A program made the translations under genes and the position numbers. From Streptomyces sp. NBC_01116 (GTDB taxonomy: Bacteria; Actinomycetota; Actinomycetes; Streptomycetales; Streptomycetaceae): a DNA stretch of 64,000 nucleotides. The notes beneath the pieces are model-generated. The model did no database searches. It was not told the origin of the DNA and saw nothing but the letters and a program-made list of their open reading frames with translations. Below, one piece after another: positions 1 through 64,000 of this stretch (its first letter is position 1; each line of letters starts with the position of its first letter). The stretch is from positions 4,945,501 to 5,009,500 of the forward strand of contig NZ_CP108644.1 in assembly GCF_041435495.1 (NCBI RefSeq), written 5' to 3'.

Positions 1-2
1 TG

Positions 3-392
3 CGGGCCCACCGTCTGCCCGACCTCCATGACGTACAGGGCAAGGGGCGGGCCCGTGCGGCGGGGCTGGATCCCGCACGGCTCCTCGATCTCGGGTTCGC
101 CCTGTTCGCCGGGGCCCGGCTGCCAGGTGTGCGGCTCATCCACCAGAGCACCGACCAGGGTGTTCAGGTGTGGGTGACCCGGGAGAACGGGGCCGGAGCG
201 ATGGCCGCTTCGGGGGAGGAGGTGTGGCAGTACGGGCCCGGGTTCCTCTGGGAGGAGATCGAGCAAGCGTGGTGGGAGTACGAGGCGGTGGGACGGCCCG
301 ACGCCGGGCAGTTCGGACTGACCGTGACCGACCGGGGCCAGCGGGTATGGCTCCGCGACCCACGCGACGTCATCCGGCCCAGCCGGGTGTAG
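3..392 (+). CDS. C-terminal part of a methyltransferase-like protein (5' end outside window)
   Basis: The frame is open from the first bases of the window to a TAG stop, so this is the last 129 residues of a gene that begins upstream. The tail (GQFGLTVTDRGQRVWLRDP near the end) resembles the C-terminal region of actinobacterial protein-L-isoaspartate O-methyltransferase-like proteins, which often finish with a 'FGLTV...VWLDDP' stretch. The SAM-binding core would lie outside the window, so the call rests on the tail alone. The internal GTG at 129 is not the likely start because the frame reads on upstream with good coding character. Confidence 0.5.
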   Translation, partial: RAHRLPDLHDVQGKGRARAAGLDPARLLDLGFALFAGARLPGVRLIHQSTDQGVQVWVTRENGAGAMAASGEEVWQYGPGFLWEEIEQAWWEYEAVGRPDAGQFGLTVTDRGQRVWLRDPRDVIRPSRV

Positions 393-520
393 TCCGCGTA
401 CGGGATCGGGCTGTGGACGGGCGGGCCTGTGCCTGCAATAGCCGACTTGGCGGGCGCAGACGTTATGCCGACCGGCATGTTCGCACGGCCCGTGGGGCGG
501 ATCCGCCACCGCCCCAGCCC

Positions 521-1213
521 TCATTGTCCCGAGGCGCTCCCATCCGGGACAGGTCCGGCCGATCCCCGCGCCGGTCCCTGGTGGGCCCTCAGGTGGGCCC
601 GTTCGCCCTGGTGGCCGAAGAGGACGAGGAGTTCGACCGTCCGGTCGTCGTCGGGGCCCAGCCAGTGCGGCACGTGGGTGTCGAACTCGGCCGCCTCGCC
701 CGGCTTCAGGACCAGGGTGCGTTCGCCCAGGATCAGGCGTAGCCGTCCGGTCAGTACGTACAGCCACTCGAAGCCCTCGTGGGTCCGCAGGGTCGGTTCG
801 GTGTCCGGGCCCGGCGGGATCAGCAGCTTGTGGGCCTGGACGCCGCCGGGGCGGCTGAGCGGTACGTAGGTGAGGCCGTCGCGGGTGACCGGGCGGAGGT
901 GGATGCGCGGGTCGCCCGTGCGGGGTGCGCCCACCAGTTCGTCCAGCGGTACCGCGTGGACCTCCGCCAGCGGCAGCAGCAACTCCAGCGTGGGCCTGCG
1001 CGTGCCGCCCTCCAAGCGGGACAGGGTGCTCTCGTTGATCCCGGTCCGCTCGGCCAGCTCGGCGAGCGTCATCCCGTGCCTGCGCCGCAGTTCGCGGAGG
1101 CGGGGACCCACCGCGGCCAGGACGTCGTCCTTGGGCTTCCTGGCGCCCTTGGGTGTCCGTCCTGCTGTGTCCGCCGTGTCTTCCGTGTCTGCTGTGCCTT
1201 CGCCGGGTGCCAT
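521..1213 (-). CDS. XRE-family regulator with C-terminal cupin domain
   Basis: A 230-residue DNA-binding regulator. Residues about 30-85 form an HTH_3 domain (RELRRRHGMTLAELAERTG, then INESTLSRLEGG), and residues about 120-205 form a small cupin barrel (THEGFEWLYVLTGRLRLILG, FDTHVPHWLG). XRE-cupin proteins usually sense a small metabolite and regulate an adjacent or divergent gene. Here that is the methyltransferase starting at 1332. I chose the ATG at 1213 because the upstream in-frame extension is arginine-rich and poorly coding and would overlap the neighbour. An 8-bp palindrome CTTGCAAG (1244-1251) lies between the two starts and is a candidate operator half. Confidence 0.85.
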   Translation of the reverse strand: MAPGEGTADTEDTADTAGRTPKGARKPKDDVLAAVGPRLRELRRRHGMTLAELAERTGINESTLSRLEGGTRRPTLELLLPLAEVHAVPLDELVGAPRTGDPRIHLRPVTRDGLTYVPLSRPGGVQAHKLLIPPGPDTEPTLRTHEGFEWLYVLTGRLRLILGERTLVLKPGEAAEFDTHVPHWLGPDDDRTVELLVLFGHQGERAHLRAHQGPARGSAGPVPDGSASGQ

Positions 1214-1331
1214 GTCTGCCAGGTTGCCGAAACGGCATGGGAGCTTGCAAGAGAGGCAGGCCGCAGCGCACCTTCCTGTCCAGTGGGCGGCTCGTCCGGA
1301 GCGGCCTCCACGGGCATGAAAGGGAACAGCG

Positions 1332-2000
1332 ATGAGCAGCGACACCACCGGTGCCACCGGCGCCACCGACTCCGCCGCCTTCTGGGAGAACCACTACGCC
1401 GGCGTCGACGCGCAGTGGGGCACCCGCCCCAACGCCGTGCTCTCCGAGGTCGTCACCGCCCTGGCCCCCGCACCGGGCGACGGCGGGCGGGCGCTGGACC
1501 TGGGCTGCGGGCACGGCGGCGACGCGCTCTGGCTCGCCTCGCTCGGCTGGGACGTGACCGCCGTCGACGTCTCGTCCACCGCCCTGGGCCGGGTCGCCGC
1601 CGGAGCCGCCGCGGCCGGGCTCGCCGACCGCGTCCACCCGAGCCGGCACGACCTGGCCCGGTCCTTCCCCGACGGGACCTTCGGTCTCGTGACCGCCAGC
1701 TATTTCCACACCCCTGTGGAGATCCCCCGCGAGCAGGTGCTCCGGCGCGCCGCCGAGGCCGTCGCCCCCGGCGGCCTGCTCGTGCTGGTCGAGCACGCCT
1801 CGCTCGCCCCCTGGTCCTGGCGGGACGGCCACGAGGACGTACGCTTCCCCGCCCCCGACGACGTACTCGCGTCCCTGCGGCTCGACGACGCATGGCGGAC
1901 CGAGCGGTGCCACGCGCCCCGGCGGACCGCCACCGGACCGGGCGGTGAGACCGCCACCGTGACCGACAACGTCATCGCCGTCCGTCGCGACCGCGACTGA
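1332..2000 (+). CDS. Class I SAM-dependent methyltransferase
   Basis: A 222-residue cytoplasmic methyltransferase of the Methyltransf_25/thiopurine-MT-like type. Motif I is LDLGCGHGGDALWLASLGWD (about residues 55-74), followed by the acidic loop TAVDVSSTALGRV. A late motif reads EAVAPGGLLVLVEHAS. The short N-terminus (FWENHYAGVDAQWGTRPN) resembles tellurite-resistance/TehB-like methyltransferases, but the substrate cannot be told. The ATG follows a purine-rich AAAGGGAA. The gene is divergent from the XRE-cupin regulator, which is its most likely controller. Confidence 0.85.
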   Translation: MSSDTTGATGATDSAAFWENHYAGVDAQWGTRPNAVLSEVVTALAPAPGDGGRALDLGCGHGGDALWLASLGWDVTAVDVSSTALGRVAAGAAAAGLADRVHPSRHDLARSFPDGTFGLVTASYFHTPVEIPREQVLRRAAEAVAPGGLLVLVEHASLAPWSWRDGHEDVRFPAPDDVLASLRLDDAWRTERCHAPRRTATGPGGETATVTDNVIAVRRDRD

Positions 2001-2034
2001 AGCCGCCCGCCGGGACCACGACCGGCCCCGTCCG

Positions 2035-2571
2035 CTACGCCGACGTGTCCGGCTCCGCCTGGCGGGCCGGCCCGCGCGGGTCGGGGGAGGCCACCGCGTC
2101 CTGGGCCGTCACCCGGTCCTGCCCGGCGATCTCCCGGGTCTGCTCCGCCACCCACTCGGGGCTGATCGCCGGAGGCTCGCCCGGCACCTTGTCGCTCACG
2201 AACAGGCAGAACGGGTGGCCCACCGGGTCGAACATCACCCGTACGTCGGGCTGCGGCTGGAACTCCGCGGGTGTCGCGCCCTCCGCCACCGCGTGGGCCA
2301 CGCCCGACTCCAGGTCGGTCACCTCGAAGTCCAGGTGCAGCATCATCAGCTGGTCGCCGGGGGACGCGGGCCAGACCGGGGGGACATACGGCTCCGCGGT
2401 CTGGAACCCCAGGCCCGAGCCGCCGCCGGGCGGGAGGAGCTTGACCCAGCCGGGCTCCTTCTGCACCGGCTCCCACCCGAGGAGCCGGCGGTAGAAGTCC
2501 GCCAGTTCCGCCGGGTCCGGGGCGTCGAGCACCGTGCTGGACAGGGTCAGGGTCGGGCGGGGCGTGGTCAC
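2035..2571 (-). CDS. VOC-family (glyoxalase/bleomycin-resistance fold) protein
   Basis: A 178-residue protein with paired beta-alpha-beta-beta-beta modules of the vicinal oxygen chelate superfamily. Module one begins LSSTVLDAPDPAELADFYRR. Module two includes MLHLDFEVTDLESGVAHAVA and ends VMFDPVGHPFCLFVSD, the usual closing motif. The last 40 residues are a charged, proline-rich tail. Family members range from dioxygenases to antibiotic-binding proteins and nothing here fixes the substrate. It converges with the upstream methyltransferase, with 34 bp between stops. Confidence 0.8.
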   Translation of the reverse strand: MTTPRPTLTLSSTVLDAPDPAELADFYRRLLGWEPVQKEPGWVKLLPPGGGSGLGFQTAEPYVPPVWPASPGDQLMMLHLDFEVTDLESGVAHAVAEGATPAEFQPQPDVRVMFDPVGHPFCLFVSDKVPGEPPAISPEWVAEQTREIAGQDRVTAQDAVASPDPRGPARQAEPDTSA

Positions 2572-2660
2572 GGTGGGCCTCCTCGTGCCGAAGGTGTGCC
2601 GATGCGCCTACCCCGTGGCGTCGCGCTCACCGGCCGGGCCCCGACACTGCCCCGACCGGC

Positions 2661-3761
2661 TCATCGCACGATGTCGTCGTACCCGTCGATCTCGCGCGGG
2701 TCCCGCGTCCCCGGGCCGATGTACGTCGCCGAGGGGCGCACCAGGCGGCCCGTGCGCTTCTGCTCCAGGATGTGCGCCGACCAGCCCGCCGTACGGGCAC
2801 AGGTGAACATCGACGTGAACATGTGCGCCGGGACCTCCGCGAAGTCCAGCACGATCGCCGCCCAGAACTCCACGTTCGTCGCCAGGACGCGGTCCGGACG
2901 CCGCGCGTGCAGCTCCTCCAGCGCCGCCTTCTCCAGCGCCTCCGCCACCTCGAAGCGCGGGGCGGCCAGCTCGCGGGCCGTGCGGCGCAGGACGCGGGCG
3001 CGGGGGTCCTCGGCGCGGTAGACGCGGTGGCCGAAGCCCATCAGGCGTTCGCCCCGGTCCAGTGCCTGCTTCACGTACGCGCTCGCGTCGCCCGTACGCT
3101 CGATCTCCTCGATCATGCCGAGGACCCGGGACGGGGCGCCGCCGTGCAGCGGGCCCGACATCGCGCCCACCGCGCCGGACAGGGCGGCCGCGACGTCCGC
3201 GCCCGTCGAGGCGATGACCCGGGCCGTGAACGTCGACGCGTTCATGCCGTGCTCGGCCGCCGACGTCCAGTACGCGTCGACCGCCTTCACGTGCTTCGGG
3301 TCCGGCTCGCCGCGCCAGCGGATCATGAACCGCTCCACCACCGACTGCGCCTTGTCGATCTCGCTCTGCGGCACCATCGGCCGCCCCTGGCCGCGCGCCG
3401 ACTGGGCGACGTAGGACAGCGCCATCACGGCCGCTCGCGCCAGGTCGTCGCGGGCGGTCGCCTCGTCGATGTCCAGCAGCGGTTTCAGGCCCCAGACGGG
3501 CGCCAGCATCGCCAGGGCCGACTGCACGTCGACCCGGATGTCACCGGAGTGCACGGGGATCGGGAACGGCTCGGCGGGCGGCAGCCCGGGGTTGAACGCC
3601 CCGTCCACCAGCAGGCCCCACACGTTTCCGAACGAGACGTGGCCGACGAGATCCTCGATGTCGACCCCGCGGTAACGGAGCGAACCGCCTTCCTTGTCCG
3701 GTTCGGCGATCTCCGTTTCGAACGCGACGACTCCCTCAAGACCGGGTACGAAGTCGGACAT
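2661..3761 (-). CDS. citA: Citrate synthase (type II-like, short form)
   Basis: A 366-residue enzyme condensing acetyl-CoA with oxaloacetate, entry step of the TCA cycle. Family landmarks are present: [11 protein letters not shown] (first catalytic His region), [14 protein letters not shown] (second catalytic His) and [14 protein letters not shown] containing the catalytic Asp. The N-terminus ([30 protein letters not shown]) is typical of Gram-positive citrate synthases. Streptomyces carry several paralogues, and this one could also act as a 2-methylcitrate synthase. It is divergent from pdxH, with a 268-bp intergenic region. Confidence 0.9.
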
Positions 3762-4029
3762 CAGGCGGCTCCCTCAGTTCGGCGGGCGGCGGGCGGCGTG
3801 CTGTGGTCGGGCGGCCCTGGCGTACGCGGAGCACGTGCGTCAAGGCCGCTGTGTGCAAAGGCCGCTGCTGTGCGAAGGACTCCCCAGGACACAGGGGCCT
3901 GTCCCAAGATATTGGCGGGTTCCCACGGAGCGGGGAAGCGTGACATCCGGCACAGGGGTCCATTTCGACGGCGCGTGGTTACGGGCCCTCCCCGCCGGGC
4001 ACACTGGGCCGCTGCGGCAGGATGGGCCC

Positions 4030-4821
4030 GTGACCACACCAGATCACTCCGTGCCGAATCCGGATCATGCTGTGCCCGCACCGGATCACGCCGCCCATCA
4101 TCAGGCTCCTTCCGCCAGGCCCTCCGCCGGGCCCTCCCGTAAGCCCTCCCCTACCGATTCCACCACCGATCCGGCGGCGATGCGCGAGCAGTACCGCTCG
4201 GAGGACTTCACCGAGCGCGACCTCAGCCCCGATCCGATGGACCAGTTCGCCCGCTGGTTCCGCCAGGTCGCCGTCGGCGGGGTGCTGCACGAGCCCAACG
4301 CGATGATCGTCTCCACCGCCGCTCCAGACGGCCGCCCGTCCTCGCGCACCGTGCTGCTCAAGCAGTACGACGACCGGGGCTTCGTCTTCTTCACGAACTA
4401 CGACTCCCGCAAGGGCCGCGAGCTGGCCGCCAACCCGTACGTCTCGCTGCTGTTCCCCTGGCACCCGATGGCCCGCCAGGTCATCGTCACCGGCACCGCC
4501 CTGCGCACCTCCCGCGAGGAGACCGTGGGCTACTTCCGCACCCGCCCGCACGGCTCCCAGCTCGGCGCGTGGGCCAGCGCCCAGTCCACGGTCGTCGACT
4601 CCCGCGAGGAGCTGATCCGGCGGTACGAGGAGCTGGCCGCCCGCTACCCCGAGGGCGAGAAGGTCCCGGCCCCGCCGCACTGGGGAGGCTTCCGGGTGGT
4701 GCCCGAGACCATCGAGTTCTGGCAGGGGCACGAGAACCGGCTGCACGACCGGCTGCGGTACGTGAGGGAGGGCGACGAGCCGGGCGTCGGGAAGTGGCGG
4801 GTGGAGCGGCTCTGCCCGTGA
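4030..4821 (+). CDS. pdxH: Pyridoxine/pyridoxamine 5'-phosphate oxidase
   Basis: FMN-dependent oxidase making pyridoxal 5'-phosphate from PNP/PMP. The conserved core starts near [23 protein letters not shown]-binding segments are [20 protein letters not shown] and [28 protein letters not shown] and the terminal WRVERLCP match the family (usually RLSP/RLAP). The GTG at 4030 gives 263 residues with a 50-residue leader carrying three imperfect 'PDH' repeats (TPDHSV/NPDHAV/APDHAA). An internal ATG at 4180 would give the standard-length enzyme (213 residues). Neither has an obvious strong Shine-Dalgarno, so the start is uncertain. Confidence 0.92.
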
Positions 4822-5176
4822 TCCGCTGATCCGCACTCCGTGAGGGCCGCGGAGGCTGGGGGCCTGTGGACCTGCGGGCCTGCGGGACTCGGCGAGGGTC
4901 TGCGGGACTCGGTGAGGGCCTGCGGGGGCCGGAAAACGCAGAAACCCGCAGGCTCGGGTTCCTCCGTGCACAGAGGAGCCGGCCGGACTTACCGGCGAGC
5001 CTGCGGGTCGGTGACTGCTGGGAATTGGCCGGCGTCCGGCCTGCACTGCAGAAAGAGTGCGACGACGGGCGTCAGCCCGCAGTCACCTCACGAGTCCGAG
5101 AAGAAATCACTTCCGGAACACCTCCTTTCCTGTGTGCCCACAGCCTAGAAGCGCCCCGGATCGCGGTTCAACCGAT
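4822..5176. other. Gene-free convergent interval with direct repeats and long stem-loops
   Basis: No convincing gene is present between the stops of pdxH and the phytase gene. From about 4880 to 4925 the sequence holds two copies of a 19-bp direct repeat beginning CTGCGGGACTCGG, plus a partial third. From 4944 to 5087 there are two adjacent multi-arm inverted-repeat structures, described as a separate feature. The last 60 bp before 5177 are comparatively AT-rich and hold nothing recognisable. Confidence 0.6.
4944..5087 (-). ncRNA. Two adjacent branched stem-loop structures (3'UTR/terminator or structured RNA)
   Basis: Structure one: perfect 13-bp outer stem 4944-4956/4996-5008, closing two hairpins, 4957-4964/4973-4980 (8 bp with one G-U) and CCGG 4983-4986/4992-4995. 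Structure two: perfect 9-bp outer stem 5010-5018/5079-5087, closing three hairpins: GGCCGG 5027-5032/5036-5041, GCACT 5043-5047/5056-5060 and CGGGC 5066-5070/5075-5079. Read on the minus strand, the block follows the phytase stop and ends with the T-rich stretch TTTCTGCGTTTT, so it could be that gene's terminator. The branching is far more elaborate than a normal terminator. I recognise no known RNA family. Confidence 0.45.
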
Positions 5177-6592
5177 TTATTCGGTGACCTTTTCCGTGCC
5201 GATCTTTCCACCGTCGTTCGTGAGGCCCAGCGCGCCCCGCACCTTCCTCAGATCGACGAACTTGAAGCCGGTGGCCTCCCGTCCGTCCTGCGCGGGGGTG
5301 GCGTTGCCGTCCTGGACGACGAGCAGGCCGCCCGGGTACCGGCTGCCGAGCGGCTCGTTCAGCACCGCCGCGCCGTCACAGACCTCGGACCCGTCCAGCG
5401 TCTCCGAGGCCGCCGTCACGCGGAAGCCGCCCGCGTACACGGGAACGGGAACAGCGCCGTTCCCGCGGCCGGTCCCGTTCCCGCGGCCGGCCCGGCGGGC
5501 GTACGCGGCGAAGGTGTCGTCGCCCTGGCTGGAGGCCAGCAGATAACGGTCGCCGTTCCGCCCGGGGAGCAGGGTCAGCCCTTCCACGTCGGCCGAGACA
5601 CGGGTGCCGCCGAAGCCCGGGTCCTTCCCGGGGGCGCACTCCTCGCTCTCCTCGTCGTACGTCCCCGGCACGCCGTACTCACGGACCCTGTCCACCAGCA
5701 CCGGCTTCCCCCGCAGGTCGGCGGGCATCCGCCAGATGCCCACGTCCTCCTGGCCGGCGTAGAGCGTGCCGTCCGCCGGGTCGACCACCATCCCCTCGAC
5801 CTGGGGCAGTTCGCCCGGCTCGCCGCAGGGCGTCCAGGACGTGCCGTCGGGCAGCCGGAACGCGGAGGGCAGGTCGAGGCTCCGGACCTTGCGGTACGTC
5901 ACGGTGCCGGACCGGGTCGGGAGCAGCTCCAGCAGCGCGACCGACGTGCGGTTGCGCCGGCTGACCAGGGCGTACGAACGGCCGCTGCGGCGGTCCGTCC
6001 AGGTGGCCAGGCCGTACGCCGTCGTCTGCTCGTTGACCTCGTCCTGGTCGGCGGAGAACACCCGGGGCGCGGCCGGGTCGGTGACGTCTCTCAGCGGGCC
6101 GCCCGGCCGGGACGGGTCGATGCGGTGGATACGCAGCCGGTCGTGGCCCCGGTCGGAGGTGACGGCCAGGTCGGCCGTCCCGCCCGGGGACAGCCGCAGT
6201 CCGTGCACCAGGTCGACGTTGTTGAAGCGGCCCGGGGCGTCGTCGGGGCCGGGCGCGGCGGGGGCGGGCAGCGACTGCACCAGGCGGGCGTCCAGACCGT
6301 AGACCCGCAGCCCGCCCTCCTTGGCGGTGGCGATCACCAGGGTGTCGTCCGGGGCGGCGGGATTGCGCCAGATCGCGGGGTCGTCCGCGTTGGCGTTTCC
6401 GCCCTGCTCGTCGTCGTACAGCGTGGCGGTCTCGGCGCGCGGGGTGACGGCCGGGAGCGGCCGGGAGCCGTCCTGCCGGGCGGCGGGCGCGGCAGGTGCG
6501 GCGGGCGCCGGGGCGGCGGCGACGAGTGTCGCGAGCGCGGCGCATACGGCGAGGGTGGCCGCCGTCGGACGTGCGGTGCGGAAGGGCGTCAC
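5177..6592 (-). CDS. Secreted phytase (beta-propeller, 3-phytase family)
   Basis: A 471-residue exported enzyme predicted to release phosphate from myo-inositol hexakisphosphate, so a phosphate-scavenging role. The N-terminus has a signal peptide: MTPFRTARPTAA, a hydrophobic Ala/Leu/Val core, then an Ala-Pro-rich cleavage region. Family landmarks are NADDPAIWRNPAAPDDTLVI, ATAKEGGLRVYGLDA, NNVDLVHGLRL, QVEGMVVDPADGTLYAGQED and SADVEGLTLLP. The GTG at 6592 is preceded by AAGGAG seven bases away and begins the signal peptide. The long upstream extension is low-complexity and discarded. A GNGTGRGNG stretch near residue 390 is a small duplication. Confidence 0.88.
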   Translation of the reverse strand: MTPFRTARPTAATLAVCAALATLVAAAPAPAAPAAPAARQDGSRPLPAVTPRAETATLYDDEQGGNANADDPAIWRNPAAPDDTLVIATAKEGGLRVYGLDARLVQSLPAPAAPGPDDAPGRFNNVDLVHGLRLSPGGTADLAVTSDRGHDRLRIHRIDPSRPGGPLRDVTDPAAPRVFSADQDEVNEQTTAYGLATWTDRRSGRSYALVSRRNRTSVALLELLPTRSGTVTYRKVRSLDLPSAFRLPDGTSWTPCGEPGELPQVEGMVVDPADGTLYAGQEDVGIWRMPADLRGKPVLVDRVREYGVPGTYDEESEECAPGKDPGFGGTRVSADVEGLTLLPGRNGDRYLLASSQGDDTFAAYARRAGRGNGTGRGNGAVPVPVYAGGFRVTAASETLDGSEVCDGAAVLNEPLGSRYPGGLLVVQDGNATPAQDGREATGFKFVDLRKVRGALGLTNDGGKIGTEKVTE

Positions 6593-6984
6593 GGAGGAGC
6601 TCCTTGCGGTCGAGGGGCGGAGGAGCGGGCGGTGGAGAGGGTGGAGGAGCAGACGGAGGTGCGGGCGCAGGAGCGTTCGGAACGAAGGCGTGTGCGAGGG
6701 CGACCCAAGGCTGGGCGTGCCCGGTGGACTCCGGGTGACGTCGTCGTCACGCAGGGCCGTGCCGCCGGTGAACTCCCCGCGACGGAGGGGGCGACGGCCT
6801 CCGGGCGCTGTTGCGGTGTGGCGTGAAAGCGATGGTGGGGGTGACGCGGAACCGACCGGTGGGAGAAATGATTTCGGTGAAGTTGATGTGTGCTGGGTCA
6901 CGTTCGAGTTGAATGGTCTGACGTGCGGCAATACACGCGGCGACGCGTGGGGAAACGGCGGACACGTTCTGCGGGGGGTGCGGA
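6593..6984. other. Divergent promoter region, no gene seen
   Basis: This separates the phytase gene from the PAS-protein gene. Bases 6600-6760 are purine-rich with no sensible ORF. The AT-richer stretch 6860-6945 contains TTGAAT at 6909 followed 17 bases later by TACACG, a possible -35/-10 pair for the downstream gene. I see no recognisable PHO box next to the phytase start. Confidence 0.35.
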
Positions 6985-8403
6985 GTGGGTGCTTCCAGGA
7001 GCAGCGGGACCACCGACGAGCTCGGGCCGGACGAGGATTCCGGCGGCGGGCCCCCGGGGTGCTCCGCCGACCCCGGGCCGCCGGCCGGCGAGGGCGGGAC
7101 CCCCGGTGAGCCTCCCGGGTCCGAACTGCTGGCCGCGCTGCTCGACGGCATGGACGCGGCGCTCTGCGCGTTCGACGCGGACGGCACGGTCACCCACTGG
7201 AACCGCGAGGCCGAACGCGTCCTCGGCTGGACGGCGCGCGAGGCCGTGGGACGGGCCGGTTTCGCGGGCTGGGCGGTGCGCCGGGCCGACGCGGAAGAGG
7301 TGCGGGCGCGGCTGATGTCGGCCATGGACGCGCCGGGGCGGCAGGTGCACGAGTTCGCCCTGCTGCGCAAGGACGGCGGCCGGGTGCTCGTGCGGACCCA
7401 GTCCGCCGGGGTGCGCGGCGCGGACGGGAAGCCCGCCGGGGTCTACTGCGCGTTCAGCGAGGTGCACGCCCAGATCGACCTGGAGCGGGCCATCGCGCTG
7501 AGCGAGGCACTGCTGGAGGACGCGTCCTGGGGCGTGGTCCTCGTCGACGTCGACCTGCGCCCGACGGTCGTCAACGCGTACGCGGCCCGCGCGCTCGGCG
7601 GGGGCCGCACCGCCCTCCTCGGCCGTCCGCTCGGCGAACTGGTGGTCCAGGGCGTCGAGGAGCTGGAGGCGGCCCTGCACCATGTGCTCGCCGAAGGCGC
7701 CCCGAGCGCCCCGGCCGAGGTGTGGGTGACCCTGCGGACGGCGGAGGGCGAACGCCGCCGGTGCTGGCGCAGCGGATTCCTGCGGCTGGCCTCGCCGCTG
7801 ACGGAGGAGCCGGTTCCGCTCGGGGTGGGATGGCTGTTCCGGGACGTCACCGCCGACCGGCTCGCGGAGCAGGAGGCCGACCGGCTGCGGTTCCGGACGA
7901 GCCAGCTGCACCGGGCCGCCCGTACGGCCTCCGAGTGCGAGGACCCGATGGAGGCGGCGACCTCCCTGCTGGACTTCGCGCTCGCCGGGTTCGCCGACCA
8001 CGTCCTGGTCGACCTGGTGGCGGGCGAGCGCCTGGTGCGCACGGCCGCCACCCCCTCCGACGCTCCCGGCCCCTGCCTCCCGGTGTCCGGCGGCGCCATC
8101 CCGGCCCGCTACGGCCCCGGCCACCCGGCGCTCCGGTCCGTCGAGCGCACCGGCACCGTCCGTACGAGCGCGGGCGGCGGGGACGCCGCACCGTCCTGGG
8201 CCGCGGAACGGCGCTGGCCCCGGGACGCGGCGCACGCCCTCTGCGCGGTGCTCCGGAGCCGGGGCCGGACGCTGGGTGTGCTGACGTTCCTCCGCGCGGC
8301 GAACCGGTCCGCGTTCGAACGTACGGACGCGGCGTACGCGGAGACGGTCGCGGCCCGGGTCGCGGGCGCGGTCGACCTGGCGCAGGTGACGGCGGGGGCG
8401 TAG
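6985..8403 (+). CDS. PAS-PAS-GAF sensory protein without an output domain
   Basis: A 472-residue cytoplasmic protein with no transmembrane segment. After a Gly/Pro-rich leader of about 40 residues there is a first PAS domain (LLDGMDAALCAFDADGTVTH, NREAERVLGWTAREAVG) at about 48-160. A second PAS-like domain follows (SWGVVLVDVDLRPTVVNAYA) at about 175-285, then a GAF-like region at about 300-465. Streptomyces relatives often end in a PP2C/SpoIIE phosphatase. Here the protein stops after the GAF, so it is either a stand-alone sensor or acts through a partner. The GTG start follows GGGGGG. Confidence 0.75.
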   Translation: MGASRSSGTTDELGPDEDSGGGPPGCSADPGPPAGEGGTPGEPPGSELLAALLDGMDAALCAFDADGTVTHWNREAERVLGWTAREAVGRAGFAGWAVRRADAEEVRARLMSAMDAPGRQVHEFALLRKDGGRVLVRTQSAGVRGADGKPAGVYCAFSEVHAQIDLERAIALSEALLEDASWGVVLVDVDLRPTVVNAYAARALGGGRTALLGRPLGELVVQGVEELEAALHHVLAEGAPSAPAEVWVTLRTAEGERRRCWRSGFLRLASPLTEEPVPLGVGWLFRDVTADRLAEQEADRLRFRTSQLHRAARTASECEDPMEAATSLLDFALAGFADHVLVDLVAGERLVRTAATPSDAPGPCLPVSGGAIPARYGPGHPALRSVERTGTVRTSAGGGDAAPSWAAERRWPRDAAHALCAVLRSRGRTLGVLTFLRAANRSAFERTDAAYAETVAARVAGAVDLAQVTAGA

Positions 8404-8569
8404 CAGGGCTCCCGCCGCGCCTCACCCGGGCCTCATCACCCGGGCCTGCCGCGACTCACCCGCGCTTGCCCGCCCTGGCAGGGCGGTCTGCTCCAGGCGG
8501 TCTGCTTCCGGCGGTCTGCTTCCGGTAGTTCGCTGCGGGGTACGGGCGCTCAGGGCCGTACCCGGGAGC
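8404..8569. repeat. Short direct repeats between convergent genes
   Basis: Between the two convergent stops lie three tandem 14-bp units, GGCGGTCTGCTCCA (8482-8495) and GGCGGTCTGCTTCC (8496-8509 and 8510-8523). Just upstream is an imperfect duplication of TCACCCGGGCCT. No terminator-like hairpin with a T run was found. Confidence 0.6.
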
Positions 8570-9325
8570 TCAGTGGCGGTAGAAGATGCGGTCCCGGTAC
8601 TCCGTCATGACCCGGCCGTTCCACTCGTGGCCGCCGTCGACGTTGCCCGAACGCAGCATCGGCGGCTCGACGCCCCGGGCCACCAGCTGCTCGACGGCGG
8701 CGGCCAGCATCGCCTGCATGATCGCGCTGGTCACCACGGTCGAGGCGGGGGCGAAGGGGGCGTCGACGCCGGGAGCCGTCAGCTCCGCGTCGCCGATCGC
8801 GATCTTGCTGTCCAGGACGATGTCGCAGTGGTCGCGCAGGAAGCCGCCCGACGCGTGCCGGGAGCGGGTGCCCTCCGCGTACGCGACCGAGGTGAGGCCG
8901 ATGACCTTCAGCCCGAGGGCGCGGGCGTTCTGCGCCATCTCGACGGGCAGGGCGTTGCGCCCGGACAGCGAGACGATCACCAGGAGGTCCCCGGCGGTGG
9001 CGGGGCTGGAGTCCAGGACGGCCGAGGCGAGCCCGTCCACCCGCTCCAGCGCCGAGCCGAGCGTGGCGGGCATGACGTCCACACCGACCACGCCGGGCAC
9101 GGTGAGCAGGTTCATCAGCGCCAGGCCGCCCGCGCGGTAGACGACGTCCTGGGCGGCCAGCGAGGAATGGCCCGCACCGAAGGCGAAGAGCCTGCCGCCG
9201 GACTCGACGGTGTCCGCGACGGCCGCGCCGGCGGCGGCGATGCTTTCCGCCTCCTCGTCCCGCACCCGCGTCAGCAGGCCGATGGCCGCATCGAAGAACT
9301 GACCGGCCAGCTTGCTGTCGCTCAT
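8570..9325 (-). CDS. SIS-domain sugar-phosphate isomerase/binding protein (UPF0309-like)
   Basis: A 251-residue protein with one SIS fold. The phosphosugar-binding segments are FAFGAGHSSLAAQDVVYRAG (about 47-66) and LLVIVSLSGRNALPVEMAQN (about 112-131). The C-terminal RSGNVDGGHEWNGRVMTEYR is typical of the UPF0309 subgroup. Such proteins act on amino-sugar phosphates or bind them. The ATG at 9325 has GAAAGGG upstream, and the ORF extension beyond it is not coding-like. A DasR-like dre site lies about 90 bp upstream (9411-9426), which fits an N-acetylglucosamine-related role. Confidence 0.85.
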   Translation of the reverse strand: MSDSKLAGQFFDAAIGLLTRVRDEEAESIAAAGAAVADTVESGGRLFAFGAGHSSLAAQDVVYRAGGLALMNLLTVPGVVGVDVMPATLGSALERVDGLASAVLDSSPATAGDLLVIVSLSGRNALPVEMAQNARALGLKVIGLTSVAYAEGTRSRHASGGFLRDHCDIVLDSKIAIGDAELTAPGVDAPFAPASTVVTSAIMQAMLAAAVEQLVARGVEPPMLRSGNVDGGHEWNGRVMTEYRDRIFYRH

Positions 9326-9410
9326 CGGGAGAGCCCTTTCGGCGGGGAAGGGGGACGGGTGGTGCGGCAGATGTCCCGCGGTGCGGGAATGCCGGTGCCG
9401 CCGATCACGT

Positions 9411-9426
9411 TGCGGTCTGGACCAGT
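9411..9426. promoter_or_regulatory. DasR dre-like operator
   Basis: TGCGGTCTGGACCAGT matches the central GGTCT-n-GACC of the Streptomyces DasR responsive element (about AGTGGTCTAGACCACT) plus the right flank CCAGT. It lies between the divergent SIS-domain gene (start 9325) and dmdR1 (start 9571). DasR is the GntR-family N-acetylglucosamine/glucosamine-phosphate-responsive regulator. A neighbouring phosphosugar protein makes the match more credible, but DasR binding here is inferred. Confidence 0.5.
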
Positions 9427-9570
9427 GGACTGTCAATAGCGCCTCGTGGCCCCGGCCGTACGCACTTCCACCGGTCTTCCACCGGGGCGGCACGGTTGTC
9501 GGCGCTATGCGTCAGAATTGGTGCAGGGCCATCGCACGACGTTTTCTAGTCACAGCATCGAGGGGCACGT

Positions 9571-10263
9571 ATGTCCGGACTGATCGACACCACGGAGATG
9601 TATCTCCGCACCATCCTCGAACTGGAAGAGGAAGGCGTGGTCCCCATGCGCGCCCGTATCGCCGAACGGCTGGACCAGAGCGGTCCGACCGTCAGCCAGA
9701 CGGTGGCCCGCATGGAGCGCGACGGACTGGTCCAGGTCGCGGGGGACCGCCATCTGGAGCTGACCGAGGAGGGCCGCCGCCTCGCCACCCGCGTCATGCG
9801 CAAGCACCGGCTCGCCGAGTGTCTGCTCGTGGACGTCATCGGCCTGGAGTGGGAGCAGGTCCACGCCGAGGCCTGCCGCTGGGAGCACGTGATGAGCGAG
9901 GCGGTGGAGCGGCGGGTGCTGGAGCTGCTGCGCCACCCGACGGAGTCGCCGTACGGGAATCCCATCCCGGGACTGGAGGAGCTGGGCGAGAAGGCCGGGG
10001 CCGAATCGTTCCTGGACGCCTCCATGGTGAGCCTGGCCGAGCTGGACCCGGGCGCCGAGGGCAAGACCGTGGTGGTGCGGCGGATCGGGGAGCCGATCCA
10101 GACCGACGCCCAGCTGATGTACACGCTGCGCAGGGCCGGGGTGCAGCCCGGGTCCGTCGTCAGCGTGACCGAGTCGCCCGGCGGGGTGCTGGTCGGCTCC
10201 AGCGGGGAGGCGGCCGAGCTCGACTCCGAGGTCGCCTCGCACGTCTTCGTCGCCAAGCGCTGA
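9571..10263 (+). CDS. dmdR1: DtxR/IdeR-family iron-dependent regulator DmdR1
   Basis: A 230-residue Fe(II)-dependent repressor of siderophore and iron-uptake genes. An N-terminal winged HTH (RARIAERLDQSGPTVSQTVA, about 27-46) is followed by the dimerisation/metal domain. Metal ligands are visible in RKHRLAECLL (His, Glu) and VHAEACRWEHVMSE (His, Cys, Glu, His), matching both DtxR metal sites. A C-terminal SH3-like FeoA-type domain closes the protein (TDAQLMYTLRRAGVQPGSVV). Length and sequence match DmdR1 of streptomycetes. I see no obvious iron box in front of the gene. Long reverse-strand frames cover the whole gene; see findings. Confidence 0.93.
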   Translation: MSGLIDTTEMYLRTILELEEEGVVPMRARIAERLDQSGPTVSQTVARMERDGLVQVAGDRHLELTEEGRRLATRVMRKHRLAECLLVDVIGLEWEQVHAEACRWEHVMSEAVERRVLELLRHPTESPYGNPIPGLEELGEKAGAESFLDASMVSLAELDPGAEGKTVVVRRIGEPIQTDAQLMYTLRRAGVQPGSVVSVTESPGGVLVGSSGEAAELDSEVASHVFVAKR

Positions 10264-10415
10264 CCGGGTCGCCGCCCGCCGCCGACGCGTTCACCGCCCG
10301 GTGCGGGGGCGTTCGTCGTCCGGCGTCGGCCCGGTGGCCGGCGGTGCGTCGGCCGCGCAACACAACCGTGATGTGCGCTCGCCGATTTCCGTCCGGAATG
10401 GCAGCGGCCGGACGC

Positions 10416-10447
10416 GTCCTCTGCCAGGCTGAGGCCAGGCAGAGGAC
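10416..10447 (+). terminator. Stem-loop downstream of dmdR1
   Basis: A perfect 10-bp inverted repeat, GTCCTCTGCC (10416-10425) and GGCAGAGGAC (10438-10447), with a further GGC/GCC pairing inside the 12-base loop. There is no T tract, as is common for Streptomyces terminators. It sits 150 bp after the dmdR1 stop. Confidence 0.5.
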
Positions 10448-10606
10448 CTGAGGGTGTCGGCCGGCTCCGGCCGGCACGGTCGGGGAGGGAGCAGGGAATG
10501 CGCCCGTCGTTCCATCACGCGCACCGCACGGTGCCCGGCGTGCTTCTCCATGCCGTGATCCCGGCCGGTGCGGGGCCGTGCGCGCCGCGGTCTGCCATCG
10601 TTGTCG

Positions 10607-10657
<51 letters not shown>

Positions 10658-10703
10658 TCCCGGTCCGCCGGGAGTCGCCCGGAGGCCGTCCCCCGACAGG
10701 GGG

Positions 10704-10733
10704 CGGCCCCGGCGTCCGAAGACACCGGGGCCG
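10704..10733. terminator. G/C-rich stem-loop
   Basis: A 9-bp perfect stem, CGGCCCCGG at 10704-10712 and CCGGGGCCG at 10725-10733, with a 12-base loop. It directly follows a smaller CCCCC-gaca-GGGGG hairpin ending at 10703. It may terminate read-through ahead of the hydrolase promoter. Confidence 0.4.
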
Positions 10734-10898
10734 TTCCTCCCCTGTGCTGACCTGGAGCCCCGAGCTCTCAAGGTCAGTTCCCGCGGGCCCCTGTCCCCGA
10801 GCGGCCCGCCTCCCGCTGAAGATCTCCCCAGGCCGATCGGCATCAATCCTTGACCGGTGTCACTCGAACGTGGGGTCTTGGGAGGCGGAGCCTTATTT

Positions 10899-10914
10899 TC
10901 GAATAAGAGTTCGA
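10899..10914. promoter_or_regulatory. LexA SOS-box-like site
   Basis: TCGAATAAGAGTTCGA matches the actinobacterial LexA box TCGAAC-N4-GTTCGA at 11 of 12 fixed positions, with only the sixth base differing (T for C). It lies in a short AT-rich stretch 58 bp before the hydrolase ATG, within plausible promoter distance. A second overlapping inverted repeat, CTTATT-ttcg-AATAAG, starts at 10892. Confidence 0.5.
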
Positions 10915-10971
10915 TAGCCTGACGGGGTGCGACCACACGGTGATCGAGGACCAGAAGGGGGTGCCAGGACT

Positions 10972-11865
10972 ATGGTGCGGCGCATCGATGTGACCGGAGC
11001 CGACGGCGTACGCCTCGCGGCATGGGAGTTCGCCGATCCGCCCAAGGGGCGCGCGGAAGCGGACAGCGCTCCCGGGGTCTTACTGCTGCACGGACTGATG
11101 GGCCGGGCCTCGCACTGGGCCCCGACCGCCCGCTGGCTGGCCGAACGGCACCGCGCGGTCGGCCTCGACCAGCGGGGCCACGGCCGCAGCGACAAGCCCA
11201 CCGACGGCCCGTACACCCGCGACGCCTACGTCTCCGACGCCGAGGCCGCGATCGAACAGCTCGGGCTCGGCCCCGTCACCGTCGTCGGCCATGCCATGGG
11301 AGCGCTCACCGGCTGGCAGCTCGCCGCCAAGCGCCCCGACCTCGTCCGCGCCCTCGTCGTCTGCGACATGCGGGCCTCCGCCCTCGGGGCGGCCTCCCAG
11401 CGCGAGTGGAGCGACTGGTTCGACGCCTGGCCGCTGCCCTTCGCCACCCTCGCCGACGTACGGAAGTGGTTCGGCGAGGACGACCCCTGGGTGGAGCGGC
11501 CGAACCCCTCGCGCGGCGAGTTCTACGCGGAGGTGATGGCCGAGCGGGAAGACGGCTGGCGCCCCGTCTTCTCCCGCCACCAGATGCTCCGCACCCGCGC
11601 CACCTGGGTCTTCGACGCCCACTGGGAGGAGCTGGCCCAGGTCCAGTGCCCCGCGCTGGTGCTGCGCGGACTCGACGGGGAGCTGGGCCGCGCGGAGGCC
11701 CAGGAGATGGTCCGGGTCCTGCCCCGCGGCCAGTACGCGGAAGTGGCGGACGCGGGCCACCTCGTCCACTACGACCAGCCGGACGGCTGGCGGGCCGCGG
11801 TCGAGCCGTTCCTGGAACAGCTCGCCGAGGACAACCGGGACGACCGCGAACCGGTCTCCCCGTAG
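10972..11865 (+). CDS. Alpha/beta-hydrolase-fold protein lacking the nucleophilic serine; contains a TTA codon
   Basis: A 297-residue protein with a standard alpha/beta hydrolase layout: oxyanion segment VLLLHGLMG (about 35-43), GLDQRGHGRSDKPTDGPY (about 63-80), an elbow at about 104-112, a candidate acid in LVLRGLDGEL, and a base in DAGHLVHYD. The elbow reads VVGHAMGA, so the GxSxG serine is alanine (codon GCC). It is therefore probably not a classical serine hydrolase; a binding role, or cofactor-free chemistry as in some family members, is possible. Codon 37 is TTA (11080-11082), implying bldA dependence. The ATG at 10972 is preceded by GAAGGGGG. Confidence 0.85.
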   Translation: MVRRIDVTGADGVRLAAWEFADPPKGRAEADSAPGVLLLHGLMGRASHWAPTARWLAERHRAVGLDQRGHGRSDKPTDGPYTRDAYVSDAEAAIEQLGLGPVTVVGHAMGALTGWQLAAKRPDLVRALVVCDMRASALGAASQREWSDWFDAWPLPFATLADVRKWFGEDDPWVERPNPSRGEFYAEVMAEREDGWRPVFSRHQMLRTRATWVFDAHWEELAQVQCPALVLRGLDGELGRAEAQEMVRVLPRGQYAEVADAGHLVHYDQPDGWRAAVEPFLEQLAEDNRDDREPVSP

Positions 11866-11908
11866 TCCGCGGCGGGCCCCGCCCCCTCCAGCCGCCGGCC
11901 CCCGGCCC

Positions 11909-13546
11909 TCAGCCCTTGCTGACCGCCGTCAGGATCTCCGGCAGCCGGGCCGCCGTGCGCCGCGCGGCGATCCGCAGCCCCGCCCACCCGACGAGCGCCC
12001 CGTACGCGAGCCCGCCCGGCACCAGGAGCCACAGCGCGTCGTGGTGGTCCGTGACGTGCATCCAGACGGTCGGCGCGATCACCGGCGCGGCCAGCAGCGC
12101 GGCGGCCACCATGCCGCCGAGGATCGAGATCCAGGCCAGGCCGCCCTGCCCCGGCACCACGTTCTTGAACGCGCCCTCCTGCGGAATCGAGTACGGGAAC
12201 AGCGCCGAGGCCACCGCGCCCGTCGCCAGCATCGAGCCCAGCAGCGCGAACGACAGGCCGAGCGCCCCCGGCAGCGCCTGCCAGTCACCGATCACCGCGG
12301 CCGTCACCGCACACACGATCAGCGTGAACGGCAGGGTGAGCAGCAGCAGGACGAACGCCCGCGCCCGCAGTTCGACGTACGCGTCCCGGGGCGAGGAGAT
12401 CGTCAGCGCCACCATCCAGAAGGCCGAGGTGTCCTGGCCGAACTGGTTGTACATCTGCATGCCGAGCATCCCGGCGGCGAAGCACGCGAAGTAGACCGAG
12501 CCGGTGCCCTGGACCGCGTTGAGCAGCGGGACGATCGCCCCGACCGCCAGCGCCGTCACCCAGGCCGCCTTGGTCTTCGGGTCCCGGGCCACGTACCGCA
12601 GGCCGCGCTGCATCACCGTCGCCGTGCGGCCCTCCGGCAGGAGCGCCGACAGACCGCCCCGGCCGGACTCCTCGCGGGCCGGCTCCGCCGCCGCCAGGGT
12701 CGAACCGTCCGGCGAGGTCATCAGCCTCACCAGGGTCCGCCGCCACATCCACATCAGCGCCGCCAGGGCCGCCACCGTGATCAGGAGCTGGGCGACCGCG
12801 ACCCCGTACGCACCGTCCGAGGCCGCGTCCACCGACGCCACGGCGGAGGCGCCGGGCAGCCAGCGGACCACGTCGCCCGCCGGTTCCAGCGTGGACAGCC
12901 CGCCGGCCTGGCCGAGCCGCTGCGCCCCGAAGTTGACGAACTGGATGCCCACCGCGATCACCAGCCCGCTGAGCACCGCGAGGTCGCGGCCCTTGCGGGA
13001 GTTCAGCAGCCGGACGTTGGCCGTGGCCATCGCCCGGGCCAGGGCCACGCAGAGCAGCATCGTCAGCGGGACCGCGAGCACCGCGAACAGCACGCCCGCC
13101 GCCCCGTGCGCCAGCGCGATGACCGAACCGACCACCAGACAGAGGGTGAACAGCGGGCCGATGCCGATCAGCGAGGACACCAGCAGGGCCCGGATCAGCG
13201 GCTCGGGCCGCAGCGGAAGCATCACCAGCCGGGTCGGGTCGAGGGTGTCGTCACCGCTGGGGAAGAACAGCGGCAGCACCGCCCAGCCGAGCGCCACGAC
13301 ACCCGTGAGCAGCACCACGACGGTGCCCGCGTGCTCGTTGCCGCGCAGCAGCACCAGGCCGAGCACCTGACCCGCGGCGAGCAGCAGCGTGAAGACCAGG
13401 GAGACGATGAACGCCGCCCTGCGCCCGGAGGACTGCCGCAGCCCGTTGCGCAGCAGCGTCAGCTTGAGGCGGGCGAAGATCGGGGTCAGACCCGTCGTCG
13501 GCGCCGTCGGGGCGGCCGAGGTGACCGGGGCGTCCAGCACGCTCAT
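11909..13546 (-). CDS. ABC transporter permease (ABC-2-like, 545 residues)
   Basis: An integral membrane protein with about ten to twelve hydrophobic segments. The first segments are IVSLVFTLLLAAGQVLGLVL and VVVLLTGVVALGWAVLPLFF, and the last is near VPGGLAYGALVGWAGLRIAA. A cytoplasmic stretch around residues 280-320 carries LMTSPDGSTLAAAEPAREES. The ATG at 13546 overlaps the stop of the upstream ATPase gene (ATGA), so the two are translationally coupled. It presumably forms an exporter with that ATPase; the substrate is unknown. No regulator or resistance gene is adjacent to suggest one. Confidence 0.85.
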   Translation of the reverse strand: MSVLDAPVTSAAPTAPTTGLTPIFARLKLTLLRNGLRQSSGRRAAFIVSLVFTLLLAAGQVLGLVLLRGNEHAGTVVVLLTGVVALGWAVLPLFFPSGDDTLDPTRLVMLPLRPEPLIRALLVSSLIGIGPLFTLCLVVGSVIALAHGAAGVLFAVLAVPLTMLLCVALARAMATANVRLLNSRKGRDLAVLSGLVIAVGIQFVNFGAQRLGQAGGLSTLEPAGDVVRWLPGASAVASVDAASDGAYGVAVAQLLITVAALAALMWMWRRTLVRLMTSPDGSTLAAAEPAREESGRGGLSALLPEGRTATVMQRGLRYVARDPKTKAAWVTALAVGAIVPLLNAVQGTGSVYFACFAAGMLGMQMYNQFGQDTSAFWMVALTISSPRDAYVELRARAFVLLLLTLPFTLIVCAVTAAVIGDWQALPGALGLSFALLGSMLATGAVASALFPYSIPQEGAFKNVVPGQGGLAWISILGGMVAAALLAAPVIAPTVWMHVTDHHDALWLLVPGGLAYGALVGWAGLRIAARRTAARLPEILTAVSKG

Positions 13547-14382
13547 CGGGAACCGCCCAGCCAGTCGAGGGAGTCGCCGGCGTCCCGGCCGCCCGCGCCG
13601 ACCAGTTCGAGGAAGGCGCTCTGCAACGAGGGGGCGTCGCCGCGGACCTCGGCCAGCGTGCCCTGCGCCTTGATCCGGCCCGCCGCCATCACGGCGACCC
13701 AGTCGCACAGCGACTCGACCAGCTCCATCACATGGCTGGAGAAGACCACGGTCGCCCCGGACCGGGTGTAGCGCTCCAGCACCCCCCGGATCGTCTGCGC
13801 CGAGACCGGGTCGACGCCCTCGAACGGTTCGTCCAGGAAGAGCACTTCGGGGTTGTGGAGCAGGGCCGCCGCGAGTCCGATCTTCTTCCGCATGCCGGTC
13901 GAGTAGTCCACGACCAGCTTGTGCTGCGAGCCCGCGAGATCCAGCACGTCCAGCAACTGGGTGGCCCGCTTGTCCACCTCGTCCCCCGGCAGGCCGCGCA
14001 ACCGCCCGTTGTAGGCGAGCAGTTCACGCCCGGAGAGCCGCTCGAACAGCCGCAGCCCCTCGGGCAGCACCCCGATCCGGGACTTCACCTCGACCGGGTC
14101 CGTCCACACGTCGTGGCCCGCGACCTCGATCTTCCCCATGTCGGGCCGCAGCAGCCCGGTGACCATCGAGAGCGTCGTCGTCTTGCCCGCCCCGTTGGGC
14201 CCCACCAGGCCGACGAACTTCCCCGCGGGCAGCTCCAGATCGATCCCCGCGACGGCGACCTGGTCCCCGAACCGCTTCCACAGCCCCTGGACGCGGACGG
14301 CGGGCCGCGCCTCCCGCGCACCGCCCGCTCCCGTGTCCGTCGCCGCGTCTGTCTTGGTACGTGCATCCGCCCGGTCCGGCAT
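13543..14382 (-). CDS. ABC transporter ATP-binding protein
   Basis: A 279-residue nucleotide-binding subunit. It has Walker A GPNGAGKTTT (about 60), the signature-like YSTGMRKKIG (about 160), Walker B PEVLFLDEPFEGVDP and the H-loop VVFSSHVMELVES. The IGVLPEGLRLFERLSGRELL region is typical of ABC-2-type exporters. The ATG at 14382 (MPDRADAR) follows GAAAGGC; an alternative ATG at 14406 lies inside a palindrome and is less likely. It is the first gene of a two-gene operon with the permease. A perfect inverted repeat lies 18-33 bp upstream. Confidence 0.9.
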   Translation of the reverse strand: MPDRADARTKTDAATDTGAGGAREARPAVRVQGLWKRFGDQVAVAGIDLELPAGKFVGLVGPNGAGKTTTLSMVTGLLRPDMGKIEVAGHDVWTDPVEVKSRIGVLPEGLRLFERLSGRELLAYNGRLRGLPGDEVDKRATQLLDVLDLAGSQHKLVVDYSTGMRKKIGLAAALLHNPEVLFLDEPFEGVDPVSAQTIRGVLERYTRSGATVVFSSHVMELVESLCDWVAVMAAGRIKAQGTLAEVRGDAPSLQSAFLELVGAGGRDAGDSLDWLGGSR

Positions 14383-14399
14383 GGCACAGCCTTTCGATA

Positions 14400-14415
14400 T
14401 CCCCATAGATGGGGA
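14400..14415. promoter_or_regulatory. Perfect inverted repeat before the ABC operon
   Basis: TCCCCATAGATGGGGA has 7-bp perfect arms separated by two bases and sits directly upstream of the ABC ATPase gene. It could be a repressor operator or a hairpin in the 5' leader. It does not match a site I can name. Confidence 0.45.
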
Positions 14416-14466
14416 CCACCCTACGAAAGGGCCGACCGGAGCCTCGGGAGACGCCGTCCGGGTGCT

Positions 14467-15168
14467 CTACGGAACGCGCGTCCGGGCGTCGGCCGCCTCC
14501 CGTGCGCAGGCGTACGCGAGCGGGCTGATCAGCTCCTCGACATCGGGCAGCCAGCGGTTGGCGTGGGTGGGCCTCCGGGCCCACTGCACGGCCCCCCGGG
14601 CGCCGACCCGGGTGGGCGGCGCGGCGACGTAGTGGCCCTCGCCGAGTGCGGTCAGATCGATCGCCTCGGCGTTCCAGCCGAGCCCGCGCACCAGCTCGGA
14701 CGCCTTGGCGGCGGCACCCGGCAGCGTGAAGAACAGCATCCGGCGGTCGGGCGTGCGGGTCACCGGGCCCAGCGTCAGGTCCATCCGCTCCATCCGGGCC
14801 AGCGCCAGGAACCCCGCGGCCTCCGGAACCTCCAGCGCGTCGAAGGCCCGGCCGGCGGGCAGCAGCACCGAGGCGCGGGGCTGCCTGCTCCACATGCGCC
14901 GGGCGGCGGCCCCGCTGCCGGTCGCCTGGCCCGCCCAGTCGGGCCGGTCCGCGTGGGCTCCGGGCAGGGCGCAGCCGGCGTCGCCGCACGAACACCGCTC
15001 CCCGCCGTCCACCGCCTCCAGCCAGGTGCCGGGGAACACGTCCCAATGACGCTCTTCCGCATACCGCACCGCGGCGTCGAGCAGATGCTCGCCCCGCTGC
15101 TGAGGGACCTGTGCGGCTTCCGTGACTCCGATGGGCTCTTCCACGCCCAGCACAACTCCCGCCGTCAC
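14467..15168 (-). CDS. Bifunctional DNA primase/polymerase-like (prim-pol domain) protein
   Basis: A 233-residue protein resembling the actinobacterial family annotated as bifunctional DNA primase/polymerase N-terminal. Conserved features are the opening LLDAAVRYAEERHWDVFPGT, the Cys-rich CSCGDAGCALPGAHADRPDW (possible metal site, CxC-x4-C...H) and EGHYVAAPPTRVGARGAVQW. The helicase or replication module usually fused in plasmid versions is absent, so this is a stand-alone domain of unknown role in streptomycetes. The start is uncertain; GTG codons a few residues downstream are also possible. It is divergent from the regulator at 15444. Confidence 0.7.
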   Translation of the reverse strand: MTAGVVLGVEEPIGVTEAAQVPQQRGEHLLDAAVRYAEERHWDVFPGTWLEAVDGGERCSCGDAGCALPGAHADRPDWAGQATGSGAAARRMWSRQPRASVLLPAGRAFDALEVPEAAGFLALARMERMDLTLGPVTRTPDRRMLFFTLPGAAAKASELVRGLGWNAEAIDLTALGEGHYVAAPPTRVGARGAVQWARRPTHANRWLPDVEELISPLAYACAREAADARTRVP

Positions 15169-15390
15169 CTGGGGTTACGGCCTCCCCTGAACCGGGGCCC
15201 GGCGCATCGATCCCGCACGCGGGGCGCATCGGTGCACGAGCGGGGGCGCGCATGAGGTGTCGCACCGAAGGGCGGGTAACCACCTCCAGGACCGCCGCCC
15301 GGGGCCGCTCCCGGACCTCCGCGACGGTGCAACGCGCCACGCCCGTACCGAATGCCGATGGAATATGCGCATTTCTTGAGTATGTGACGG

Positions 15391-15417
15391 GCAGTGATCC
15401 CTTCCACCGATCACTGC
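15391..15417. promoter_or_regulatory. Inverted repeat in front of the HTH regulator
   Basis: GCAGTGATC (15391-15399) and GATCACTGC (15409-15417) form perfect 9-bp arms around a 9-base spacer, centred about 40 bp before the ATG at 15444. It could be an autoregulatory operator or a leader hairpin in the 275-bp divergent region between the prim-pol and regulator genes. Confidence 0.45.
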
Positions 15418-15443
15418 GCATAACCGATATTTCAGGGGGACAT

Positions 15444-16826
15444 ATGGCTGCAAGGCCTCTCGTAGCCCGCCAGCCCAACGAACGGCTCCAGACGCTCATC
15501 CAGGAAGCCGCCTGTTCCAACGCGGGCCTCGCGCGCCGCGTGAACATGGTCGGGGCCGAGCGGGGCCTCGATCTGCGCTACGACAAGACCTCCGTGGCCC
15601 GTTGGCTGCGGGGGCAGCAGCCCCGGGGCCGGGCCCCGGGCATCATCGCCGAGGCGCTCGGCCGCAAGCTCGGCCGTACGGTCACGATCGACGAGATCGG
15701 CATGGCCAACGGCAAGAACCTGGCCTCCGGTGTCGGCCTCCAGTACGCGCCGACCGTCGCCGGGGCCGTCGAGCAGGTCTGCGAGCTGTGGCGCAGCGAC
15801 GTGGGCCGCCGCGATCTGCTCACCGGGTCGGCGGTCGCCGCGTCCGCGCTGGTCGAGCCCAGCCGGGACTGGCTGATCTCGGGCCCGGACGCCCAGGTCG
15901 AGCGGACGGCCGGGGCCCGGGTCGGGATGTCCGACGTCGAGGCGGTGCGGGCGATGACCGCCGCGCTGACCGATCTCGACCACCGCTTCGGCAGCGGCCA
16001 TGTGCGGCCGGTGCTCGTGCACTACCTCAACAGCGTGGTCTCCGGACTGCTTTCGGGGGCGTACCGCGAACAGGTGGGGCGGCAGCTGTTCGGCGCGGTG
16101 GCCCGGCTCGCGGAGCTCGGCGGCTACATGGCGGTCGACACCGGCCAGCCCGGCCTCGCCCAGCGCTACTACATCCAGGCGCTGCGGCTCGCGCAGGCGG
16201 CGGGCGACCGGGCGTACGGCGGCTATGTGCTCGCCGCGTCGATGAGCCATCTCGCCGCCCAGCTCGGCAATCCCCGCGAGATCGCCCAACTGGCCCGCGC
16301 CGCGCAGGAAGGCGCCCGGGGGCAGGTCACCCCCCGCGCCCAGGCGATGTTCTACGCGGCGGAGGCCCGGGGGCACGCGCTGCTCGGGGACGCCAGGACC
16401 TGCCACGCGGTGTCGGGGCGGGCGGTCGCCGCGCTGGAGCAGGCGGGCCCGGAGTCCGGCGACGACCCGGTCTGGATCGCGCACTTCGACGCGGGCTACC
16501 TCGCGGACGAACTGGCCCACTGCCACCGCGACCTGGGGCAGCCGGAGCAGGCGGCCCGGCGGGCCAAGGAGGCGCTGGCCGCGCTGCCGGAGACCCGGGC
16601 CAGGCGCCGGGGCATCGCCCTGGTGCTGCTGGCCTCGGCCCAGGTGCAGCAGCGGGAGGTGGAGCGGGCGTGCCACACGGGCACCCGGGCGATGGAGCTG
16701 CTGTCGACGGTGCGCTCCAGCCGGGGCGCCGAGTATCTCGACGACCTCCAGCAGCGGCTCACGCCCTACGGCGAGGAGCCCGCGGTGCGGGAGTTCGGCG
16801 AGCGGCTGGAGCTCCAGGCGGCTTGA
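15444..16826 (+). CDS. HTH regulator with C-terminal helical-repeat (TPR-like) region
   Basis: A 460-residue protein. The N-terminal 70 residues look like an XRE-type HTH (LIQEAACSNAGLARRVNMVG, then RYDKTSVARWLRGQQPRGR). A conserved linker follows (SDVGRRDLLTGSAVAASALV). From about 150 to 450 the protein is a run of amphipathic helices rich in Ala/Arg/Leu (LAELGGYMAVDTGQPGLAQR, YYIQALRLAQAAGDRAYGGY), as in TPR-type regulators. This matches a conserved Streptomyces class whose members include differentiation regulators such as NsdA; I do not assign it to one. The ATG at 15444 follows AGGGGGA. Confidence 0.75.
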   Translation: MAARPLVARQPNERLQTLIQEAACSNAGLARRVNMVGAERGLDLRYDKTSVARWLRGQQPRGRAPGIIAEALGRKLGRTVTIDEIGMANGKNLASGVGLQYAPTVAGAVEQVCELWRSDVGRRDLLTGSAVAASALVEPSRDWLISGPDAQVERTAGARVGMSDVEAVRAMTAALTDLDHRFGSGHVRPVLVHYLNSVVSGLLSGAYREQVGRQLFGAVARLAELGGYMAVDTGQPGLAQRYYIQALRLAQAAGDRAYGGYVLAASMSHLAAQLGNPREIAQLARAAQEGARGQVTPRAQAMFYAAEARGHALLGDARTCHAVSGRAVAALEQAGPESGDDPVWIAHFDAGYLADELAHCHRDLGQPEQAARRAKEALAALPETRARRRGIALVLLASAQVQQREVERACHTGTRAMELLSTVRSSRGAEYLDDLQQRLTPYGEEPAVREFGERLELQAA

Positions 16827-17014
16827 GGACGCGTGGTCGCCGATGCGGTCCGGGCCGTGTTCGGGGCGGTCCGGCCCGTTAACAGCGTCGCGGAGCCGTC
16901 GGGCGTTACCCACCCTGTGAAGGGGTCGTGAGGGGCACGACGCGCTTGGCGGAGGCGGGTGACCACCCGATAGCGTGAGCCGACGGTTCCGTAGGTTCAC
17001 ACGTAGGAGTCCTG

Positions 17015-18670
17015 GTGACGCAGAGCGGACAGGGCGGCGAGCACGAGCTCCCCGCCGCACGACCCGCGCACGAGGGTGTCGTGCTGCCTGCCGACGGCGG
17101 AGCCCCCTGGACGCCCGGGGCCGGGCAGGGCGGGCAGCAGGGCGAGCAGGCGGCGCCCGCGGGCGGGCAGCCGTGGGGCCGGCAGTGGGGGCCGCCGGGA
17201 CCGCAGCAGCCGCAGGAGGGCTACGGCTACCCGCCCGCGCAGCCGCTGCCGCCCGCGCAGCAGCCGCCGGGCCCGGAGGCGTACCAGCAGGCCGGGGCGT
17301 ATCAGCAGCAGCCGCTGCCGCCCGCGCAGCAGCCACAGCAGCCCGCTGCGTACCAGCAGCCTCAGCAGCTCCCCAACCCCTACCAGCAGCAGCCACAGCA
17401 GCCGCAGCACCCGTCACAGCAGCCCGGTGCGTACCAGCCGCACTACCCCCAGCAGCAGCAACATCAGCCGCAGCAACACCAGACGCATCAGCCGCACCAA
17501 CCACCCCAACGTCAGCCGTACGCACAGCCGTTGCCGCCCGAGGCCGGGCCGGGCGGTCAGGGTGTGCAGGGCGGTCACGGCGGTCAGGGTGCTCCCGGCG
17601 GTGACGCGGACGCCACGCAGTACATCGCGCCCGTCCCGGGCGGCCCAGGCCCCGTGGGGCCCCCGCAGGGCGGCGGGGACGCCGACGCGACCCAGTACAT
17701 ACCCCCGGTGCCCGGAGGCGCCCCGTACGGGATCAGGCCGGGCGCGCCGGGGGACCGGCAGCCGCCCGCGGAGTTCGACAACCTGTTCCGTTCCGAGGAA
17801 CCCGCGGGCGCCACGCAGCAGATGCCGCAGTTCGACGCGGGGCAGCAGCCCCCGCCGCCGTACCAGCAGCAGCCCCCGTCCCCGTACCAGCAGCAGGGCC
17901 ACCCGCCCCGGCAGCAGCCCCAGGGCGCTGCGCTGCCGCCGCAGGCGCCCGGGGGCCACCAGCCCGGCCTCCAGGGCTTCCAGGGCCGTGCGGAGCAGGA
18001 CGGTCCGGTCCCGCAGCGCGGCGGCGACGCCCCGCGACGGCGGTCCGCGCACGTTCCGCTGATCGCCGCGGTCGTCGTGGGCTGTGCCGTCATCGGGCTC
18101 GGCGCGGGCGCGCTGATGAGTGGCGACGACTCCGGCGGGGACGACAAGCAGCCGGTCGCCGCGCAGAGTTCACCGGTCGCGGACCCGACCACCGAGGCCG
18201 CGCCGCCCGACCCGGCGAAGCCGCAGGCCGAGGCGCTGGACAAGCTGCTGGCCGACAGCAACAACAGCAGGGCCGCGGTGATCAGCGCGGTCGAGAAGAT
18301 CAAGTCCTGCAAGGATCTGGACCAGGCCGACACGGATCTGAAGGGCGCCGCCCAGCAGCGCCGCGACCTGGTGACCCGGCTCGAAGGGCTGACGGTGGAC
18401 AAGCTCCCGCAGAACGCGGAGCTGACCGCCTCGCTGAACCGGGCGTGGAAGGCCTCGGCGGCGGCCGACGACCACTACGCGACCTGGGCGCGACAGGCCA
18501 AGAAGAACAAGTCCGTCTGCAAGGGCGGCCAGGCCCGGTCGACGAGCGAGACGGCCAAGGGCAACCAGCAGAGCGGGGTGGCCACCCAGGCCAAGCGCGA
18601 GGCGTCCAAGCTCTGGAACACGATCGCGGCGAAGCACGGCCTCACCAAGCACGCGTACACCGAGCTCTGA
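17015..18670 (+). CDS. Gln/Pro-rich membrane-anchored protein
   Basis: A 551-residue protein in three parts. Residues 1-345 are a disordered, presumably cytoplasmic region dominated by Gln, Pro, Gly and Ala (many YQQQP and PAQQPQ units). It carries a duplicated motif, DADATQYIAPVPGG and DADATQYIPPVPGG, at about residues 198-240. A single transmembrane helix is at about 350-370 (VPLIAAVVVGCAVIGLGAGA). The C-terminal 170 residues are a helical, probably extracellular domain with two cysteines (KIKSCKDL and NKSVCKGG). DATQ-type repeats occur in substrates or partners of Ser/Thr kinases and FHA proteins. The GTG start follows TAGGAG six bases away. Function unknown. Confidence 0.75.
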   Translation: MTQSGQGGEHELPAARPAHEGVVLPADGGAPWTPGAGQGGQQGEQAAPAGGQPWGRQWGPPGPQQPQEGYGYPPAQPLPPAQQPPGPEAYQQAGAYQQQPLPPAQQPQQPAAYQQPQQLPNPYQQQPQQPQHPSQQPGAYQPHYPQQQQHQPQQHQTHQPHQPPQRQPYAQPLPPEAGPGGQGVQGGHGGQGAPGGDADATQYIAPVPGGPGPVGPPQGGGDADATQYIPPVPGGAPYGIRPGAPGDRQPPAEFDNLFRSEEPAGATQQMPQFDAGQQPPPPYQQQPPSPYQQQGHPPRQQPQGAALPPQAPGGHQPGLQGFQGRAEQDGPVPQRGGDAPRRRSAHVPLIAAVVVGCAVIGLGAGALMSGDDSGGDDKQPVAAQSSPVADPTTEAAPPDPAKPQAEALDKLLADSNNSRAAVISAVEKIKSCKDLDQADTDLKGAAQQRRDLVTRLEGLTVDKLPQNAELTASLNRAWKASAAADDHYATWARQAKKNKSVCKGGQARSTSETAKGNQQSGVATQAKREASKLWNTIAAKHGLTKHAYTEL

Positions 18671-18673
18671 GGC

Positions 18674-18723
18674 CCGGACACGGCTGTGGCCGGGGCGTCC
18701 GCCCCGGCCACAGCCGTGTCCGG
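18674..18723 (+). terminator. Perfect 24-bp stem-loop terminator
   Basis: Arms 18674-18697 and 18700-18723 are perfectly complementary with only a 2-base gap, beginning four bases after the stop of the Gln/Pro-rich gene. The length and position make this a very strong transcription stop, although there is no long T run after it. Confidence 0.8.
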
Positions 18724-18735
18724 ACGAAAGACCCC

Positions 18736-18951
18736 AGGGCGTGTTTCGAAAGTCGCGCCTGCTCGGCGGCGTCTGGCACTTCCCCGAGCTCTTGGCTTCG
18801 CTCGAGCAGGGGAGGCCCCATCCCTCGCCGCGTTGTCGGGATCGCCCCGATACGTCCAGTATCGGGGCGACCCTCCGCCTTGCGATCGCACGCACCAGAC
18901 GCCGCCGAGCCCGCCCTCCGGGCGGACGGCGCTACTTTCGAAACACGCCCT
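18736..18951. mobile_element. MITE-like palindromic element, copy A (216 bp)
   Basis: Perfect 18-bp terminal inverted repeats, AGGGCGTGTTTCGAAAGT at 18736-18753 and its complement at 18934-18951. A second perfect 16-bp inner pair begins GCTCGGCGGCGTCTGG. There is no ORF. A central 12-bp hairpin lies at 18842-18853/18859-18870. The right end runs into the CTAG that supplies the TAG stop of the downstream minus-strand gene. The core sequence is shared with the element at 43544-43711. Confidence 0.7.
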
Positions 18952-20221
18952 AGCCGCGCGGGGCGTCCGTCAGGGCCTCCGAGACGTCCACGAAGCCCTT
19001 CTTCTGGGCGGTGAGCCGGCCATCGCGGACCACCTGGAACGTCACCTTCGTGTTGACGATGCGCGGATAGCTCAACGTGCCCACCAGGTCCTTGAAGCGC
19101 CAGCGGAGCGTCGGGGTCAGACCGCCGGTGTCGACCTCGACGCCCCGGTTGAGGGCGGCCACGACCCGGCCCGACGTGACCTCCTCGTCGTCGATCGCCC
19201 GGACCGCCGCCCGCAGCGCCGTGTACGCGATCCACGTCGTCTGCACGGCGGTGTCGTCCGGGTCGATGCGGTTGTCACCGAAGGCGTACTTCCCGATCAC
19301 CTCGCGCATCTCCTTCCAGCGCGCGTTCCTCGCGTCCGGGTACCAGCCCGTGACGTAGGCGCCCTCGAAGGGGCTGTTCGGACCGCCCGTGCGGTCGATG
19401 AGCGGCTGGCTGACGCTGCCCAGCACGGAGGAGATCCTGACCTGCTCGCCGTCCGGCTCCAGGCGGCGGAAGGAGTCGAAGAACGTCTCCGTGCGGGTGC
19501 CGAGCACCGCCGTCACACAGCCGCCGCCCGACCGCTCCAGCGCCTGCGCGGCCTGCTCGTCGTAGGACGTGGCGTCCACCGGGGCCAGGATGTCGGTGGA
19601 GGCGGGCCGGTCGGCGGCCATCAGCCCGTTGTTCAGGAGCGGCGGCATGCCGTCGCCGCCGATCGAGTCGGGCCGCACCAGCGAGACCCGCTCGCAGCTG
19701 CGGCCCAACTGCCGTCCGTGACCGGCCAGCAGCGCCGGCTGGCCGCCGTTGACGGGGTACGAGAGATAGCTGCTGAACTCCTCGGTGGAGGCGCCGTAGC
19801 CGCCGATGTACGGGACGCCGCCCGCCTCCAGCGCCGGCATGAAGCTCTGGCCGTGGCGGCTGTACGAGCCGACGACGGCGGCCACCTTCTTCCCGACGGC
19901 CTCCCGCGCGCACCGCTCGGCGCCGATCGGGGTGTCGGACTCGTCGCAGACGACCACCTTCAGCTCGCGCCCGTCGATGCCGCCGGTGTCGTTGACCCAG
20001 CGGGCGTACGTCTGCGCCATCGCGGGCACCCCGGCCATCTTCACCGCGTTGATGTCCTCCGACCTGTCGGGCGCCCAGGTCATCACGGTGACGGGCTCCC
20101 TGGACCCCCCCGAAGCCCCAGGGAGCGCGCCACAGCCGGACAGCAGCACCGCCCCCGCCGCCGCCGCGCTGATGACGCCCGGGAAGGGGCGGGGAAAGGT
20201 GGGGCGTCGCCGTCCGGTCAT
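18950..20221 (-). CDS. Lipoprotein periplasmic-binding protein, branched-chain amino acid ABC type
   Basis: A 423-residue extracellular ligand-binding lipoprotein. The signal peptide ends in a lipobox (GAVLLSGC, cysteine at about residue 30). The Peripl_BP_6-like body shows VNDTGGIDGRELKVVVCDES, AAVVGSYSRHGQSFMPALE and TDILAPVDATSYDEQAAQAL. The ATG at 20221 begins the basic n-region (MTGRRRP), and GAAAGAG lies upstream. No permease or ATPase is adjacent, so it is an orphan binding protein or receptor component. Its stop codon coincides with the right tip of the MITE-like element. Confidence 0.85.
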   Translation of the reverse strand: MTGRRRPTFPRPFPGVISAAAAGAVLLSGCGALPGASGGSREPVTVMTWAPDRSEDINAVKMAGVPAMAQTYARWVNDTGGIDGRELKVVVCDESDTPIGAERCAREAVGKKVAAVVGSYSRHGQSFMPALEAGGVPYIGGYGASTEEFSSYLSYPVNGGQPALLAGHGRQLGRSCERVSLVRPDSIGGDGMPPLLNNGLMAADRPASTDILAPVDATSYDEQAAQALERSGGGCVTAVLGTRTETFFDSFRRLEPDGEQVRISSVLGSVSQPLIDRTGGPNSPFEGAYVTGWYPDARNARWKEMREVIGKYAFGDNRIDPDDTAVQTTWIAYTALRAAVRAIDDEEVTSGRVVAALNRGVEVDTGGLTPTLRWRFKDLVGTLSYPRIVNTKVTFQVVRDGRLTAQKKGFVDVSEALTDAPRG

Positions 20222-20344
20222 GGACCAGGACTCTTTCGGGCCCCGGGTAACGGCGCGGTGTGCGGTTCTCAACGCACGGTGACGTCCAGGTGAATTGCGG
20301 GGGCCCGTGCGGGGGAGCGGTGAAGGAACGTACGATCGACGACC

Positions 20345-20842
20345 GTGCAGCAAGGTTCGGAGAACTCTTCCCGTCGCGGCCGTCGCTCCTCCACCATGGG
20401 CGGCATGCCGCTCACTGACATGCCGTGGTGGCGCTGGCGCACCAACGTGCGCTCGGCGCTGCACATGCTCTCCGACCCCGCCTTCCACCACGAGTGCTGG
20501 CTCGCCGGCCGGGAAGGGTACGGGGACGTCACCGACGCCGTGTACCGCCTGGTCGAGGACACCTGGCTCGACAACTGGTCCGCCGAGAAGTACGTCGGCA
20601 CCATCTTCAGGGACTCCGCCGAGGCCGCCGCCGTGGACGCCGCCGCCCTGCGGGTGCTGCGGATCATGCACCAGGTCGGCGCGGACGCCCCCGTCTCCGC
20701 CTATCTGGAGCACCACGGCTGGCCCGAGGCCGTCCACGCGGCCCGCGAGGCCCATGTGATGCTCGCCACCAACGACGCGGAGGATCCGGACATACCGCCG
20801 CGCTCGCTGGACGTCATCCGCATCATGACCAGGGCCGCCTGA
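20345..20842 (+). CDS. Conserved hypothetical protein
   Basis: A 165-residue soluble protein, well conserved as far as I recognise among streptomycetes but without assigned function. The middle is Trp-rich and helical (MPWWRWRTNVRSALHMLSDP, LVEDTWLDNWSAEKYVGTIF, RDSAEAAAVDAAALRVLRIM). There is no signal peptide or membrane segment. A GTG at 20345 is the first start; an internal ATG at 20396 (MGGMPLTDMPW) would remove a basic 17-residue leader and may be the true start. It is followed closely by purU (28 bp), suggesting co-transcription. Confidence 0.7.
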   Translation: MQQGSENSSRRGRRSSTMGGMPLTDMPWWRWRTNVRSALHMLSDPAFHHECWLAGREGYGDVTDAVYRLVEDTWLDNWSAEKYVGTIFRDSAEAAAVDAAALRVLRIMHQVGADAPVSAYLEHHGWPEAVHAAREAHVMLATNDAEDPDIPPRSLDVIRIMTRAA

Positions 20843-20870
20843 CGCCGGGCGGGTGTGGCACCCTACGGGG

Positions 20871-21767
20871 ATGACCGCGCCGCAGCCCGCCCTCTCCGCC
20901 GCCTCGGACGCCGCCGCGACCGAGCAGTACGTCCTCACGCTCTCCTGCCCCGACAAACAGGGCATCGTGCACGCCGTGTCGAGCTATCTCTTCATGACCG
21001 GCTGCAACATCGAGGACAGTCAGCAGTTCGGGGACCACGACACGGGCCTGTTCTTCATGCGCGTCCACTTCTCGGCGGACGCCACCGTGACGGTGGACAA
21101 GCTGCGCGCCAGCTTCGCCGCGATCGGGGAGGCCTTCCGGATGGAGTGGCAGATCCACCGGTCCGCGGAGCGCATGCGGATCGTGCTGATGGTCAGCAAG
21201 TTCGGCCACTGCCTCAACGACCTGCTGTTCCGCTCCCGCACCGGGGCGCTGCCGGTCGAGATCGCGGCCGTCGTCTCCAACCACACGGACTTCGCCGAGC
21301 TCGTCGCCTCGTACGGCATCCCCTTCCGGCACCTCCCGGTGACGAAGGACACCAAGGCGGAGGCCGAGGCGAGGCTGCTGGAGCTGGTCCGCGAGGAGGA
21401 CGTCGAGCTGGTCGTCCTGGCCCGCTACATGCAGGTCCTCTCCGACGACCTCTGCAAGCAGCTGAGCGGCCGGATCATCAACATCCACCACTCGTTCCTG
21501 CCGAGCTTCAAGGGCGCCAAGCCCTACCACCAGGCGCACGCGCGCGGGGTGAAGCTGATCGGCGCGACCGCGCACTACGTCACCGCCGACCTCGACGAGG
21601 GCCCGATCATCGAGCAGGAGGTCGAGCGCGTCGGCCACGGCGTGACGCCCGACCAGCTGGTCGCCATCGGCCGGGACGTGGAGTGCCAGGCGCTGGCGCG
21701 CGCGGTGAAGTGGCACGCGGAGCGGCGCATCCTGCTCAACGGCCGCCGCACGGTGATCTTCGCCTAG
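20871..21767 (+). CDS. purU: Formyltetrahydrofolate deformylase
   Basis: A 298-residue enzyme hydrolysing 10-formyl-THF to formate and THF, balancing one-carbon pools and supplying formate for purine synthesis. An N-terminal ACT domain (about 20-100: VLTLSCPDKQGIVHAVSSYL) is followed by the formyltransferase fold. That fold shows AAVVSNHTDF, ARYMQVLSDD, the catalytic IINIHHSFLPSF (His) and YVTADLDEGPIIEQEV (Asp). The ATG at 20871 gives the family's normal start (MTAPQPAL); the six-residue upstream extension is dropped. The end converges on the anti-sigma gene. Confidence 0.93.
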   Translation: MTAPQPALSAASDAAATEQYVLTLSCPDKQGIVHAVSSYLFMTGCNIEDSQQFGDHDTGLFFMRVHFSADATVTVDKLRASFAAIGEAFRMEWQIHRSAERMRIVLMVSKFGHCLNDLLFRSRTGALPVEIAAVVSNHTDFAELVASYGIPFRHLPVTKDTKAEAEARLLELVREEDVELVVLARYMQVLSDDLCKQLSGRIINIHHSFLPSFKGAKPYHQAHARGVKLIGATAHYVTADLDEGPIIEQEVERVGHGVTPDQLVAIGRDVECQALARAVKWHAERRILLNGRRTVIFA

Positions 21768-21808
21768 GTCCCGTCGTCAAGCTGCCGGCGGGCGTCGCCC
21801 GGCGGGTC

Positions 21809-23164
21809 CTACAGCCTGCTGAGCGAGGCCGTCGCGAACAGTACGTCGCGGATGGCCTCGCGGTCGCCCTCCTGGCCCGCCGCCGCTTCCACCGGCGAGA
21901 TGCGGCCCGCGACGAGCCGGCAGAACTCGACCCCGTCCAGGGCCACCTGCGCCACCACGCGCTCCGGCGACCCGACGGCGGCGGGCGAGTCCAGCGCTAT
22001 GTACCAGTCGCCCCCGCCGTTGCCCTCGATCTCCAGATGGACCGAGCGGCCCGGCGCACCGGCCGCGACGAGGTCCTTCGCCGGTCCGGCCAGCCCGGCG
22101 CGGCGGCGTCCCGCCACGGCGGCCGGAAGCATCCGGGCCGCCAGGTCGATCATGCGGTGCAGATGGGCCGCCGACGGGGCCTGGTACGGGTAGTCGACGG
22201 CGTCGGCGATGTCCCCGCCGTGCACCCAGCACTCGAAGGCGCGCTCCAGCAGTGCGTCCTGGAGCGGCAGCGCGAAGGTGCCGTAGGAGACGGAGGCCTC
22301 GGCGACGTTCCGTCCGGCGAAGGACGCCGTGCGGATCAGCTCGTGGCTCTGGGCCCGCCAGGGCTCGCGGACGGCCCGCGTGGGTGGCGGCCGGGTCGCG
22401 GACCAGTACGCCTCGGTGCGCTCGGTGGGGTCCAGCGGCGCCCCGCCGCCGCCGAGCGGGTCGTCGAGGCCGAGCGCGGCGGACAGCAGCCCGTCGACCG
22501 CCATCAGATGGCCGATCACGCCGGCGACCGTGGTCCTGCGGCTGATCTCGCGCTCCTCCTCGAACCACTGGAGGCGCACCGGCGCGTGCCACTCGGAGTC
22601 CCCGATGTCGCGGAGCAGCGCGTCGATCCGGGCGGTCTCGGCGTCGTACGGGGCGGCCCACTCCGGCACCGGGATCCGGGCCGGGCGGCGGCTCAGACAG
22701 CCGTCCATCACCCGGGACCGCAGGGTCGGGTCGAGATCCAGGGAGCCGTCGGTGTGCAGCAGCCCCACCGCGTCCCGCAGCCGCAGCGCCTCGTCCGCGC
22801 ACGGGGCGCACACGGTCAGGTGGTCCTCCACGGCGGCGGTCTCCCCGGCCGAACAGGCGGACAGCGCCCACGCGCCGAGGAGGGCCTTGAGGACCTGGTG
22901 CGGGAGGTCCGGGGCGGAGGTCATGAGCGGCTCCGGGGCGGCCCGACCCGGCGTGGCCTCTTCCGGGGCGGGCCGCTCCGGTTCGGGCGGTGCGGGCTGC
23001 TCCGGCACGGTCTCATCGGGTGCGGCCGGTCCGGGCGGCGGCAGCGGAGGCCGCAGCACGGACTCCAGGTCGAGATCGTCCGCCGCCCCGCGCGGGCCCG
23101 GTATCCGGCGGGCGCCGCGCACCTCCTCCTCGTCTCCCTCGCTCTCGCGTCCGTCGCCGCTCAC
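21809..23164 (-). CDS. Zinc-finger anti-sigma factor fused to a mycothiol-dependent MPI/DinB-like domain
   Basis: A 451-residue protein. After a Pro/Glu-rich N-terminal region of about 85 residues comes a zf-HC2 anti-sigma module with the HxxxCxxC site (EDHLTVCAPCADEALRLRD). A long C-terminal domain follows (about 170-450) of the mycothiol-dependent maleylpyruvate isomerase/DinB type (RTTVAGVIGHLMAVDGLLSA, ERAFECWVHGGDIADAVDYP). The GTG at 23164 overlaps the TGA of the ECF sigma gene (GTGA), a coupled arrangement that strongly supports an anti-sigma role. The extra domain may sense thiol or redox state. A much longer N-terminal frame is rejected because it runs antisense across the sigma gene. 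Confidence 0.8.
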   Translation of the reverse strand: MSGDGRESEGDEEEVRGARRIPGPRGAADDLDLESVLRPPLPPPGPAAPDETVPEQPAPPEPERPAPEEATPGRAAPEPLMTSAPDLPHQVLKALLGAWALSACSAGETAAVEDHLTVCAPCADEALRLRDAVGLLHTDGSLDLDPTLRSRVMDGCLSRRPARIPVPEWAAPYDAETARIDALLRDIGDSEWHAPVRLQWFEEEREISRRTTVAGVIGHLMAVDGLLSAALGLDDPLGGGGAPLDPTERTEAYWSATRPPPTRAVREPWRAQSHELIRTASFAGRNVAEASVSYGTFALPLQDALLERAFECWVHGGDIADAVDYPYQAPSAAHLHRMIDLAARMLPAAVAGRRRAGLAGPAKDLVAAGAPGRSVHLEIEGNGGGDWYIALDSPAAVGSPERVVAQVALDGVEFCRLVAGRISPVEAAAGQEGDREAIRDVLFATASLSRL

Positions 23165-23754
23165 CGGACCCGTCCGTAACCGGGTGGCGAGGCCCCGTCG
23201 AGCGGGCGGGCGTTCGCCGTCGAGAGCAGTTGGAGCCCCAGCCGGAGCCGGCGGCGCGCCTCGTCCTCGGTGACCCCGAGGTCGGCGGCGGTCTGCCGGT
23301 AGTCCCGGCGGTGGATGTACGCCAGCTTCAGGGCCTGCCGCAGCGGTGCGGGCATCGAGGAGACGATGTAGTCGGCGCGGGCGGCGGCCGTGGCGCAGCG
23401 CACCCGCCGCTCCACCTCCTCCGGGTCGGGCGCCGCGTCCTCGCCGTGCTCCGCCGCGTACGAGAAGGCCGCCGCGCGGCGCAGCCGCTGGACGGACCGG
23501 CTGTGGGTGAGCTTGGCGATCCAGGAACGCATCGAACCCTGCTTCGGGTCGTACGCCTCGGGGTTCTCCCAGGCCTGGGCGAAGACCTCGCGGGTCACCA
23601 GGTCGGCGGCGTCCTCGTCGTCGAGCATCCGGTACGCCTGGCTGTGGACGAGTGCCGCGAACCGGTCGTAGAGCTCGCCGAGCGCCGCCGCCTCGCCGCG
23701 GGCCAGCCTCTGCTGCATCCTGCGGTCCCAGCGGGGTGCTGTCTCCTTCGCCAT
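23161..23754 (-). CDS. ECF RNA polymerase sigma factor
   Basis: A 197-residue sigma factor with two domains. Region 2 is at about 25-95 (LYDRFAALVHSQAYRMLDDE, DAADLVTREVFAQAWENPEA). Region 4 is at about 130-180 (RQALKLAYIHRRDYRQTAAD, LGVTEDEARRRLRLGLQLLS). It is followed by its coupled zinc-finger anti-sigma gene. The ATG at 23754 (MAKETAPRWDRR) gives the usual length; the upstream extension is not coding-like. The target promoter is unknown, and I could not identify a convincing autoregulated ECF promoter upstream. Confidence 0.9.
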   Translation of the reverse strand: MAKETAPRWDRRMQQRLARGEAAALGELYDRFAALVHSQAYRMLDDEDAADLVTREVFAQAWENPEAYDPKQGSMRSWIAKLTHSRSVQRLRRAAAFSYAAEHGEDAAPDPEEVERRVRCATAAARADYIVSSMPAPLRQALKLAYIHRRDYRQTAADLGVTEDEARRRLRLGLQLLSTANARPLDGASPPGYGRVR

Positions 23755-24095
23755 GAACCCCCCAGCCCCCGGCCCTGTCCACCCAGCTCCGTGATCCACC
23801 CTGTGCCCGTGAGGACCGAATGTAGTCCGCCGGGCGTGCGGCGCACGCACCTTTGCGGCAACTCTCTTCCCGCGTCCTTCCCGCCGTGCGTGGCCGACGA
23901 CGGTAGTCGATTTTCGGCCCGAATGCCTCCCCGTCCGCTCTGAGCAGCGGAAACGACCCGAAGTACTCCTTTCCACCGGAAATCTCCGGGCGCCGCCCGG
24001 CGCGTCGGTGTTTCATGGGAGTGCGGTTGGGCAGCCGCGAGGAGGAACGGAAACTTCCGGATTGCCGGGAGCCCCGGAACGAGAGGTCCAGTCGC
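23755..24095. other. Divergent promoter region between ECF sigma and STAS genes
   Basis: No gene is supported. The AT-richer segment 23885-24010 is likely to hold promoters for both sides. GGAAA/TTTCC elements around 23949-23986 could be ECF -35-like sequences, but no confident -10 partner was found. Confidence 0.3.
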
Positions 24096-24470
24096 GTGAC
24101 GCTGAAGGTGGACGAGGCGGAGCAGGGCTCCTGGACCGTGCTGCGCATGAGCGGCGAACTCGATCTGGTGACCTCACCCGTCGTGCGCCAGTCCGTCCAC
24201 GAGGCGGTGGCCGAGGGGCAGCACGACGTGGTGCTCGACCTGTCCGAGGTGTTCTTCTGCGACTCCAGCGGCGTCGGTGTGCTGATCGCCTCGCGCCGGC
24301 TGATGAAGTCCTGCGGAGGCCGCCTGCGGCTGATTCTCCCGGCCCGGGGCGCGGAGGACGGTTCGCACGTCAACAAGGTGCTCGGGGCGCTCGGGGTGCG
24401 CCGGCTGTTCGACGTCTACGCCGACGCGCGGTCCGCCACCGACGAGGAGTGCAGGCCGCTGAGCGCCTGA
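24096..24470 (+). CDS. STAS-domain anti-anti-sigma factor (BldG/RsbV-like)
   Basis: A 124-residue protein made of a single STAS domain: VLRMSGELDLVTSPVVRQSV, then the phosphorylation loop DLSEVFFCDSSGVGVLIASR. The Ser pair includes the residue normally phosphorylated by an RsbW-type kinase. It would release a sigma factor by binding an anti-sigma kinase. A HATPase protein of the RsbW type is encoded at 30741 but is not adjacent, so pairing is speculative. I chose the GTG at 24096 (GAGAGG upstream, MTLKVDEA start). The ATG at 24015 would add a 27-residue charged leader. Confidence 0.85.
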   Translation: MTLKVDEAEQGSWTVLRMSGELDLVTSPVVRQSVHEAVAEGQHDVVLDLSEVFFCDSSGVGVLIASRRLMKSCGGRLRLILPARGAEDGSHVNKVLGALGVRRLFDVYADARSATDEECRPLSA

Positions 24471-24554
24471 AACGGCGGTTCCCGATGCGAGGTTGTCACA
24501 GAGGAAGCGCTGCTCGGTGACACGTGGGCGCTCCGGGCGTCGTACGCTCCCCGC

Positions 24555-25076
24555 ATGGACAGCGCAGAGTACGAGCGAAAGATCGCGCACCGATTCGCCG
24601 CCTTCGACCAGGACGGCAACGGCTATATCGATCGTGCCGATTTCAACGCCGCAGCGGCCCGTCTGCTCACCGAGTTCGGTACGACGGCCCGCTGCGACAA
24701 GGGCCAGGCGCTCTACACCGGTGCCGAGGCCTTCTGGCAGGGCATGGCGGGGATCGCCGATGTGGACGGGGACCAGCGGGTCACCCGTGAGGAGTTCGTG
24801 GGCGGGGCGGTGAAGCGGCTCCGGGACAATCCAGGACGGTTCGCCGAGATCGCCCGGCCGTTCCTGCGGGCGACCATCGCGGTCGCGGACAGCGGGAACG
24901 ACGGCAGGGCGGCGGTCGGGGACGTGGAGCGGGCGCTCCGGGTCCTCGGGGCCAGTGAAGAGATCGCGAGCATCGCCGCCCAGAGCCTGGACACGGACCG
25001 GGACGGACTGGTGGCGGAGAGCGATGTGGTGGCGGCGTTCGCCGTGTACTTCACGGTGATCGAGCCCGACGCGTAG
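24555..25076 (+). CDS. EF-hand calcium-binding protein (calerythrin-like)
   Basis: A 173-residue cytoplasmic protein with four EF-hand positions. Three canonical 12-residue loops are visible: DQDGNGYIDRAD (about 18-29), DVDGDQRVTREE (about 68-79) and DTDRDGLVAESD (about 147-158). The remaining one, around DSGNDGRAAVGD, is degenerate. The layout matches the sarcoplasmic-type calcium-binding proteins found in streptomycetes (CabB/CabD class). It probably buffers or senses Ca2+. The gene stands alone and ends at a strong bidirectional terminator. Confidence 0.88.
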   Translation: MDSAEYERKIAHRFAAFDQDGNGYIDRADFNAAAARLLTEFGTTARCDKGQALYTGAEAFWQGMAGIADVDGDQRVTREEFVGGAVKRLRDNPGRFAEIARPFLRATIAVADSGNDGRAAVGDVERALRVLGASEEIASIAAQSLDTDRDGLVAESDVVAAFAVYFTVIEPDA

Positions 25077-25084
25077 GAACCCCG

Positions 25085-25120
25085 GGCGTTACGGGGACGG
25101 CGCGCCGTCCCCGTAACGCC
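25085..25120. terminator. 36-bp perfect palindrome, bidirectional terminator
   Basis: Arms 25085-25100 and 25105-25120 are perfectly complementary, and the central CGCG is itself a palindrome. It lies nine bases after the EF-hand stop and 50 bp from the convergent acyl-CoA synthetase stop, so it can end transcripts from both sides. Confidence 0.8.
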
Positions 25121-25170
25121 TCCCGCCCCGTGTCGTCTGTGGCAGCCGCGACGCCCGGTCACCGCCCGGC

Positions 25171-26742
25171 TCACCCGCCGAACCGTTCCCGCAGCCGGTA
25201 CTTGAGCACCTTGCGCAGCGTCTCGTTGCGGGGCAGCGCGTCGAGCACCTCCAACTGCTCGGGCACCTTGTGGACCGACAGGCCCGCCTCCCGCAGGTGG
25301 GCGGAGAGCCCGGCCAGGGTCAGGGGCGGGGCGCCGGGCGGCTGTTCCACCACCGCGCAGACACGTTCGCCGCGCTCCGGGTCGGGCAGTCCGATGACCG
25401 CCGCGTCGGCGACGGCGGGGTGCGTGTGGAGCAGGTCCTCGATCTCCTTGGCGGAGATGTTCTCGCCCTTGCGGATGATGATGTCCTTCAGCCGGCCGGT
25501 GAGCGTGAGGTGCCCGCTCTCCTGGAGCCGCCCCAGGTCCCCGGTGATCAGGAACCCCTCGGCGTCGAAGGCCGCGGCGGAGGCCCCGGCGTCCAGATAG
25601 CCCCGGCAGACCGCCTCCCCGCGCAGCCGCACCTCGCCCTCGGCGCCGTACGGGAGCGGCTCGCCGTGTTCGTCGGCGATCCGGATCTCCATGCCCTCGG
25701 GCGGCCGCCCCTCGGTCAGGGCCAGGTTCTCCGCCGTGTCGTCCGGGGCGCCCATGGTGATCATCGGGACCTCGGTCATGCCGTAGCCGTGGGTGAGCCG
25801 GACCTTCATCTCCCCCACCACCGCGTGGTAGAGCTCCGGGGGCTTCGGCGCCCCGCCGCCCGCGAGGAGGCGGAGCGTGGGGACGACGGGCCGGCCGGGG
25901 TCCTTGCGCTGCTCGGCCAGGAACATCGCGTAGAACGCCGTCGACCCGCCCGCCACGGTCACCCCGTGCCGCCGGTACTCCGCCAGCGCGTCCGGCAGCG
26001 CGAACTGCTCGAACATCACCGCGGGGAACCCGTACAGCAGCAGCATCACCGTGTAGTCGGGCCCGGCGACATGGGCGTACGGGAACGCCATCGAGCCCAC
26101 GTCCCGTGCGGAGAGCTTCAGCGCGTGGGCGAGACAGGAGCCGCCCGCGATCAGGGAACGGTCGGTGTGCAGGACGCCCTTGGGGTCGGAGGTGGTGCCG
26201 GAGGTCCAGTAGATCCAGCGGACCTCCTCGCCCGAGGCCGGTTCCGGCGGGGGCGGCAGGACCGCCGGGTCGCCGTCGGGGAGGGCGTCGTACGCCTCGA
26301 AGACCTGGGGCGGGTCGGGGAGTTCCCCGGCGATCCGCTCGGCCATCGCCGTGTGGTCGAAGCCGCGCCACACGCCCGGCACGGCGAAGAACGCGGCCCC
26401 CGACTCCCGCAGCGCGAACCGCACCTCGCGGTCCCGGTAGAACGGGATGACCGGCGTCTGTACGGCCCCGAGCCGGGTCAGGGCGAAGGAGAGCACGGCC
26501 GTCTCCAGCCGGGTCGGCAGCTGCCAGGCCACCACGCTGCCCGCCCGCACGCCCATCCCGTACAGTCCCGCGGCGACCCGCTCGGCGCGGTCCCGCAGCT
26601 CGCCGAAGGTCAGGCTCCGGTCCTCCTGGAGCAGGACCGGGCGGTCGGGGGTGCGGGCGGCGCGGCGCTCGATCAGCTCCCAGAAGGTGCGGGAGGCGCC
26701 CAGGGCGTGGGCGGATGCGGTCACGTCGTTCACGGCGGTCAC
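25171..26742 (-). CDS. AMP-forming acyl-CoA synthetase (FadD3/cyclohexanecarboxylate-CoA ligase-like)
   Basis: A 523-residue ANL-superfamily ligase activating a carboxylic acid as its CoA thioester. It has the P-loop IYWTSGTTSDPKGVLHT (about 185-201), A5 HGYGMTE, A7 FLITGDLGRL, A8 GRLKDIIIRKGENIS and an A10 catalytic Lys within NETLRKVLKYRLRE. The similarity is to ligases for cyclic or steroid-derived acids more than to long-chain FadD. An operator of the shared CTGACG family lies 16-30 bp upstream of its ATG (26758-26772). It is divergent from the amidohydrolase/acyl-CoA dehydrogenase operon and is probably its first-step partner. Confidence 0.88.
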   Translation of the reverse strand: MTAVNDVTASAHALGASRTFWELIERRAARTPDRPVLLQEDRSLTFGELRDRAERVAAGLYGMGVRAGSVVAWQLPTRLETAVLSFALTRLGAVQTPVIPFYRDREVRFALRESGAAFFAVPGVWRGFDHTAMAERIAGELPDPPQVFEAYDALPDGDPAVLPPPPEPASGEEVRWIYWTSGTTSDPKGVLHTDRSLIAGGSCLAHALKLSARDVGSMAFPYAHVAGPDYTVMLLLYGFPAVMFEQFALPDALAEYRRHGVTVAGGSTAFYAMFLAEQRKDPGRPVVPTLRLLAGGGAPKPPELYHAVVGEMKVRLTHGYGMTEVPMITMGAPDDTAENLALTEGRPPEGMEIRIADEHGEPLPYGAEGEVRLRGEAVCRGYLDAGASAAAFDAEGFLITGDLGRLQESGHLTLTGRLKDIIIRKGENISAKEIEDLLHTHPAVADAAVIGLPDPERGERVCAVVEQPPGAPPLTLAGLSAHLREAGLSVHKVPEQLEVLDALPRNETLRKVLKYRLRERFGG

Positions 26743-26757
26743 AGCGGTCCCTCCGAA

Positions 26758-26772
26758 CTGACGGCCAGTCAG
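26758..26772. promoter_or_regulatory. TetR-type operator, CTGACG family (site 1)
   Basis: CTGACGGCCAGTCAG has perfect 5-bp CTGAC/GTCAG arms, 16 bp before the acyl-CoA synthetase start. It belongs to the family of palindromes also found at 26848, 32315, 42068, 49220, 49244 and 59345. Confidence 0.6.
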
Positions 26773-26847
26773 ATAATGCGGAGAGCGTAGGGCTCCGTGC
26801 CTTGTCGGTCCAGGGGTGCGGGGCTAGCCTGAGTGCCGCAGACGCAT

Positions 26848-26862
26848 CTGACGGGTCATCAG
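26848..26862. promoter_or_regulatory. TetR-type operator, CTGACG family (site 2)
   Basis: CTGACGGGTCATCAG matches CTGACGnnnCGTCAG at 11 of 12 fixed positions, or TCTGA...TCAGA counting one more base on each side. It lies in the amidohydrolase side of the divergent promoter region, 90 bp from site 1. Confidence 0.55.
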
Positions 26863-26877
26863 AAAACCGTCGGAGGG

Positions 26878-26920
26878 TCATCGCAAGTCATCGGAAAGCA
26901 ATCGGAAAGTCATCGGAACA
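26878..26920 (+). repeat. Four short direct repeats spaced 10-11 bp (TCATCGGAAAG-like)
   Basis: Units start at 26878 (TCATCGCAAG), 26888 (TCATCGGAAAG), 26899 (CAATCGGAAAG) and 26910 (TCATCGGAAC). The period is about one helical turn, so all copies face the same side of the DNA. They lie in the 5' leader of the amidohydrolase gene and could bind a regulator cooperatively or simply be a slippage product. Confidence 0.6.
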
Positions 26921-26966
26921 TGCCCGCACCCGGGACCTCGCCGGGGGCGCCGGAGGGGACGACACC

Positions 26967-28160
26967 ATGACGGAACTGCCTCGGATCGTCAGCGTCGACG
27001 ACCATGTGATCGAGCCCGCGCACCTCTTCTCCACCTGGCTGCCCGCGAAGTACCGCGAGCGCGGGCCGCAGCCGCTCACCGCGGGCATCGGGGAACTGGC
27101 GTACACGGGAGGGAAGTACGTCATCACGATGGACCCGGACGGGCCGCCGACGGACTGGTGGATCTACGAGGACCTGAAGTTCCCGTACAAGCGGAACATC
27201 GCCGCCGTCGGCTTCGACCGCGACGACATGACCCTGGAGGGCATCACCCGGGCCGAGATGCGGCCCGGCTGCTGGGACCCGGCCGAACGCCTCAAGGACA
27301 TGGACCTCAACCACGTCGAGGCCTCCCTCTGCTTCCCGACCTTCCCGCGCTTCTGCGGACAGACCTTCGCCGAGGCGCACGACAAGGAGGTCGCCCTCGC
27401 CTGCGTGCGCGCCTACAACGACTGGATGGTCGAGGAGTGGTGCGGCGACAGCGGCGGCCGGCTGATCCCGCTCTGCATCATCCCGCTCTGGGACGTCGGC
27501 CTCGCCGTCGCGGAGATCCGGCGGAACGCGGCCCGCGGCGTCCGCGCGGTCACCTTCTCCGAGATCCCCACCTACCTGGGGCTCCCCTCCATCCACTCCG
27601 GGTACTGGGACCCGTTCTTCGCCGTCTGCCAGGAGACCGGCACGGTCGTCAACATGCACATCGGCTCCAGCTCCCAGATGCCCGCCGCCTCCCCGGACGC
27701 GCCGCCCGCCGTGCAGGCCTCGCTCTCCTTCAACAACGCGATGGCCTCGATGATGGACTTCCTCTTCAGCGGGGTCCTGGTGAAGTTCCCGACGCTGAAA
27801 CTGGCGTACAGCGAGGGGCAGATGGGGTGGATCCCGTACGCCCTGGAGCGCGCCGACGACGTCTGGGAGGAGCACCGGGCCTGGGGCGGGGTGCGCGATC
27901 TGATCCCCGAGCCGCCGTCCACGTACTACTACCGGCAGATGTTCTGCTGCTTCTTCCGCGACAAGCACGGCATCTCCGCCCTCGACGTCGTCGGCCGCGA
28001 CAACGCCACCTTCGAGACCGACTACCCGCACGTGGACTCGACCTTCCCGCACACCAAGGAGGTCGCCCTCGACCACGTCAAGGGACTGGACGAGGAGACC
28101 GTCTACAAACTGATGCGCGGAAACGCGATCCGGATGCTCGGCCTGGACCTGGACAAGTAG
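26967..28160 (+). CDS. Amidohydrolase-2 family TIM-barrel protein
   Basis: A 397-residue metal-dependent hydrolase/decarboxylase-type protein (PF04909 class). The N-terminus IVSVDDHVIEPAHLFSTWLP is typical, though the usual DxH metal motif appears as DDH. NHVEASLCFPTFPRFCGQTF, TVVNMHIGSS and the C-terminal FETDYPHVDSTFPHTKE supply the other family residues. Relatives occur in CoA-thioester ring-cleavage and steroid pathways. The ATG at 26967 is preceded by GGAGG. It heads an operon with two acyl-CoA dehydrogenases (gaps of 12 and 7 bp) and so probably acts on a CoA-linked substrate. Confidence 0.85.
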   Translation: MTELPRIVSVDDHVIEPAHLFSTWLPAKYRERGPQPLTAGIGELAYTGGKYVITMDPDGPPTDWWIYEDLKFPYKRNIAAVGFDRDDMTLEGITRAEMRPGCWDPAERLKDMDLNHVEASLCFPTFPRFCGQTFAEAHDKEVALACVRAYNDWMVEEWCGDSGGRLIPLCIIPLWDVGLAVAEIRRNAARGVRAVTFSEIPTYLGLPSIHSGYWDPFFAVCQETGTVVNMHIGSSSQMPAASPDAPPAVQASLSFNNAMASMMDFLFSGVLVKFPTLKLAYSEGQMGWIPYALERADDVWEEHRAWGGVRDLIPEPPSTYYYRQMFCCFFRDKHGISALDVVGRDNATFETDYPHVDSTFPHTKEVALDHVKGLDEETVYKLMRGNAIRMLGLDLDK

Positions 28161-28172
28161 GCGGGGACGGCG

Positions 28173-29327
28173 GTGGATCTCGCGTACACGGAGGCGGAGG
28201 AGGAGTTCCGGCGGCGGCTGCGGGAGTGGCTGGCCGGCGCCCTCCCCGGCCTGCCCCCGAAGCCCTCGCCCGACGACTGGCCCGCGCGCCGGGCGTACGA
28301 CACCACCTGGCAGCGGATGCTGTACGACGCCGGGTACGCGGGCCTGCACTGGCCGGTGGACGCGGGCGGGCGGGGCGCCACCCCGACCCAGCACCTGATC
28401 TACCTGGAGGAGACGGAGCGGGCCGGCGCGCCCTACGTCGGGGCGAACTTCGTCGGGCTGCTGCACGCCGGGCCGACGATCGCCGCCGAGGGCACGGCCG
28501 GGCAGCGGGCCCGCTGGCTGCCCCCGGTGCTGCGCGGCGACGAGGTCTGGTGCCAGGGCTTCAGCGAGCCGGACGCGGGCTCCGACCTGGCCGCCCTGCG
28601 CACCCGGGCCGTGCGCGACGGCGACGCCTACGTGGTCAGCGGAGCCAAGATCTGGACCTCGCACGCCGAGGTCGCCGACTGGTGCGAGCTGCTGGTGCGC
28701 ACCGATCCGGACGCGCCGAAGCACCGGGGGATCAGCTGGCTCGCGATGCCGATGGACGCCCCCGGCGTCACGGTCCGGCCGCTGCGGACCCTGGCCGGGT
28801 CCACGGAGTTCGCCGAGATGTTCCTCGACGAGGTCAGGGTGCCGGTCTCCTGTCGTGTGGGCGCGGAGAACGACGGCTGGCGGGTCACCATGGTCACCCT
28901 CTCCTTCGAGCGCGGCACGGCCTTCGTCGGCGAGGTCGTCGCCTGCCGCCGCACCCTGGACGCCCTCGCCGACGAGGCCCGGCGCAACGGGCGCTGGGAC
29001 GACCCGGTGCTGCGCCGGCGGCTCGGCAGGCTCAACGCCGAGTTCCGGGCCCTGTGGCGGCTCACCCAGTGGAACGTCGCGGAGTCGGAGCGTACGGGCG
29101 GGGTCCCCGGCACCGGCGGCTCCGTCTTCAAGCTGCGCTACTCCGGGGCCCGCCAGGAGCTGTACGAGGCGGCGGCGGAGGTGCTGGGGGCCGACGCGTT
29201 CGACGTCGACCGGGAGTGGGTCCTGGACCGGCTCTCGTCCCTCTCGTACACGATCGCCGCGGGCACCTCCCAGATCCAGCGGAACATCGTCGCCGAGCGC
29301 ATCCTCGGCCTGCCGAAGGGGCGCTGA
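28173..29327 (+). CDS. Acyl-CoA dehydrogenase, large partner of a pair
   Basis: A 384-residue FAD-dependent dehydrogenase. Features are the opening MDLAYTEAEEEFRRRLREWL, the substrate/FAD loop WCQGFSEPDAGSDLAALRTR (about 128-147), VSGAKIWTSHAEVADWCELL and the C-terminal AAGTSQIQRNIVAERILGLP. It starts with GTG 12 bp after the amidohydrolase and is followed 7 bp later by a shorter acyl-CoA dehydrogenase. Such adjacent unequal pairs form heterotetramers in steroid side-chain beta-oxidation (FadE28/FadE29 type), each chain completing half of an FAD site. Whether that holds here needs testing. Confidence 0.88.
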   Translation: MDLAYTEAEEEFRRRLREWLAGALPGLPPKPSPDDWPARRAYDTTWQRMLYDAGYAGLHWPVDAGGRGATPTQHLIYLEETERAGAPYVGANFVGLLHAGPTIAAEGTAGQRARWLPPVLRGDEVWCQGFSEPDAGSDLAALRTRAVRDGDAYVVSGAKIWTSHAEVADWCELLVRTDPDAPKHRGISWLAMPMDAPGVTVRPLRTLAGSTEFAEMFLDEVRVPVSCRVGAENDGWRVTMVTLSFERGTAFVGEVVACRRTLDALADEARRNGRWDDPVLRRRLGRLNAEFRALWRLTQWNVAESERTGGVPGTGGSVFKLRYSGARQELYEAAAEVLGADAFDVDREWVLDRLSSLSYTIAAGTSQIQRNIVAERILGLPKGR

Positions 29328-29334
29328 GGCCACC

Positions 29335-30333
29335 GTGGACTTCCAGCTCTCGGACGACCAGCGGGCCCTGCGGTCCGGTATGCGCGACCTGCTCGACGCG
29401 GTGTTCGACCGGGACCGGATGCGGGCGGCGGTCGAGCGCGGCGGGACCCTGGACCGCTCGCTCTGGCGGGAGCTGGGCGCGGCCGGCTTCTTCGCGCTCC
29501 GGCTGCCGGAGGAGGCGGGCGGCGTGGGCCTCGGGCTGCCCGAGGCGGTGCTGCTCTTCGAGGAGGCGGGCCGGGCGCTGCTCCCGGGCCCGCTCGTCGC
29601 CACGCACCTCGCGGCGGGCCTGGTGGAGGGCGCCGCCGAGGGCGAGGCGGTGGTGACCGCCGTGGACGGGGACCTGCCGGTGGCGCATCTGGCGGAGGCG
29701 GACGCGGTGCTGGTGGGCGCGGAAGTCCTCGCCGGGGAGCCGCTGCGCGCCTTCGCCGCCGCCGCCGAGCCCGTCCGGTCGGTGGACCCGCTCACTCCGC
29801 TGCACCGGGTGGTGGCGGGGCGTACGGCGGCCACGGAGGCGTACTCCGGCGCATTCCCCTACGAGGGGGCGCTTCTCACTGCTGCCGAACAACTCGGCAG
29901 CGCTGCGCGCACCACCGAGACCGCCGTTCAACACGCCGGGGACCGACAGCAGTTCGGATCGCCCATCGGATCGTTCCAGGCGGTCAAACATCTCTGCGCC
30001 GACATGCTCGCCCGCACCGAGCCGGCCCGCGCCGCCGTGTACGCGGCCGCCGTGACCGGCGACCCGGTGGAGATCGCGGCGGCGAAACTGCTCGCCGACG
30101 AGGCGGCCGTACGCAACGCGCGCGACTGCCTCCAGATCCACGGCGGGATGGGCTTCACCTGGGAGGCAGATGTTCACCTCCACCTGAAACGGGCCTGGCT
30201 CCGGGCGGCGGCCCGCCTCACCGCGGCCGGTGCGGAGGAGCTCCTGGCCGCCGGTCTGGGGGCCGCGCGGCCGCGTTCCGGCAGCTCGGCGGGGCCCGGC
30301 GGAGGAGGCCCGGAAGCCGGGGCCGGAGGGTGA
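29335..30333 (+). CDS. Acyl-CoA dehydrogenase, small partner of the pair
   Basis: A 332-residue acyl-CoA dehydrogenase, shorter than the usual 380. The N-terminal helical domain is present (MDFQLSDDQRALRSGMRDLL). The middle beta domain is contracted and poor in the usual FAD/substrate motifs. The C-terminal domain is clear (HAGDRQQFGSPIGSFQAVKH, QIHGGMGFTWEADVHLHLKR). The last 35 residues are a Gly/Pro-rich tail. The start is a GTG seven bases after the preceding stop, so translation is coupled. Degenerate middle motifs fit a partner in a heteromeric enzyme. Confidence 0.85.
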   Translation: MDFQLSDDQRALRSGMRDLLDAVFDRDRMRAAVERGGTLDRSLWRELGAAGFFALRLPEEAGGVGLGLPEAVLLFEEAGRALLPGPLVATHLAAGLVEGAAEGEAVVTAVDGDLPVAHLAEADAVLVGAEVLAGEPLRAFAAAAEPVRSVDPLTPLHRVVAGRTAATEAYSGAFPYEGALLTAAEQLGSAARTTETAVQHAGDRQQFGSPIGSFQAVKHLCADMLARTEPARAAVYAAAVTGDPVEIAAAKLLADEAAVRNARDCLQIHGGMGFTWEADVHLHLKRAWLRAAARLTAAGAEELLAAGLGAARPRSGSSAGPGGGGPEAGAGG

Positions 30334-30740
30334 CGCAGCGCAGCCGTGGGGCGCCGATACCGGCTTGTGTCCTTTGCGTGATTCGTCACCGGGTGGAGTC
30401 GGTGTCCGGCTCGGGTACGCTCCGTGGGATGCGAGTGGTTCTGGAACCGGGCGATCCGGGGGCGGCCTGTGCGGCGGCTCCGGTCCGGTGCGAGGGCTCT
30501 CGCCGGAGATGTGCCGGGCCTGCCCGAAGAGCGTTTCTCGCGGTCTCTGCGCGCTCCTGTTCGACTCCCCGCAGCGTGCGTCGCACAGTATGCACCACGC
30601 GTACTCCTTCGCGCTGGAATATGCCCGAAGCGCTTGTTGCGGTGACTGTACGTCAACCATGCTGTCGCGTAAGGGAATCACGTTCCGTGACCCTGAGGAG
30701 GCGCGAGGCGATGTGTCCGCCGGTTCGGATGGTGTGAGCG
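30334..30740. other. Promoter/leader region of the HATPase gene, no firm gene
   Basis: Frames exist, for example 30330-30737 (135 residues), but they are Arg/Ser/Cys-rich with no known domain and I do not call them. The AT-richer part 30590-30680 probably holds the promoter for the ATP-binding protein at 30741. Confidence 0.4.
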
Positions 30741-31238
30741 GTGCAGGTGCTTCAGGTTCAGCTGGAGGTCGGTCCGGATCCCGCGGAGGTGGGGCGGGCC
30801 CGTAGATGGGCGCGGTCGCGCCTGGTCGGTTCCGGGATAGGGGATGACGAGCCGCTCGCCGAGACGCTCATCCTGCTGATCTCGGAGCTGGTCACCAACG
30901 CCGTCGTCCACACGGGCTGTCCCGCGGTGCTGCGGATGCTCTTCGGCGGGACCGGGGCGCCCGGCGCGGCCGGGACCGTCCGGGTCGAGGTCGCGGACGC
31001 CAGCGACCGCCCGCCGCTCCAGCGGCACGCGGAGGGCGACGAGACGGGCGGCCGGGGGCTGGAGCTGGTGGACGGCCTCGCGGACCGCTGGGGCTGGCTG
31101 CCGGAGGGCGCCGGGAAGCAGATCTGGTGCGAGGTCGACCGGGGCGGCCCGGTGCGGCTGTCGGAGCCGCACCCGGTCGTCGGACAGGGAGGCGAGGTGT
31201 GCGAACCGCCCTCCTGCGTCTTCACCAACCTGGCCTGA
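30741..31238 (+). CDS. HATPase-fold anti-sigma-type regulatory protein (RsbW-like)
   Basis: A 165-residue protein with a GHKL/HATPase_c_2 domain. It has an N-box LISELVTNAVVHT (about 45-57), G1-like RVEVADASDRPP and G2-like GDETGGRGLELVDGLADRWG. No kinase dimerisation domain is present. This family in Streptomyces is very large and acts as Ser kinases of STAS proteins or as anti-sigma factors. The GTG at 30741 is the first in-frame start after an in-frame TGA at 30735. The C-terminal 25 residues include two cysteines (VCEPPSC). Confidence 0.85.
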   Translation: MQVLQVQLEVGPDPAEVGRARRWARSRLVGSGIGDDEPLAETLILLISELVTNAVVHTGCPAVLRMLFGGTGAPGAAGTVRVEVADASDRPPLQRHAEGDETGGRGLELVDGLADRWGWLPEGAGKQIWCEVDRGGPVRLSEPHPVVGQGGEVCEPPSCVFTNLA

Positions 31239-31340
31239 GCCCGGCTCCCTCCCCTTCCACCCTTTCCACTCCTGCTTCCCCTGCTTCCTCTTCTTCTCCT
31301 TCTCCCACGGCTTGCTCCTCCTCCCTTGCGCGGAGGCCGT

Positions 31341-32267
31341 TCACAGGATCGCCACCGGGGCGACCGGCGAGCCGGTGGCCCCGGCGAACGGCTCCGGCGA
31401 CGCCGTGAGCAGGAAGGCGTGCCGGCCCTCTTCCGCGCAGGCCGCGGACAGCGCCTCCAGGTTCCAGTTCTGGCCCTGGAGCATGCCCATCTCGACCAGG
31501 TGCAGCGCGTGCACCGGCATCCACAGGTCCTCGATCTCCGGCGGGAAGACCTCGAAGGTCAGGGTGTCGTTGGCTACCGCCGCGACGTCCCGCGCGTGGA
31601 ACCACTCGGGCGTGCGCACCGAGAGCCCCGGCGACGGATAGCCGTAGGCCTGCCGGTCCCCGGCCAGCGCGAGGCGCACCTGCCCGGTCCGTACGAGCAC
31701 GATGTCCCCGGCCCGTACGCGTACGCCGCCGAAGTCCTCCGCCGCGGCCAGGTCGTCCGGCGTCACGGCGTGGTCGCCGGGCAGCCGGTCCACCCCCCGG
31801 GCGCGGGCCACGTCCAGCAGCACCCCGCGCGAGACGAGGTGCTCCACGGCGGCGATCGAGGAGAACCGCGCCCCGCCGTGGGCGGTGATCGTGTCCGCCG
31901 GGCGGCCGTTGTAGACCTTCCCGCTGTGCGAGACATGGGTCAGGGCGTCCCAGTGGGTCGAGGCCTGGAGCCCCATCGTGACGGCGTCGTCGCTGGTGGC
32001 GACCGTGTCGGGGCCGAAGATCTCCTGGTTGATCTGGACCATCGTGTGCAGCGGATTGATCCGGCCCGGGATGAGCCCGCTCTGCACCCCGTCCCGGTGG
32101 AGCGGCAGCGCGAGCGGTATTCGGCGGCCGGTGCGGACGGTGGCGACGGCCTCGCGCACGACGGCGTCGGTGATCAGGTTGAGCGTCCCGATCTCGTCGG
32201 CCCCGCCCCAGCGGCCCCAGTTGTTCACGCGCTTCGCGATCTCGTGGAACTCGGCCGGCAGGGACAT
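31341..32267 (-). CDS. Cyclase-family (kynurenine formamidase-like) hydrolase
   Basis: A 308-residue member of the PF04199 cyclase family of metal-dependent hydrolases. The metal motif, normally HxGTHxDxPxH, appears as STHWDALTHVSHSGKVYNG (about 92-110). Further family segments are VSRGVLLDVARARGVDRLPG and VRAGDIVLVRTG. The ATG at 32267 follows AGGAGG. It is divergent from an SDR/acyl-CoA dehydrogenase/alcohol dehydrogenase operon across an 84-bp promoter region holding a CTGACG-family operator, so it is probably part of the same catabolic regulon. Confidence 0.85.
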   Translation of the reverse strand: MSLPAEFHEIAKRVNNWGRWGGADEIGTLNLITDAVVREAVATVRTGRRIPLALPLHRDGVQSGLIPGRINPLHTMVQINQEIFGPDTVATSDDAVTMGLQASTHWDALTHVSHSGKVYNGRPADTITAHGGARFSSIAAVEHLVSRGVLLDVARARGVDRLPGDHAVTPDDLAAAEDFGGVRVRAGDIVLVRTGQVRLALAGDRQAYGYPSPGLSVRTPEWFHARDVAAVANDTLTFEVFPPEIEDLWMPVHALHLVEMGMLQGQNWNLEALSAACAEEGRHAFLLTASPEPFAGATGSPVAPVAIL

Positions 32268-32314
32268 GGGGACCTCCTGGGTCTTGTGCCGGGGCATCCG
32301 ACTGCCCGTAAAAT

Positions 32315-32329
32315 CTAACGGTCCGTCAG
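32315..32329. promoter_or_regulatory. TetR-type operator, CTGACG family (site 3)
   Basis: CTAACGGTCCGTCAG, 11 of 12 matches to CTGACGnnnCGTCAG, lies centrally in the 84-bp divergent region between the cyclase-family gene and the SDR gene. One site could control both directions. Confidence 0.6.
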
Positions 32330-32351
32330 AAACCGCGGGAAGGGGCCGGGC

Positions 32352-33284
32352 ATGGGGAACTTCTTGGCAGGCAGGGTGGTCGCCGTGACGGGGGCCGGCC
32401 GGGGCATCGGGCGGGCCGTCGCGCTCGCCGCCGCGGCGGAGGGGGCGCGGGTCGTCGTCAACGACTACGGCGTCTCCGTCGAGGGCTCCGAACCGACCAG
32501 CGAGATCGCCCGGTCCGTCGTCAAGGAGATCGGGGCGGCGGGCGGCGAGGCGGTCGCGGTCGCCGACGACATCTCCACGATGGCGGGCGGGCAGCGGATC
32601 GTGGACACCGCGCTGGCGGAGTACGGCCGGCTCGACGGGGTGGTCTGCGTGGCCGGGATCCTCCGTGAGCGGATGCTGTTCAACATGTCCGAGGAGGAGT
32701 GGGACCCGGTCCTCGCCACCCACCTCAAGGGCACGTTCACGGTCTTCCGGGCCGCCTCGGCGGTGATGCGGAAGCAGGAGGGCGGGGGCACGCTGATCGG
32801 CTTCACCAGCGGCAACCACCAGGGCAGCGTCGCCCAGGCCAACTACAGCGCGGCGAAGGGCGGGATCATCTCGCTGGTGCGCAGCGCGGCGCTGGGCCTG
32901 CACAGGTACGGCGTCACGGCGAACGCGGTCGCGCCGGTCGCCCGGACCCGGATGTCGGCCGGGGTGCCGATGGAGCTGAAGGAGATCGGGGAGCCGGAGG
33001 ACGTGGCGGCCCTGGTGGTCTACCTGCTCAGCGAGCGGGCGCGGGCGGAGCGGATCACCGGGCAGGTGTACACGATCGCGGGCCCGAAGATCGCGGTCTG
33101 GGCCCAGCCGAGGGAACTGCGGGCGGCGTACGGGGAGGGGCCCTGGACCCCGGAACGGATCGCGGACTTCCTGCCGGGGACGGTGGGCGCGGACCCGATG
33201 CCGATGCTGGCGCGGCTGGAGGAGATGGCGGCGGCGGCCAAGTCGGGCGACCGCCCGAACGCCCCCGGCCCCTCCGGCGATTGA
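32352..33284 (+). CDS. SDR-family dehydrogenase (3-hydroxyacyl-CoA dehydrogenase/ketoreductase-like)
   Basis: A 310-residue short-chain dehydrogenase. The cofactor motif is TGAGRGIGRAVALA, with NDYGVSVEGSEP following the second strand (the acidic-loop position has Asp, favouring NAD). The catalytic tyrosine is in NYSAAKGG, with a serine region FTSGNHQGS. The C-terminal extension of about 50 residues (PKIAVWAQPRELRAAYGEGP) is typical of SDRs in steroid and terpenoid acid degradation operons. It leads an operon with the downstream acyl-CoA dehydrogenase and alcohol dehydrogenase. Confidence 0.88.
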   Translation: MGNFLAGRVVAVTGAGRGIGRAVALAAAAEGARVVVNDYGVSVEGSEPTSEIARSVVKEIGAAGGEAVAVADDISTMAGGQRIVDTALAEYGRLDGVVCVAGILRERMLFNMSEEEWDPVLATHLKGTFTVFRAASAVMRKQEGGGTLIGFTSGNHQGSVAQANYSAAKGGIISLVRSAALGLHRYGVTANAVAPVARTRMSAGVPMELKEIGEPEDVAALVVYLLSERARAERITGQVYTIAGPKIAVWAQPRELRAAYGEGPWTPERIADFLPGTVGADPMPMLARLEEMAAAAKSGDRPNAPGPSGD

Positions 33285-33357
33285 TCGCATCCAAGCCCCT
33301 CCGGTGATCGAGGAGCAGGGGTCCGGGGGCGGAGCCCCCGGGACGACAGGAGGCAGC

Positions 33358-34482
33358 ATGGACTTCCGTACCGAGGTGCGCACCTGGCTGCACAGCCGCC
33401 TCGCCGACACCCCCGCCCCCGACCCCCGCGCCTGGGAACGCGAGCTCGGGCGCGCCGGGTGGATCGGGATCGGCTGGCCCGGTGAGGACGGCGAGAGCTA
33501 CGGCAACCGCCGTGCGACCCTCGCCCAGCAGGTCGTCTGGGCCGAGGAGTACGCCCGCTCCGCGGCCCCCGCCCGGATCGGCCACATCGGGGAGAACCTC
33601 CTCGCCCCGACGCTGATCACGTACGGCACCGAGGAGCAGAAGCGGCGCCATCTGCCGTCCGTGGCCCGGGGCGAGACGCTGTGGTGCCAGGGGTACAGCG
33701 AACCGGGTGCGGGCTCCGACCTCGCCGGGGTGCGGACCGCCGCCGTGCCGGACGGGGCGGGCGGTTACGCCGTGACCGGGCAGAAGATCTGGACCTCGCT
33801 CGCCCTGGACGCCGACTGGTGCTTCGTCCTCGCCCGCACCGACCCCGGCTCCACCCGCCACCACGGGCTGTCGTTCCTGCTGGTGGAGATGGACCAGCCG
33901 GGCCGGATCGAGGTGCGGCCGATCCGGCAGCTGACCGGGACCAGCGAGTTCAACGAGGTGTTCCTCGACGGGGCGCGGGCCGCCGAGGTCGTCGGGGGCG
34001 AGGGCAACGGCTGGCAGGTCGCCATGGGCCTCCTCGCCCTGGAGCGCGGGGTCTCCACCCTCGCCCAGCAGATCGGGTTCGCCGAGGAGCTGGACCGGGT
34101 GGTCGCCGCCGCCGTGGCGAGCGGGGCCGCCGAGGACCCGGTCATCAGGGCCCTGCTGGTCAGGCAGTGGGCGGAGCTGGACACCATGCGCCGGCACGCC
34201 CTGCGCACCCTCGGCTCCACCGGCGACCCGGGCGCGCCCAGCGTGGCGAAGCTGCTGTGGGGCGGCTGGCACCAGCGGCTCGGCGAACTGGCCGTGCGGG
34301 TCGCGGGCGAGGCGGGGGCCGTCGGACCCGAGCCCTGGTCGGAGCACCGGCCGTACGAACTGGACGACGCACAGCACCTGTTCCTCTTCAGCCGGGCCGA
34401 CACCGTCTACGGCGGCTCCGACGAGATCCAGCGGAACATCATCGCCGAGCGGGTGCTCGGCCTACCGAGGGAGCCCAGATGA
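33358..34482 (+). CDS. Acyl-CoA dehydrogenase
   Basis: A 374-residue FAD enzyme introducing a 2,3-double bond in an acyl-CoA. Its motifs are WCQGYSEPGAGSDLAGVRTA, VTGQKIWTSLALDADWCFVL, IRQLTGTSEFNEVFLD and GGSDEIQRNIIAERVLGLPR. The ATG at 33358 follows ACAGGAGG; the 18-residue upstream extension is discarded. The stop overlaps the next gene's start (ATGA at 34479-34482), so it is translationally coupled to the alcohol dehydrogenase. It is a full-length single enzyme, unlike the pair at 28173-30333. Confidence 0.9.
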   Translation: MDFRTEVRTWLHSRLADTPAPDPRAWERELGRAGWIGIGWPGEDGESYGNRRATLAQQVVWAEEYARSAAPARIGHIGENLLAPTLITYGTEEQKRRHLPSVARGETLWCQGYSEPGAGSDLAGVRTAAVPDGAGGYAVTGQKIWTSLALDADWCFVLARTDPGSTRHHGLSFLLVEMDQPGRIEVRPIRQLTGTSEFNEVFLDGARAAEVVGGEGNGWQVAMGLLALERGVSTLAQQIGFAEELDRVVAAAVASGAAEDPVIRALLVRQWAELDTMRRHALRTLGSTGDPGAPSVAKLLWGGWHQRLGELAVRVAGEAGAVGPEPWSEHRPYELDDAQHLFLFSRADTVYGGSDEIQRNIIAERVLGLPREPR

Positions 34483-35528
34483 GAGGCGTCGTCTTCGACG
34501 GCACACGGACCGAGGTCGTGGACGACCTGGAGATACGGGACCCGGGCCCCGGGGAGGTGCTGGTGGCGGTCGCCGCCGCCGGACTCTGCCACAGCGATCT
34601 GTCGGTGATCGACGGCACGATCCCCTTCCCGGTCCCCGTCGTGCTCGGCCACGAGGGCGCGGGCGTCGTCGAAGCGGTCGGGCCCGGCGTCGGCCACGTG
34701 CGGCCCGGTGATCACGTGGCGCTCTCCACCCTCGCCAACTGCGGGGCCTGCGCCCAGTGCGACCGGGGGAGGCCGACCATGTGCCGGAAGGCCATCGGGC
34801 GGCCGGGGCGGCCGTTCTCGCGGGGCGGAGAGCCGCTGTTCCAGTTCGCCTCCAACTCCGCCTTCGCGGAACGCACGGTGGTGCGGGCCGTCCAGGCGGT
34901 GAAGATCCCGGACGACCTGCCCCTCACCTCGGCGGCCCTGATCGGCTGCGGGGTCCTGACCGGCGTCGGGGCCGTCCTGAACCGGGCGAAGGTCGGCCTG
35001 GGCGACACCGTCGTCGTCATCGGCACCGGCGGCATCGGACTCAACGTGCTCCAGGGGGCCCGGCTGGCCGGCGCGCTCACCGTCGTCGCCGTCGACAGCA
35101 ACCCGGCGAAGGAGGCGGTGGCCCGGCGGTTCGGCGCCACGCACTTCCTGACCGGCGCGGAGGGCGTGCGCGACATCCTGCCCGACGGGGCCGACCACGC
35201 CTTCGAGTGCGTCGGCCGCACGGAGCTGATCCGCCAGGCGATCGACCTCCTCGACCGGCACGGACAGGCCGTGCTGCTGGGCGTACCAGCGGCGAGCGCC
35301 GAGGCGTCGTTCCTGGTCTCCTCGATGTACCTGGACAAGTCGATCCTCGGCTGCCGCTACGGCTCCTCACGGCCGCAGCGCGACATCGCCCTGTACGCGG
35401 ACCTCTACCGGGAGGGCCGGCTGCTGCTGGACGAACTGGTCACCGAGACGTACCCGGTGGAGGACTTCGCCAAGGCGGCCGACGACGCGCACCACGGGCG
35501 GGTGGCCCGGGGGGTCCTGGTCTTCTGA
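34479..35528 (+). CDS. Zinc-dependent alcohol dehydrogenase (MDR family)
   Basis: A 349-residue medium-chain dehydrogenase. The catalytic zinc region is AAGLCHSDLSVIDG (Cys) with LGHEGAGVVEAVG (His, Glu). The structural-zinc cysteines are in CGACAQCDRGRPTMC, and the nucleotide fold is VVIGTGGIGLNVLQGARLAG with an acidic residue in VVAVDSN (NAD preference). It is similar to mycothiol/S-nitroso or aryl alcohol dehydrogenases. A GAGGGAG ribosome site lies within the upstream gene's end. It is the last gene of the operon beginning at 32352. Confidence 0.9.
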   Translation: MRGVVFDGTRTEVVDDLEIRDPGPGEVLVAVAAAGLCHSDLSVIDGTIPFPVPVVLGHEGAGVVEAVGPGVGHVRPGDHVALSTLANCGACAQCDRGRPTMCRKAIGRPGRPFSRGGEPLFQFASNSAFAERTVVRAVQAVKIPDDLPLTSAALIGCGVLTGVGAVLNRAKVGLGDTVVVIGTGGIGLNVLQGARLAGALTVVAVDSNPAKEAVARRFGATHFLTGAEGVRDILPDGADHAFECVGRTELIRQAIDLLDRHGQAVLLGVPAASAEASFLVSSMYLDKSILGCRYGSSRPQRDIALYADLYREGRLLLDELVTETYPVEDFAKAADDAHHGRVARGVLVF

Positions 35529-35538
35529 CCCGCGCCTC

Positions 35539-36564
35539 CTACGGGCGCCCCCGGACCGGGGTGCGCGGGCCCCGGGGCGCGGGGTCCGCCGAGGAACGGA
35601 ACGTACGCCGGTAGACCGTCGGCGGCACGCCCAGCGCCGCCTGGAGGTGCTGGCGCAGCGAGGTCGCCGTGCCGAAGCCCGCGTCGCGGGCCACCTGGTC
35701 GATGGACAGGTCCGTCGACTCCAGCAGGTGCCGGGCCCGCTCCACCCGCTGCTGGGTGAGCCACTGGCCGGGGCTGATCCCGACCTCCTCGCGGAAGCGG
35801 CGCGTGAACGTCCGTACGCTCATCGCGTCCTGCTCCGCCATGTCCCGCAGCAGGATCGGCCGGTCGAGACGGGCCAGCGCCCAGGCCCGGGCGCCGGTGG
35901 TGGTCGCGAACTGCGGCTCGGGGACGGGGCGGTGGATGTACTGGGCCTGCCCGCCGTCCCGGTGCGGGGGCACGACGGTGCGGCGCGCGATCTCGTTCGC
36001 GACGGCCGTCCCGTGGTCGCGGCGCACCAGGTGCAGGCAGAGGTCGATCCCGGCGGCGACCCCGGCGGAGGTGAGGACGTCGCCGTCGTCGATGAACAGG
36101 ACGTCCGGGTCGACGCGGACCTGCGGGAAGGTCCGCTGGAAGTGCTCGGCGGACGACCAGTGCGTGGTGGCGGGGCGGCCGTCGAGGTAGCCGGCCGCCG
36201 CCAGGACGTAACCGCCGGTGCAGATGGAGACCATCCGGGTGCCGGGCCGGACCAGGGCGAGCGCGGCGGCCAGCTCCTCGGTCAGCCGGCCCTCCTCGAA
36301 GACCGGTCCCAGCTCGTAGGAGGCGGGGATGACCACCGTGTCGGCGGTGGCGAGCGCCTCCGGGCCGTGCTCCACGAGGATGGAGAAGTCCGCGTCGGTC
36401 CGGACCGGGCCCGGCGGACGGACCGAGCAGGTCACCACGTCGTACAGCTTCCCGCTCTTCCCTCCCGCCTCCGTGCCGAGGCTGCGGCCGAAGATCCGCT
36501 GCGGAATGCCCAGCTCGAAGGGGAGCAGCCCGTCGAGGGCCAGAACGACGACGCGGTGCTGCAC
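35539..36564 (-). CDS. GlxA-type AraC-family regulator with DJ-1/PfpI domain
   Basis: A 341-residue regulator. The N-terminal half (about 5-185) is a class I glutamine-amidotransferase-like domain (VVVLALDGLLPFELGIPQRI; VSICTGGYVLAAAGYLDGRP with the nucleophile-elbow cysteine). The C-terminal half has two AraC HTHs (MSVRTFTRRFREEVGISPGQ and IDQVARDAGFGTATSLRQHL). The GTG at 36564 has GAGGAGG eight bases upstream and begins VQHRVVVLAL as usual. It is divergent from an MFS exporter; a dre-like palindrome lies between the two starts. Confidence 0.88.
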   Translation of the reverse strand: MQHRVVVLALDGLLPFELGIPQRIFGRSLGTEAGGKSGKLYDVVTCSVRPPGPVRTDADFSILVEHGPEALATADTVVIPASYELGPVFEEGRLTEELAAALALVRPGTRMVSICTGGYVLAAAGYLDGRPATTHWSSAEHFQRTFPQVRVDPDVLFIDDGDVLTSAGVAAGIDLCLHLVRRDHGTAVANEIARRTVVPPHRDGGQAQYIHRPVPEPQFATTTGARAWALARLDRPILLRDMAEQDAMSVRTFTRRFREEVGISPGQWLTQQRVERARHLLESTDLSIDQVARDAGFGTATSLRQHLQAALGVPPTVYRRTFRSSADPAPRGPRTPVRGRP

Positions 36565-36598
36565 GACGGCCTCCTCGAAGATCACAGGAAATTGCTGT

Positions 36599-36614
36599 AG
36601 TGGTATAGACCACA
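36599..36614. promoter_or_regulatory. Palindromic GntR/HutC-type site resembling DasR dre
   Basis: AGTGGTATAGACCACA is a near-perfect palindrome (GTGGT-atag-ACCAC) matching the dre consensus AGTGGTCTAGACCACT at 14 of 16 positions. It lies 20-40 bp before both the GlxA-type gene (minus) and the MFS gene (plus). It could bind DasR or another HutC-subfamily GntR regulator. Confidence 0.5.
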
Positions 36615-36637
36615 AGCTGGTACAGGTTAGCGACGTG

Positions 36638-38017
36638 ATGGAGAAGCCGACAGAGCGCGCGTCCCTTCCCGACGCCGCGCGCGACACCCGAACGACCCCG
36701 AACCCGCTCCCGGACCCGAACCCGCTCCCGACGCTGCCCCCGCTCGATCCCGGCGGACCGGGCGGCCCCACCGGGACGGGCCTGGGCGCAGGGTCCTCCT
36801 TCGGTTCCGGCTCCGGCCCCGCGCGGCTCTGGAACCGCAACTTCCGCTACTTCTTCGTGGCCCGTACGGTCGCGCTCTTCGGCGACGGCATGATCCCGGT
36901 GGCCCTGACCGCCGGGTTGCTGGGCGCGGGGCGGCCCGCCTCCTCGGTCGGCTTCGCGCTCGCCGCCTGGATGGGGCCGCTGGCGGTGTTCGTGCTGTTC
37001 GGCGGGGTGCTCGCCGACCGGTTCACCCCGCGCCGCATGATGATCATCGCCGACGTCCTGCGGCTGATCGGCGCCTCCGTGCTGGCCGTGACCTTCGCGA
37101 CGGGCAACCCGCCGCTGTGGGCGGTGTACGTCCTCAGCTCGGTGGCCGGCGTCGGCGCGGCGCTCTTCCAGCCCGGCGTCGCCTCGACCGTGCCGCGCGT
37201 CTCCACCGACGTCCAGCGGGCCAACGCCGTCCTGCGGGTGGCCGAGGCGCTGATGACCATGGCCGGGCCCGCCTTCGCCGGGGCGCTCGTCGGACTCGCC
37301 AGCGCCGGGGCCGTCTACGCGGCGAACGCGGCGACCTTCGCGGTCTCCGGGGCCTGCCTCTTCCTGATGCGACTGGCCCCGGCCCCGCACGACGACGCGG
37401 CGCGCGGCACGTTCGCCGCGGAACTGGTCGACGGGTGGCGGGAGTTCCGGGCCCGGTCCTGGCTGTGGGGAGTGATCGCGGTCTGGACGGTGTACGGCTT
37501 CGCGGTCCTCGGCCCGATGCTCCCGCTGACCGCCGTCCTGGTCACCGAGGCGCACGGCTCGGGGGCGTACGGGATGCTGATGGCGGTCAACGGGGCGGGC
37601 AGCGTCGTCGGCGGCCTCCTCGCCCTGCGGCTGCGCCCCTCGCATCCGCTGGCGGCCGGGGCGGTGGCGCTGCCGCTGGTGGCGGTGAGCCTGCTGGTGC
37701 TGGCGCTCGGAATGCCGCTGCCGGTGCTGGCGGCGGGGCAGTTGCTGGCGGGCGGGTCGGCCGCGTTCTGGCTGGTGATGTGGTCCACGACGGTCCAGAC
37801 GCACGTCCCGCCGGAGGCCCTGAACCGGCTGCACGCCTACGACGTGGCGGGCTCGCTCCTGATGGTCGCGGCGGGCCGCGCGCTGGCGGGCCCGGTGGCC
37901 GAGGCGGTCGGGGCGCCCGAACTGCTGGTGGCGGCGGCCGTGATCAACATGGGGGTGGTGGCGGTGCTGCTGGTGGCCCGGCCGATCCGGCAGCTCAGGA
38001 GGATCGGGCTCGGATGA
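36638..38017 (+). CDS. MFS transporter
   Basis: A 459-residue membrane protein. A Pro/Gly-rich cytoplasmic leader of about 60 residues precedes the first helix (NFRYFFVARTVALFGDGMIP). About 12 hydrophobic segments follow. The MFS loop 2-3 signature appears as GGVLADRFTPRRMM. It resembles the MFS_3/enterobactin-exporter-like group. The ATG at 36638 is immediately preceded in frame by GTG at 36635. The leader is nearly absent, with AT-rich TACAGGTTAG just upstream, so transcripts may be almost leaderless. It is divergent from the GlxA-type regulator, its probable controller. Confidence 0.85.
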   Translation: MEKPTERASLPDAARDTRTTPNPLPDPNPLPTLPPLDPGGPGGPTGTGLGAGSSFGSGSGPARLWNRNFRYFFVARTVALFGDGMIPVALTAGLLGAGRPASSVGFALAAWMGPLAVFVLFGGVLADRFTPRRMMIIADVLRLIGASVLAVTFATGNPPLWAVYVLSSVAGVGAALFQPGVASTVPRVSTDVQRANAVLRVAEALMTMAGPAFAGALVGLASAGAVYAANAATFAVSGACLFLMRLAPAPHDDAARGTFAAELVDGWREFRARSWLWGVIAVWTVYGFAVLGPMLPLTAVLVTEAHGSGAYGMLMAVNGAGSVVGGLLALRLRPSHPLAAGAVALPLVAVSLLVLALGMPLPVLAAGQLLAGGSAAFWLVMWSTTVQTHVPPEALNRLHAYDVAGSLLMVAAGRALAGPVAEAVGAPELLVAAAVINMGVVAVLLVARPIRQLRRIGLG

Positions 38018-38314
38018 AGCCATCGGCGCGGCCCCCGGCGCACACGGTTCGCGCCGCCGGGGGCCGCGCCGTCGCGTCGGTGGGGGCCGCGCGGTCGCGG
38101 CGCTGGGGGTCGCGCGGTCGCGGCGGTGGCGGCCGTCGTCAGGTCCGTCCACGCCGGGGCCCGGCAGCCCCCTCCCCCCGGCCCCGCCGACCGACGACGG
38201 CGATGCCACGGGCGGGGCTCCGGCCCTCCGCGCGCCGGGCCATGGCCCGATTCCTGCGAACCGTGTCCCTCAGGCCACTCGTGACGAAGGGCGCGGACCA
38301 AGAAGCTGGTCCAC
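38018..38314. other. GC-rich spacer between two MFS genes
   Basis: No gene is seen. It contains an imperfect direct repeat of GTCGCGCGGTCGCGGCG near 38075-38122 and no clear terminator. Confidence 0.4.
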
Positions 38315-39637
38315 GTGACCGAGACCCTCGACAGCGCAGCCCTGGACGACCGGCGGCCGCCCCGTAAGGCGCGTCGGGGACCCCGCGTCCCCCGCGTCCA
38401 CCGGGCGTGGCTCGTCGCCGCCGTCACCTTCGTGACGATCATCGGCGGTGCGGCGTTCAACTCCCTGCCCGGACTGCTCATCAACCCGCTCCACGCCGAG
38501 TTCGGCTGGACCCGGGGCGAGATCGGGCTCGCGGTCTCCATCGACATGGCGCTGTACGGGCTGACCGCGCCGTTCGCCGCCGCGCTCATGGACCGCTTCG
38601 GCATCCGGCGGGTCGTGGCGATCGCGCTCACCATGGTGGCGGCCGGGGCGGTCGCCAGTGTCTGGATGACCGCCTCCTGGCAGCTGATGATCTACTGGGG
38701 ACTCCTCGTCGGCCTCGGCACCGGGTCCATGGCGATGGCGTTCGCCGCGACCGTCACCCACCGCTGGTTCGTGACCCGCCGGGGCCTGGTCACCGGCGTC
38801 CTCACCGCGGCGGGGGCCTCCGGGCAGCTCGTCTTCCTCCCGCTCTGCGCCTGGATCGTCGACAAACACGGCTGGCGGCCCGCCTCGGTCACCGTCGCCC
38901 TGGCCGCCCTCGTCGTCGTCCCGTTCGTCTGGCTCCTGATGCGCGACCACCCGGCCGATGTGGGGCTCGCCCCGTACGGCGGGGACTTCGTGCCCAAGCC
39001 CGCGCCGGCCCGGGGCGCCGCACGCCGGACGGTGCGGGTGCTGTTCGACGTGGCCCGCACCGGCCCGTTCTGGCTGCTGGCGGGCGCCTTCGCGATCTGC
39101 GGTGCGTCCACCAACGGCCTGATCCGCACCCACTTCGTGCCGTTCGCCCACGACAACCACATGCCCGTACCCGTGGCTGCCTCGCTGCTCGCGGTGATCG
39201 GGGTCTTCGACATCGTCGGCACGATCTTCTCCGGCTGGCTCACCGACCGCTTCGACGCCCGCAGGCTCCTCGCCGTCTACTACGCGCTGCGCGGGATCTC
39301 CCTGCTGTTCCTGCCGATGCTGATCGGCGCCGAGGTCGAGCCCCCGATGATCTTCTTCATCGTGTTCTACGGGCTGGACTGGGTCGCCACGGTCCCGCCG
39401 ACGCTGGCGCTCTGCCGCGAGCAGTACGGCGAGGACAGCGCGATCGTCTTCGGCTGGGTGCTGGCCTCGCACCAGGTGGGTGCGGCGGTGGTGGCGTTCC
39501 TCGGCGGGGTCGCGCGGGATGTCTTCGGCCGCTACGACGTGGTCTGGTACGCGGCGGGGGCGCTGTGCGCGATGGCGGCGCTGATGTCGCTGGTGATCCG
39601 CAGGCGGACGGGCGAGGACCGGCTCGGACCCGGGTGA
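38315..39637 (+). CDS. MFS transporter, monocarboxylate/oxalate-type
   Basis: A 440-residue transporter with 12 predicted helices. It starts after an Arg-rich leader with AWLVAAVTFVTIIGGAAFNS. The loop motif FAAALMDRFGIRRVVAIALT and the second-half GWLTDRFDARRLLAVYYALR match the OFA/MCT-like subfamily for organic-acid uptake. The GTG at 38315 is the first start giving a normal N-terminus. It converges almost directly with the TetR gene (stops 1 bp apart). It might import the acid substrate of nearby catabolic genes; that is only an inference. Confidence 0.85.
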   Translation: MTETLDSAALDDRRPPRKARRGPRVPRVHRAWLVAAVTFVTIIGGAAFNSLPGLLINPLHAEFGWTRGEIGLAVSIDMALYGLTAPFAAALMDRFGIRRVVAIALTMVAAGAVASVWMTASWQLMIYWGLLVGLGTGSMAMAFAATVTHRWFVTRRGLVTGVLTAAGASGQLVFLPLCAWIVDKHGWRPASVTVALAALVVVPFVWLLMRDHPADVGLAPYGGDFVPKPAPARGAARRTVRVLFDVARTGPFWLLAGAFAICGASTNGLIRTHFVPFAHDNHMPVPVAASLLAVIGVFDIVGTIFSGWLTDRFDARRLLAVYYALRGISLLFLPMLIGAEVEPPMIFFIVFYGLDWVATVPPTLALCREQYGEDSAIVFGWVLASHQVGAAVVAFLGGVARDVFGRYDVVWYAAGALCAMAALMSLVIRRRTGEDRLGPG

Positions 39638-39638
39638 T

Positions 39639-40229
39639 TCAACGGCCCGTCCGGGTGGCGAGGCTGCCCACGATCAGGTCGGTCAGGGTGGCGACCGCGT
39701 CCTCGGCGGATGCCCGCCCCTGGTTCAGCTCGGCGGCCATCGCCTCGGCCGCGCCCAGCACGCCGACGCACCGCAGCCGCAGGGCCGCGGGAGGCAGCTC
39801 GGAGTGCTCCAGCAGCGCGGCGGCTACCAGGTCCGTGTACCTGTCGAGCAGCTCGCGCTGGACCGCCTCCATCTCCGGATCGCCCTTCAGCGCCGCGGAT
39901 ACGGCGGCGAGTTCCGGCATGTCCGTGGCGCAGGCGAAATACGCGGTGCTGATCAGGCGGGCGACCTCGTCGGCGCTGGGTCCGGCCTCCCGCAACGCCT
40001 GTGCGATCGCTGCTCGGTGGCGTTCGTCGAGGCCTCGGTAGAGCGCGAGCAACAGGCCGGGGCGCGTGCCGAAGTGGTCGTACACGATCGGCCTGCTCAC
40101 CCCGGCCGCCTCCGCGAGGGTGACCAGAGTCAGACCGTCCGTGCCCTGCCGGCGCACGATCGCCACGGCGGTGTTCAGCAGCTGCTCCCGCCTGGCCTGC
40201 TTGGACAGGCGGGCCGAGGTGGTGGCCAT
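39639..40229 (-). CDS. TetR-family transcriptional regulator
   Basis: A 196-residue repressor. The N-terminal TetR HTH is VTLAEAAGVSRPIVYDHFGT (about 37-56) following RREQLLNTAVAIVRRQGTDG. The C-terminal ligand domain is helical. It is divergent from the saccharopine-dehydrogenase-like gene, and two tandem TACAAAA-type operators lie between them (40261-40287), so it probably represses both. Those operators differ from the CTGACG family, so this protein is not the obvious regulator of the catabolic genes. Confidence 0.9.
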   Translation of the reverse strand: MATTSARLSKQARREQLLNTAVAIVRRQGTDGLTLVTLAEAAGVSRPIVYDHFGTRPGLLLALYRGLDERHRAAIAQALREAGPSADEVARLISTAYFACATDMPELAAVSAALKGDPEMEAVQRELLDRYTDLVAAALLEHSELPPAALRLRCVGVLGAAEAMAAELNQGRASAEDAVATLTDLIVGSLATRTGR

Positions 40230-40260
40230 GGTCCTCCGTTGTGTCGCTCTCCAGGCTATG

Positions 40261-40287
40261 TTACAAAACGTAGGCTACAAAATGTAG
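40261..40287. promoter_or_regulatory. Tandem TetR operators
   Basis: TTACAAAACGTAG (40261-40273) and CTACAAAATGTAG (40275-40287) are two 13-bp palindromic-like units, 14 bp centre to centre, between the divergent TetR and oxidoreductase genes. The spacing suits two dimers on nearly the same face. Confidence 0.65.
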
Positions 40288-40310
40288 CTTGAGGGAGGCG
40301 GGGACCTGTG

Positions 40311-41327
40311 ATGGGAAAGTTGAAGCCGGTACTGATCTTGGGTGGTTCGGGGCAGGCGGGCTCGGGGGCCGCCGTGCTCCTGCGGCAGTGGCACCCGGGG
40401 CTGCCGCTGACGATCGCGGGGCGGGATATCGGCCGCGCGCGGCGGGTGGCCGACGGACTCGGTGCCGCCACGGCCGTCACCATCGACCTGCGGCGCAGCG
40501 ATCTCGGCCTTCCGGCCGAGCATGGCCACCACTTCTCCGCGGTGGTCGCCGCGCTGTGGGACGACCGCCTGAACGGACTGCATTACGCGCAGGACCACGG
40601 GCTGCCCTACCTCAGCATCTCCAGCGGCCTGGTGGAGATCGCGCCGGAGGTCGTCGCGGGCGCGCGGCGGGCGAACGCCTCGTCGATCCTGGTGGCCAGC
40701 CACTTCTGCGCCGGCGTCGTCGTCCTCGCGGCGCTGGAGCTGGCCGGGGAGTTCCGCCGGGTCGACACCGTCCGGATCGGCGCCGTGCTGGACGAGCTGG
40801 ACACCGGCGGACCCGCGGGAGCCGCGGACCTGGAGCGGTGGTCCACCGCCACCACGGCGGGGACGGTGCGCCGTGACGGTGTCTTCACCTGGGTCAACGA
40901 CCCCGAGGTCCAGGCGGAGGTGCGCGCTGTCGACGGCGTCGTCCTGCCCGGCCGGAGCGTCGCCATCCTCGACGTGCCGAGCCTCGCCCTCGCGACGGGC
41001 GCGCCGAACGTCCGTTTCGACATGGCGGTCGGTGAATCCGCGGCCCGGCGCCGCGGCGACCGCGCTTCCATCGAGATCCGGATCGACCTGGAAGGGACAG
41101 GTCCGACGGGTGCGCCGCTCAGGACGAGCCGCTACCTCGTCCACCCGGCGGGGCAGCGTCCCCTGACCGCGCTCGGCATCGCCCTCGGCGTCGAGCGGCA
41201 GCTCGGTCTGCGTGGCGAACGCGTCCCGCCGGGCATCCGCACACCTGAGACCCTGCTCGACCCGGCCTACGCGGCCGAGCGGTTGGCGGAGATCGGCGCC
41301 ACCTTCGTCGACGCGCCCGGCGTCTGA
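40311..41327 (+). CDS. Saccharopine dehydrogenase-like NAD(P)-binding protein
   Basis: A 338-residue protein with an N-terminal Rossmann motif PVLILGGSGQAGSGAAVLLR and IAGRDIGRARRVADGLGA, typical of the saccharopine dehydrogenase/trans-acting enoyl reductase group. No lysine-pathway context exists, so it is probably an oxidoreductase of unknown substrate controlled by the divergent TetR. GGGAGG lies upstream. The start could be GTG at 40308 or ATG at 40311; I prefer the ATG. The last residues (GATFVDAPGV) are unremarkable. Confidence 0.8.
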   Translation: MGKLKPVLILGGSGQAGSGAAVLLRQWHPGLPLTIAGRDIGRARRVADGLGAATAVTIDLRRSDLGLPAEHGHHFSAVVAALWDDRLNGLHYAQDHGLPYLSISSGLVEIAPEVVAGARRANASSILVASHFCAGVVVLAALELAGEFRRVDTVRIGAVLDELDTGGPAGAADLERWSTATTAGTVRRDGVFTWVNDPEVQAEVRAVDGVVLPGRSVAILDVPSLALATGAPNVRFDMAVGESAARRRGDRASIEIRIDLEGTGPTGAPLRTSRYLVHPAGQRPLTALGIALGVERQLGLRGERVPPGIRTPETLLDPAYAAERLAEIGATFVDAPGV

Positions 41328-41424
41328 CCGGGAGGCCGAAGCGGGCGGGTGCGGGCCGCTCTCGGCCGTAACCGCAGCAGCCGCCGTGGCCGCCGTGGCT
41401 TCCGTGGCCGCCGAAGGTCCGGGC

Positions 41425-42051
41425 TCAGCGGCTGAACCGGCCGAACGCCCCCCGGTGGAACAGGAGGGGTTCGCCCTCGTCCGTCGCCCCCAGCGCCTCC
41501 ACCCGGCCGACCACGATGAGGTGGTCGCCGCCGGTGTGGACGGCGTGGACACGGCAGTCGATCCAGGCGGGCACGGAGTCCAGCAGCGGGGAGCCGGTGG
41601 CCGGGGCGGGCGCGTGGGTCACGCCCGCGAACTTGTCGGCGCCGCTCACCGCGAACCCCCGGCACAGCGCGCCCTGTTCCGCCCCGAGGATGTTCACGCA
41701 GAACGCCCCGGCGCGGGCGATGCGGGGCCAGGTCGTCGACGTACGGGCGACCATGAAGGACACCAGCGGCGGGTCCAGCGACAGCGAGGCGAAGGACTGG
41801 CAGGCGAAGCCCGCGGGGCCGTCCGCGTCGTGCGCGGTGATCACGGTGACGCCGCTGGCGAAGTGGCCCAGCACGCGCCGGAACTCCTCCGGGGCCACGG
41901 GCAGCCGCTCGTCGTCCCGGACGGCTCTCAGGTCCGGCCGGGGCAGTGCCTCGGGCAGCGTCCCGGCAGGTCCCCCCGGTGCGGCTGTCGTGGCGGCGCC
42001 GACGGACCTGAGGTACCGGACGGCGGTGGCGGCCATGCCTGCGTGTCCCAT
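41425..42051 (-). CDS. Flavin reductase-like domain protein
   Basis: A 208-residue protein with the flavin reductase/FMN-binding split barrel (VLGHFASGVTVITAHDADGP, FASLSLDPPLVSFMVARTST, FCVNILGAEQ). These supply reduced flavin to two-component monooxygenases; HsaB of the steroid A-ring hydroxylase is one example. No oxygenase partner is adjacent. The first 45 residues are a non-conserved leader, so ATG 42051 or 42036 could be used. A perfect CTGACG-family operator lies 17-31 bp upstream (42068-42082), linking it to the acyl-CoA catabolic genes. Confidence 0.85.
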   Translation of the reverse strand: MGHAGMAATAVRYLRSVGAATTAAPGGPAGTLPEALPRPDLRAVRDDERLPVAPEEFRRVLGHFASGVTVITAHDADGPAGFACQSFASLSLDPPLVSFMVARTSTTWPRIARAGAFCVNILGAEQGALCRGFAVSGADKFAGVTHAPAPATGSPLLDSVPAWIDCRVHAVHTGGDHLIVVGRVEALGATDEGEPLLFHRGAFGRFSR

Positions 42052-42067
42052 CACGGGAACATTAGAA

Positions 42068-42082
42068 CTGACGGAACGTCAG
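42068..42082. promoter_or_regulatory. TetR-type operator, CTGACG family (site 4)
   Basis: CTGACGGAACGTCAG is a perfect 6-bp-arm palindrome with a 3-base spacer, directly before the flavin reductase gene. Confidence 0.65.
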
Positions 42083-42135
42083 ATGTGAAGGGTTCCTCCG
42101 CCGGGGGCGGCGCCTGCCACCGGTGGGCCGGGCGT

Positions 42136-42747
42136 CTACCACCAGTAGGCCGGGTAGGGGGCGGCCCCGGAGCCGTCCGTGCCGGAGCGGCGGCCCGCGC
42201 GTGCGGCCAGGAAGCCGGTGCCCGTGATCAGCACGGTGGCCAGGAGCAGCAGGAGGAGGAACGTCGTGGCCGCGGGCTGGGTCATCACGACGATGACCGC
42301 GGTGGCCGCGGCGGGGGAGTGCGCGGTGCGGGTGAGCGCCATCGCGCCGATCGCGAGGCCGCCCGCGACCGCGGCGGCCCAGGCCGATCCGCCGGCGACG
42401 GCGAGCGTCAGGAAACCCACGGCGGCCGAGACGAGCTGCCCGCCGATCACGCTGCGGGGCTGGGCCAGCGGCAGCGTGGGGGCGGCGAAGACCAGGGCGG
42501 TGCTGGCCGCGAGCGGCGGTATGAGCAGGGGGTGGCCGAGCGGGCCGCCGATGGCCACGAGCAGGAGCAGAGCGACCGAGCCGCCGAGCGTCGCCCTGGC
42601 GATGGCCGCGAGCGGTGGTCGTGTGGGCGCCCTGCTCGTCGGCAGGGGAGCCGCCCGGCGTACGGCGGAGGCGAGGCGGCGCGCCGCGACCGGACGAGGT
42701 GCGGCGAGGTGGGGGGCGGTGAGCTCGGGGGCGGGGGTCTCGGGCAC
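42136..42747 (-). CDS. HPP-family membrane protein
   Basis: A 203-residue protein with a basic, Ala/Pro-rich N-terminal 50 residues and about four to five transmembrane helices. It begins ARATLGGSVALLLLVAIGGP, then the HPLLIPPLAASTALVF segment with the His-Pro-rich signature, and QPRSVIGGQLVSAAVGFLTL. HPP proteins in other organisms are linked to nitrite transport, but the role in actinomycetes is unclear. It is divergent from the first CGNR gene (185 bp). Confidence 0.75.
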   Translation of the reverse strand: MPETPAPELTAPHLAAPRPVAARRLASAVRRAAPLPTSRAPTRPPLAAIARATLGGSVALLLLVAIGGPLGHPLLIPPLAASTALVFAAPTLPLAQPRSVIGGQLVSAAVGFLTLAVAGGSAWAAAVAGGLAIGAMALTRTAHSPAAATAVIVVMTQPAATTFLLLLLLATVLITGTGFLAARAGRRSGTDGSGAAPYPAYWW

Positions 42748-42932
42748 GGGGTTCCTTCCTCGGCGGTCAGCTAACGCATGGAGGGGTATTCTCGCATTAG
42801 CTCGGCCGAGGGGTGCTCCGCGGATGCGCGCGGAGGTGTGCGGATGTGTGGTGGAGGACGGTTCTCCCCGGCCGGGGTCCGGGGCAGGATGGGGGCGTGG
42901 ACAAGGGTGTCGTGGACGGGCGGGGGTGACCG

Positions 42933-43547
42933 GTGGCCGGTGAACTGCCGCTCTCGGGCGAGCCGTTGCCTCTGGAGCTGGTCAACACCACGTATGTGAG
43001 GGGCGGGGTGCGGGGGCGTCGGATGGACGCGCTCGCCGCCGGACCGCGGGCCGTGGGCGGCTGGCTGGCCGCGCGGCGTGACCGCTTCCCGGACGCCCTG
43101 GCAAAGAGGCTGCACGGGGTGGAGTCCGTCCCGCCCGTGCGGTATCAGGAGTTCCTGGAGCTGCGCGGGGCGCTGCGGTCGCTGGCCGCGGCGCGTACGT
43201 CCGGGGCGGCCCCCGGGGCGGATCCGCTCGCCGTGGTGAACACCCTCGCGCGATCGGCCGCGCGCTGGCCGGAGTTGGCGCCGGGGCCGGACTTCCGCTC
43301 CGTCGTCCGCACCGCTGCGGACGACGTCGGCAGGGAGGCCCTCGGGGAGATCGCCGCGGCTGCCGTGGACCTGTTCTCGGGCCCGGCCGCGGAGCGTCTG
43401 CGGGCCTGCCCCGCACCGGGCTGCATCCTCTACTTCGTCCGGACCCACGCCCGCCGGGAGTGGTGCACGGTGGGCTGCGGCAACCGGGTGAGGGTCGCCC
43501 GCCACAGCAGGCGCGCCCGGGACGGCGGGGCCGCGCGGGAGGCCTAA
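42933..43547 (+). CDS. ABATE/CGNR zinc-finger protein, copy 1
   Basis: A 204-residue putative transcriptional regulator. The N-terminal ABATE domain is recognised by GEPLPLELVNTTYVRGGVRG, and the C-terminal zinc finger by RACPAPGCILYFVR, then REWCTVGCGNRVRVARH, with the four cysteines and the CGNR box. The GTG at 42933 is the natural start (MAGELPLSGEPLPLEL). The TAA stop coincides with the left tip of a MITE-like element. A second CGNR gene lies just beyond that element in the opposite orientation. Confidence 0.85.
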   Translation: MAGELPLSGEPLPLELVNTTYVRGGVRGRRMDALAAGPRAVGGWLAARRDRFPDALAKRLHGVESVPPVRYQEFLELRGALRSLAAARTSGAAPGADPLAVVNTLARSAARWPELAPGPDFRSVVRTAADDVGREALGEIAAAAVDLFSGPAAERLRACPAPGCILYFVRTHARREWCTVGCGNRVRVARHSRRARDGGAAREA

Positions 43548-43711
43548 GGGCTGTCCCGCGATTCCCGGCGGGCGCGCGACGACAGCTACGGCACCTCGCC
43601 GAGTTGTCGGAACGTCCCCATACATCTCGTATGCGGACGTCCCTCCGCCGTGCGATGCACCGCATCCGACGCCGCGCGCCGATCCACCGGGAATTGCGGG
43701 ACAGCCCTTAG
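43544..43711. mobile_element. MITE-like palindromic element, copy B (168 bp)
   Basis: The 25-bp terminal inverted repeats at 43544-43568 and 43687-43711 match at 24 positions and begin CTAAGGGCTGTCCCGCGATT. There is no ORF. The central hairpin is 43612-43623/43629-43640 with one mismatch. Its core matches copy A at 18736-18951 (GTTGTCGG, CCCTCCGCC and TGCGAT in the same order), although the ends differ. The left tip overlaps the TAA stop of the upstream CGNR gene. Confidence 0.7.
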
Positions 43712-43757
43712 CGGCGGCGGCGCGGAGGCTTGAGGGCGACGGCGCGGAGGGGCGGTT

Positions 43758-44345
43758 TCAGGCCCCGGAGCGCCGGGCGTAGTGGCGCTGCGCCTTCGCC
43801 CGGTTGCCGCAGCCCGCCATGGAGCACCAGCGGCGCGTCCCGTTCTTGGAGACGTCGTAGAAGTGCAGGACGCAGGCGTGGTTCGCGCAGGGGCGGATGC
43901 GGTCGGGCCGGTCCGCGACCAGGTGCAGCCAGTTCTCCGCCGCGTACCAGGCCGGAGCCCAGGACGGGTCGTCCACCTCCACCACCGACTCCGGGAGCCC
44001 GTCGGACCCCAGGGCGTGGCGGATGCGGCCGTGGGCGAGGACCTCGTTCAGTCGGTCGGCGCTCTCGGGGGTGGCCGGATCCTGATGGCCGGTCGAGGCG
44101 GCCAGGCTGTCGAGCGCCGTCCGGGCGAGGAGCAGCCTCTCCAGCGTGACGCGGTCGGCGGCCGGGGCCGGTGCGGGCCCGAGGTGTTCGCGTACCGGAG
44201 GGCTGTTCAGCCAGACGGCGAGGCCGGCCGCGGAGTCCAGCAGGTCGTGCGGGCCGTCCCCGTCGATCCAGCGGGTGTTGAGCAGGTCGAGGGCGAGCGG
44301 CTCGCCGGTCAGCGGCCGGGGGTCCGCACCGGGGGAGTGCGACAC
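43758..44345 (-). CDS. ABATE/CGNR zinc-finger protein, copy 2
   Basis: A 195-residue paralogue of the protein at 42933. The ABATE part begins LTGEPLALDLLNTRWIDGDG. The zinc-finger end is RIRPCANHACVLHFYDVSKN, then RRWCSMAGCGNRAKAQRHYA. The GTG at 44345 has AAGGAG eight bases upstream and starts the conserved region; the 40-residue extension to 44465 is rejected. It is divergent from a VOC gene at 44514, which it may control. The intervening region has repeated TAACC/CAAATG motifs. Confidence 0.87.
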   Translation of the reverse strand: MSHSPGADPRPLTGEPLALDLLNTRWIDGDGPHDLLDSAAGLAVWLNSPPVREHLGPAPAPAADRVTLERLLLARTALDSLAASTGHQDPATPESADRLNEVLAHGRIRHALGSDGLPESVVEVDDPSWAPAWYAAENWLHLVADRPDRIRPCANHACVLHFYDVSKNGTRRWCSMAGCGNRAKAQRHYARRSGA

Positions 44346-44513
44346 GGGTGGGCTCCTTCCGTCACGCGGGCGGGGATGACTGATCCGTCCATCATAACCA
44401 GCCAAATGAAGATCACCGGTTGACCTGGACTGCATCTCGGTTCTAACCTTCAAATGCGGTGTCAATGGTTACGGGATCATCTCGCGACCTCGGACGAAGG
44501 AGTGGGATCGATC
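44346..44513. promoter_or_regulatory. Divergent promoter with repeated TAACC-CAAATG motifs
   Basis: ATAACCAGCCAAATG (44395-44409) and CTAACCTTCAAATG (44443-44456) are direct near-repeats, followed by GGTTA in the opposite sense at 44467. This is a plausible operator for the CGNR protein in the AT-rich divergent region. Confidence 0.4.
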
Positions 44514-44969
44514 ATGGGCAAGGCGAAGAATCTCCAGACCGGCCACGTCGGGCTCAACGTCACCGACCTGGAACGCTCGGCCGCCTTCTACCGCGAGGTC
44601 TTCGACTTCGAGGTGCTGGCCGAGGGCAAGGACGCCGATCGCCGCTGGATCTTCCTGGGGCGCGGCCCCCGGCTCATGGTCACCCTGTGGCAGCAGAGCG
44701 AAGGCACGTTCGCGACGGCCCTTCCCGGTCTCCATCACCTCTCGTTCCAGGTGGACTCCGTCGAGGAGGTCCGAGCCACGGAGGAGGTCCTGCGCGGGCT
44801 GGGCACGGAGTTCGCCCACGAGGGCGTCGTGCCGCACGGCGAGAGCGGCACCTCGGGCGGGATCTTCTTCACCGACCCCGACGGCATCCGCCTGGAGGTC
44901 TACGCGCCGACCGGGGCGGACCCGGCGGATGCCCCTACCGCCGGTGCTCCCACCTGCGGATTCTTCTAG
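44514..44969 (+). CDS. VOC-family protein (glyoxalase-like dioxygenase fold)
   Basis: A 151-residue protein with two beta-alpha-beta-beta-beta units: LQTGHVGLNVTDLERSAAFY, FYREVFDFEVLAEGKDADRR, GLHHLSFQVDSVEEVRATEE and IFFTDPDGIRLEVYAPTGAD. Metal-ligand positions (His, His, Glu) are all present (GHVG, HHLS, LEVY), so it may be an active metal enzyme. The ATG follows GAAGGAG. It is followed at once by a PNPOx-fold gene across a tandem 8-mer repeat and is likely co-transcribed. Confidence 0.85.
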   Translation: MGKAKNLQTGHVGLNVTDLERSAAFYREVFDFEVLAEGKDADRRWIFLGRGPRLMVTLWQQSEGTFATALPGLHHLSFQVDSVEEVRATEEVLRGLGTEFAHEGVVPHGESGTSGGIFFTDPDGIRLEVYAPTGADPADAPTAGAPTCGFF

Positions 44970-44999
44970 AGCGGCAGAGCGGCAGAGCGGCAGAGCGGC
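44968..44999. repeat. Tandem AGAGCGGC x4
   Basis: Four perfect 8-bp units begin inside the TAG stop of the VOC gene and run into the AGGAGG ribosome-binding site of the next gene. A change in copy number would alter the spacing between the two genes but not the Shine-Dalgarno itself. Confidence 0.85.
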
Positions 45000-45013
45000 A
45001 GGAGGGCGGGGCC

Positions 45014-45949
45014 ATGAGCGGATATCACCGGGGTGAGGTCGCCGTGCAGGAGCGGGCGGGTCTCGCCCGGCGGGCGGCGGGCGCGGGGCGGGCCATCCGC
45101 TCCGACATCCCCGAGGTGGCGGCGGACTTCCTCGTCCGGCAGCCCTTCCTGGTGGTGGGCGGCGCGGACGAACGGGGGCGGATCTGGGCGACCCAGCTCT
45201 CCGGCGAACCGGGATTCCTGAGCGTTCCCGCGCCCGACACCCTGATCATCGGGGCGCTGCCGCCGCCCGGCGACCCGTTGGCCGGCCTGCTGTCCGGCGC
45301 CGGCACGGGCGGGGCGGCTCCCGCCCGGATCGGCATGATCGGCATCGAACCGGAGACCCGGCGCCGGATGCGGATGAACGGCCGGGCGGTCCGTGCCGGG
45401 GACGGGCTCCGCGTCGACCTCGACCAGGCCGTCGCCAACTGCCCCAAGTACATCCAGGTGCGCCGGCACCGCCGGATCGCCCCGCGCGAGGAGGCCGGTC
45501 AGCGGATCGCGGTCCCGGACGGCGACGCCCTGAGCCCCGCGCAGCAGGAGGCGCTGCGGACCGCCGACACCTTCTTCGTCGCCACCGCGTCCGACCGGGG
45601 CGACGCCGACGCCTCGCACCGGGGCGGCAATCCGGGCTTCGTCCAGGTGCTCACACCCCGGCTGCTGCGCTGGCCCGACTACGCGGGCAACGGCATGTTC
45701 CTGACCCTGGGCAACCTCGAACTCAACCCGGCCGCCGGTCTCCTCGTGCCCGACTGGGACACCGGGGCCTCCCTCCACCTGACCGGCTCCGCCCGCACCG
45801 TCTGGGACGGGGACGCGGTGGCGCGGATCCCGGGGGCGGAGCGCCTCGTGGAATTCGAGGTCACCGCCGTACGGGAGATCGCCGCCGCCTCCCCGCTGCG
45901 CTGGTCGGACCCTGAATTCCACCGGCGCAACCCGCCGGTGGCCGGCTGA
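45014..45949 (+). CDS. PNPOx-fold flavin/haem-binding protein
   Basis: A 311-residue protein of the pyridoxamine 5'-phosphate oxidase-related superfamily, with two split-barrel-like halves. Segments are FLVRQPFLVVGGADERGRIW, CPKYIQVRRHRR (conserved Cys-Pro-Lys-Tyr) and RTADTFFVATASDRGDADAS. It resembles the 'pyridoxamine 5-phosphate oxidase family' proteins with the CPKY motif, not PdxH itself. The likely ligand is FMN, F420 or haem. The ATG is preceded by AGGAGGG at slightly long spacing. Confidence 0.8.
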   Translation: MSGYHRGEVAVQERAGLARRAAGAGRAIRSDIPEVAADFLVRQPFLVVGGADERGRIWATQLSGEPGFLSVPAPDTLIIGALPPPGDPLAGLLSGAGTGGAAPARIGMIGIEPETRRRMRMNGRAVRAGDGLRVDLDQAVANCPKYIQVRRHRRIAPREEAGQRIAVPDGDALSPAQQEALRTADTFFVATASDRGDADASHRGGNPGFVQVLTPRLLRWPDYAGNGMFLTLGNLELNPAAGLLVPDWDTGASLHLTGSARTVWDGDAVARIPGAERLVEFEVTAVREIAAASPLRWSDPEFHRRNPPVAG

Positions 45950-46006
45950 ACCGAACCGAACCGACCCGGTCCGACCCGGTCCGCCCCGCACGGCCGGTGC
46001 GCCCGC

Positions 46007-46936
46007 TCAGCGGCCCCGGTACTCGGGCGACCGGCGCTCGACGAAGGACGCCACGCCCTCGGTGGCGTCGCGCGTGGTCATGTTGATCTCCTGGGCGGCG
46101 GCCTCCGCCGCGAACGCCGTGGCCCGGTCGCCGTCGAGCGAGGCGTTCACCAGCTGCTTGGTCAGGGCGAGGGCCCGGGTGGGGCCCACCGCCAGCCGGC
46201 CCGCCCACTCCTTGGCCAGGGCCTCCAACTCCCCGCCCGGGACGGTGCGGTTGACCAGGCCCAGCCGCTCCGCGTCCGCCGCAGGCAGCGCGTCCCCGAA
46301 GAACATCAGCTCCTTGGCGCGCTGCGGGCCCACCAGCCGGGGCAGGAGATACGCGCCGCCGCCGTCCGGTACGAGCCCCCGGCGTACGAAGACCTCGATG
46401 AACTTCGCCGTGTCGGCCGCCAGCACCAGGTCGCACGCGAACGCCAGATGCGCCCCGATCCCGGCCGCCGTCCCGTTGACGGCGGCGATCACCGGCTTCT
46501 CGCAGTCCAGCACGGCGGCGATCAGCCGCTGCGCGCCGAGCCGGATCGTCCGGGCGACGTCCCCGGGGACCCGCTCGCCCGCCGTGGCCGGGGCGCCGCG
46601 CAGGTCGGCGCCCGCGCAGAAGCCCCGGCCGGTGGCGGTGAGCACGACGGCCCGCACGGCGGGGTCGGCGGAGGCCTCGGCCAGCAGGCCGATGATCCGC
46701 TCCCGCTGGTCCCAGGTGACGGCGTTCATGGCCTCGGGCCGGTTGAGGGTGATCCACGAGACGCCGCCGTCGAGGGAGTGCAGGACCGTCGCGTCCCGGG
46801 AGGCGGTCCAGGGCCCGGCTTCGGTGGCGGCCTCCGTCGCGTCCCGGGGGGCGGCCCCGGCCTGGGGAGTGGTCTCTGCCCCGGCCCGGGGGGCGCCCCC
46901 GGCTTCGGGAGCGGCCCCCGCCGCCTCCCCGCTCAC
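46007..46936 (-). CDS. Enoyl-CoA hydratase/isomerase
   Basis: A 309-residue crotonase-fold enzyme. The oxyanion-hole segments are GRGFCAGADLRG (about 105-116) and NGTAAGIGAHLAFACDLVLA (about 150-169). Catalytic-position residues appear in VRRGLVPDGGGAYLLPRLVG. The C-terminal FVERRSPEYRGR is standard. A 45-residue Ala/Gly/Pro-rich leader precedes the core (ISWITLNRPEAMNAV-like start), so the true start may be internal. The GTG at 46936 overlaps the TGA of the upstream NDP-forming ligase gene (GTGA), indicating one operon. Confidence 0.88.
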   Translation of the reverse strand: MSGEAAGAAPEAGGAPRAGAETTPQAGAAPRDATEAATEAGPWTASRDATVLHSLDGGVSWITLNRPEAMNAVTWDQRERIIGLLAEASADPAVRAVVLTATGRGFCAGADLRGAPATAGERVPGDVARTIRLGAQRLIAAVLDCEKPVIAAVNGTAAGIGAHLAFACDLVLAADTAKFIEVFVRRGLVPDGGGAYLLPRLVGPQRAKELMFFGDALPAADAERLGLVNRTVPGGELEALAKEWAGRLAVGPTRALALTKQLVNASLDGDRATAFAAEAAAQEINMTTRDATEGVASFVERRSPEYRGR

Positions 46937-49161
46937 CGGCACACCGCCAGCGCGTCCAGGGCCACCGCGCCCTGCCCGCGCCCCAGCACCACCAGCGGGT
47001 TGATGTCCAGCTCGGTCAGGTCGTCGCCCAGCTCCAGGGCCATACGCTGCACCCGCAGCACCACTTCGACGAGGGCGTCCACATCGACGGGCGGCCCGCC
47101 GCGCACCCCCTCCAGCAGGGCCCGGCCGCGCAGCTCGCCGAGCATGTCCCGGGCGTCCCGCTCGCCGAACGGCGGCACCCGTACCGCCGCGTCGTGCAGC
47201 ACCTCCACCAGGACGCCGCCGAGCCCCACGGTGACGGTCGGGCCGAAGAGCGCGTCGTGGGTCACCCCGACCATCATCTCGACGCCCCGGTCGATCATCT
47301 GGCAGACCAGGATGCCGTCCAGGTCCACGGACTCGTACCGGGCGATGTCGGTCAGCTCGCGGTAGGCGTCGCGGACCTGGCTGGCCGAGGTGAGGCCGAC
47401 CTTCACCAGGCCCAGCTCCGTCTTGTGGGCGAGCCGGGGCCCGGAGGCCTTCATCACCACCGGGTAGCCGACCGGGCCCGCCGCCCGGACCGCCGCCGCC
47501 GCGCTGGTCACCAGCTGCTCGCGCGGCACCCGGATCCCGTACGCGCGCAGGAGCTGCTTCGCCGCGTGCTCGCTGAGCTGCTGCCCCGGCCGGAGCAGGC
47601 CCCGCGCCTTGCGGAAGGAGGGCGACGGGGTGCGCGGGGCGTCCTCGAAGGGGGAGCGGTAGCGGTCGGTGAAGCGGTGGTGGTCCAGATAGGCCTTCAC
47701 GGCGGTGACGCAGTTGCGCGCCGTACGGAAGGTGGCGAGGCGGGAGGAGCCCAGCAGGGTGGTGCGGTAGGCGTCCTCGGTGCCGACGGGGGAGCCCCAG
47801 ACGACGCAGACCAGCTTGTCGGTGGCCTCCGCCGCGTCCGCCAGGTCCTGGGCGAGCCGGTCGCTCATCGGCGGGAACGGGCCGGTGATCGGGCAGATCA
47901 GCACCCCGACCGACGGGTCCGCGAGGATCGCGTCGATGATCTTCCGGCCGCGCCAGTCGCCGACCGGGTGGCCGCCGTTGTCGATGGGGTTGGCGACGTT
48001 CAGGTAGTCGGGTATCCAGGTGTGCAGCTCGTCCTGCTTCTCCGGCGACAGCGCGGGCAGCGAGAGGCCCGCCGCCGTCGCCAGGTCCGCGAAGTGCGCG
48101 CCGGTGCCGCCGGAGATCGAGTACACGGCGACCCCCTCGGCCTGCGGCGGGCGGGCGCGGGCCAGCAGGGCCGCGGTGTCCTGGAGTTCGTCCAGGCCGT
48201 TCACCCGGATCACCCCGAACTGTCGCATCGCGGCGTCCACCACCTCGTCCGCCCCGGTCAGCTTGCCGGTGTGCGAGGCGGCGGTCCTGGCGCCGGCCTC
48301 CGTGCGGCCCACCTTCACGGCGACGACGGGGACCCCGGCGCGGGCGGCCCGGTCGGCGGCGAGCAGGAAGGCGCGGCCGTCCTTGAGCCCCTCGACGTAA
48401 CAGGCGATGGCCCCGACCTCGGGGAGCTGGGCGAAGTACGCGAGGAAGTCGGCGGTCTCCAGATCGGCCTCGTTGCCCGTGGGGGCCCAGTGCGAGAGCC
48501 GGATGCCCAGCTCCTGGAGGGCGTGGATCGGGCGGCCCTGGTGTCCGGACTGGGTGATCAGGGCGATGGCGGGGCCCTGGAGGTCCTCCCGGAACCTCTC
48601 GAAGGCGTTCAGGTTGGTGTTCGGTCCGAGCAGGCGCAGGCCGGAGCGCTCCGCCGCCGCCGCCAGCCGGGCCTGGGCCTCCGCGCCCGCCTCCCCGGTC
48701 TCGGCGAACCCGGAGGCGAAGGCGACGGCGAAGGGCACCTTGGCCTCGCCCAGCTCCTCGATCACCGGGAGCGGGTCCGCGACCAGCAGGACCGCGAGGT
48801 CGACCGGCCCGGGCGCGTCGGCGACCGAGGGGAAGCACTCCCGGCCGAACACGGTCCGCCGGGTCGAGTGCACCGGGTGCAGCCGGGCCCCGACCCGGTC
48901 GGCCCAGGCGATGAGCTGCCGGGTGATGCCGGTGTTGGGGCGGCCCTCGGCGTCCGAGGCGCCGACGACGGCCACGGACCGGGGCCGGAAGAAGCGGTCC
49001 AGGTCGGGCACGGTCAGGTGCAGCGGTCGCCCGCTGACGTCGAGACCGCCCCGGGCCGAGGCCGTCGGCAGGCTGACGACGGCGGCGTGCGGCTCCTCGC
49101 CGCAGGCCACCACCCGGGCACGGAAGTCGGTGGTGAGGGTGCCGTGAGTCGATCCAAGCAT
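46933..49161 (-). CDS. NDP-forming acyl-CoA ligase (acetate-CoA ligase ADP-forming type)
   Basis: A 742-residue fused alpha-beta enzyme activating an acid with ATP and CoA. It has an N-terminal CoA-binding domain (FFRPRSVAVVGASDAEGRPN), ligase-CoA domains (LITQSGHQGRP; AASHTGKLTGADEVVDAAMR) and a C-terminal ATP-grasp domain (GIRVPREQLVTSAAAAVRAA, YPVVMKASGPRLAHKTELGL). The ATG at 49161 (MLGSTHGTLTTDF) follows AGGAG and matches the usual actinobacterial N-terminus. It is coupled with the enoyl-CoA hydratase gene. Two CTGACG-family operators lie 59-97 bp upstream. Confidence 0.9.
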   Translation of the reverse strand: MLGSTHGTLTTDFRARVVACGEEPHAAVVSLPTASARGGLDVSGRPLHLTVPDLDRFFRPRSVAVVGASDAEGRPNTGITRQLIAWADRVGARLHPVHSTRRTVFGRECFPSVADAPGPVDLAVLLVADPLPVIEELGEAKVPFAVAFASGFAETGEAGAEAQARLAAAAERSGLRLLGPNTNLNAFERFREDLQGPAIALITQSGHQGRPIHALQELGIRLSHWAPTGNEADLETADFLAYFAQLPEVGAIACYVEGLKDGRAFLLAADRAARAGVPVVAVKVGRTEAGARTAASHTGKLTGADEVVDAAMRQFGVIRVNGLDELQDTAALLARARPPQAEGVAVYSISGGTGAHFADLATAAGLSLPALSPEKQDELHTWIPDYLNVANPIDNGGHPVGDWRGRKIIDAILADPSVGVLICPITGPFPPMSDRLAQDLADAAEATDKLVCVVWGSPVGTEDAYRTTLLGSSRLATFRTARNCVTAVKAYLDHHRFTDRYRSPFEDAPRTPSPSFRKARGLLRPGQQLSEHAAKQLLRAYGIRVPREQLVTSAAAAVRAAGPVGYPVVMKASGPRLAHKTELGLVKVGLTSASQVRDAYRELTDIARYESVDLDGILVCQMIDRGVEMMVGVTHDALFGPTVTVGLGGVLVEVLHDAAVRVPPFGERDARDMLGELRGRALLEGVRGGPPVDVDALVEVVLRVQRMALELGDDLTELDINPLVVLGRGQGAVALDALAVCR

Positions 49162-49219
49162 CGTTCCGCCCACTCCTGCTCGATGGCCCACCGGTGAACT
49201 GGCAGGGCCGGCCGGTTAG

Positions 49220-49234
49220 CTGACACACTGTCAG
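49220..49234. promoter_or_regulatory. TetR-type operator, CTGACG family (site 5)
   Basis: CTGACACACTGTCAG has CTGAC/GTCAG arms around ACACT. It lies upstream of the NDP-forming ligase operon and is paired with site 6, 24 bp centre to centre. Confidence 0.55.
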
Positions 49235-49243
49235 TTTACTGAA

Positions 49244-49258
49244 CTGACGCTGCGTCAG
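49244..49258. promoter_or_regulatory. TetR-type operator, CTGACG family (site 6)
   Basis: CTGACGCTGCGTCAG is a perfect 6-bp-arm palindrome. Together with site 5 it gives this operon the only tandem operator pair of the set. Confidence 0.65.
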
Positions 49259-49364
49259 GAATGGGTGTGCAGGCAAAGGCTCCTGTGAGCGCCGGGTGAC
49301 GGTGCGGCCGGAGCCGCGCGTGGTCACGGAGGGGCATGGCGTGGCGTAGGGTGGTGTTCACCGA

Positions 49365-49438
49365 CGCGGGGTGGAGCAGCTCGGTAGCTCGCTGGGCTCA
49401 TAACCCAGAGGTCGCAGGTTCAAATCCTGTCCCCGCTA
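49365..49438 (+). tRNA. Initiator tRNA-fMet (CAT)
   Basis: The 74-nt cloverleaf has acceptor CGCGGGG (49365-49371) pairing with CCCCGC(T), D-arm GAGCAGCTCGGTAGCTC, anticodon CAT at 49399-49401, and T-arm GCAGGTTCAAATCCTGT. Initiator hallmarks are visible: three consecutive G-C pairs in the anticodon stem (GGG/CCC) and an unpaired first position (C1 opposite U72). The 3' CCA is not encoded. It starts translation of all proteins. Confidence 0.96.
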
Positions 49439-49447
49439 CTGAAGAAC

Positions 49448-49489
49448 ACGACCGAGGCCCGGATCCCTGTGGATCCGGGCCTCGGTCGT
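49448..49489 (+). terminator. 19-bp stem-loop terminator after tRNA-fMet
   Basis: Arms 49448-49466 and 49471-49489 are perfectly complementary around the loop CTGT, ten bases after the tRNA, followed by a short pyrimidine stretch TTCTCCCC. A clear intrinsic terminator. Confidence 0.85.
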
Positions 49490-49593
49490 TCTCCCCGGCC
49501 GAACGCCGAGTGCCTCCTCCGCCGGACGCTCGGACATCCTTCCCGGTCACTGAGCCATGGGCGGGGGCCGCCCCGTCGGGCGAGGCTGAGGCC

Positions 49594-50460
49594 ATGACTC
49601 AGACAGACACGACCTCCGCGCAGGAACCCGTACTCGTGATCGGCGGCACCGGCAAGACCGGCCGCCGGGTGGTGGCCCGGCTCCGTGAGCGGGGCGTGGA
49701 GACCCGGGCGGCCTCGCGGTCCGGCGACACCCTGTTCGACTGGGCGGACCTCACCACCTGGGCGGCAGCCCTGGACGGGGTCGCCACCGTCTACATCACC
49801 CCGCTCGACACCACGCCCTCCCCGACACCCGCCTTCGTCGAGCAGGCCGTCGCCGGCGGGGTGCGGCGGCTGGTGCTGCTTTCGGCCCGGGGCACGGACG
49901 TGCCCGGCTTCTTCGGCCCCGGTTACGAGGACGGCGGCCCGCACGGCGAGGGCGAGCGGGCCGTACGCGCCTCCGGGGTGACCTGGACGATCCTGCGGCC
50001 CGGCTGGTTCGCCCAGAACTTCAGCGAGGGCGTCTTCCTCGACGCCGTACTCGCCGGTGAACTGGCCCTGCCCACCGGGGACGGGAAGGCCGCGTTCGTG
50101 GACGCCGACGACATCGCGGAGGTGGCCGTCGCCGCGCTCACCGAGGACGGTCACGCGGGCCAGGAGTACGGCCTCTCGGGCCCCCGCGCCCTCGGCATGG
50201 ACGAGGTCCTGGACGAGATCGCGAAGGAGACCGGGAAGCGCGCCGCGTACGTCCGCGTCGACACGGACGCCTTCCGGGCCGGGCTCGTCGCCCAGGGCTT
50301 CGAGGACGTGGAGGCCGGCCTCTGGACCGACGCGCTGCGCCCGATCACCACGAGCGCGGAGGCACCCGTCCTGGACGGGGTGCGCCGGGCGCTCGGCCGG
50401 GAGCCGCGCGACTTCGCCGCGTTCGTCCGGGACGCGGCGGCGCGGGGCGCCTGGGGCTGA
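49594..50460 (+). CDS. NmrA-family NAD(P)-binding protein, copy 1
   Basis: A 288-residue atypical SDR. The nucleotide motif is VLVIGGTGKTGRRVVARLRE (about 13-32). RRLVLLSARGTDV and VTWTILRPGWFAQNFSEGVF are NmrA-type segments, and no YxxxK active site is present. Related proteins are redox sensors or quinone/NAD(P)H-binding reductases. The ATG at 49594 follows GAGG. A clear paralogue lies at 51675, with an AraC regulator between them on the other strand. Confidence 0.85.
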   Translation: MTQTDTTSAQEPVLVIGGTGKTGRRVVARLRERGVETRAASRSGDTLFDWADLTTWAAALDGVATVYITPLDTTPSPTPAFVEQAVAGGVRRLVLLSARGTDVPGFFGPGYEDGGPHGEGERAVRASGVTWTILRPGWFAQNFSEGVFLDAVLAGELALPTGDGKAAFVDADDIAEVAVAALTEDGHAGQEYGLSGPRALGMDEVLDEIAKETGKRAAYVRVDTDAFRAGLVAQGFEDVEAGLWTDALRPITTSAEAPVLDGVRRALGREPRDFAAFVRDAAARGAWG

Positions 50461-50514
50461 GCCCGCGGGGCGCCGGGGTGAGGGCGGCCCGCCACGCCTT
50501 CACCCCGCCGCGCT

Positions 50515-50584
50515 TTCACCCCGCCGGGGCGGCTGTCTCCACCGGTCTGCCTTCACCCCGCCGGGGCGGCCGTCTCCACCGGTC
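50515..50584. repeat. 33-bp near-perfect direct duplication at the 3' end of the AraC gene
   Basis: Copies at 50515-50547 and 50552-50584 differ at one position (37-bp period). The AraC gene's stop codon lies in the second copy, at its outer edge, so the gene's last codons have been duplicated downstream. Confidence 0.75.
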
Positions 50585-51572
50585 CGGCGGCCGCGGCCGC
50601 GCGCCGGAACGCGGTCGGGCTCTCGCCGCGCAGCCGCTTGAACGCCGCGCTGAAACCGAACGCGTCCGCGTAGCCGACGCGCCGGGCCACGGCCGCCACC
50701 GTCAGCTCCGGGCGGGTCAGCAGGTCGGCCGCGAGCGTCATCCGCCAGGCGGTCAGATAGGCCACCGGGCCCTCCCCGACCAGCTCGGTGAACCGCTTCG
50801 CCAGGGTCGTCCGGGAGACACCCGCCCGGAGCGCCAGCTCCGCCGTCGTCCAGGGGTGCGCCGGGTCCTCGTGCATCGCCCGCAGCGCCGGCCCGGCCAC
50901 CTGGTCGCCGAGCGCGCCGTACCACCCCGGAGGATCCGCCTCCGGCCGGTCGAACCAGTCGCGCAGCGTGCACACCAGCAACCAGTCCAGCAGCCGGTCG
51001 AGCACGATCTGCTCGCCCGGCCGTCCGCCGCCGATCTGCCCCTCCAGGAAGTCGCGCAGCGGCGCGCAGTCCTGCTCGTCGGGCACCACGAGGGCCGGCG
51101 GGAGCGCCTGCAGGAGCCGCTGGGGCACCTGCGCCCGTACGTCGTAGGTGGCCGCCAACAGCACGGTGGGGAAGCCGGAATCGGGGCCGGAGGCGGTGTC
51201 GGCGTCCGGACGGGAGCCGGGGCCGGGACCCCGGCCGGAGCCGGGCCCGGCTTCCGGTGCGGGTGCCGTGTCCGGGGCCGCGCCCCCGCCCACCGCGCGC
51301 ACGCCGCCGCCCCGGCCCGCCCCCGTACCGTTCGCCGGGTCGTCGGTGAAGACGAACGGGGCCGGGCCGCGGACGATCGCCGCCTCTCCGACCCGCACCC
51401 GCAGCGGCTCGCCGCCCTCCGGCACGATCCACCCACCGCCCCGCATCGGCAGACAGAGGGTCAGATACGCCCCGTCGGTGAACCGCACCGACCACGGCGC
51501 GCGCAGCACCGAACGGCCGAACACCGCGCCACTGCCCCGCACGCCCCGCAACAGCTCGTCGAACACGTCCAT
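50553..51572 (-). CDS. AraC-family regulator with cupin-type N-terminal domain
   Basis: A 339-residue regulator. The N-terminal cupin-like sensor domain (about 5-200: LLRGVRGSGAVFGRSVLRAP, FTDGAYLTLCLPMRGGGWIV) is split by a Gly/Pro/Ala-rich insertion at about 80-130. The C-terminus has two HTHs (WTTAELALRAGVSRTTLAKR and VAAVARRVGYADAFGFSAAF, then GESPTAFRR). The ATG at 51572 starts MDVFDELLRG. It is convergent with the first NmrA gene and divergent from the second (102 bp), the likely target. Confidence 0.87.
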   Translation of the reverse strand: MDVFDELLRGVRGSGAVFGRSVLRAPWSVRFTDGAYLTLCLPMRGGGWIVPEGGEPLRVRVGEAAIVRGPAPFVFTDDPANGTGAGRGGGVRAVGGGAAPDTAPAPEAGPGSGRGPGPGSRPDADTASGPDSGFPTVLLAATYDVRAQVPQRLLQALPPALVVPDEQDCAPLRDFLEGQIGGGRPGEQIVLDRLLDWLLVCTLRDWFDRPEADPPGWYGALGDQVAGPALRAMHEDPAHPWTTAELALRAGVSRTTLAKRFTELVGEGPVAYLTAWRMTLAADLLTRPELTVAAVARRVGYADAFGFSAAFKRLRGESPTAFRRAAAAAGPVETAAPAG

Positions 51573-51674
51573 GACGCAACTGTAGGCAGCGTCGCCCGCG
51601 TCCCGGACGCTCACCTATGCACGGCGTACGGATGCCCATGGGCCCGGCTGGGGCCGCCGCGGTGGACTGGGCCC

Positions 51675-52526
51675 ATGACGACGAAGAGCACGCACCGCGT
51701 TCCGTCCGGGATCCTCGTCCTCGGGGCCACCGGCAAGACCGGCCGCCGGGTCGTGGACCGGCTGCGCGCGACCGGAACCACCACGGTCCGCCCCGCCTCC
51801 CGCTCCGGTGAGGTCCGGTTCGACTGGACCCTCCCCGACACCTGGGAGCCCGCCCTCGCCGGGGCGGAGGCCCTCTACCTCGTCGCGCCCGACGACCCGT
51901 CACCCGTGGGCGAGTTCGTGACCCGCGCCAAGGCCTCCGGGGTCCGCCGCTTCGTGGTCCTGTCCGGCCACGGCATCGAGCACGCGGGCGAGGACTTCGG
52001 CCGGGGCATGGTGGCGGCGGAGGACGCGGCCCGGGAGTCCGGGGCCGAGTGGACCCTCCTGCGCCCCAACAACTTCTTCCAGAACTTCGACGAGGACCTG
52101 TGGTGGGCCCCGCTCCGCGAGGGCCGTCTCGGGCTGCCGATCGGGGGCGTCCCCGAACCCTTCGTCGACGCCGACGACGTGGCGGCGGTCGCGGCGGCCG
52201 TCCTGACCGAGGACGGCCACGCGGGCCGCACGTACACCCTCTCCGGCCCCCGCGCCCTCACCTTCGCCGAGGCCGCGGAGACCATCGCCCGCGCGGCCGG
52301 GCGGCCCGTCCGCTACGAGGAGCTGACCGCGGAGGCGTACCGCGCCGAACTCCTCGGCCAGGGATGGCCGGAGGCCGCGGCCGACTCCCTGGGCGCGATG
52401 TTCGCCCTGCACCGCGCGGGCCGTACGGCCGAGGTGACCGACGGTGTCCGCCAGGTGCTCGGCCGGGAGGCCGCCGACCTGGAACCGTGGGCGCGGCGCA
52501 TCGCGGCCACGGGGGTGTGGGCGTAG
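51675..52526 (+). CDS. NmrA-family NAD(P)-binding protein, copy 2
   Basis: A 283-residue paralogue of the protein at 49594. Matching segments include ILVLGATGKTGRRVVDRLRA, RPASRSGEVRFDW, EWTLLRPNNFFQNFDEDLWW and AVLTEDGHAGRTYTLSGPRA. The same GxxGxxGR cofactor motif and the same C-terminal plan (VLGREAADLEPWARRIAATG) indicate an old duplication. It is divergent from the AraC regulator, which probably controls it. Confidence 0.86.
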   Translation: MTTKSTHRVPSGILVLGATGKTGRRVVDRLRATGTTTVRPASRSGEVRFDWTLPDTWEPALAGAEALYLVAPDDPSPVGEFVTRAKASGVRRFVVLSGHGIEHAGEDFGRGMVAAEDAARESGAEWTLLRPNNFFQNFDEDLWWAPLREGRLGLPIGGVPEPFVDADDVAAVAAAVLTEDGHAGRTYTLSGPRALTFAEAAETIARAAGRPVRYEELTAEAYRAELLGQGWPEAAADSLGAMFALHRAGRTAEVTDGVRQVLGREAADLEPWARRIAATGVWA

Positions 52527-52591
52527 GCCCGGCCCACCCGGCCGGGCCCACGCCCGGTCCGCCCGGTCCGGGCCTGCGCCCGGCCGACCGG

Positions 52592-53065
52592 TTACGCGAA
52601 CTGCCCCACCTGATAGCCGCCGGCCGGCTGCTGGAGGATGACGTTGAGCCGGTTGAAGGTGTTGATCAGCGCGATCAGCGAGACCAGGGCGAGGAGCGGC
52701 TCCTCGTCGTAGTGCTTGGCGGCGTTCGCCCAGACGTCGTCCGGGACCCCGCCCGCCGCGTCCGCGATGCGGGTGCCCTGCTCGGTCAGCTCCAGCGCCG
52801 CCCGCTCGGCTTCGGTGAAGACGGTCGCCTCCCGCCAGGCGGCGATCAGGTTGAGCCGCAGCGAGGTCTCCCCGGCCGCGGCGGCCTCCTTGGTGTGCAT
52901 GTCCAGGCAGCCGCCGCAGCCGTTGATCTGGCTCGCGCGGATCTTCACCAGCTCCTGCGTCGCCGCGGGCAGCGCCGTGTCCTCGACGATCCTGCCCGCC
53001 GAGACCAGGTGCTTCACGAGCTTGCCGGTGACCGGGCTGGCGAAGGCGTTGAGTCGGGCGTTCAT
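52592..53065 (-). CDS. AhpD-like carboxymuconolactone decarboxylase-family protein
   Basis: A 157-residue helical protein. The redox motif INGCGGCLDMHTKEA (about 46-60) has the CxxC and downstream His of alkylhydroperoxidase AhpD-like enzymes, suggesting peroxidase activity. It begins MNARLNAFASPVTGKLVKHL. The ATG at 53065 follows GAGGGAG at good spacing. Just upstream, around 53118-53142, an imperfect hairpin (CCCCGG..GATGT/ACATCCGGGG) may be regulatory. It stands alone between the NmrA gene and the AfsR-like regulator. Confidence 0.87.
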   Translation of the reverse strand: MNARLNAFASPVTGKLVKHLVSAGRIVEDTALPAATQELVKIRASQINGCGGCLDMHTKEAAAAGETSLRLNLIAAWREATVFTEAERAALELTEQGTRIADAAGGVPDDVWANAAKHYDEEPLLALVSLIALINTFNRLNVILQQPAGGYQVGQFA

Positions 53066-53185
53066 GGTGTGCTCCCTCTGCTGTCGTCGCTGGCTGCACA
53101 CACAGGACGGAACAGGCCCCCGGGGATGTGACATCCGGGGGTCGGGAGTGACCGGCGTCACCCGGAGCGCGGTGCGGGAGGCCGC

Positions 53186-56173
53186 TCACGCCCCGGGCAG
53201 GGGATCCAGTTCCGCCAGGGCGGTCTCGGCACGCGCGGCGTGGGCGGCGTGCCCCGACGTACGGCTCTTGGCCCGTGCCCGGTTCAGATGGCGCCTGGCG
53301 GCGTCCCGGTCGCCGCGCAGACGCGCGGCGTGTCCCAGCCCGATCTCGGCGCGGATCTCGCCCGCGCCGTAGGCACGCTCGGCCGACACGGACAGCGCGC
53401 GCCCGTACAGCTCCGTAGCCCGCTCGGCGCGGCCGTCCGCCAGCGCGGTCCTGCCGAGCCAGGTCAGCGCCTCGACGACCTCGGTCCACAGGCCGAGCTC
53501 CTCGGCCATGTGCAGACCTTCCCGGTGCAGCCGCTCCGCCCGTACGCCGTCACCTCCGCGTTCGGCAGCGAGCGCCAGGGCCCGGGTGGCCCGCAGCCGG
53601 CCCCAGCGGTCGCCGGCCTCCGCGAACAGCGCGGCGCCCAGCTCCGCGGACGCCTCCCCGCCCGGGGCGTGGCTCGCGAGCTCGACCAGTGCCGCGGCCT
53701 CGCCCCAGTGGTCCCGGGCGGCGCGCGCGCCGGCCAGCCCCGCCTCCACCAGCCGCCGCCCCTCGCGGTGGTGGCCGCCGCCGGTCAGCCCGGTGCCGAC
53801 GAACCACTGCAACCGGGCTCTCAGCACGGGGTCCTCGACGCCGGCGGTGGGGTCGTCGCGCGCCGGGGCCGCCGCCGTACCGGCCACCGAGGTGCGCAGC
53901 TCGATACCGGCCAGCCAGGCCCGTGCCGCCGCGCGCGCGGCGGGGGCTGCCTCGCCCCCGGCGGCCAGCGCCGTCCGGAGCGACCTGCGGGCCTCGGTGA
54001 GACGGCCGCGCAGGAACCAGTACCACGCCTGCGCGTTCACCAGCCGCACCGCGTGTCCGGCGGTGTCCCGGGCGACCGCGAGATCCAGGGCACGGCGCAG
54101 GTTGACGGTCTCCGCGTCGAGGCGCTCCAGGCAGCGCCGCTGGTCCGGGCCGCGCAGCCGCTCGTTCTCCCGCTCGGCCAGCTCGGTGCAGTGGGTGACG
54201 AACCGGGCGCGTACGGCGGTCTCCTCGCCGGCCTCCACCAGCCGCTCGGCGCCGTAGGCGGCCACGGATTCGAGCAGCCGGAACCGGTCTCCCTCACGGA
54301 CCACCAGCGAGCGGTCCACCAGCCGGGACAGCAGGTCGGGAATCCGCCCGGTGCCCAGGCCGGCGTCGGCGCAGACCGCCTGGGCGGACGCCATGACGCA
54401 GCCGTCGGCGTGCACGACCAGACGCCGCAGCACGGTGCGCTCGTCCTCGGTCAGCAACTGCCAGCTCCAGTCGAGCATGCCCCGCAACGTCCGCTGGCGG
54501 TCGGGGAGTCCGCGTACCCGGACGTCGGGCCGGGCGAACCGGTCGTCCAGCCGGGCGGCCAGCTCCTGCGGGCTCAGCGTCCGCAGCCGGGACGCCACGA
54601 GTTCCAGGGCGAGCGGAATGCCGTCGAGGCGGCGGCAGATGGTGGCGACGGCCTCCGCGTTGCCCGCGTCGAGGACGAAGCCGGGGGCCGCCGCCGTGGC
54701 CCGCTGCACGAACAGCTCGACGGCGCCGGACCGGGCGATCGCCGCTGGATCGACGTGCTCCGGCAGCGTCAGCGGCGGTACCGCGTGCACCGCCTCGCCG
54801 GGGATGTCGAGCGGTTCCTGGCTGGTGAGCAGGAGGTGTGCCGAGGGCACGGCCGACAGCACGGCGCCCGCGAGCACGGCGACCGGCTCGACGAGGTGCT
54901 CGCAGTTGTCCAGCAGGATCAGCAGCTTCCGGTCGGCCACCGCCCGGCACAGCCAGCCCACCAGATCGTCCAGATCCGGCTCCGTCGCCGCGGTGTCGCA
55001 CAACCCCAGCGTCGTGATGACCCGTTCGGCGATGTCGTCCGGGGCCGACGTGACGCCCAGGCCCGCCAGTTCGACCAGCCACACGCCGTCGGCGAACCGG
55101 CCGGACGCCTCGCGCGCCGCGGCGAGGGCCAGCCGTGTCTTGCCCACTCCGCCGAGACCGGTGAGGGTGACGAGACGGGTGTCCGCGCCGGGGTCCAGCC
55201 GGGCCAGGACCTGACCGGCCGCCTCACGCCGGCCGATCAGCGGGGTCAGCGGGGCGGGCAGGTTGGTACGGCACGACAGCGATCCGACCGCGGGTGTGGC
55301 CAGTTCCGTCTCCTGGCGCAGGATCGCCTCGTGCAGCGCGGAGGCTTCCGGACCGGGCGACGCTCCCAGCTCCTCGGCCAGCTCCCGCCGCAGGTCCTGG
55401 AAGCTCCGCAGGGCGTCGCCCTGCCGCCCGGCCCGGTACAGGGCGCGCATATGGGCCATGCGCAGCCGCTCGCGCAGCGGGTGGCGCCCCACCAGCGCTC
55501 CCAGCTCCGCCGCCAGCGCCGTGTGCTCGCCCACGGCGAGACGCGCCTCGGCGTGCTCCTCGACGACAGCGAGGCGCAGCTCCTCCAGCCGGGTGATCTC
55601 GCCGCGGGCGAACAGGGACTCGGCCACATCGGCGTAGGCCGGGCCCCGCCACAGCGCGAGCGCTTCGGCGAACAGGCCGGCCTTCACCGCAGGCTCCCGG
55701 TGGGCGCGGGCGCGCTCGGCCAGCTCCTCGAACTCCAGGGCGTCGACCGTGCCGACCACGTCGTTCCTGTGAGCGCTGTGAGCGCTGTGAGTGCCGTGAG
55801 TGCTGTGAGGTCCGTCGGTGCTGTGAGTGCCGTGAGGCCCGTCGGTGCCGTCGGTGCTGTCGTTCCCGTTGGTGCCGTTGATCCTGTTGTCCGCGCCGTC
55901 CGTGAGCAGCAGCCGGTAGCCGGCGGGCTCGCGGACCACCCGCTCCCGGCCCAGTACCCGGCGCAGCTGGGAGACCTTGGTCTGGAGCGTGTTGGCCGAC
56001 CCGCCCGGCGGGTCGTTCGCCCACAGGTCCTCGATCAGGCGGTCCGCCGGCACCGGTCCGCCGCCGTGGACGAGCAGATCCGCCAGCAGGGCGCGGACCT
56101 TCGCTTCGGGAACCCTGACCGGCCGCCCCTCGGCGTCCCAGACGGCCAGCGGGCCGAGCACCCCGTAGCGCAT
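53186..56173 (-). CDS. AfsR/SARP-like regulator: winged HTH, BTAD, NB-ARC ATPase and helical repeats
   Basis: A 995-residue regulator. Residues 1-92 are an OmpR-like winged HTH (YGVLGPLAVWDAEGRPVRVP, TLQTKVSQLRRVLGRERVVR). A BTAD domain at about 150-285 follows a low-complexity insert of Thr/Asn/Asp/Gly/His/Ser repeats (about 98-135). An NB-ARC ATPase follows at about 310-600 (Walker A LTGLGGVGKTRLALA; LLILLDNCEHLVEP). The rest to the end is TPR-like helices. This plan is typical of antibiotic/secondary-metabolite activators. ATG 56173 has GGGGAG upstream; the ATG at 56197 lies in a duplicated copy of the start region and has none. No biosynthetic cluster is adjacent. Confidence 0.88.
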   Translation of the reverse strand: MRYGVLGPLAVWDAEGRPVRVPEAKVRALLADLLVHGGGPVPADRLIEDLWANDPPGGSANTLQTKVSQLRRVLGRERVVREPAGYRLLLTDGADNRINGTNGNDSTDGTDGPHGTHSTDGPHSTHGTHSAHSAHRNDVVGTVDALEFEELAERARAHREPAVKAGLFAEALALWRGPAYADVAESLFARGEITRLEELRLAVVEEHAEARLAVGEHTALAAELGALVGRHPLRERLRMAHMRALYRAGRQGDALRSFQDLRRELAEELGASPGPEASALHEAILRQETELATPAVGSLSCRTNLPAPLTPLIGRREAAGQVLARLDPGADTRLVTLTGLGGVGKTRLALAAAREASGRFADGVWLVELAGLGVTSAPDDIAERVITTLGLCDTAATEPDLDDLVGWLCRAVADRKLLILLDNCEHLVEPVAVLAGAVLSAVPSAHLLLTSQEPLDIPGEAVHAVPPLTLPEHVDPAAIARSGAVELFVQRATAAAPGFVLDAGNAEAVATICRRLDGIPLALELVASRLRTLSPQELAARLDDRFARPDVRVRGLPDRQRTLRGMLDWSWQLLTEDERTVLRRLVVHADGCVMASAQAVCADAGLGTGRIPDLLSRLVDRSLVVREGDRFRLLESVAAYGAERLVEAGEETAVRARFVTHCTELAERENERLRGPDQRRCLERLDAETVNLRRALDLAVARDTAGHAVRLVNAQAWYWFLRGRLTEARRSLRTALAAGGEAAPAARAAARAWLAGIELRTSVAGTAAAPARDDPTAGVEDPVLRARLQWFVGTGLTGGGHHREGRRLVEAGLAGARAARDHWGEAAALVELASHAPGGEASAELGAALFAEAGDRWGRLRATRALALAAERGGDGVRAERLHREGLHMAEELGLWTEVVEALTWLGRTALADGRAERATELYGRALSVSAERAYGAGEIRAEIGLGHAARLRGDRDAARRHLNRARAKSRTSGHAAHAARAETALAELDPLPGA

Positions 56174-56208
56174 GACCGGAGTCTCCCCGTAACGCATGAC
56201 CGGAGTCT
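56161..56208. repeat. 24-bp tandem duplication of the AfsR-like gene's start region
   Basis: Copies at 56161-56184 and 56185-56208 differ at one base. Each contains an in-frame ATG, giving the reading MRYGETPV-MRYG. Only the downstream copy has the GGGGAG ribosome-binding sequence in front of it. Confidence 0.8.
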
Positions 56209-56221
56209 AAGGGCTGTCCCG
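56207..56221. mobile_element. Solo end of the MITE-like copy-B family
   Basis: CTAAGGGCTGTCCCG is identical to the first 15 bp of the element at 43544. The rest of the element is missing, and no matching opposite end was found in the next several hundred bases. It is probably a remnant beside the duplicated start. Confidence 0.45.
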
Positions 56222-56301
56222 GCGACCCTCAGGAAACCGTGCGCGGAGGTCGGCATCGTGGCGCGTGCTCGTTGCCGGGAAGCGAAACGCAGGGGAGTTC
56301 C

Positions 56302-58005
56302 ATGACCACAACGACCGTACGCGGAGCGGGTGCCCGGGAGTGGGGCGGACTGGCCGTCCTCTCCTTGCCCACCGTGCTCCTGGGCCTCGACGTCACCGTG
56401 CTGTACCTGGCCCTCCCCTCGCTGGCGGAGGACCTGTTGCCGTCCGGCGCCCAGGAGCTGTGGATCATGGACGCCTACGGCTTCCTGATCGCCGGCTTCC
56501 TGCTCACCATGGGCACGCTGGGGGACCGGATCGGCCGTCGCAGGCTGCTGATGATCGGGGCCGCGGCGTTCGGAATCGTCTCGGTGGCGGCGGCCTGGTC
56601 CACCAGCGCCGAGCTGCTCATCGTCGCGCGTGCGGCCCTGGGGATCGCCGGGGCCACGCTGATGCCGTCCACGCTGGCCCTGATCAGCAACATGTTCGCC
56701 GACCAGCGTCAGCGCTCCCTGGCCATCGGCGTCTGGGCGACGAGCTTCGCGCTCGGCATGGCGCTCGGGCCGGTGGTCGGCGGGGTGATGCTGGACCGCT
56801 TCTGGTGGGGTTCGGTCTTCCTCCTCGCGGTCCCGGTCGCGATCGTGCTGCTGGTGGCCGCTCCGGTCCTGATCCCCGAGTACCGGGCGCCGCGGAGCGG
56901 CCGGTTCGACCTGCTCGGCGTCGCGCTGTCGCTGACCGCGATCCTGCCGGTGGTCTACGCGGTGAAGCGGTTCGCCGGGGACGGCTTCGACGTGCCCACG
57001 ATCGCCGCCGCGCTGATCGGCGCGGTCTTCGCGGTGCTGTTCGTCCGCCGCCAGGCGGGGCTGGCGAACCCGTTGCTGGACGTGGGCCTGTTCGCCGACC
57101 GCACGTTCAGCGCCGCGCTGAGCGTGCTGCTCGTGGGCCTCGTCGGGGTCGGCGGCTCGATGCTGCTGATCACCCAGCAGCTCCAGTTCGTCGAGGGGTT
57201 GCCTCCCGTCGAGGCGGGCCTGTGGATGGGGCCGCCGGCCCTGCTGATGTTCCTGGCGGCGATCGGGTCGCCCCTGGTCGCCCGCCGGGTGCCGCCGGGC
57301 ATCGTGGTGGCGGCCACCCTGGCGCTGTCCACGGTCGGGTACGTGCTGCTCGCCCTGGTGGACGCCTCGGACGGCCTCACGTTGATGGTGGTCGGTTTCG
57401 GTCTCGTCTACCTCGGGCTCGGGGCGATCGCGGCCCTGGGCACGGACCTGGTGGTCGGCGCCGCGCCTGCGGAGAAGGCGGGCTCGGCCTCGGCGATGTC
57501 GGAGACCGTGCAGGAGCTGGGCCTCGCCCTGGGCGTGGCGGTCCTGGGCAGCCTGGCCACCGCGGTCTACCGCGACCGGGTCGACGACACCCTGCCCGCC
57601 GGCGTCCCGTCCGAGGTGGCCGACGTCGCGGGCGACAGCCTCGCCGGCGCGGTCTCCTCGGCGCAGCGGATGCCCGCCGGCTGGCTCGACCACGCCAAGG
57701 AGGCGGCGACCTCCGGGATGAACACCGCGATGATCGTCGCCGCGGCGTGCACCCTGCTGCTCTCGTTCCTGTCCGCCGTCGTGCTGCGGCGCGTCGGCGT
57801 CATCGGAGGCGACGCGCCGGAAAGCGATACGCCGGAGAGCGACGGGGACGCCTCGGAGACGGGCAGGGGCGTCTCGGAGACGGGCGGGGAGGACCCGGAG
57901 ACCGACGGAGAGGGTCCGGAGACCGACGGGGTCAGTGCGACGCCCGGGCCACCCTCTTCGCGATCTTCTCGGCGTCCAGGGCCATTTCGCGGAGCATCCC
58001 GCTGA
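56302..58005 (+). CDS. MFS drug-efflux transporter (EmrB/QacA, DHA2 type)
   Basis: A 567-residue exporter with 14 predicted helices. Signature stretches are TVLLGLDVTVLYLALPSLAE (motif D1-like), LLTMGTLGDRIGRRRLLMIG (motif A) and FALGMALGPVVGGVMLDRFW (motif C of antiporters). The C-terminal cytoplasmic tail of about 65 residues carries repeated SETG/PETDGE units. The gene runs 74 bp into the 3' end of the convergent monooxygenase gene. The ATG follows AGGGGAG. It is divergent from the AfsR-like regulator and may be controlled by it. Confidence 0.88.
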   Translation: MTTTTVRGAGAREWGGLAVLSLPTVLLGLDVTVLYLALPSLAEDLLPSGAQELWIMDAYGFLIAGFLLTMGTLGDRIGRRRLLMIGAAAFGIVSVAAAWSTSAELLIVARAALGIAGATLMPSTLALISNMFADQRQRSLAIGVWATSFALGMALGPVVGGVMLDRFWWGSVFLLAVPVAIVLLVAAPVLIPEYRAPRSGRFDLLGVALSLTAILPVVYAVKRFAGDGFDVPTIAAALIGAVFAVLFVRRQAGLANPLLDVGLFADRTFSAALSVLLVGLVGVGGSMLLITQQLQFVEGLPPVEAGLWMGPPALLMFLAAIGSPLVARRVPPGIVVAATLALSTVGYVLLALVDASDGLTLMVVGFGLVYLGLGAIAALGTDLVVGAAPAEKAGSASAMSETVQELGLALGVAVLGSLATAVYRDRVDDTLPAGVPSEVADVAGDSLAGAVSSAQRMPAGWLDHAKEAATSGMNTAMIVAAACTLLLSFLSAVVLRRVGVIGGDAPESDTPESDGDASETGRGVSETGGEDPETDGEGPETDGVSATPGPPSSRSSRRPGPFRGASR

Positions 58006-59125
58006 TCGGGTTGGTGAAGCCGGTGAAGTAGAGCCCCGGGGCGCCCTTCGGCGAGCGTCCGCCGTGGGCGACCGGGCGGCCCCGCCCGTCCAGGACGTCC
58101 AGGTGACCGAGCAGGGGCTCCAGCGCGCGGTCGTAGCCGGTGGCGGCGATGACGGCATCCGGGGTGAGACGGGTGCCGTCGGCCAGGACCACCGTGTCCC
58201 TGTCGAAGGAGGCGACCGTCGCCACCGGGGTGACCGCCCCGGTCCTGACCGCGTCGATCAACCCCACGTCCTGGACCGGGATCGCGCCCTGGCGGACCCG
58301 GGAGTACAGGCCGGTGTCGGGGCGGGGGAGGCCCTGGGCGGCCAGGTCGGGCACGGCTATCCGGCACATCACGGCCCCCGCGCGGTCGACGAGCCGCACC
58401 GGGAGGCGGCGGACCAGGATGCCGGTGGCCTGGGCCGGCCAGCCCGCGGTGGAGCGGCGGACGATGTGCGGGACCGTGCGGACCGCGATACGCACCCGGG
58501 ACGCGCCGCCCTCCGCGAGGTCCGCGGCGATCTCCGCGCCCGTGTTGCCGATGCCGACGACCAGGACGTCCCGGCCGGTGTACGGGGCCGGGGCGCGGTA
58601 CTGCGCGGCGTGCAGCAGTTCGCCCGTGAACGTGTCGCGGCCCGGCCAGTCGGGGATGCGCGGGGTGTGGTTGAAGCCGGTCGCGACGACCACCGCGCGG
58701 CCCCGCAGGACCCGCCCGCCCGTCGCCGTGAGCTGCCAGTCGCCGGAGCCGTCGGGGGCCCGGTCGATCCTGGTCACCTCGACGCCGGTGACCACTTCGA
58801 GCCCGTGGTGCTCGGTGTACTTCTCCAGATACCGCACCACGTCGTCCCGGCCCACCCACCGCCCGAACCTGCGCGGCATCCTCAGCCCCGGCAGCGCCGA
58901 CCAGCGGCGGGTCGTGTGCAGGTGCAGCCGGTCGTAGTGGCCGCGCCAGGACGCGCCGACCCGGTCCGACTTCTCCAGGACCACGGCCCGTACGCCCCGG
59001 GCGCGCAGGGCGGCGGCGGTGGCGAGGCCTCCTGGGCCGCCGCCGATGACGTAGACGGGACGGACGTCCGTACGGTCGGTGAGGGCGGCGGCGTCACGGC
59101 CTGCGGGGGACGGGCTGTTGGGCAT
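57932..59125 (-). CDS. FAD-dependent NAD(P)H monooxygenase/oxidoreductase
   Basis: A 397-residue two-dinucleotide flavoprotein. The FAD motif is VYVIGGGPGGLATAAALRAR (about 24-43), the NADPH motif VLVVGIGNTGAEIAADLAEG (about 187-206), and the late motif IAATGYDRALEPLLGHL. The motif between them, RSTAGWPAQATG, resembles small FMO/YUCCA-like and CzcO-type enzymes, not full Baeyer-Villiger enzymes, whose FxGxxxHxxxW signature is absent. Its 3' end overlaps the convergent MFS gene. Confidence 0.87.
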   Translation of the reverse strand: MPNSPSPAGRDAAALTDRTDVRPVYVIGGGPGGLATAAALRARGVRAVVLEKSDRVGASWRGHYDRLHLHTTRRWSALPGLRMPRRFGRWVGRDDVVRYLEKYTEHHGLEVVTGVEVTRIDRAPDGSGDWQLTATGGRVLRGRAVVVATGFNHTPRIPDWPGRDTFTGELLHAAQYRAPAPYTGRDVLVVGIGNTGAEIAADLAEGGASRVRIAVRTVPHIVRRSTAGWPAQATGILVRRLPVRLVDRAGAVMCRIAVPDLAAQGLPRPDTGLYSRVRQGAIPVQDVGLIDAVRTGAVTPVATVASFDRDTVVLADGTRLTPDAVIAATGYDRALEPLLGHLDVLDGRGRPVAHGGRSPKGAPGLYFTGFTNPISGMLREMALDAEKIAKRVARASH

Positions 59126-59344
59126 GGTTCGGAGCGTAATCGTCCGCTCTGTTGATGGGTCTCGGTCAAGAGGGAAATCGATTGCGAATTGATCACGGAC
59201 CGGGGGCCGGCCGATCGCGCGCCGGGGTGCGGGCGCGGGCCGGGGCGGTCAGGGGCGCTGCCGGCGCCGGTCGCGGCGCCCCCACAGGCTCCCGGCACGT
59301 GCCACGCTTCCTTCCTCTTGCGCCGGGCCCGCATGTCCGCTGAA

Positions 59345-59359
59345 CTGACGTACCGTCAG
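59345..59359. promoter_or_regulatory. TetR-type operator, CTGACG family (site 7)
   Basis: CTGACGTACCGTCAG is a perfect 6-bp-arm palindrome, 22-36 bp upstream of the DoxX gene. It places the DoxX-DUF35 operon in the same putative regulon as the acyl-CoA genes. Confidence 0.65.
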
Positions 59360-59380
59360 AAACTTTTCACCGGAGGCCCG

Positions 59381-59833
59381 ATGCAGACGATCTGGCTCAG
59401 CGGCGCGGAGTGGCTCGCCGTCCTGCGCATAGGCCTCGGCCTGTGGTGGCTGGAGAGCTGGCGGCACAAGGACAAGAAGGGCTGGTTCGAGCGCGGCACG
59501 GGCATCGCCTGGGCGGCGGACGTCGCGGGCAAGCACCGCTGGGGCGTGGTGCGCACGGGCTTCCGGCGGGTCGTCGAACCGCGCCCGAAGGCGATGGCGT
59601 ACCTCGTCGTCTACGCGGAACTGGCCCTGGGCCTGGGCCTGGTGACGGGATTCCTCACCCCGGTCGCCCTGGCCGCCGGCCTCCTCCTCAACCTGCTCTA
59701 CCTGGTCCTGATGATCCACGACTGGGCCGAGCAGGGGCAGAACGCGATGATGGCGCTGATCTCCCTGGTGGCCCTGTTCGCGATGGCCTGGCAGACCTGG
59801 TCCCTGGACTCCGCCCTCGGGCTCTTCCCGTGA
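59381..59833 (+). CDS. DoxX-family membrane protein
   Basis: A 150-residue membrane protein with four helices: WLAVLRIGLGLWWLESWRHK at the start, then MAYLVVYAELALGLGLVTGF, VALAAGLLLNLLYLVLMIHD and MALISLVALFAMAWQTWSLD. The WRHKDKKGWFERG segment after helix 1 is conserved in this actinobacterial DoxX subgroup. Members appear in oxidoreductase-linked membrane complexes. The ATG follows GGAGG. The TGA stop overlaps the GTG of the next gene. The upstream operator suggests induction with acyl-CoA catabolism. Confidence 0.85.
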   Translation: MQTIWLSGAEWLAVLRIGLGLWWLESWRHKDKKGWFERGTGIAWAADVAGKHRWGVVRTGFRRVVEPRPKAMAYLVVYAELALGLGLVTGFLTPVALAAGLLLNLLYLVLMIHDWAEQGQNAMMALISLVALFAMAWQTWSLDSALGLFP

Positions 59834-60288
59834 CCCCGCGGCGCGCGGCGGCCCCGCGCTTCGACCTCCCCGAACCGGACGCCTTCACCCGCCCCTACTG
59901 GGACGCGGCGGCGGAGGGGCGCCTGCTCCTGCGCCGCTGCGGCGGATGCGGCCGGGCCCATCACTACCCGCGCGAGTTCTGCCCGTACTGCTGGAGCGAG
60001 GACGTCGGCTGGGAGCGCGCGAGCGGGGAGGCGACCCTCTACACGTGGTCCGTCGTCCACCGCAACGACCTTCCGCCCTTCGGCTCCCGCGTCCCGTACG
60101 TCGCGGCCGTCGTCGACCTCGCCGAGGGCCCCCGGATGATGACGGAGGTCGTGGAGTGCGCGCACGCCGACCTCCGGATCGGGATGGGGCTGACGGTCAC
60201 GTTCCGGGGCGGGAGCGGCCGCGGGGGTGGGGGCGCGGAAGCGGAGGGCGGCGGCGAAGCCGTGGCGGTCTTCCGGCCCCGGCGGTGA
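59830..60288 (+). CDS. DUF35 Zn-ribbon/OB-fold protein (thiolase/hydratase/aldolase partner)
   Basis: A 152-residue protein. The rubredoxin-like zinc ribbon CGGCGRAHHYPREFCPYC (about 38-55) is followed by an OB fold (EATLYTWSVVHRNDLPPFGS, RVPYVAAVVDLAEGPRMMTE). DUF35 proteins form complexes with SCP2-like thiolases, retro-aldolases or MaoC hydratases in steroid side-chain degradation. A thiolase of that type is encoded 2.6 kb away on the other strand. The GTG start overlaps the DoxX stop (GTGA). The last 20 residues are Gly/Glu-rich. Confidence 0.87.
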   Translation: MTPRRAAAPRFDLPEPDAFTRPYWDAAAEGRLLLRRCGGCGRAHHYPREFCPYCWSEDVGWERASGEATLYTWSVVHRNDLPPFGSRVPYVAAVVDLAEGPRMMTEVVECAHADLRIGMGLTVTFRGGSGRGGGGAEAEGGGEAVAVFRPRR

Positions 60289-60431
60289 CCTCCGGGCGCG
60301 CCGGGTCCCTCGGGCGGGGGAGGGCGCCGAGTGTCTTTCGAAGTAGTTCCCCGTCATGGGCGCCGGCTGCGCCGGAGGGAAGGCCGCCCGCCACCGTGAC
60401 CACCGCCACCACCATCGACGTCAGCGGCTGA

Positions 60432-61025
60432 TCACAGCCCCGGCGCGCCCCACACCGGGAACCACCGCGACAGGTCCTTCTCCACCCGGAGGTCGTCCCC
60501 GAGGACGCCCCGCACCTGGAGCTCCAGCTGGTTGTCCCGCTTCTCGGCGTCTCCGGGGAGCGGGGCGAACGGATAGAACGTGCCGCGCTTGTAGAGGTAC
60601 ACCAGGGCCAGGGACCGGCTCTCCGCGCCCTCCGCGCCCCGGAAGCCGATCAGGGAGCAGAGCAGCTGCGGGCCGAAGCCGCCGTCCTGGAGCAGGGTGT
60701 TGACCGCGTGGAGGTCGTTGACCAGGGCGGCGGAGTCGTCGGCCGGGTGGCGGGCGAGCAGCCAGGTGTAGCCGTACGCGTCCCGGCTGAACTCCACCGG
60801 GATGCCGCCGCGCTCCGTGTCCGCGTCCAGCAGTTCGCGTACGTCATCCTGGAGCCGGGCGAAGCCACCGCCCTCCACGCCCGCGAAGCAGACCGATCCC
60901 AGGCCGGTCGGTGTGAAGCCGGCGGCGGCCTGGAGGGTGAGGGCGGCGGAGGGGACGGCGAAGAGCTGGTCGAGGTCGGGACGGACCGGTTTGCTCCGGC
61001 CGAGGATCGCGTCGAGCAGGCCCAC
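60432..61025 (-). CDS. pspAB: PspA-associated protein PspAB
   Basis: A 197-residue soluble protein starting VGLLDAILGRSKPVRPDLDQ, which matches the actinobacterial PspAB family. Segments GFTPTGLGSVCFAGVEGGGF and FGPQLLCSLIGFRG are typical, and there is no enzymatic motif. It sits 33 bp downstream of htpX on the same strand, the usual pairing, and is thought to belong to envelope-stress responses. The GTG at 61025 has GAGGAG at good distance. The 143-bp gap to the DUF35 gene holds only a weak hairpin. Confidence 0.85.
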   Translation of the reverse strand: MGLLDAILGRSKPVRPDLDQLFAVPSAALTLQAAAGFTPTGLGSVCFAGVEGGGFARLQDDVRELLDADTERGGIPVEFSRDAYGYTWLLARHPADDSAALVNDLHAVNTLLQDGGFGPQLLCSLIGFRGAEGAESRSLALVYLYKRGTFYPFAPLPGDAEKRDNQLELQVRGVLGDDLRVEKDLSRWFPVWGAPGL

Positions 61026-61058
61026 GGGTGTGACTCCTCACGGTTCTCTACTGCGTGC

Positions 61059-61967
61059 TCAGCGGGACAGGTCGGCGGAGATGCGGGACAGCTGGTCCAG
61101 GCGCTGCTCCAGCGTCGGGTGGGAGGAGAACAGCCGGCCCAGGCTCTCCTTCGCGGAGAACGCCGGCACGAAGTAGAAGGCGTTGTACGGCTCCGCCTTC
61201 CGCAGGTCCTCGGTCGGGATGCGGGCCATCTGCCCGCTGACCTTCGTGAGGGCGGAGGCGAGCGCGGAGGGCCGGCCGGTGAGCAGGGCGGCGGCCCGGT
61301 CGGCGGACAGCTCGCGGTAGCGGGAGAGCAGCCGGGTCAGCAGGAAGCTGATGGCGTACACGACGGCGCTGATCAGCGGGATCAGCAGCAGGAGGATGCC
61401 CGCCGGATCGTTGCCCGGCCTGCTGCGGGCGAAGCCGCCCCACAGGGCGATACGGGTGACGATGCCCGCCAGCACGCCGAGGAACGAGGCGATCGTCATG
61501 ACGGCCACGTCCCGGTGCGCGACGTGCGACATCTCGTGGGCGAGGACGCCCTCCAGCTCCTCCGGCTCCAGTCTGCGCAGCAGGCCCGTCGTCGCGCAGA
61601 CCAGGGCCGTCCTCTCGCTCCGGCCGGTGGCGAACGCGTTCGGTACGTCGCTCTCGGCGATGGCCACCTTGGGCTTCGGCATGTCCGCCAGCGCACAGAT
61701 CCGGTCGATGGTGCCGTGCAGTTCGGGGGCCTGCTCGGGGGTGACCTCGCGGGCCCCCATGCCGTACGCGGCGATGCGGTCGCTGAACCAGAACTGGGCG
61801 ATGAACAGACCGCCCGTGATGACCAGGATGACCGGCCAGGAACCCCGCAGGGCCGCGAGGAGCACGCCCACGAAGACGACGTAGAGCAGACCGATCAGGA
61901 ACATGGTGGTGACCATGCGACCGGTCAGGCCCCGGTCGGGGGCGTAGCGCGAACGGGCTCGTGGCAT
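61059..61967 (-). CDS. htpX: Membrane zinc metalloprotease HtpX
   Basis: A 302-residue M48-family protease for quality control of membrane proteins. Two N-terminal helices (MVTTMFLIGLLYVVFVGVLL, PVILVITGGLFIAQFWFSD) are followed by the cytosolic catalytic domain with the zinc motif LAHEMSHVAHRD (HExxH). The third ligand lies in SRYRELSADRAAALLTGRPS. Two further helices sit around residues 155-215. SSHPTLEQRLDQLSRI is the normal C-terminus. The ATG at 61967 follows GGGAGG; the 7-residue extension is ignored. It forms an operon with pspAB. Confidence 0.93.
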   Translation of the reverse strand: MPRARSRYAPDRGLTGRMVTTMFLIGLLYVVFVGVLLAALRGSWPVILVITGGLFIAQFWFSDRIAAYGMGAREVTPEQAPELHGTIDRICALADMPKPKVAIAESDVPNAFATGRSERTALVCATTGLLRRLEPEELEGVLAHEMSHVAHRDVAVMTIASFLGVLAGIVTRIALWGGFARSRPGNDPAGILLLLIPLISAVVYAISFLLTRLLSRYRELSADRAAALLTGRPSALASALTKVSGQMARIPTEDLRKAEPYNAFYFVPAFSAKESLGRLFSSHPTLEQRLDQLSRISADLSR

Positions 61968-62121
61968 CGGTGCCTCCCAACAGCTCACCTCTTACCTGAC
62001 TCCCATAGTGCCCCTTTGCGGTGAGAACGGGATAAAAGTGCTGTCTACACCGGCCTGCGCGCGTCCGCACGGGCCCGAGCTGCTCCGGCCGTGGCCGTCC
62101 GCCCGGGGCCGCCCGCGCCGG

Positions 62122-62820
62122 TCACGGCCAGAGCAGCTCGCGCGCCCAGCCGCCGTCGTCCTGGCGCCGGTAGCGCAGCCGGATGTGCCGGCGCCGGGCG
62201 TCGCCCTGGAAGAACTCGGCCTCGGCCGGCTCGACCACGTACCGGGCCCAGGTCGGAGCCTCCGTGTCCGGTTCCGCCCGCGCCCGGTCCCAGGCCGCGT
62301 CCGCCGCCCGGTGCAGCTCCGCCACGGAGCCCACGACCTCGCTCTGCGCCCCGGTCAGCGCGGCGGCGAGCGCCCCGGTGGACCGGGCGTGCAGGTCGGC
62401 GTGGCTCTCGGCGGGCGTGCAGCGGACGACGGGGCCCCGGATCCGTACCTGCCGGCCCTGCGCGGGCCAGTAGAAACCGAGCGCGGCGTACGGGCGGGCG
62501 GCGAGCTGGTGGCCCTTGGCGCTGGTGGCGTGGGTGGCGAAGTGGAAGCCGCGCCCGTCGGCGTCGTGGAGGAGCAGCGTGCGTACGTCGGGCAGCCCCT
62601 CGGCGTCGGCCGTGGCGAGGCTCATCGCGTGCGGCTCGGCCTGCCCGGCGGCCACGGCCTCGGCGAACCAGGTGTGGAAGAGGGGGACCGGGGCGGGCGG
62701 GGCCGACGCGGGATCGAAGGACGGCAGCTCGGTGTCCCAGACGCGCTGGGCGTGCAGGAGGCCGTGGAAACCGGTGGAGGGGGGCGCGGCGGCCGCGCTG
62801 TCGTCGGTCATGAGGGCCAT
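62122..62820 (-). CDS. PdxH-like (PNPOx) flavin enzyme, divergent paralogue
   Basis: A 232-residue PNPOx-fold enzyme with the PdxH/PhzG layout: FHTWFAEAVAAGQAEPHAMS, LPDVRTLLLHDADGRGFHFA, SAKGHQLAARPYAALGFYWP and RQVRIRGPVV. The C-terminus (ARRRHIRLRYRRQDDGGWAR, ELLWP) lacks the strict RLxP ending and the GWxxSxQS segment of true PdxH, whose gene is at 4030. It may therefore be an FMN oxidase for another substrate, as PhzG is. The start is ATG 62820 or 62811. Confidence 0.8.
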   Translation of the reverse strand: MALMTDDSAAAAPPSTGFHGLLHAQRVWDTELPSFDPASAPPAPVPLFHTWFAEAVAAGQAEPHAMSLATADAEGLPDVRTLLLHDADGRGFHFATHATSAKGHQLAARPYAALGFYWPAQGRQVRIRGPVVRCTPAESHADLHARSTGALAAALTGAQSEVVGSVAELHRAADAAWDRARAEPDTEAPTWARYVVEPAEAEFFQGDARRRHIRLRYRRQDDGGWARELLWP

Positions 62821-62877
62821 TGGACCCCACGGGCGCACCCGGGTGCACGGGAGCATGCCGCGTCCGCGCCCGGCCGC

Positions 62878-63999
62878 TCACCCCCGCCCCAGCACCACCG
62901 TCCCCGACGAGCAGAACCAGCCGCCCGTCCCGGAGGCCACCGCCAGCTCCGGGCGCCCGCCCCCGGGCCGGCGCACCTGGCGTTCGCCGGCCTCGCCGCG
63001 CAGTTGCCGTACCGCTTCCACCAGCAGGAACAGCCCTCGCATCCCGGGATGGCAGGCGGACAGGCCGCCGCCGTCCGTGTTCACCGGAAGCTCGCCGCGC
63101 AGCCCGGTGCGGCCCTTCTCGACGAACGCGCCGCCCTCGCCCTTCGCGCAGAAACCCAGGTCCTCCAGGGTCACCAGTGTCATGTACGTGAACGCGTCGT
63201 AGATCTCGGCCAGGTCGATGTCGGCGGGCCGCACCCCGGCCCGTTCGAAGGCGAGGCGGCCGGAGACGGCGGCGGGGGAGACCGTGAAGTCCTCCCACTC
63301 GGACATCGTGGCGTGCGAGACGTGCTCCCCGGTCCCCAGGATCCAGACGGGCGCCTTCGCCGTGTCGGGTACGTACTCCTCGGCGGCCAGCAGCACCGCG
63401 CAGCCCCCGTCGCTGCGGATGCAGCAGTGCAGCTTGGTGAACGGGTCCGCGATCATCGGGCCGGAGAGGACGTCGTCGACCGTGATCGGGTCCCGGAACA
63501 TCGCCTCCGGGTTCGCCGCCGCGTTCGCCCGCGCCGTCACCGCCACCTCGGCGAGCTGCTCCAACGTCGTGCCGTACGCGTGCATGTGGCGGCGGGCGGC
63601 CATGGCGTACTTGGCGATCAGCGAGTGACCGTACGGCACTTCGAACTGCGAAGGCCCACGCGCCCCGAACGACAGGTTGGACGTGCGGCGGCCCGCCTTG
63701 ATGTCGGCCCGGGCCGTCGATCCGTACACCAGGAGCACGGCACGGGCCCGGCCCGCGGCGATGGCGTCCGCCGCGTGGGCGGCCATCACCTCCCAGGTGG
63801 CGCCGCCCACCGCCGTGGAGTCGACCCAGGTGGGCCGCAGCCCCAGATACTCGGCCACCTCCACCGGGGCGAGCGTCCCGAGCCCCGCCGAGGCGAAGCC
63901 GTCGACGACCGAGCGGTCGAGGCCGGAGTCGGCGAGCGCGCGGCGGGCGGCCTGGGCGTGCAGGGCGTACGGCGTGGCGTCGTCGACGCGGCCGCAGTC
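62878..63999 (-). CDS. Thiolase-family protein (SCP2/lipid-transfer type), 5' end outside window
   Basis: At least 373 residues; the frame is open to the window edge and begins mid-gene (DCGRVDDATPYALHAQAARR). Landmarks are a thiolase-like first half, FGARGPSQFEVPYGHS, DLAEIYDAFTYMTLVTLEDL, GFCAKGEGGAFVEKG and NTDGGGLSACHPGMRGLFLL (conserved active-site His region). This group includes the Ltp2-type retro-aldolases and acetyl-CoA acyltransferases that need a DUF35 partner; one is encoded at 59830. Its promoter is not visible, so regulon membership cannot be checked. Confidence 0.87.
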   Translation of the reverse strand, partial: DCGRVDDATPYALHAQAARRALADSGLDRSVVDGFASAGLGTLAPVEVAEYLGLRPTWVDSTAVGGATWEVMAAHAADAIAAGRARAVLLVYGSTARADIKAGRRTSNLSFGARGPSQFEVPYGHSLIAKYAMAARRHMHAYGTTLEQLAEVAVTARANAAANPEAMFRDPITVDDVLSGPMIADPFTKLHCCIRSDGGCAVLLAAEEYVPDTAKAPVWILGTGEHVSHATMSEWEDFTVSPAAVSGRLAFERAGVRPADIDLAEIYDAFTYMTLVTLEDLGFCAKGEGGAFVEKGRTGLRGELPVNTDGGGLSACHPGMRGLFLLVEAVRQLRGEAGERQVRRPGGGRPELAVASGTGGWFCSSGTVVLGRG

Positions 64000-64000
64000 C

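Follow-up and report, generated by a model that had tools for sequence, protein, structure and literature searches.

The dense RNA structure between pdxH and the phytase gene of Streptomyces sp. NBC_01116 raises the question of what kind of element it is, whether it belongs to the mRNA of a neighboring gene, and what its fold might be for. The initial annotation placed a highly branched block at positions 4944-5087 of the window (the whole 64,000-nucleotide stretch of DNA analyzed here) and considered a structured 3' untranslated region, a processed small RNA, or an unknown element. The last of these gave way to an Rfam scan of the whole window, in which positions 5135-4936 of the minus strand match family RF02471 (Ms_IGR-5) with 101.5 bits against a gathering cut-off of 45; the cmscan alignment spans the full model, from position 1 to 184. 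Its score makes membership in RF02471 certain, and the element itself is therefore already known. The window holds two gathering-level Rfam matches, this one and a tRNA. We place the whole sRNA gene at 4930-5136 on the minus strand, with a 3' end that would lie just past the terminator stem, and it is nearly certain from the sequence that the block is the folded body, namely the 3' three quarters, of an autonomous RF02471 RNA of about 200 nt. The initial bounds were exact for the two closing stems but left out the 5' quarter (approximately 5088-5136), which carries a leader complementary to 16S rRNA and the first two thirds of a short open reading frame (ORF).

RF02471 occurs once in the genome that contains the window and is matched in 100 of 101 genus genomes, so the block is not the strain-specific repeat that had been named as a reason to abandon it. 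Within the class, 162 of 246 genomes have a match and 84 have none; among 246 genomes drawn from the phylum, 48 have one, 31 of them outside the class, and the 14 control genomes have none. Three genomes carry two matches, namely, G068 (the second weak, at 27.8 bits), G077 (one full and one below the cut-off), and G181 (both full), and these possibly represent paralogues, assembly effects, or contamination. Transcripts of family members appear in earlier reports, as far as the parts consulted go: RNA-seq detection of the S. lividans relative SLIV_16488 is given as "yes" (PMC8079986), the S. avermitilis relative is one of two Rfam-matching units among 139 sRNA units (PMC8780764), and the M. smegmatis sRNA ncMSMEG15794c overlaps IGR-5 (PMC10454040). 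The portions of open-licence papers examined, a scope outside which the original M. smegmatis study falls, state no function for RF02471, and a text search of the literature found no link between the mycobacterial copy and any named M. tuberculosis sRNA. Identity with scr2736 (Streptomyces RNA 2736, RF02831) was rejected because that RNA belongs to a different Rfam family with no gathering-level match in the window; according to the part of the S. lividans report consulted, RF02831 and RF02471 occupy separate places in that organism (PMC8079986). A mobile or phage element was also rejected, as the RNA pattern had no matches in viral contigs.

The comparison drew on a total of 210 loci. Loci L001 to L060 are the best 60 matches, 30 each from the genus genomes (of 100) and the class genomes (of 162), and they lean to high scores because the best-scoring matches were chosen. 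Loci L061 to L180 come from a pattern scan with at least 120 matches, and the outside-class set consists of all 31 phylum loci found outside the class. The 179 anchored loci exclude L015, which did not fit the anchor pattern and whose ORF is intact by eye. Left out of the alignment were L066, L146, L151, and L177, whose records end too early, and L067, L094, L113, L124, L162, L169, and L172, whose arms were not placed or were odd. From the 168 loci that remained, 92 representatives with less than 80% identity were aligned.

The fold itself stood up well. Its two closing stems, of 13 bp (4944-4956 with 4996-5008) and 9 bp (5010-5018 with 5079-5087), are exact, and the inner hairpins are as first described, two in the 13-bp domain and three in the 9-bp domain. 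The minimum free energy of 4944-5087 is -91.4 kcal/mol on the plus strand, versus -63.6 for dinucleotide shuffles (z -7.3), and -89.5 kcal/mol on the minus strand, versus -61.6 (z -6.2), and on neither strand did any of 200 shuffles reach so low a value; the entire 201-nt minus-strand RNA has a fold z of -5.1. Covariation among the 92 representatives supports a structured small RNA on the minus strand, with compensatory changes in each stem: the 9-bp stem is paired in 98.8% of cells and has two-sided changes in four pairs, while ten pairs of the 13-bp stem are 97.0% paired and two-sided changes are found in nine pairs of this terminator stem. The structure as a whole is 92.3% paired, a value that falls to 46.6% or less when partners are slid by one to three columns. 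On the minus strand, the 5' arm of the terminator domain (4996-5008) and its 3' arm (4944-4956) are followed by the T-rich stretch TTTCTGCGTTTTCC at 4931-4944.

The alignment identifies the 9-bp stem, termed P2 here, as a covarying helix built from ORF codons 8 to 11. Its 5' arm, GGTGACTGC (5079-5087), is those codons, its 3' arm is GCAGTCACC (5010-5018), and a conserved AAUUCCC (5020-5026) stands immediately ahead of the 3' arm. Two-sided changes in P2 include GGTGGCTAC/GTAGCCACC, GGTGACCAT/ATGGTCACC, and GGTGGTTGT/ACAACCACC. P3, formed by codon 12, the stop codon, and the next base, is a weaker helix and is 76.9% paired in the representatives. Rfam labels the family "Gene; sRNA" with no ORF, and its consensus structure, as seen in the cmscan alignment, contains neither P2 nor the pseudoknot considered below. 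In contrast to P2, the first helix of the Rfam model shows almost no covariation: 92.6% of its cells are pairable, a single cell of 552 is two-sided, 79 of 500 shuffles score as high, and its strands overlap the Shine-Dalgarno sequence and P2. Another candidate helix, P1 (5' GUCC with ORF GGAC), was rejected, as 97.8% of cells pair with no two-sided change, for which reason it may simply reflect the 16S match.

A pseudoknot between GGAC in the ORF and GUCC in the terminator loop is probable. In the window, its putative strands are CGGACT at codons 5 and 6 (5093-5098) and AGUCCG in the apical loop (4984-4989), both on the minus strand. The loop GUCC is retained in 172 of 175 loci despite a variable stem, and the ORF GGAC is retained in 174 of 175. 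A fifth pair, which joins the base that follows GGAC to the one that precedes GUCC, is Watson-Crick in 53 of the 92 representatives, versus 30.3 +/- 7.1 in independent-column tree simulations (p 0.002), or in 60, versus 39.3 +/- 8.2 expected, when G-U is included (p 0.009), and it is unpaired in 32 of 92. A run-length test on the same representatives was negative (5.34 versus 5.26 +/- 0.10, with 120 of 500 shuffles as high). Outside the class, loops could be placed in 26 of 31 loci, and 25 of the 26 give at least 5 bp with the ORF at loop positions that were preset rather than blind; the matched changes there include AGGACC/GGUCCU, GGGACC/GGUCCC, CGGACC/GGUCCG, and UCGACC/GGUCGA. Together, P2 and the pseudoknot would correct the consensus structure that is used to find and interpret RF02471.

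On the sequence evidence, the RNA is an autonomous gene with a promoter-like sequence of its own. A -35-like hexamer, TTGAAC (5166-5171, minus strand), fits a fixed-distance promoter pattern with a -10-like TAGGCT (5142-5147) of the TAnnnT type 18 nt away, which would put the transcription start at about 5134-5137. Among the 92 representatives, 81 have TTGnnn-N16..19-TAnnnT upstream at a constant distance, versus 0.8 of 92 in shuffled upstream sequence, and all have TAnnnT within 22 nt upstream of the RNA. In the window, this site falls between the phytase stop codon and the RNA. The idea of a 3' untranslated region or a processed product of the phytase mRNA is not supported, given this promoter-like site and the fact that phytase is not the upstream neighbor in most loci.

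Short ORF, helices, then terminator is also the classic arrangement of a transcription attenuation leader that governs a downstream gene. In attenuator leader peptides of the trp or erm type, a short ORF overlaps helices that exclude one another or respond to ribosomes, with a terminator after them, and the RNA studied here shares this layout. According to a heuristic gene caller, 51 of 175 loci have a same-strand gene next downstream, which would suit such a leader, but the next gene is convergent in 111 and not called in 13. The regulated same-strand gene that an attenuator has directly downstream is absent from the window, where the next gene is the convergent pdxH. A convergent pdxH likewise stands no more than 1.2 kb away in 26 of the 29 genus loci; the class set has it so placed in 6 of 30 loci and the named set in 14 of 120. 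Unlike attenuator leaders, the RNA has no conserved downstream gene, and its transcript appears self-contained; Pfam assignments for 20 neighbors in 14 other loci gave varied families, and downstream neighbors elsewhere include an M24 peptidase, GNAT, PhoU, THAP4 heme-binding, and beta-lactamase-like genes. We therefore consider an attenuation leader extremely unlikely. Elsewhere, 3 of the 30 class-set loci have pdxH upstream of the RNA and on its strand, while in 21 of these 30 and in 99 of the 120 named loci no pdxH was found nearby, in records of 1.7 to 8 kb that leave distant genes out of view. Action in cis on pdxH was rejected because the citA-pdxH block is inverted in some loci and pdxH was not found near the RNA in many. 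The inverted block is seen in the Streptomyces relatives L071, L142, L145, and L154, with pdxH on the same strand, citA between, and the citA end about 230 nt from the RNA; in L013, citA alone is present, also inverted.

The 5' quarter begins with a leader (5115-5130, minus strand) that can pair with the 3' tail of 16S rRNA (GGAUCACCUCCUUUCU) at 15 of 16 positions, the exception being one U-U, and that includes a GGAGG Shine-Dalgarno sequence. It is the best site and the sole one reaching at least 15 on both strands of the 64-kb window; the next best are two sites at 14, of which one has 10 Watson-Crick pairs and the other 8, versus 14 in the leader. The consensus of the leader, AGAAAGGAGGUG(A/G)UCC, complements the final 16 bases of 16S rRNA, a tail found five times with its upstream context in the window genome. 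With G-U pairs counted, 154 of the 179 loci can pair at 16 of 16 positions, 23 at 15, and 2 at 14. Because the pattern scan fixed 11 leader positions for 120 loci, fairer sets are the Rfam-found loci (16 in 48 of 59, 15 in 10, and 14 in 1) and the outside-class loci (16 in 31 of 31). Among the representatives, 220 bases differ from the perfect complement and 207 of them still pair, a count that somewhat overstates the case since the changes involved, A to G and C to U, are those that mutation produces most often anyway, and leader G opposite 16S C is invariant in all 92. An extended Shine-Dalgarno helix has been seen by cryo-EM in S. aureus, where, in the portion of that study consulted, pairing runs from the Shine-Dalgarno sequence toward the start codon with longer spacing, as it would here, with 10 to 12 nt; in S. 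aureus this is a property of many mRNAs, whereas here up to 16 nt are involved in one autonomous small RNA (PMC13009471). The Shine-Dalgarno motif GAGGUG recurs inside the ORF (GAG GUG, codons 8 to 10), the two copies lying at window positions 5118-5124 and 5082-5088, and the 3' arm of P2 (CACC) could possibly pair with either copy as a feedback switch.

The ORF that follows (5072-5110, minus strand) has 12 codons and a stop, GTG ATT TCT TCT CGG ACT CGT GAG GTG ACT GCG GGC TGA (MISSRTREVTAG), and its frame is kept in 176 of 179 loci. Codon 1 in the anchored loci is TTG in 77, ATG in 76, GTG in 23, and another triplet in 3; codon 13 is TAG in 151, TGA in 16, and TAA in 12, a stop in every one of the 179, and internal stops are absent. 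The start codon lies 10 to 12 nt past GGAGG in 176 of 179 loci, and the exceptions at codon 1 are L040 (ATT), L167 (ATG, in frame but a codon short), and L124 (ATG two codons earlier). On the tree of the 92 representatives, the first base of the start codon changed at least 15 times, always between A, T, and G with C never arising; the stop codon changed at least 11 times, in each case to another stop. Start-like triplets concentrate at a single offset in 91 of 92 representatives, and stops do likewise in 92 of 92. Such a pattern is the signature of selection for translation, and the ORF itself is very likely real, its start, frame, and stop surviving many independent codon changes. Outside the class, 30 of 31 loci keep a stop at the corresponding position, L203 having neither a stop nor the frame. 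An in-frame near-cognate start at 9- to 14-nt spacing is present in 22 of 31, of which 14 are ATG, GTG, or TTG, and in these 22 of 22 loci the ORF has 13 or 14 codons and is free of internal stops. By eye, seven of the nine others carry CTG, ATC, or ATT at 8 nt; the remaining two are L191, which is uncertain, and L203, the locus with the lost frame. Many outside-class loci have an extra base between GGAC and GAG with the start-to-stop frame intact, which is hard to explain without translation. Loci L197, L200, L201, L205, and L210 and the mycobacterial L040 have AUC or AUU at the start position, beside the longest possible Shine-Dalgarno sequence. IF3 discriminates against starts of this type, and such discrimination might be part of the regulation.

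That start, frame, and stop persist through independent codon changes, and through the one-base spacing change outside the class, makes it very unlikely that RF02471 is a noncoding, base-pairing sRNA with an incidental ORF, although the family is described and annotated as an sRNA in the parts of the literature seen (PMC10454040 and PMC8079986). Ribosome reads on the family, which agree with the ribosome-coupled reading proposed below, have been reported in M. abscessus and M. smegmatis, and the authors of that work caution, in the part consulted, that noncoding RNAs give footprints too (PMC4974804), a point that would fit a noncoding RNA as well. A literature text search with the ORF peptide strings returned no relevant paper.

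If the ORF is translated, its product might be what matters, in which case RF02471 would be the mRNA of a tiny functional peptide of about 12 amino acids whose structure just stabilizes the transcript and ends transcription. The conserved ORF and strong Shine-Dalgarno sequence fit this alternative, as does the peptide itself in part: three residues never vary among the 92 representatives, T at codon 6, E at codon 8, and V at codon 9, and serine at codon 3 occurs in 45 of 91, versus 23.9 +/- 3.6 in column shuffles that ignore kinship (0 of 1,000 as high), and is encoded by both TCN and AGY. Some selection on the peptide is possible given this serine excess. Against it, the invariant T, E, and V fall on nucleotides that double as pseudoknot and P2 strands, P2 covaries at the nucleotide level within the ORF, and several other codons vary without keeping residue type (R/W/G at codon 5, R/C/S at codon 7, and R/S/G/A/H/V at codon 12, with variation at codon 11 as well and codons 2 to 4 nearly free). 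We consider a peptide mRNA fairly unlikely and infer that being translated counts for more than the peptide product.

The reading that we favor, to which we give an even chance, is that the translated RF02471 RNA works as a ribosome-coupled RNA switch or trap, in which ribosomes would melt and switch the fold. The 30S subunit would dock through the 15- to 16-nt duplex between the leader and the 16S 3' tail and initiate on the ORF of 12 codons, or of 12 to 14 where it could be measured outside the class, whose start codon is often weak for a subunit caught by the leader (TTG in 77 of 179). An initiating 30S subunit covers roughly codons 1 to 5. Bound in this way, it would mask GGAC, with P2 just ahead; translation of the twelve codons would open P2 and P3, and release would allow refolding. 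Because codons 5 and 6, codons 8 to 11, and codon 12 with the stop are strands of the fold, an initiating and elongating ribosome would have to melt it, an idle RNA would fold again, and the state of the RNA would differ between ribosomes that are initiating, waiting, or absent. Candidate outputs are the stability of the RNA, an exposed 3' strand containing CACC, or the held 30S subunit itself. More tentatively, and we regard this as possible at best, the RNA would be a phylum-wide device that holds the whole 16S tail and has an ORF of 12 to 14 codons whose peptide means little and whose sole role is to have a committed ribosome melt the fold, thereby sensing or storing initiating 30S subunits.

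The nearest rival of such a switch or trap is an RNA that caps the 16S tail of idle or immature 30S subunits, in hibernation, nuclease protection, or maturation, with the ORF serving for release. Complementarity to the full 16-nt tail, well beyond the anti-Shine-Dalgarno core, in all outside-class loci and in 48 of 59 Rfam-found loci would suit a cap, as would the frequency of weak TTG starts. However, an extended Shine-Dalgarno helix also serves ordinary start selection in S. aureus, according to the part of that report consulted (PMC13009471); we consider a cap, and with it binding to idle subunits, unlikely.

RF02471 also resembles the dual-function (translated) sRNAs, which include SgrS/SgrT and RNAIII. 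What defines them, a conserved translatable ORF in a small autonomous RNA, is found here at the level of sequence, and the dual-function sRNA Pos19 of Rhodobacter, as far as its description was consulted, is likewise a small autonomous RNA with a short ORF. In contrast to these sRNAs, RF02471 has a weakly conserved peptide and an ORF whose codons double as strands of the fold. As far as we found, the family is known, and what is new is its reading here as a translated sRNA, with the ORF, the whole-tail 16S match, P2, and the pseudoknot; the portions of open-licence literature searched, which leave the original M. smegmatis study outside their scope, yielded no paper on these four features. The RNA, which is annotated as noncoding, is conserved throughout Actinomycetota, with Streptomyces and mycobacteria among its carriers. 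Should the ORF and 16S pairing hold true, ribosome availability would be tied to an RNA fold in a phylum with few understood sRNAs, and if the RNA were indeed a sensor or reservoir of initiating 30S subunits, it would represent a regulatory RNA class without earlier description that we found.

Two minor observations concern the edges of this distribution and of the gene. A contig from a record titled as a Spirochaetia MAG (L124) carries a divergent, low-GC copy at 1232-1276 of the minus strand, with the Shine-Dalgarno sequence AAAAGGAGGUGAUCC, a 14-codon ORF whose ATG is two codons further upstream, a stem resembling P2, and a loop with GGUC. Provided that this contig was binned correctly, the RNA extends outside Actinomycetota. 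In the window, positions 4866-4930, between the pdxH stop codon and the 3' end of the sRNA, contain imperfect short direct repeats resembling CTGCGGGACTCGGNGAGGG.
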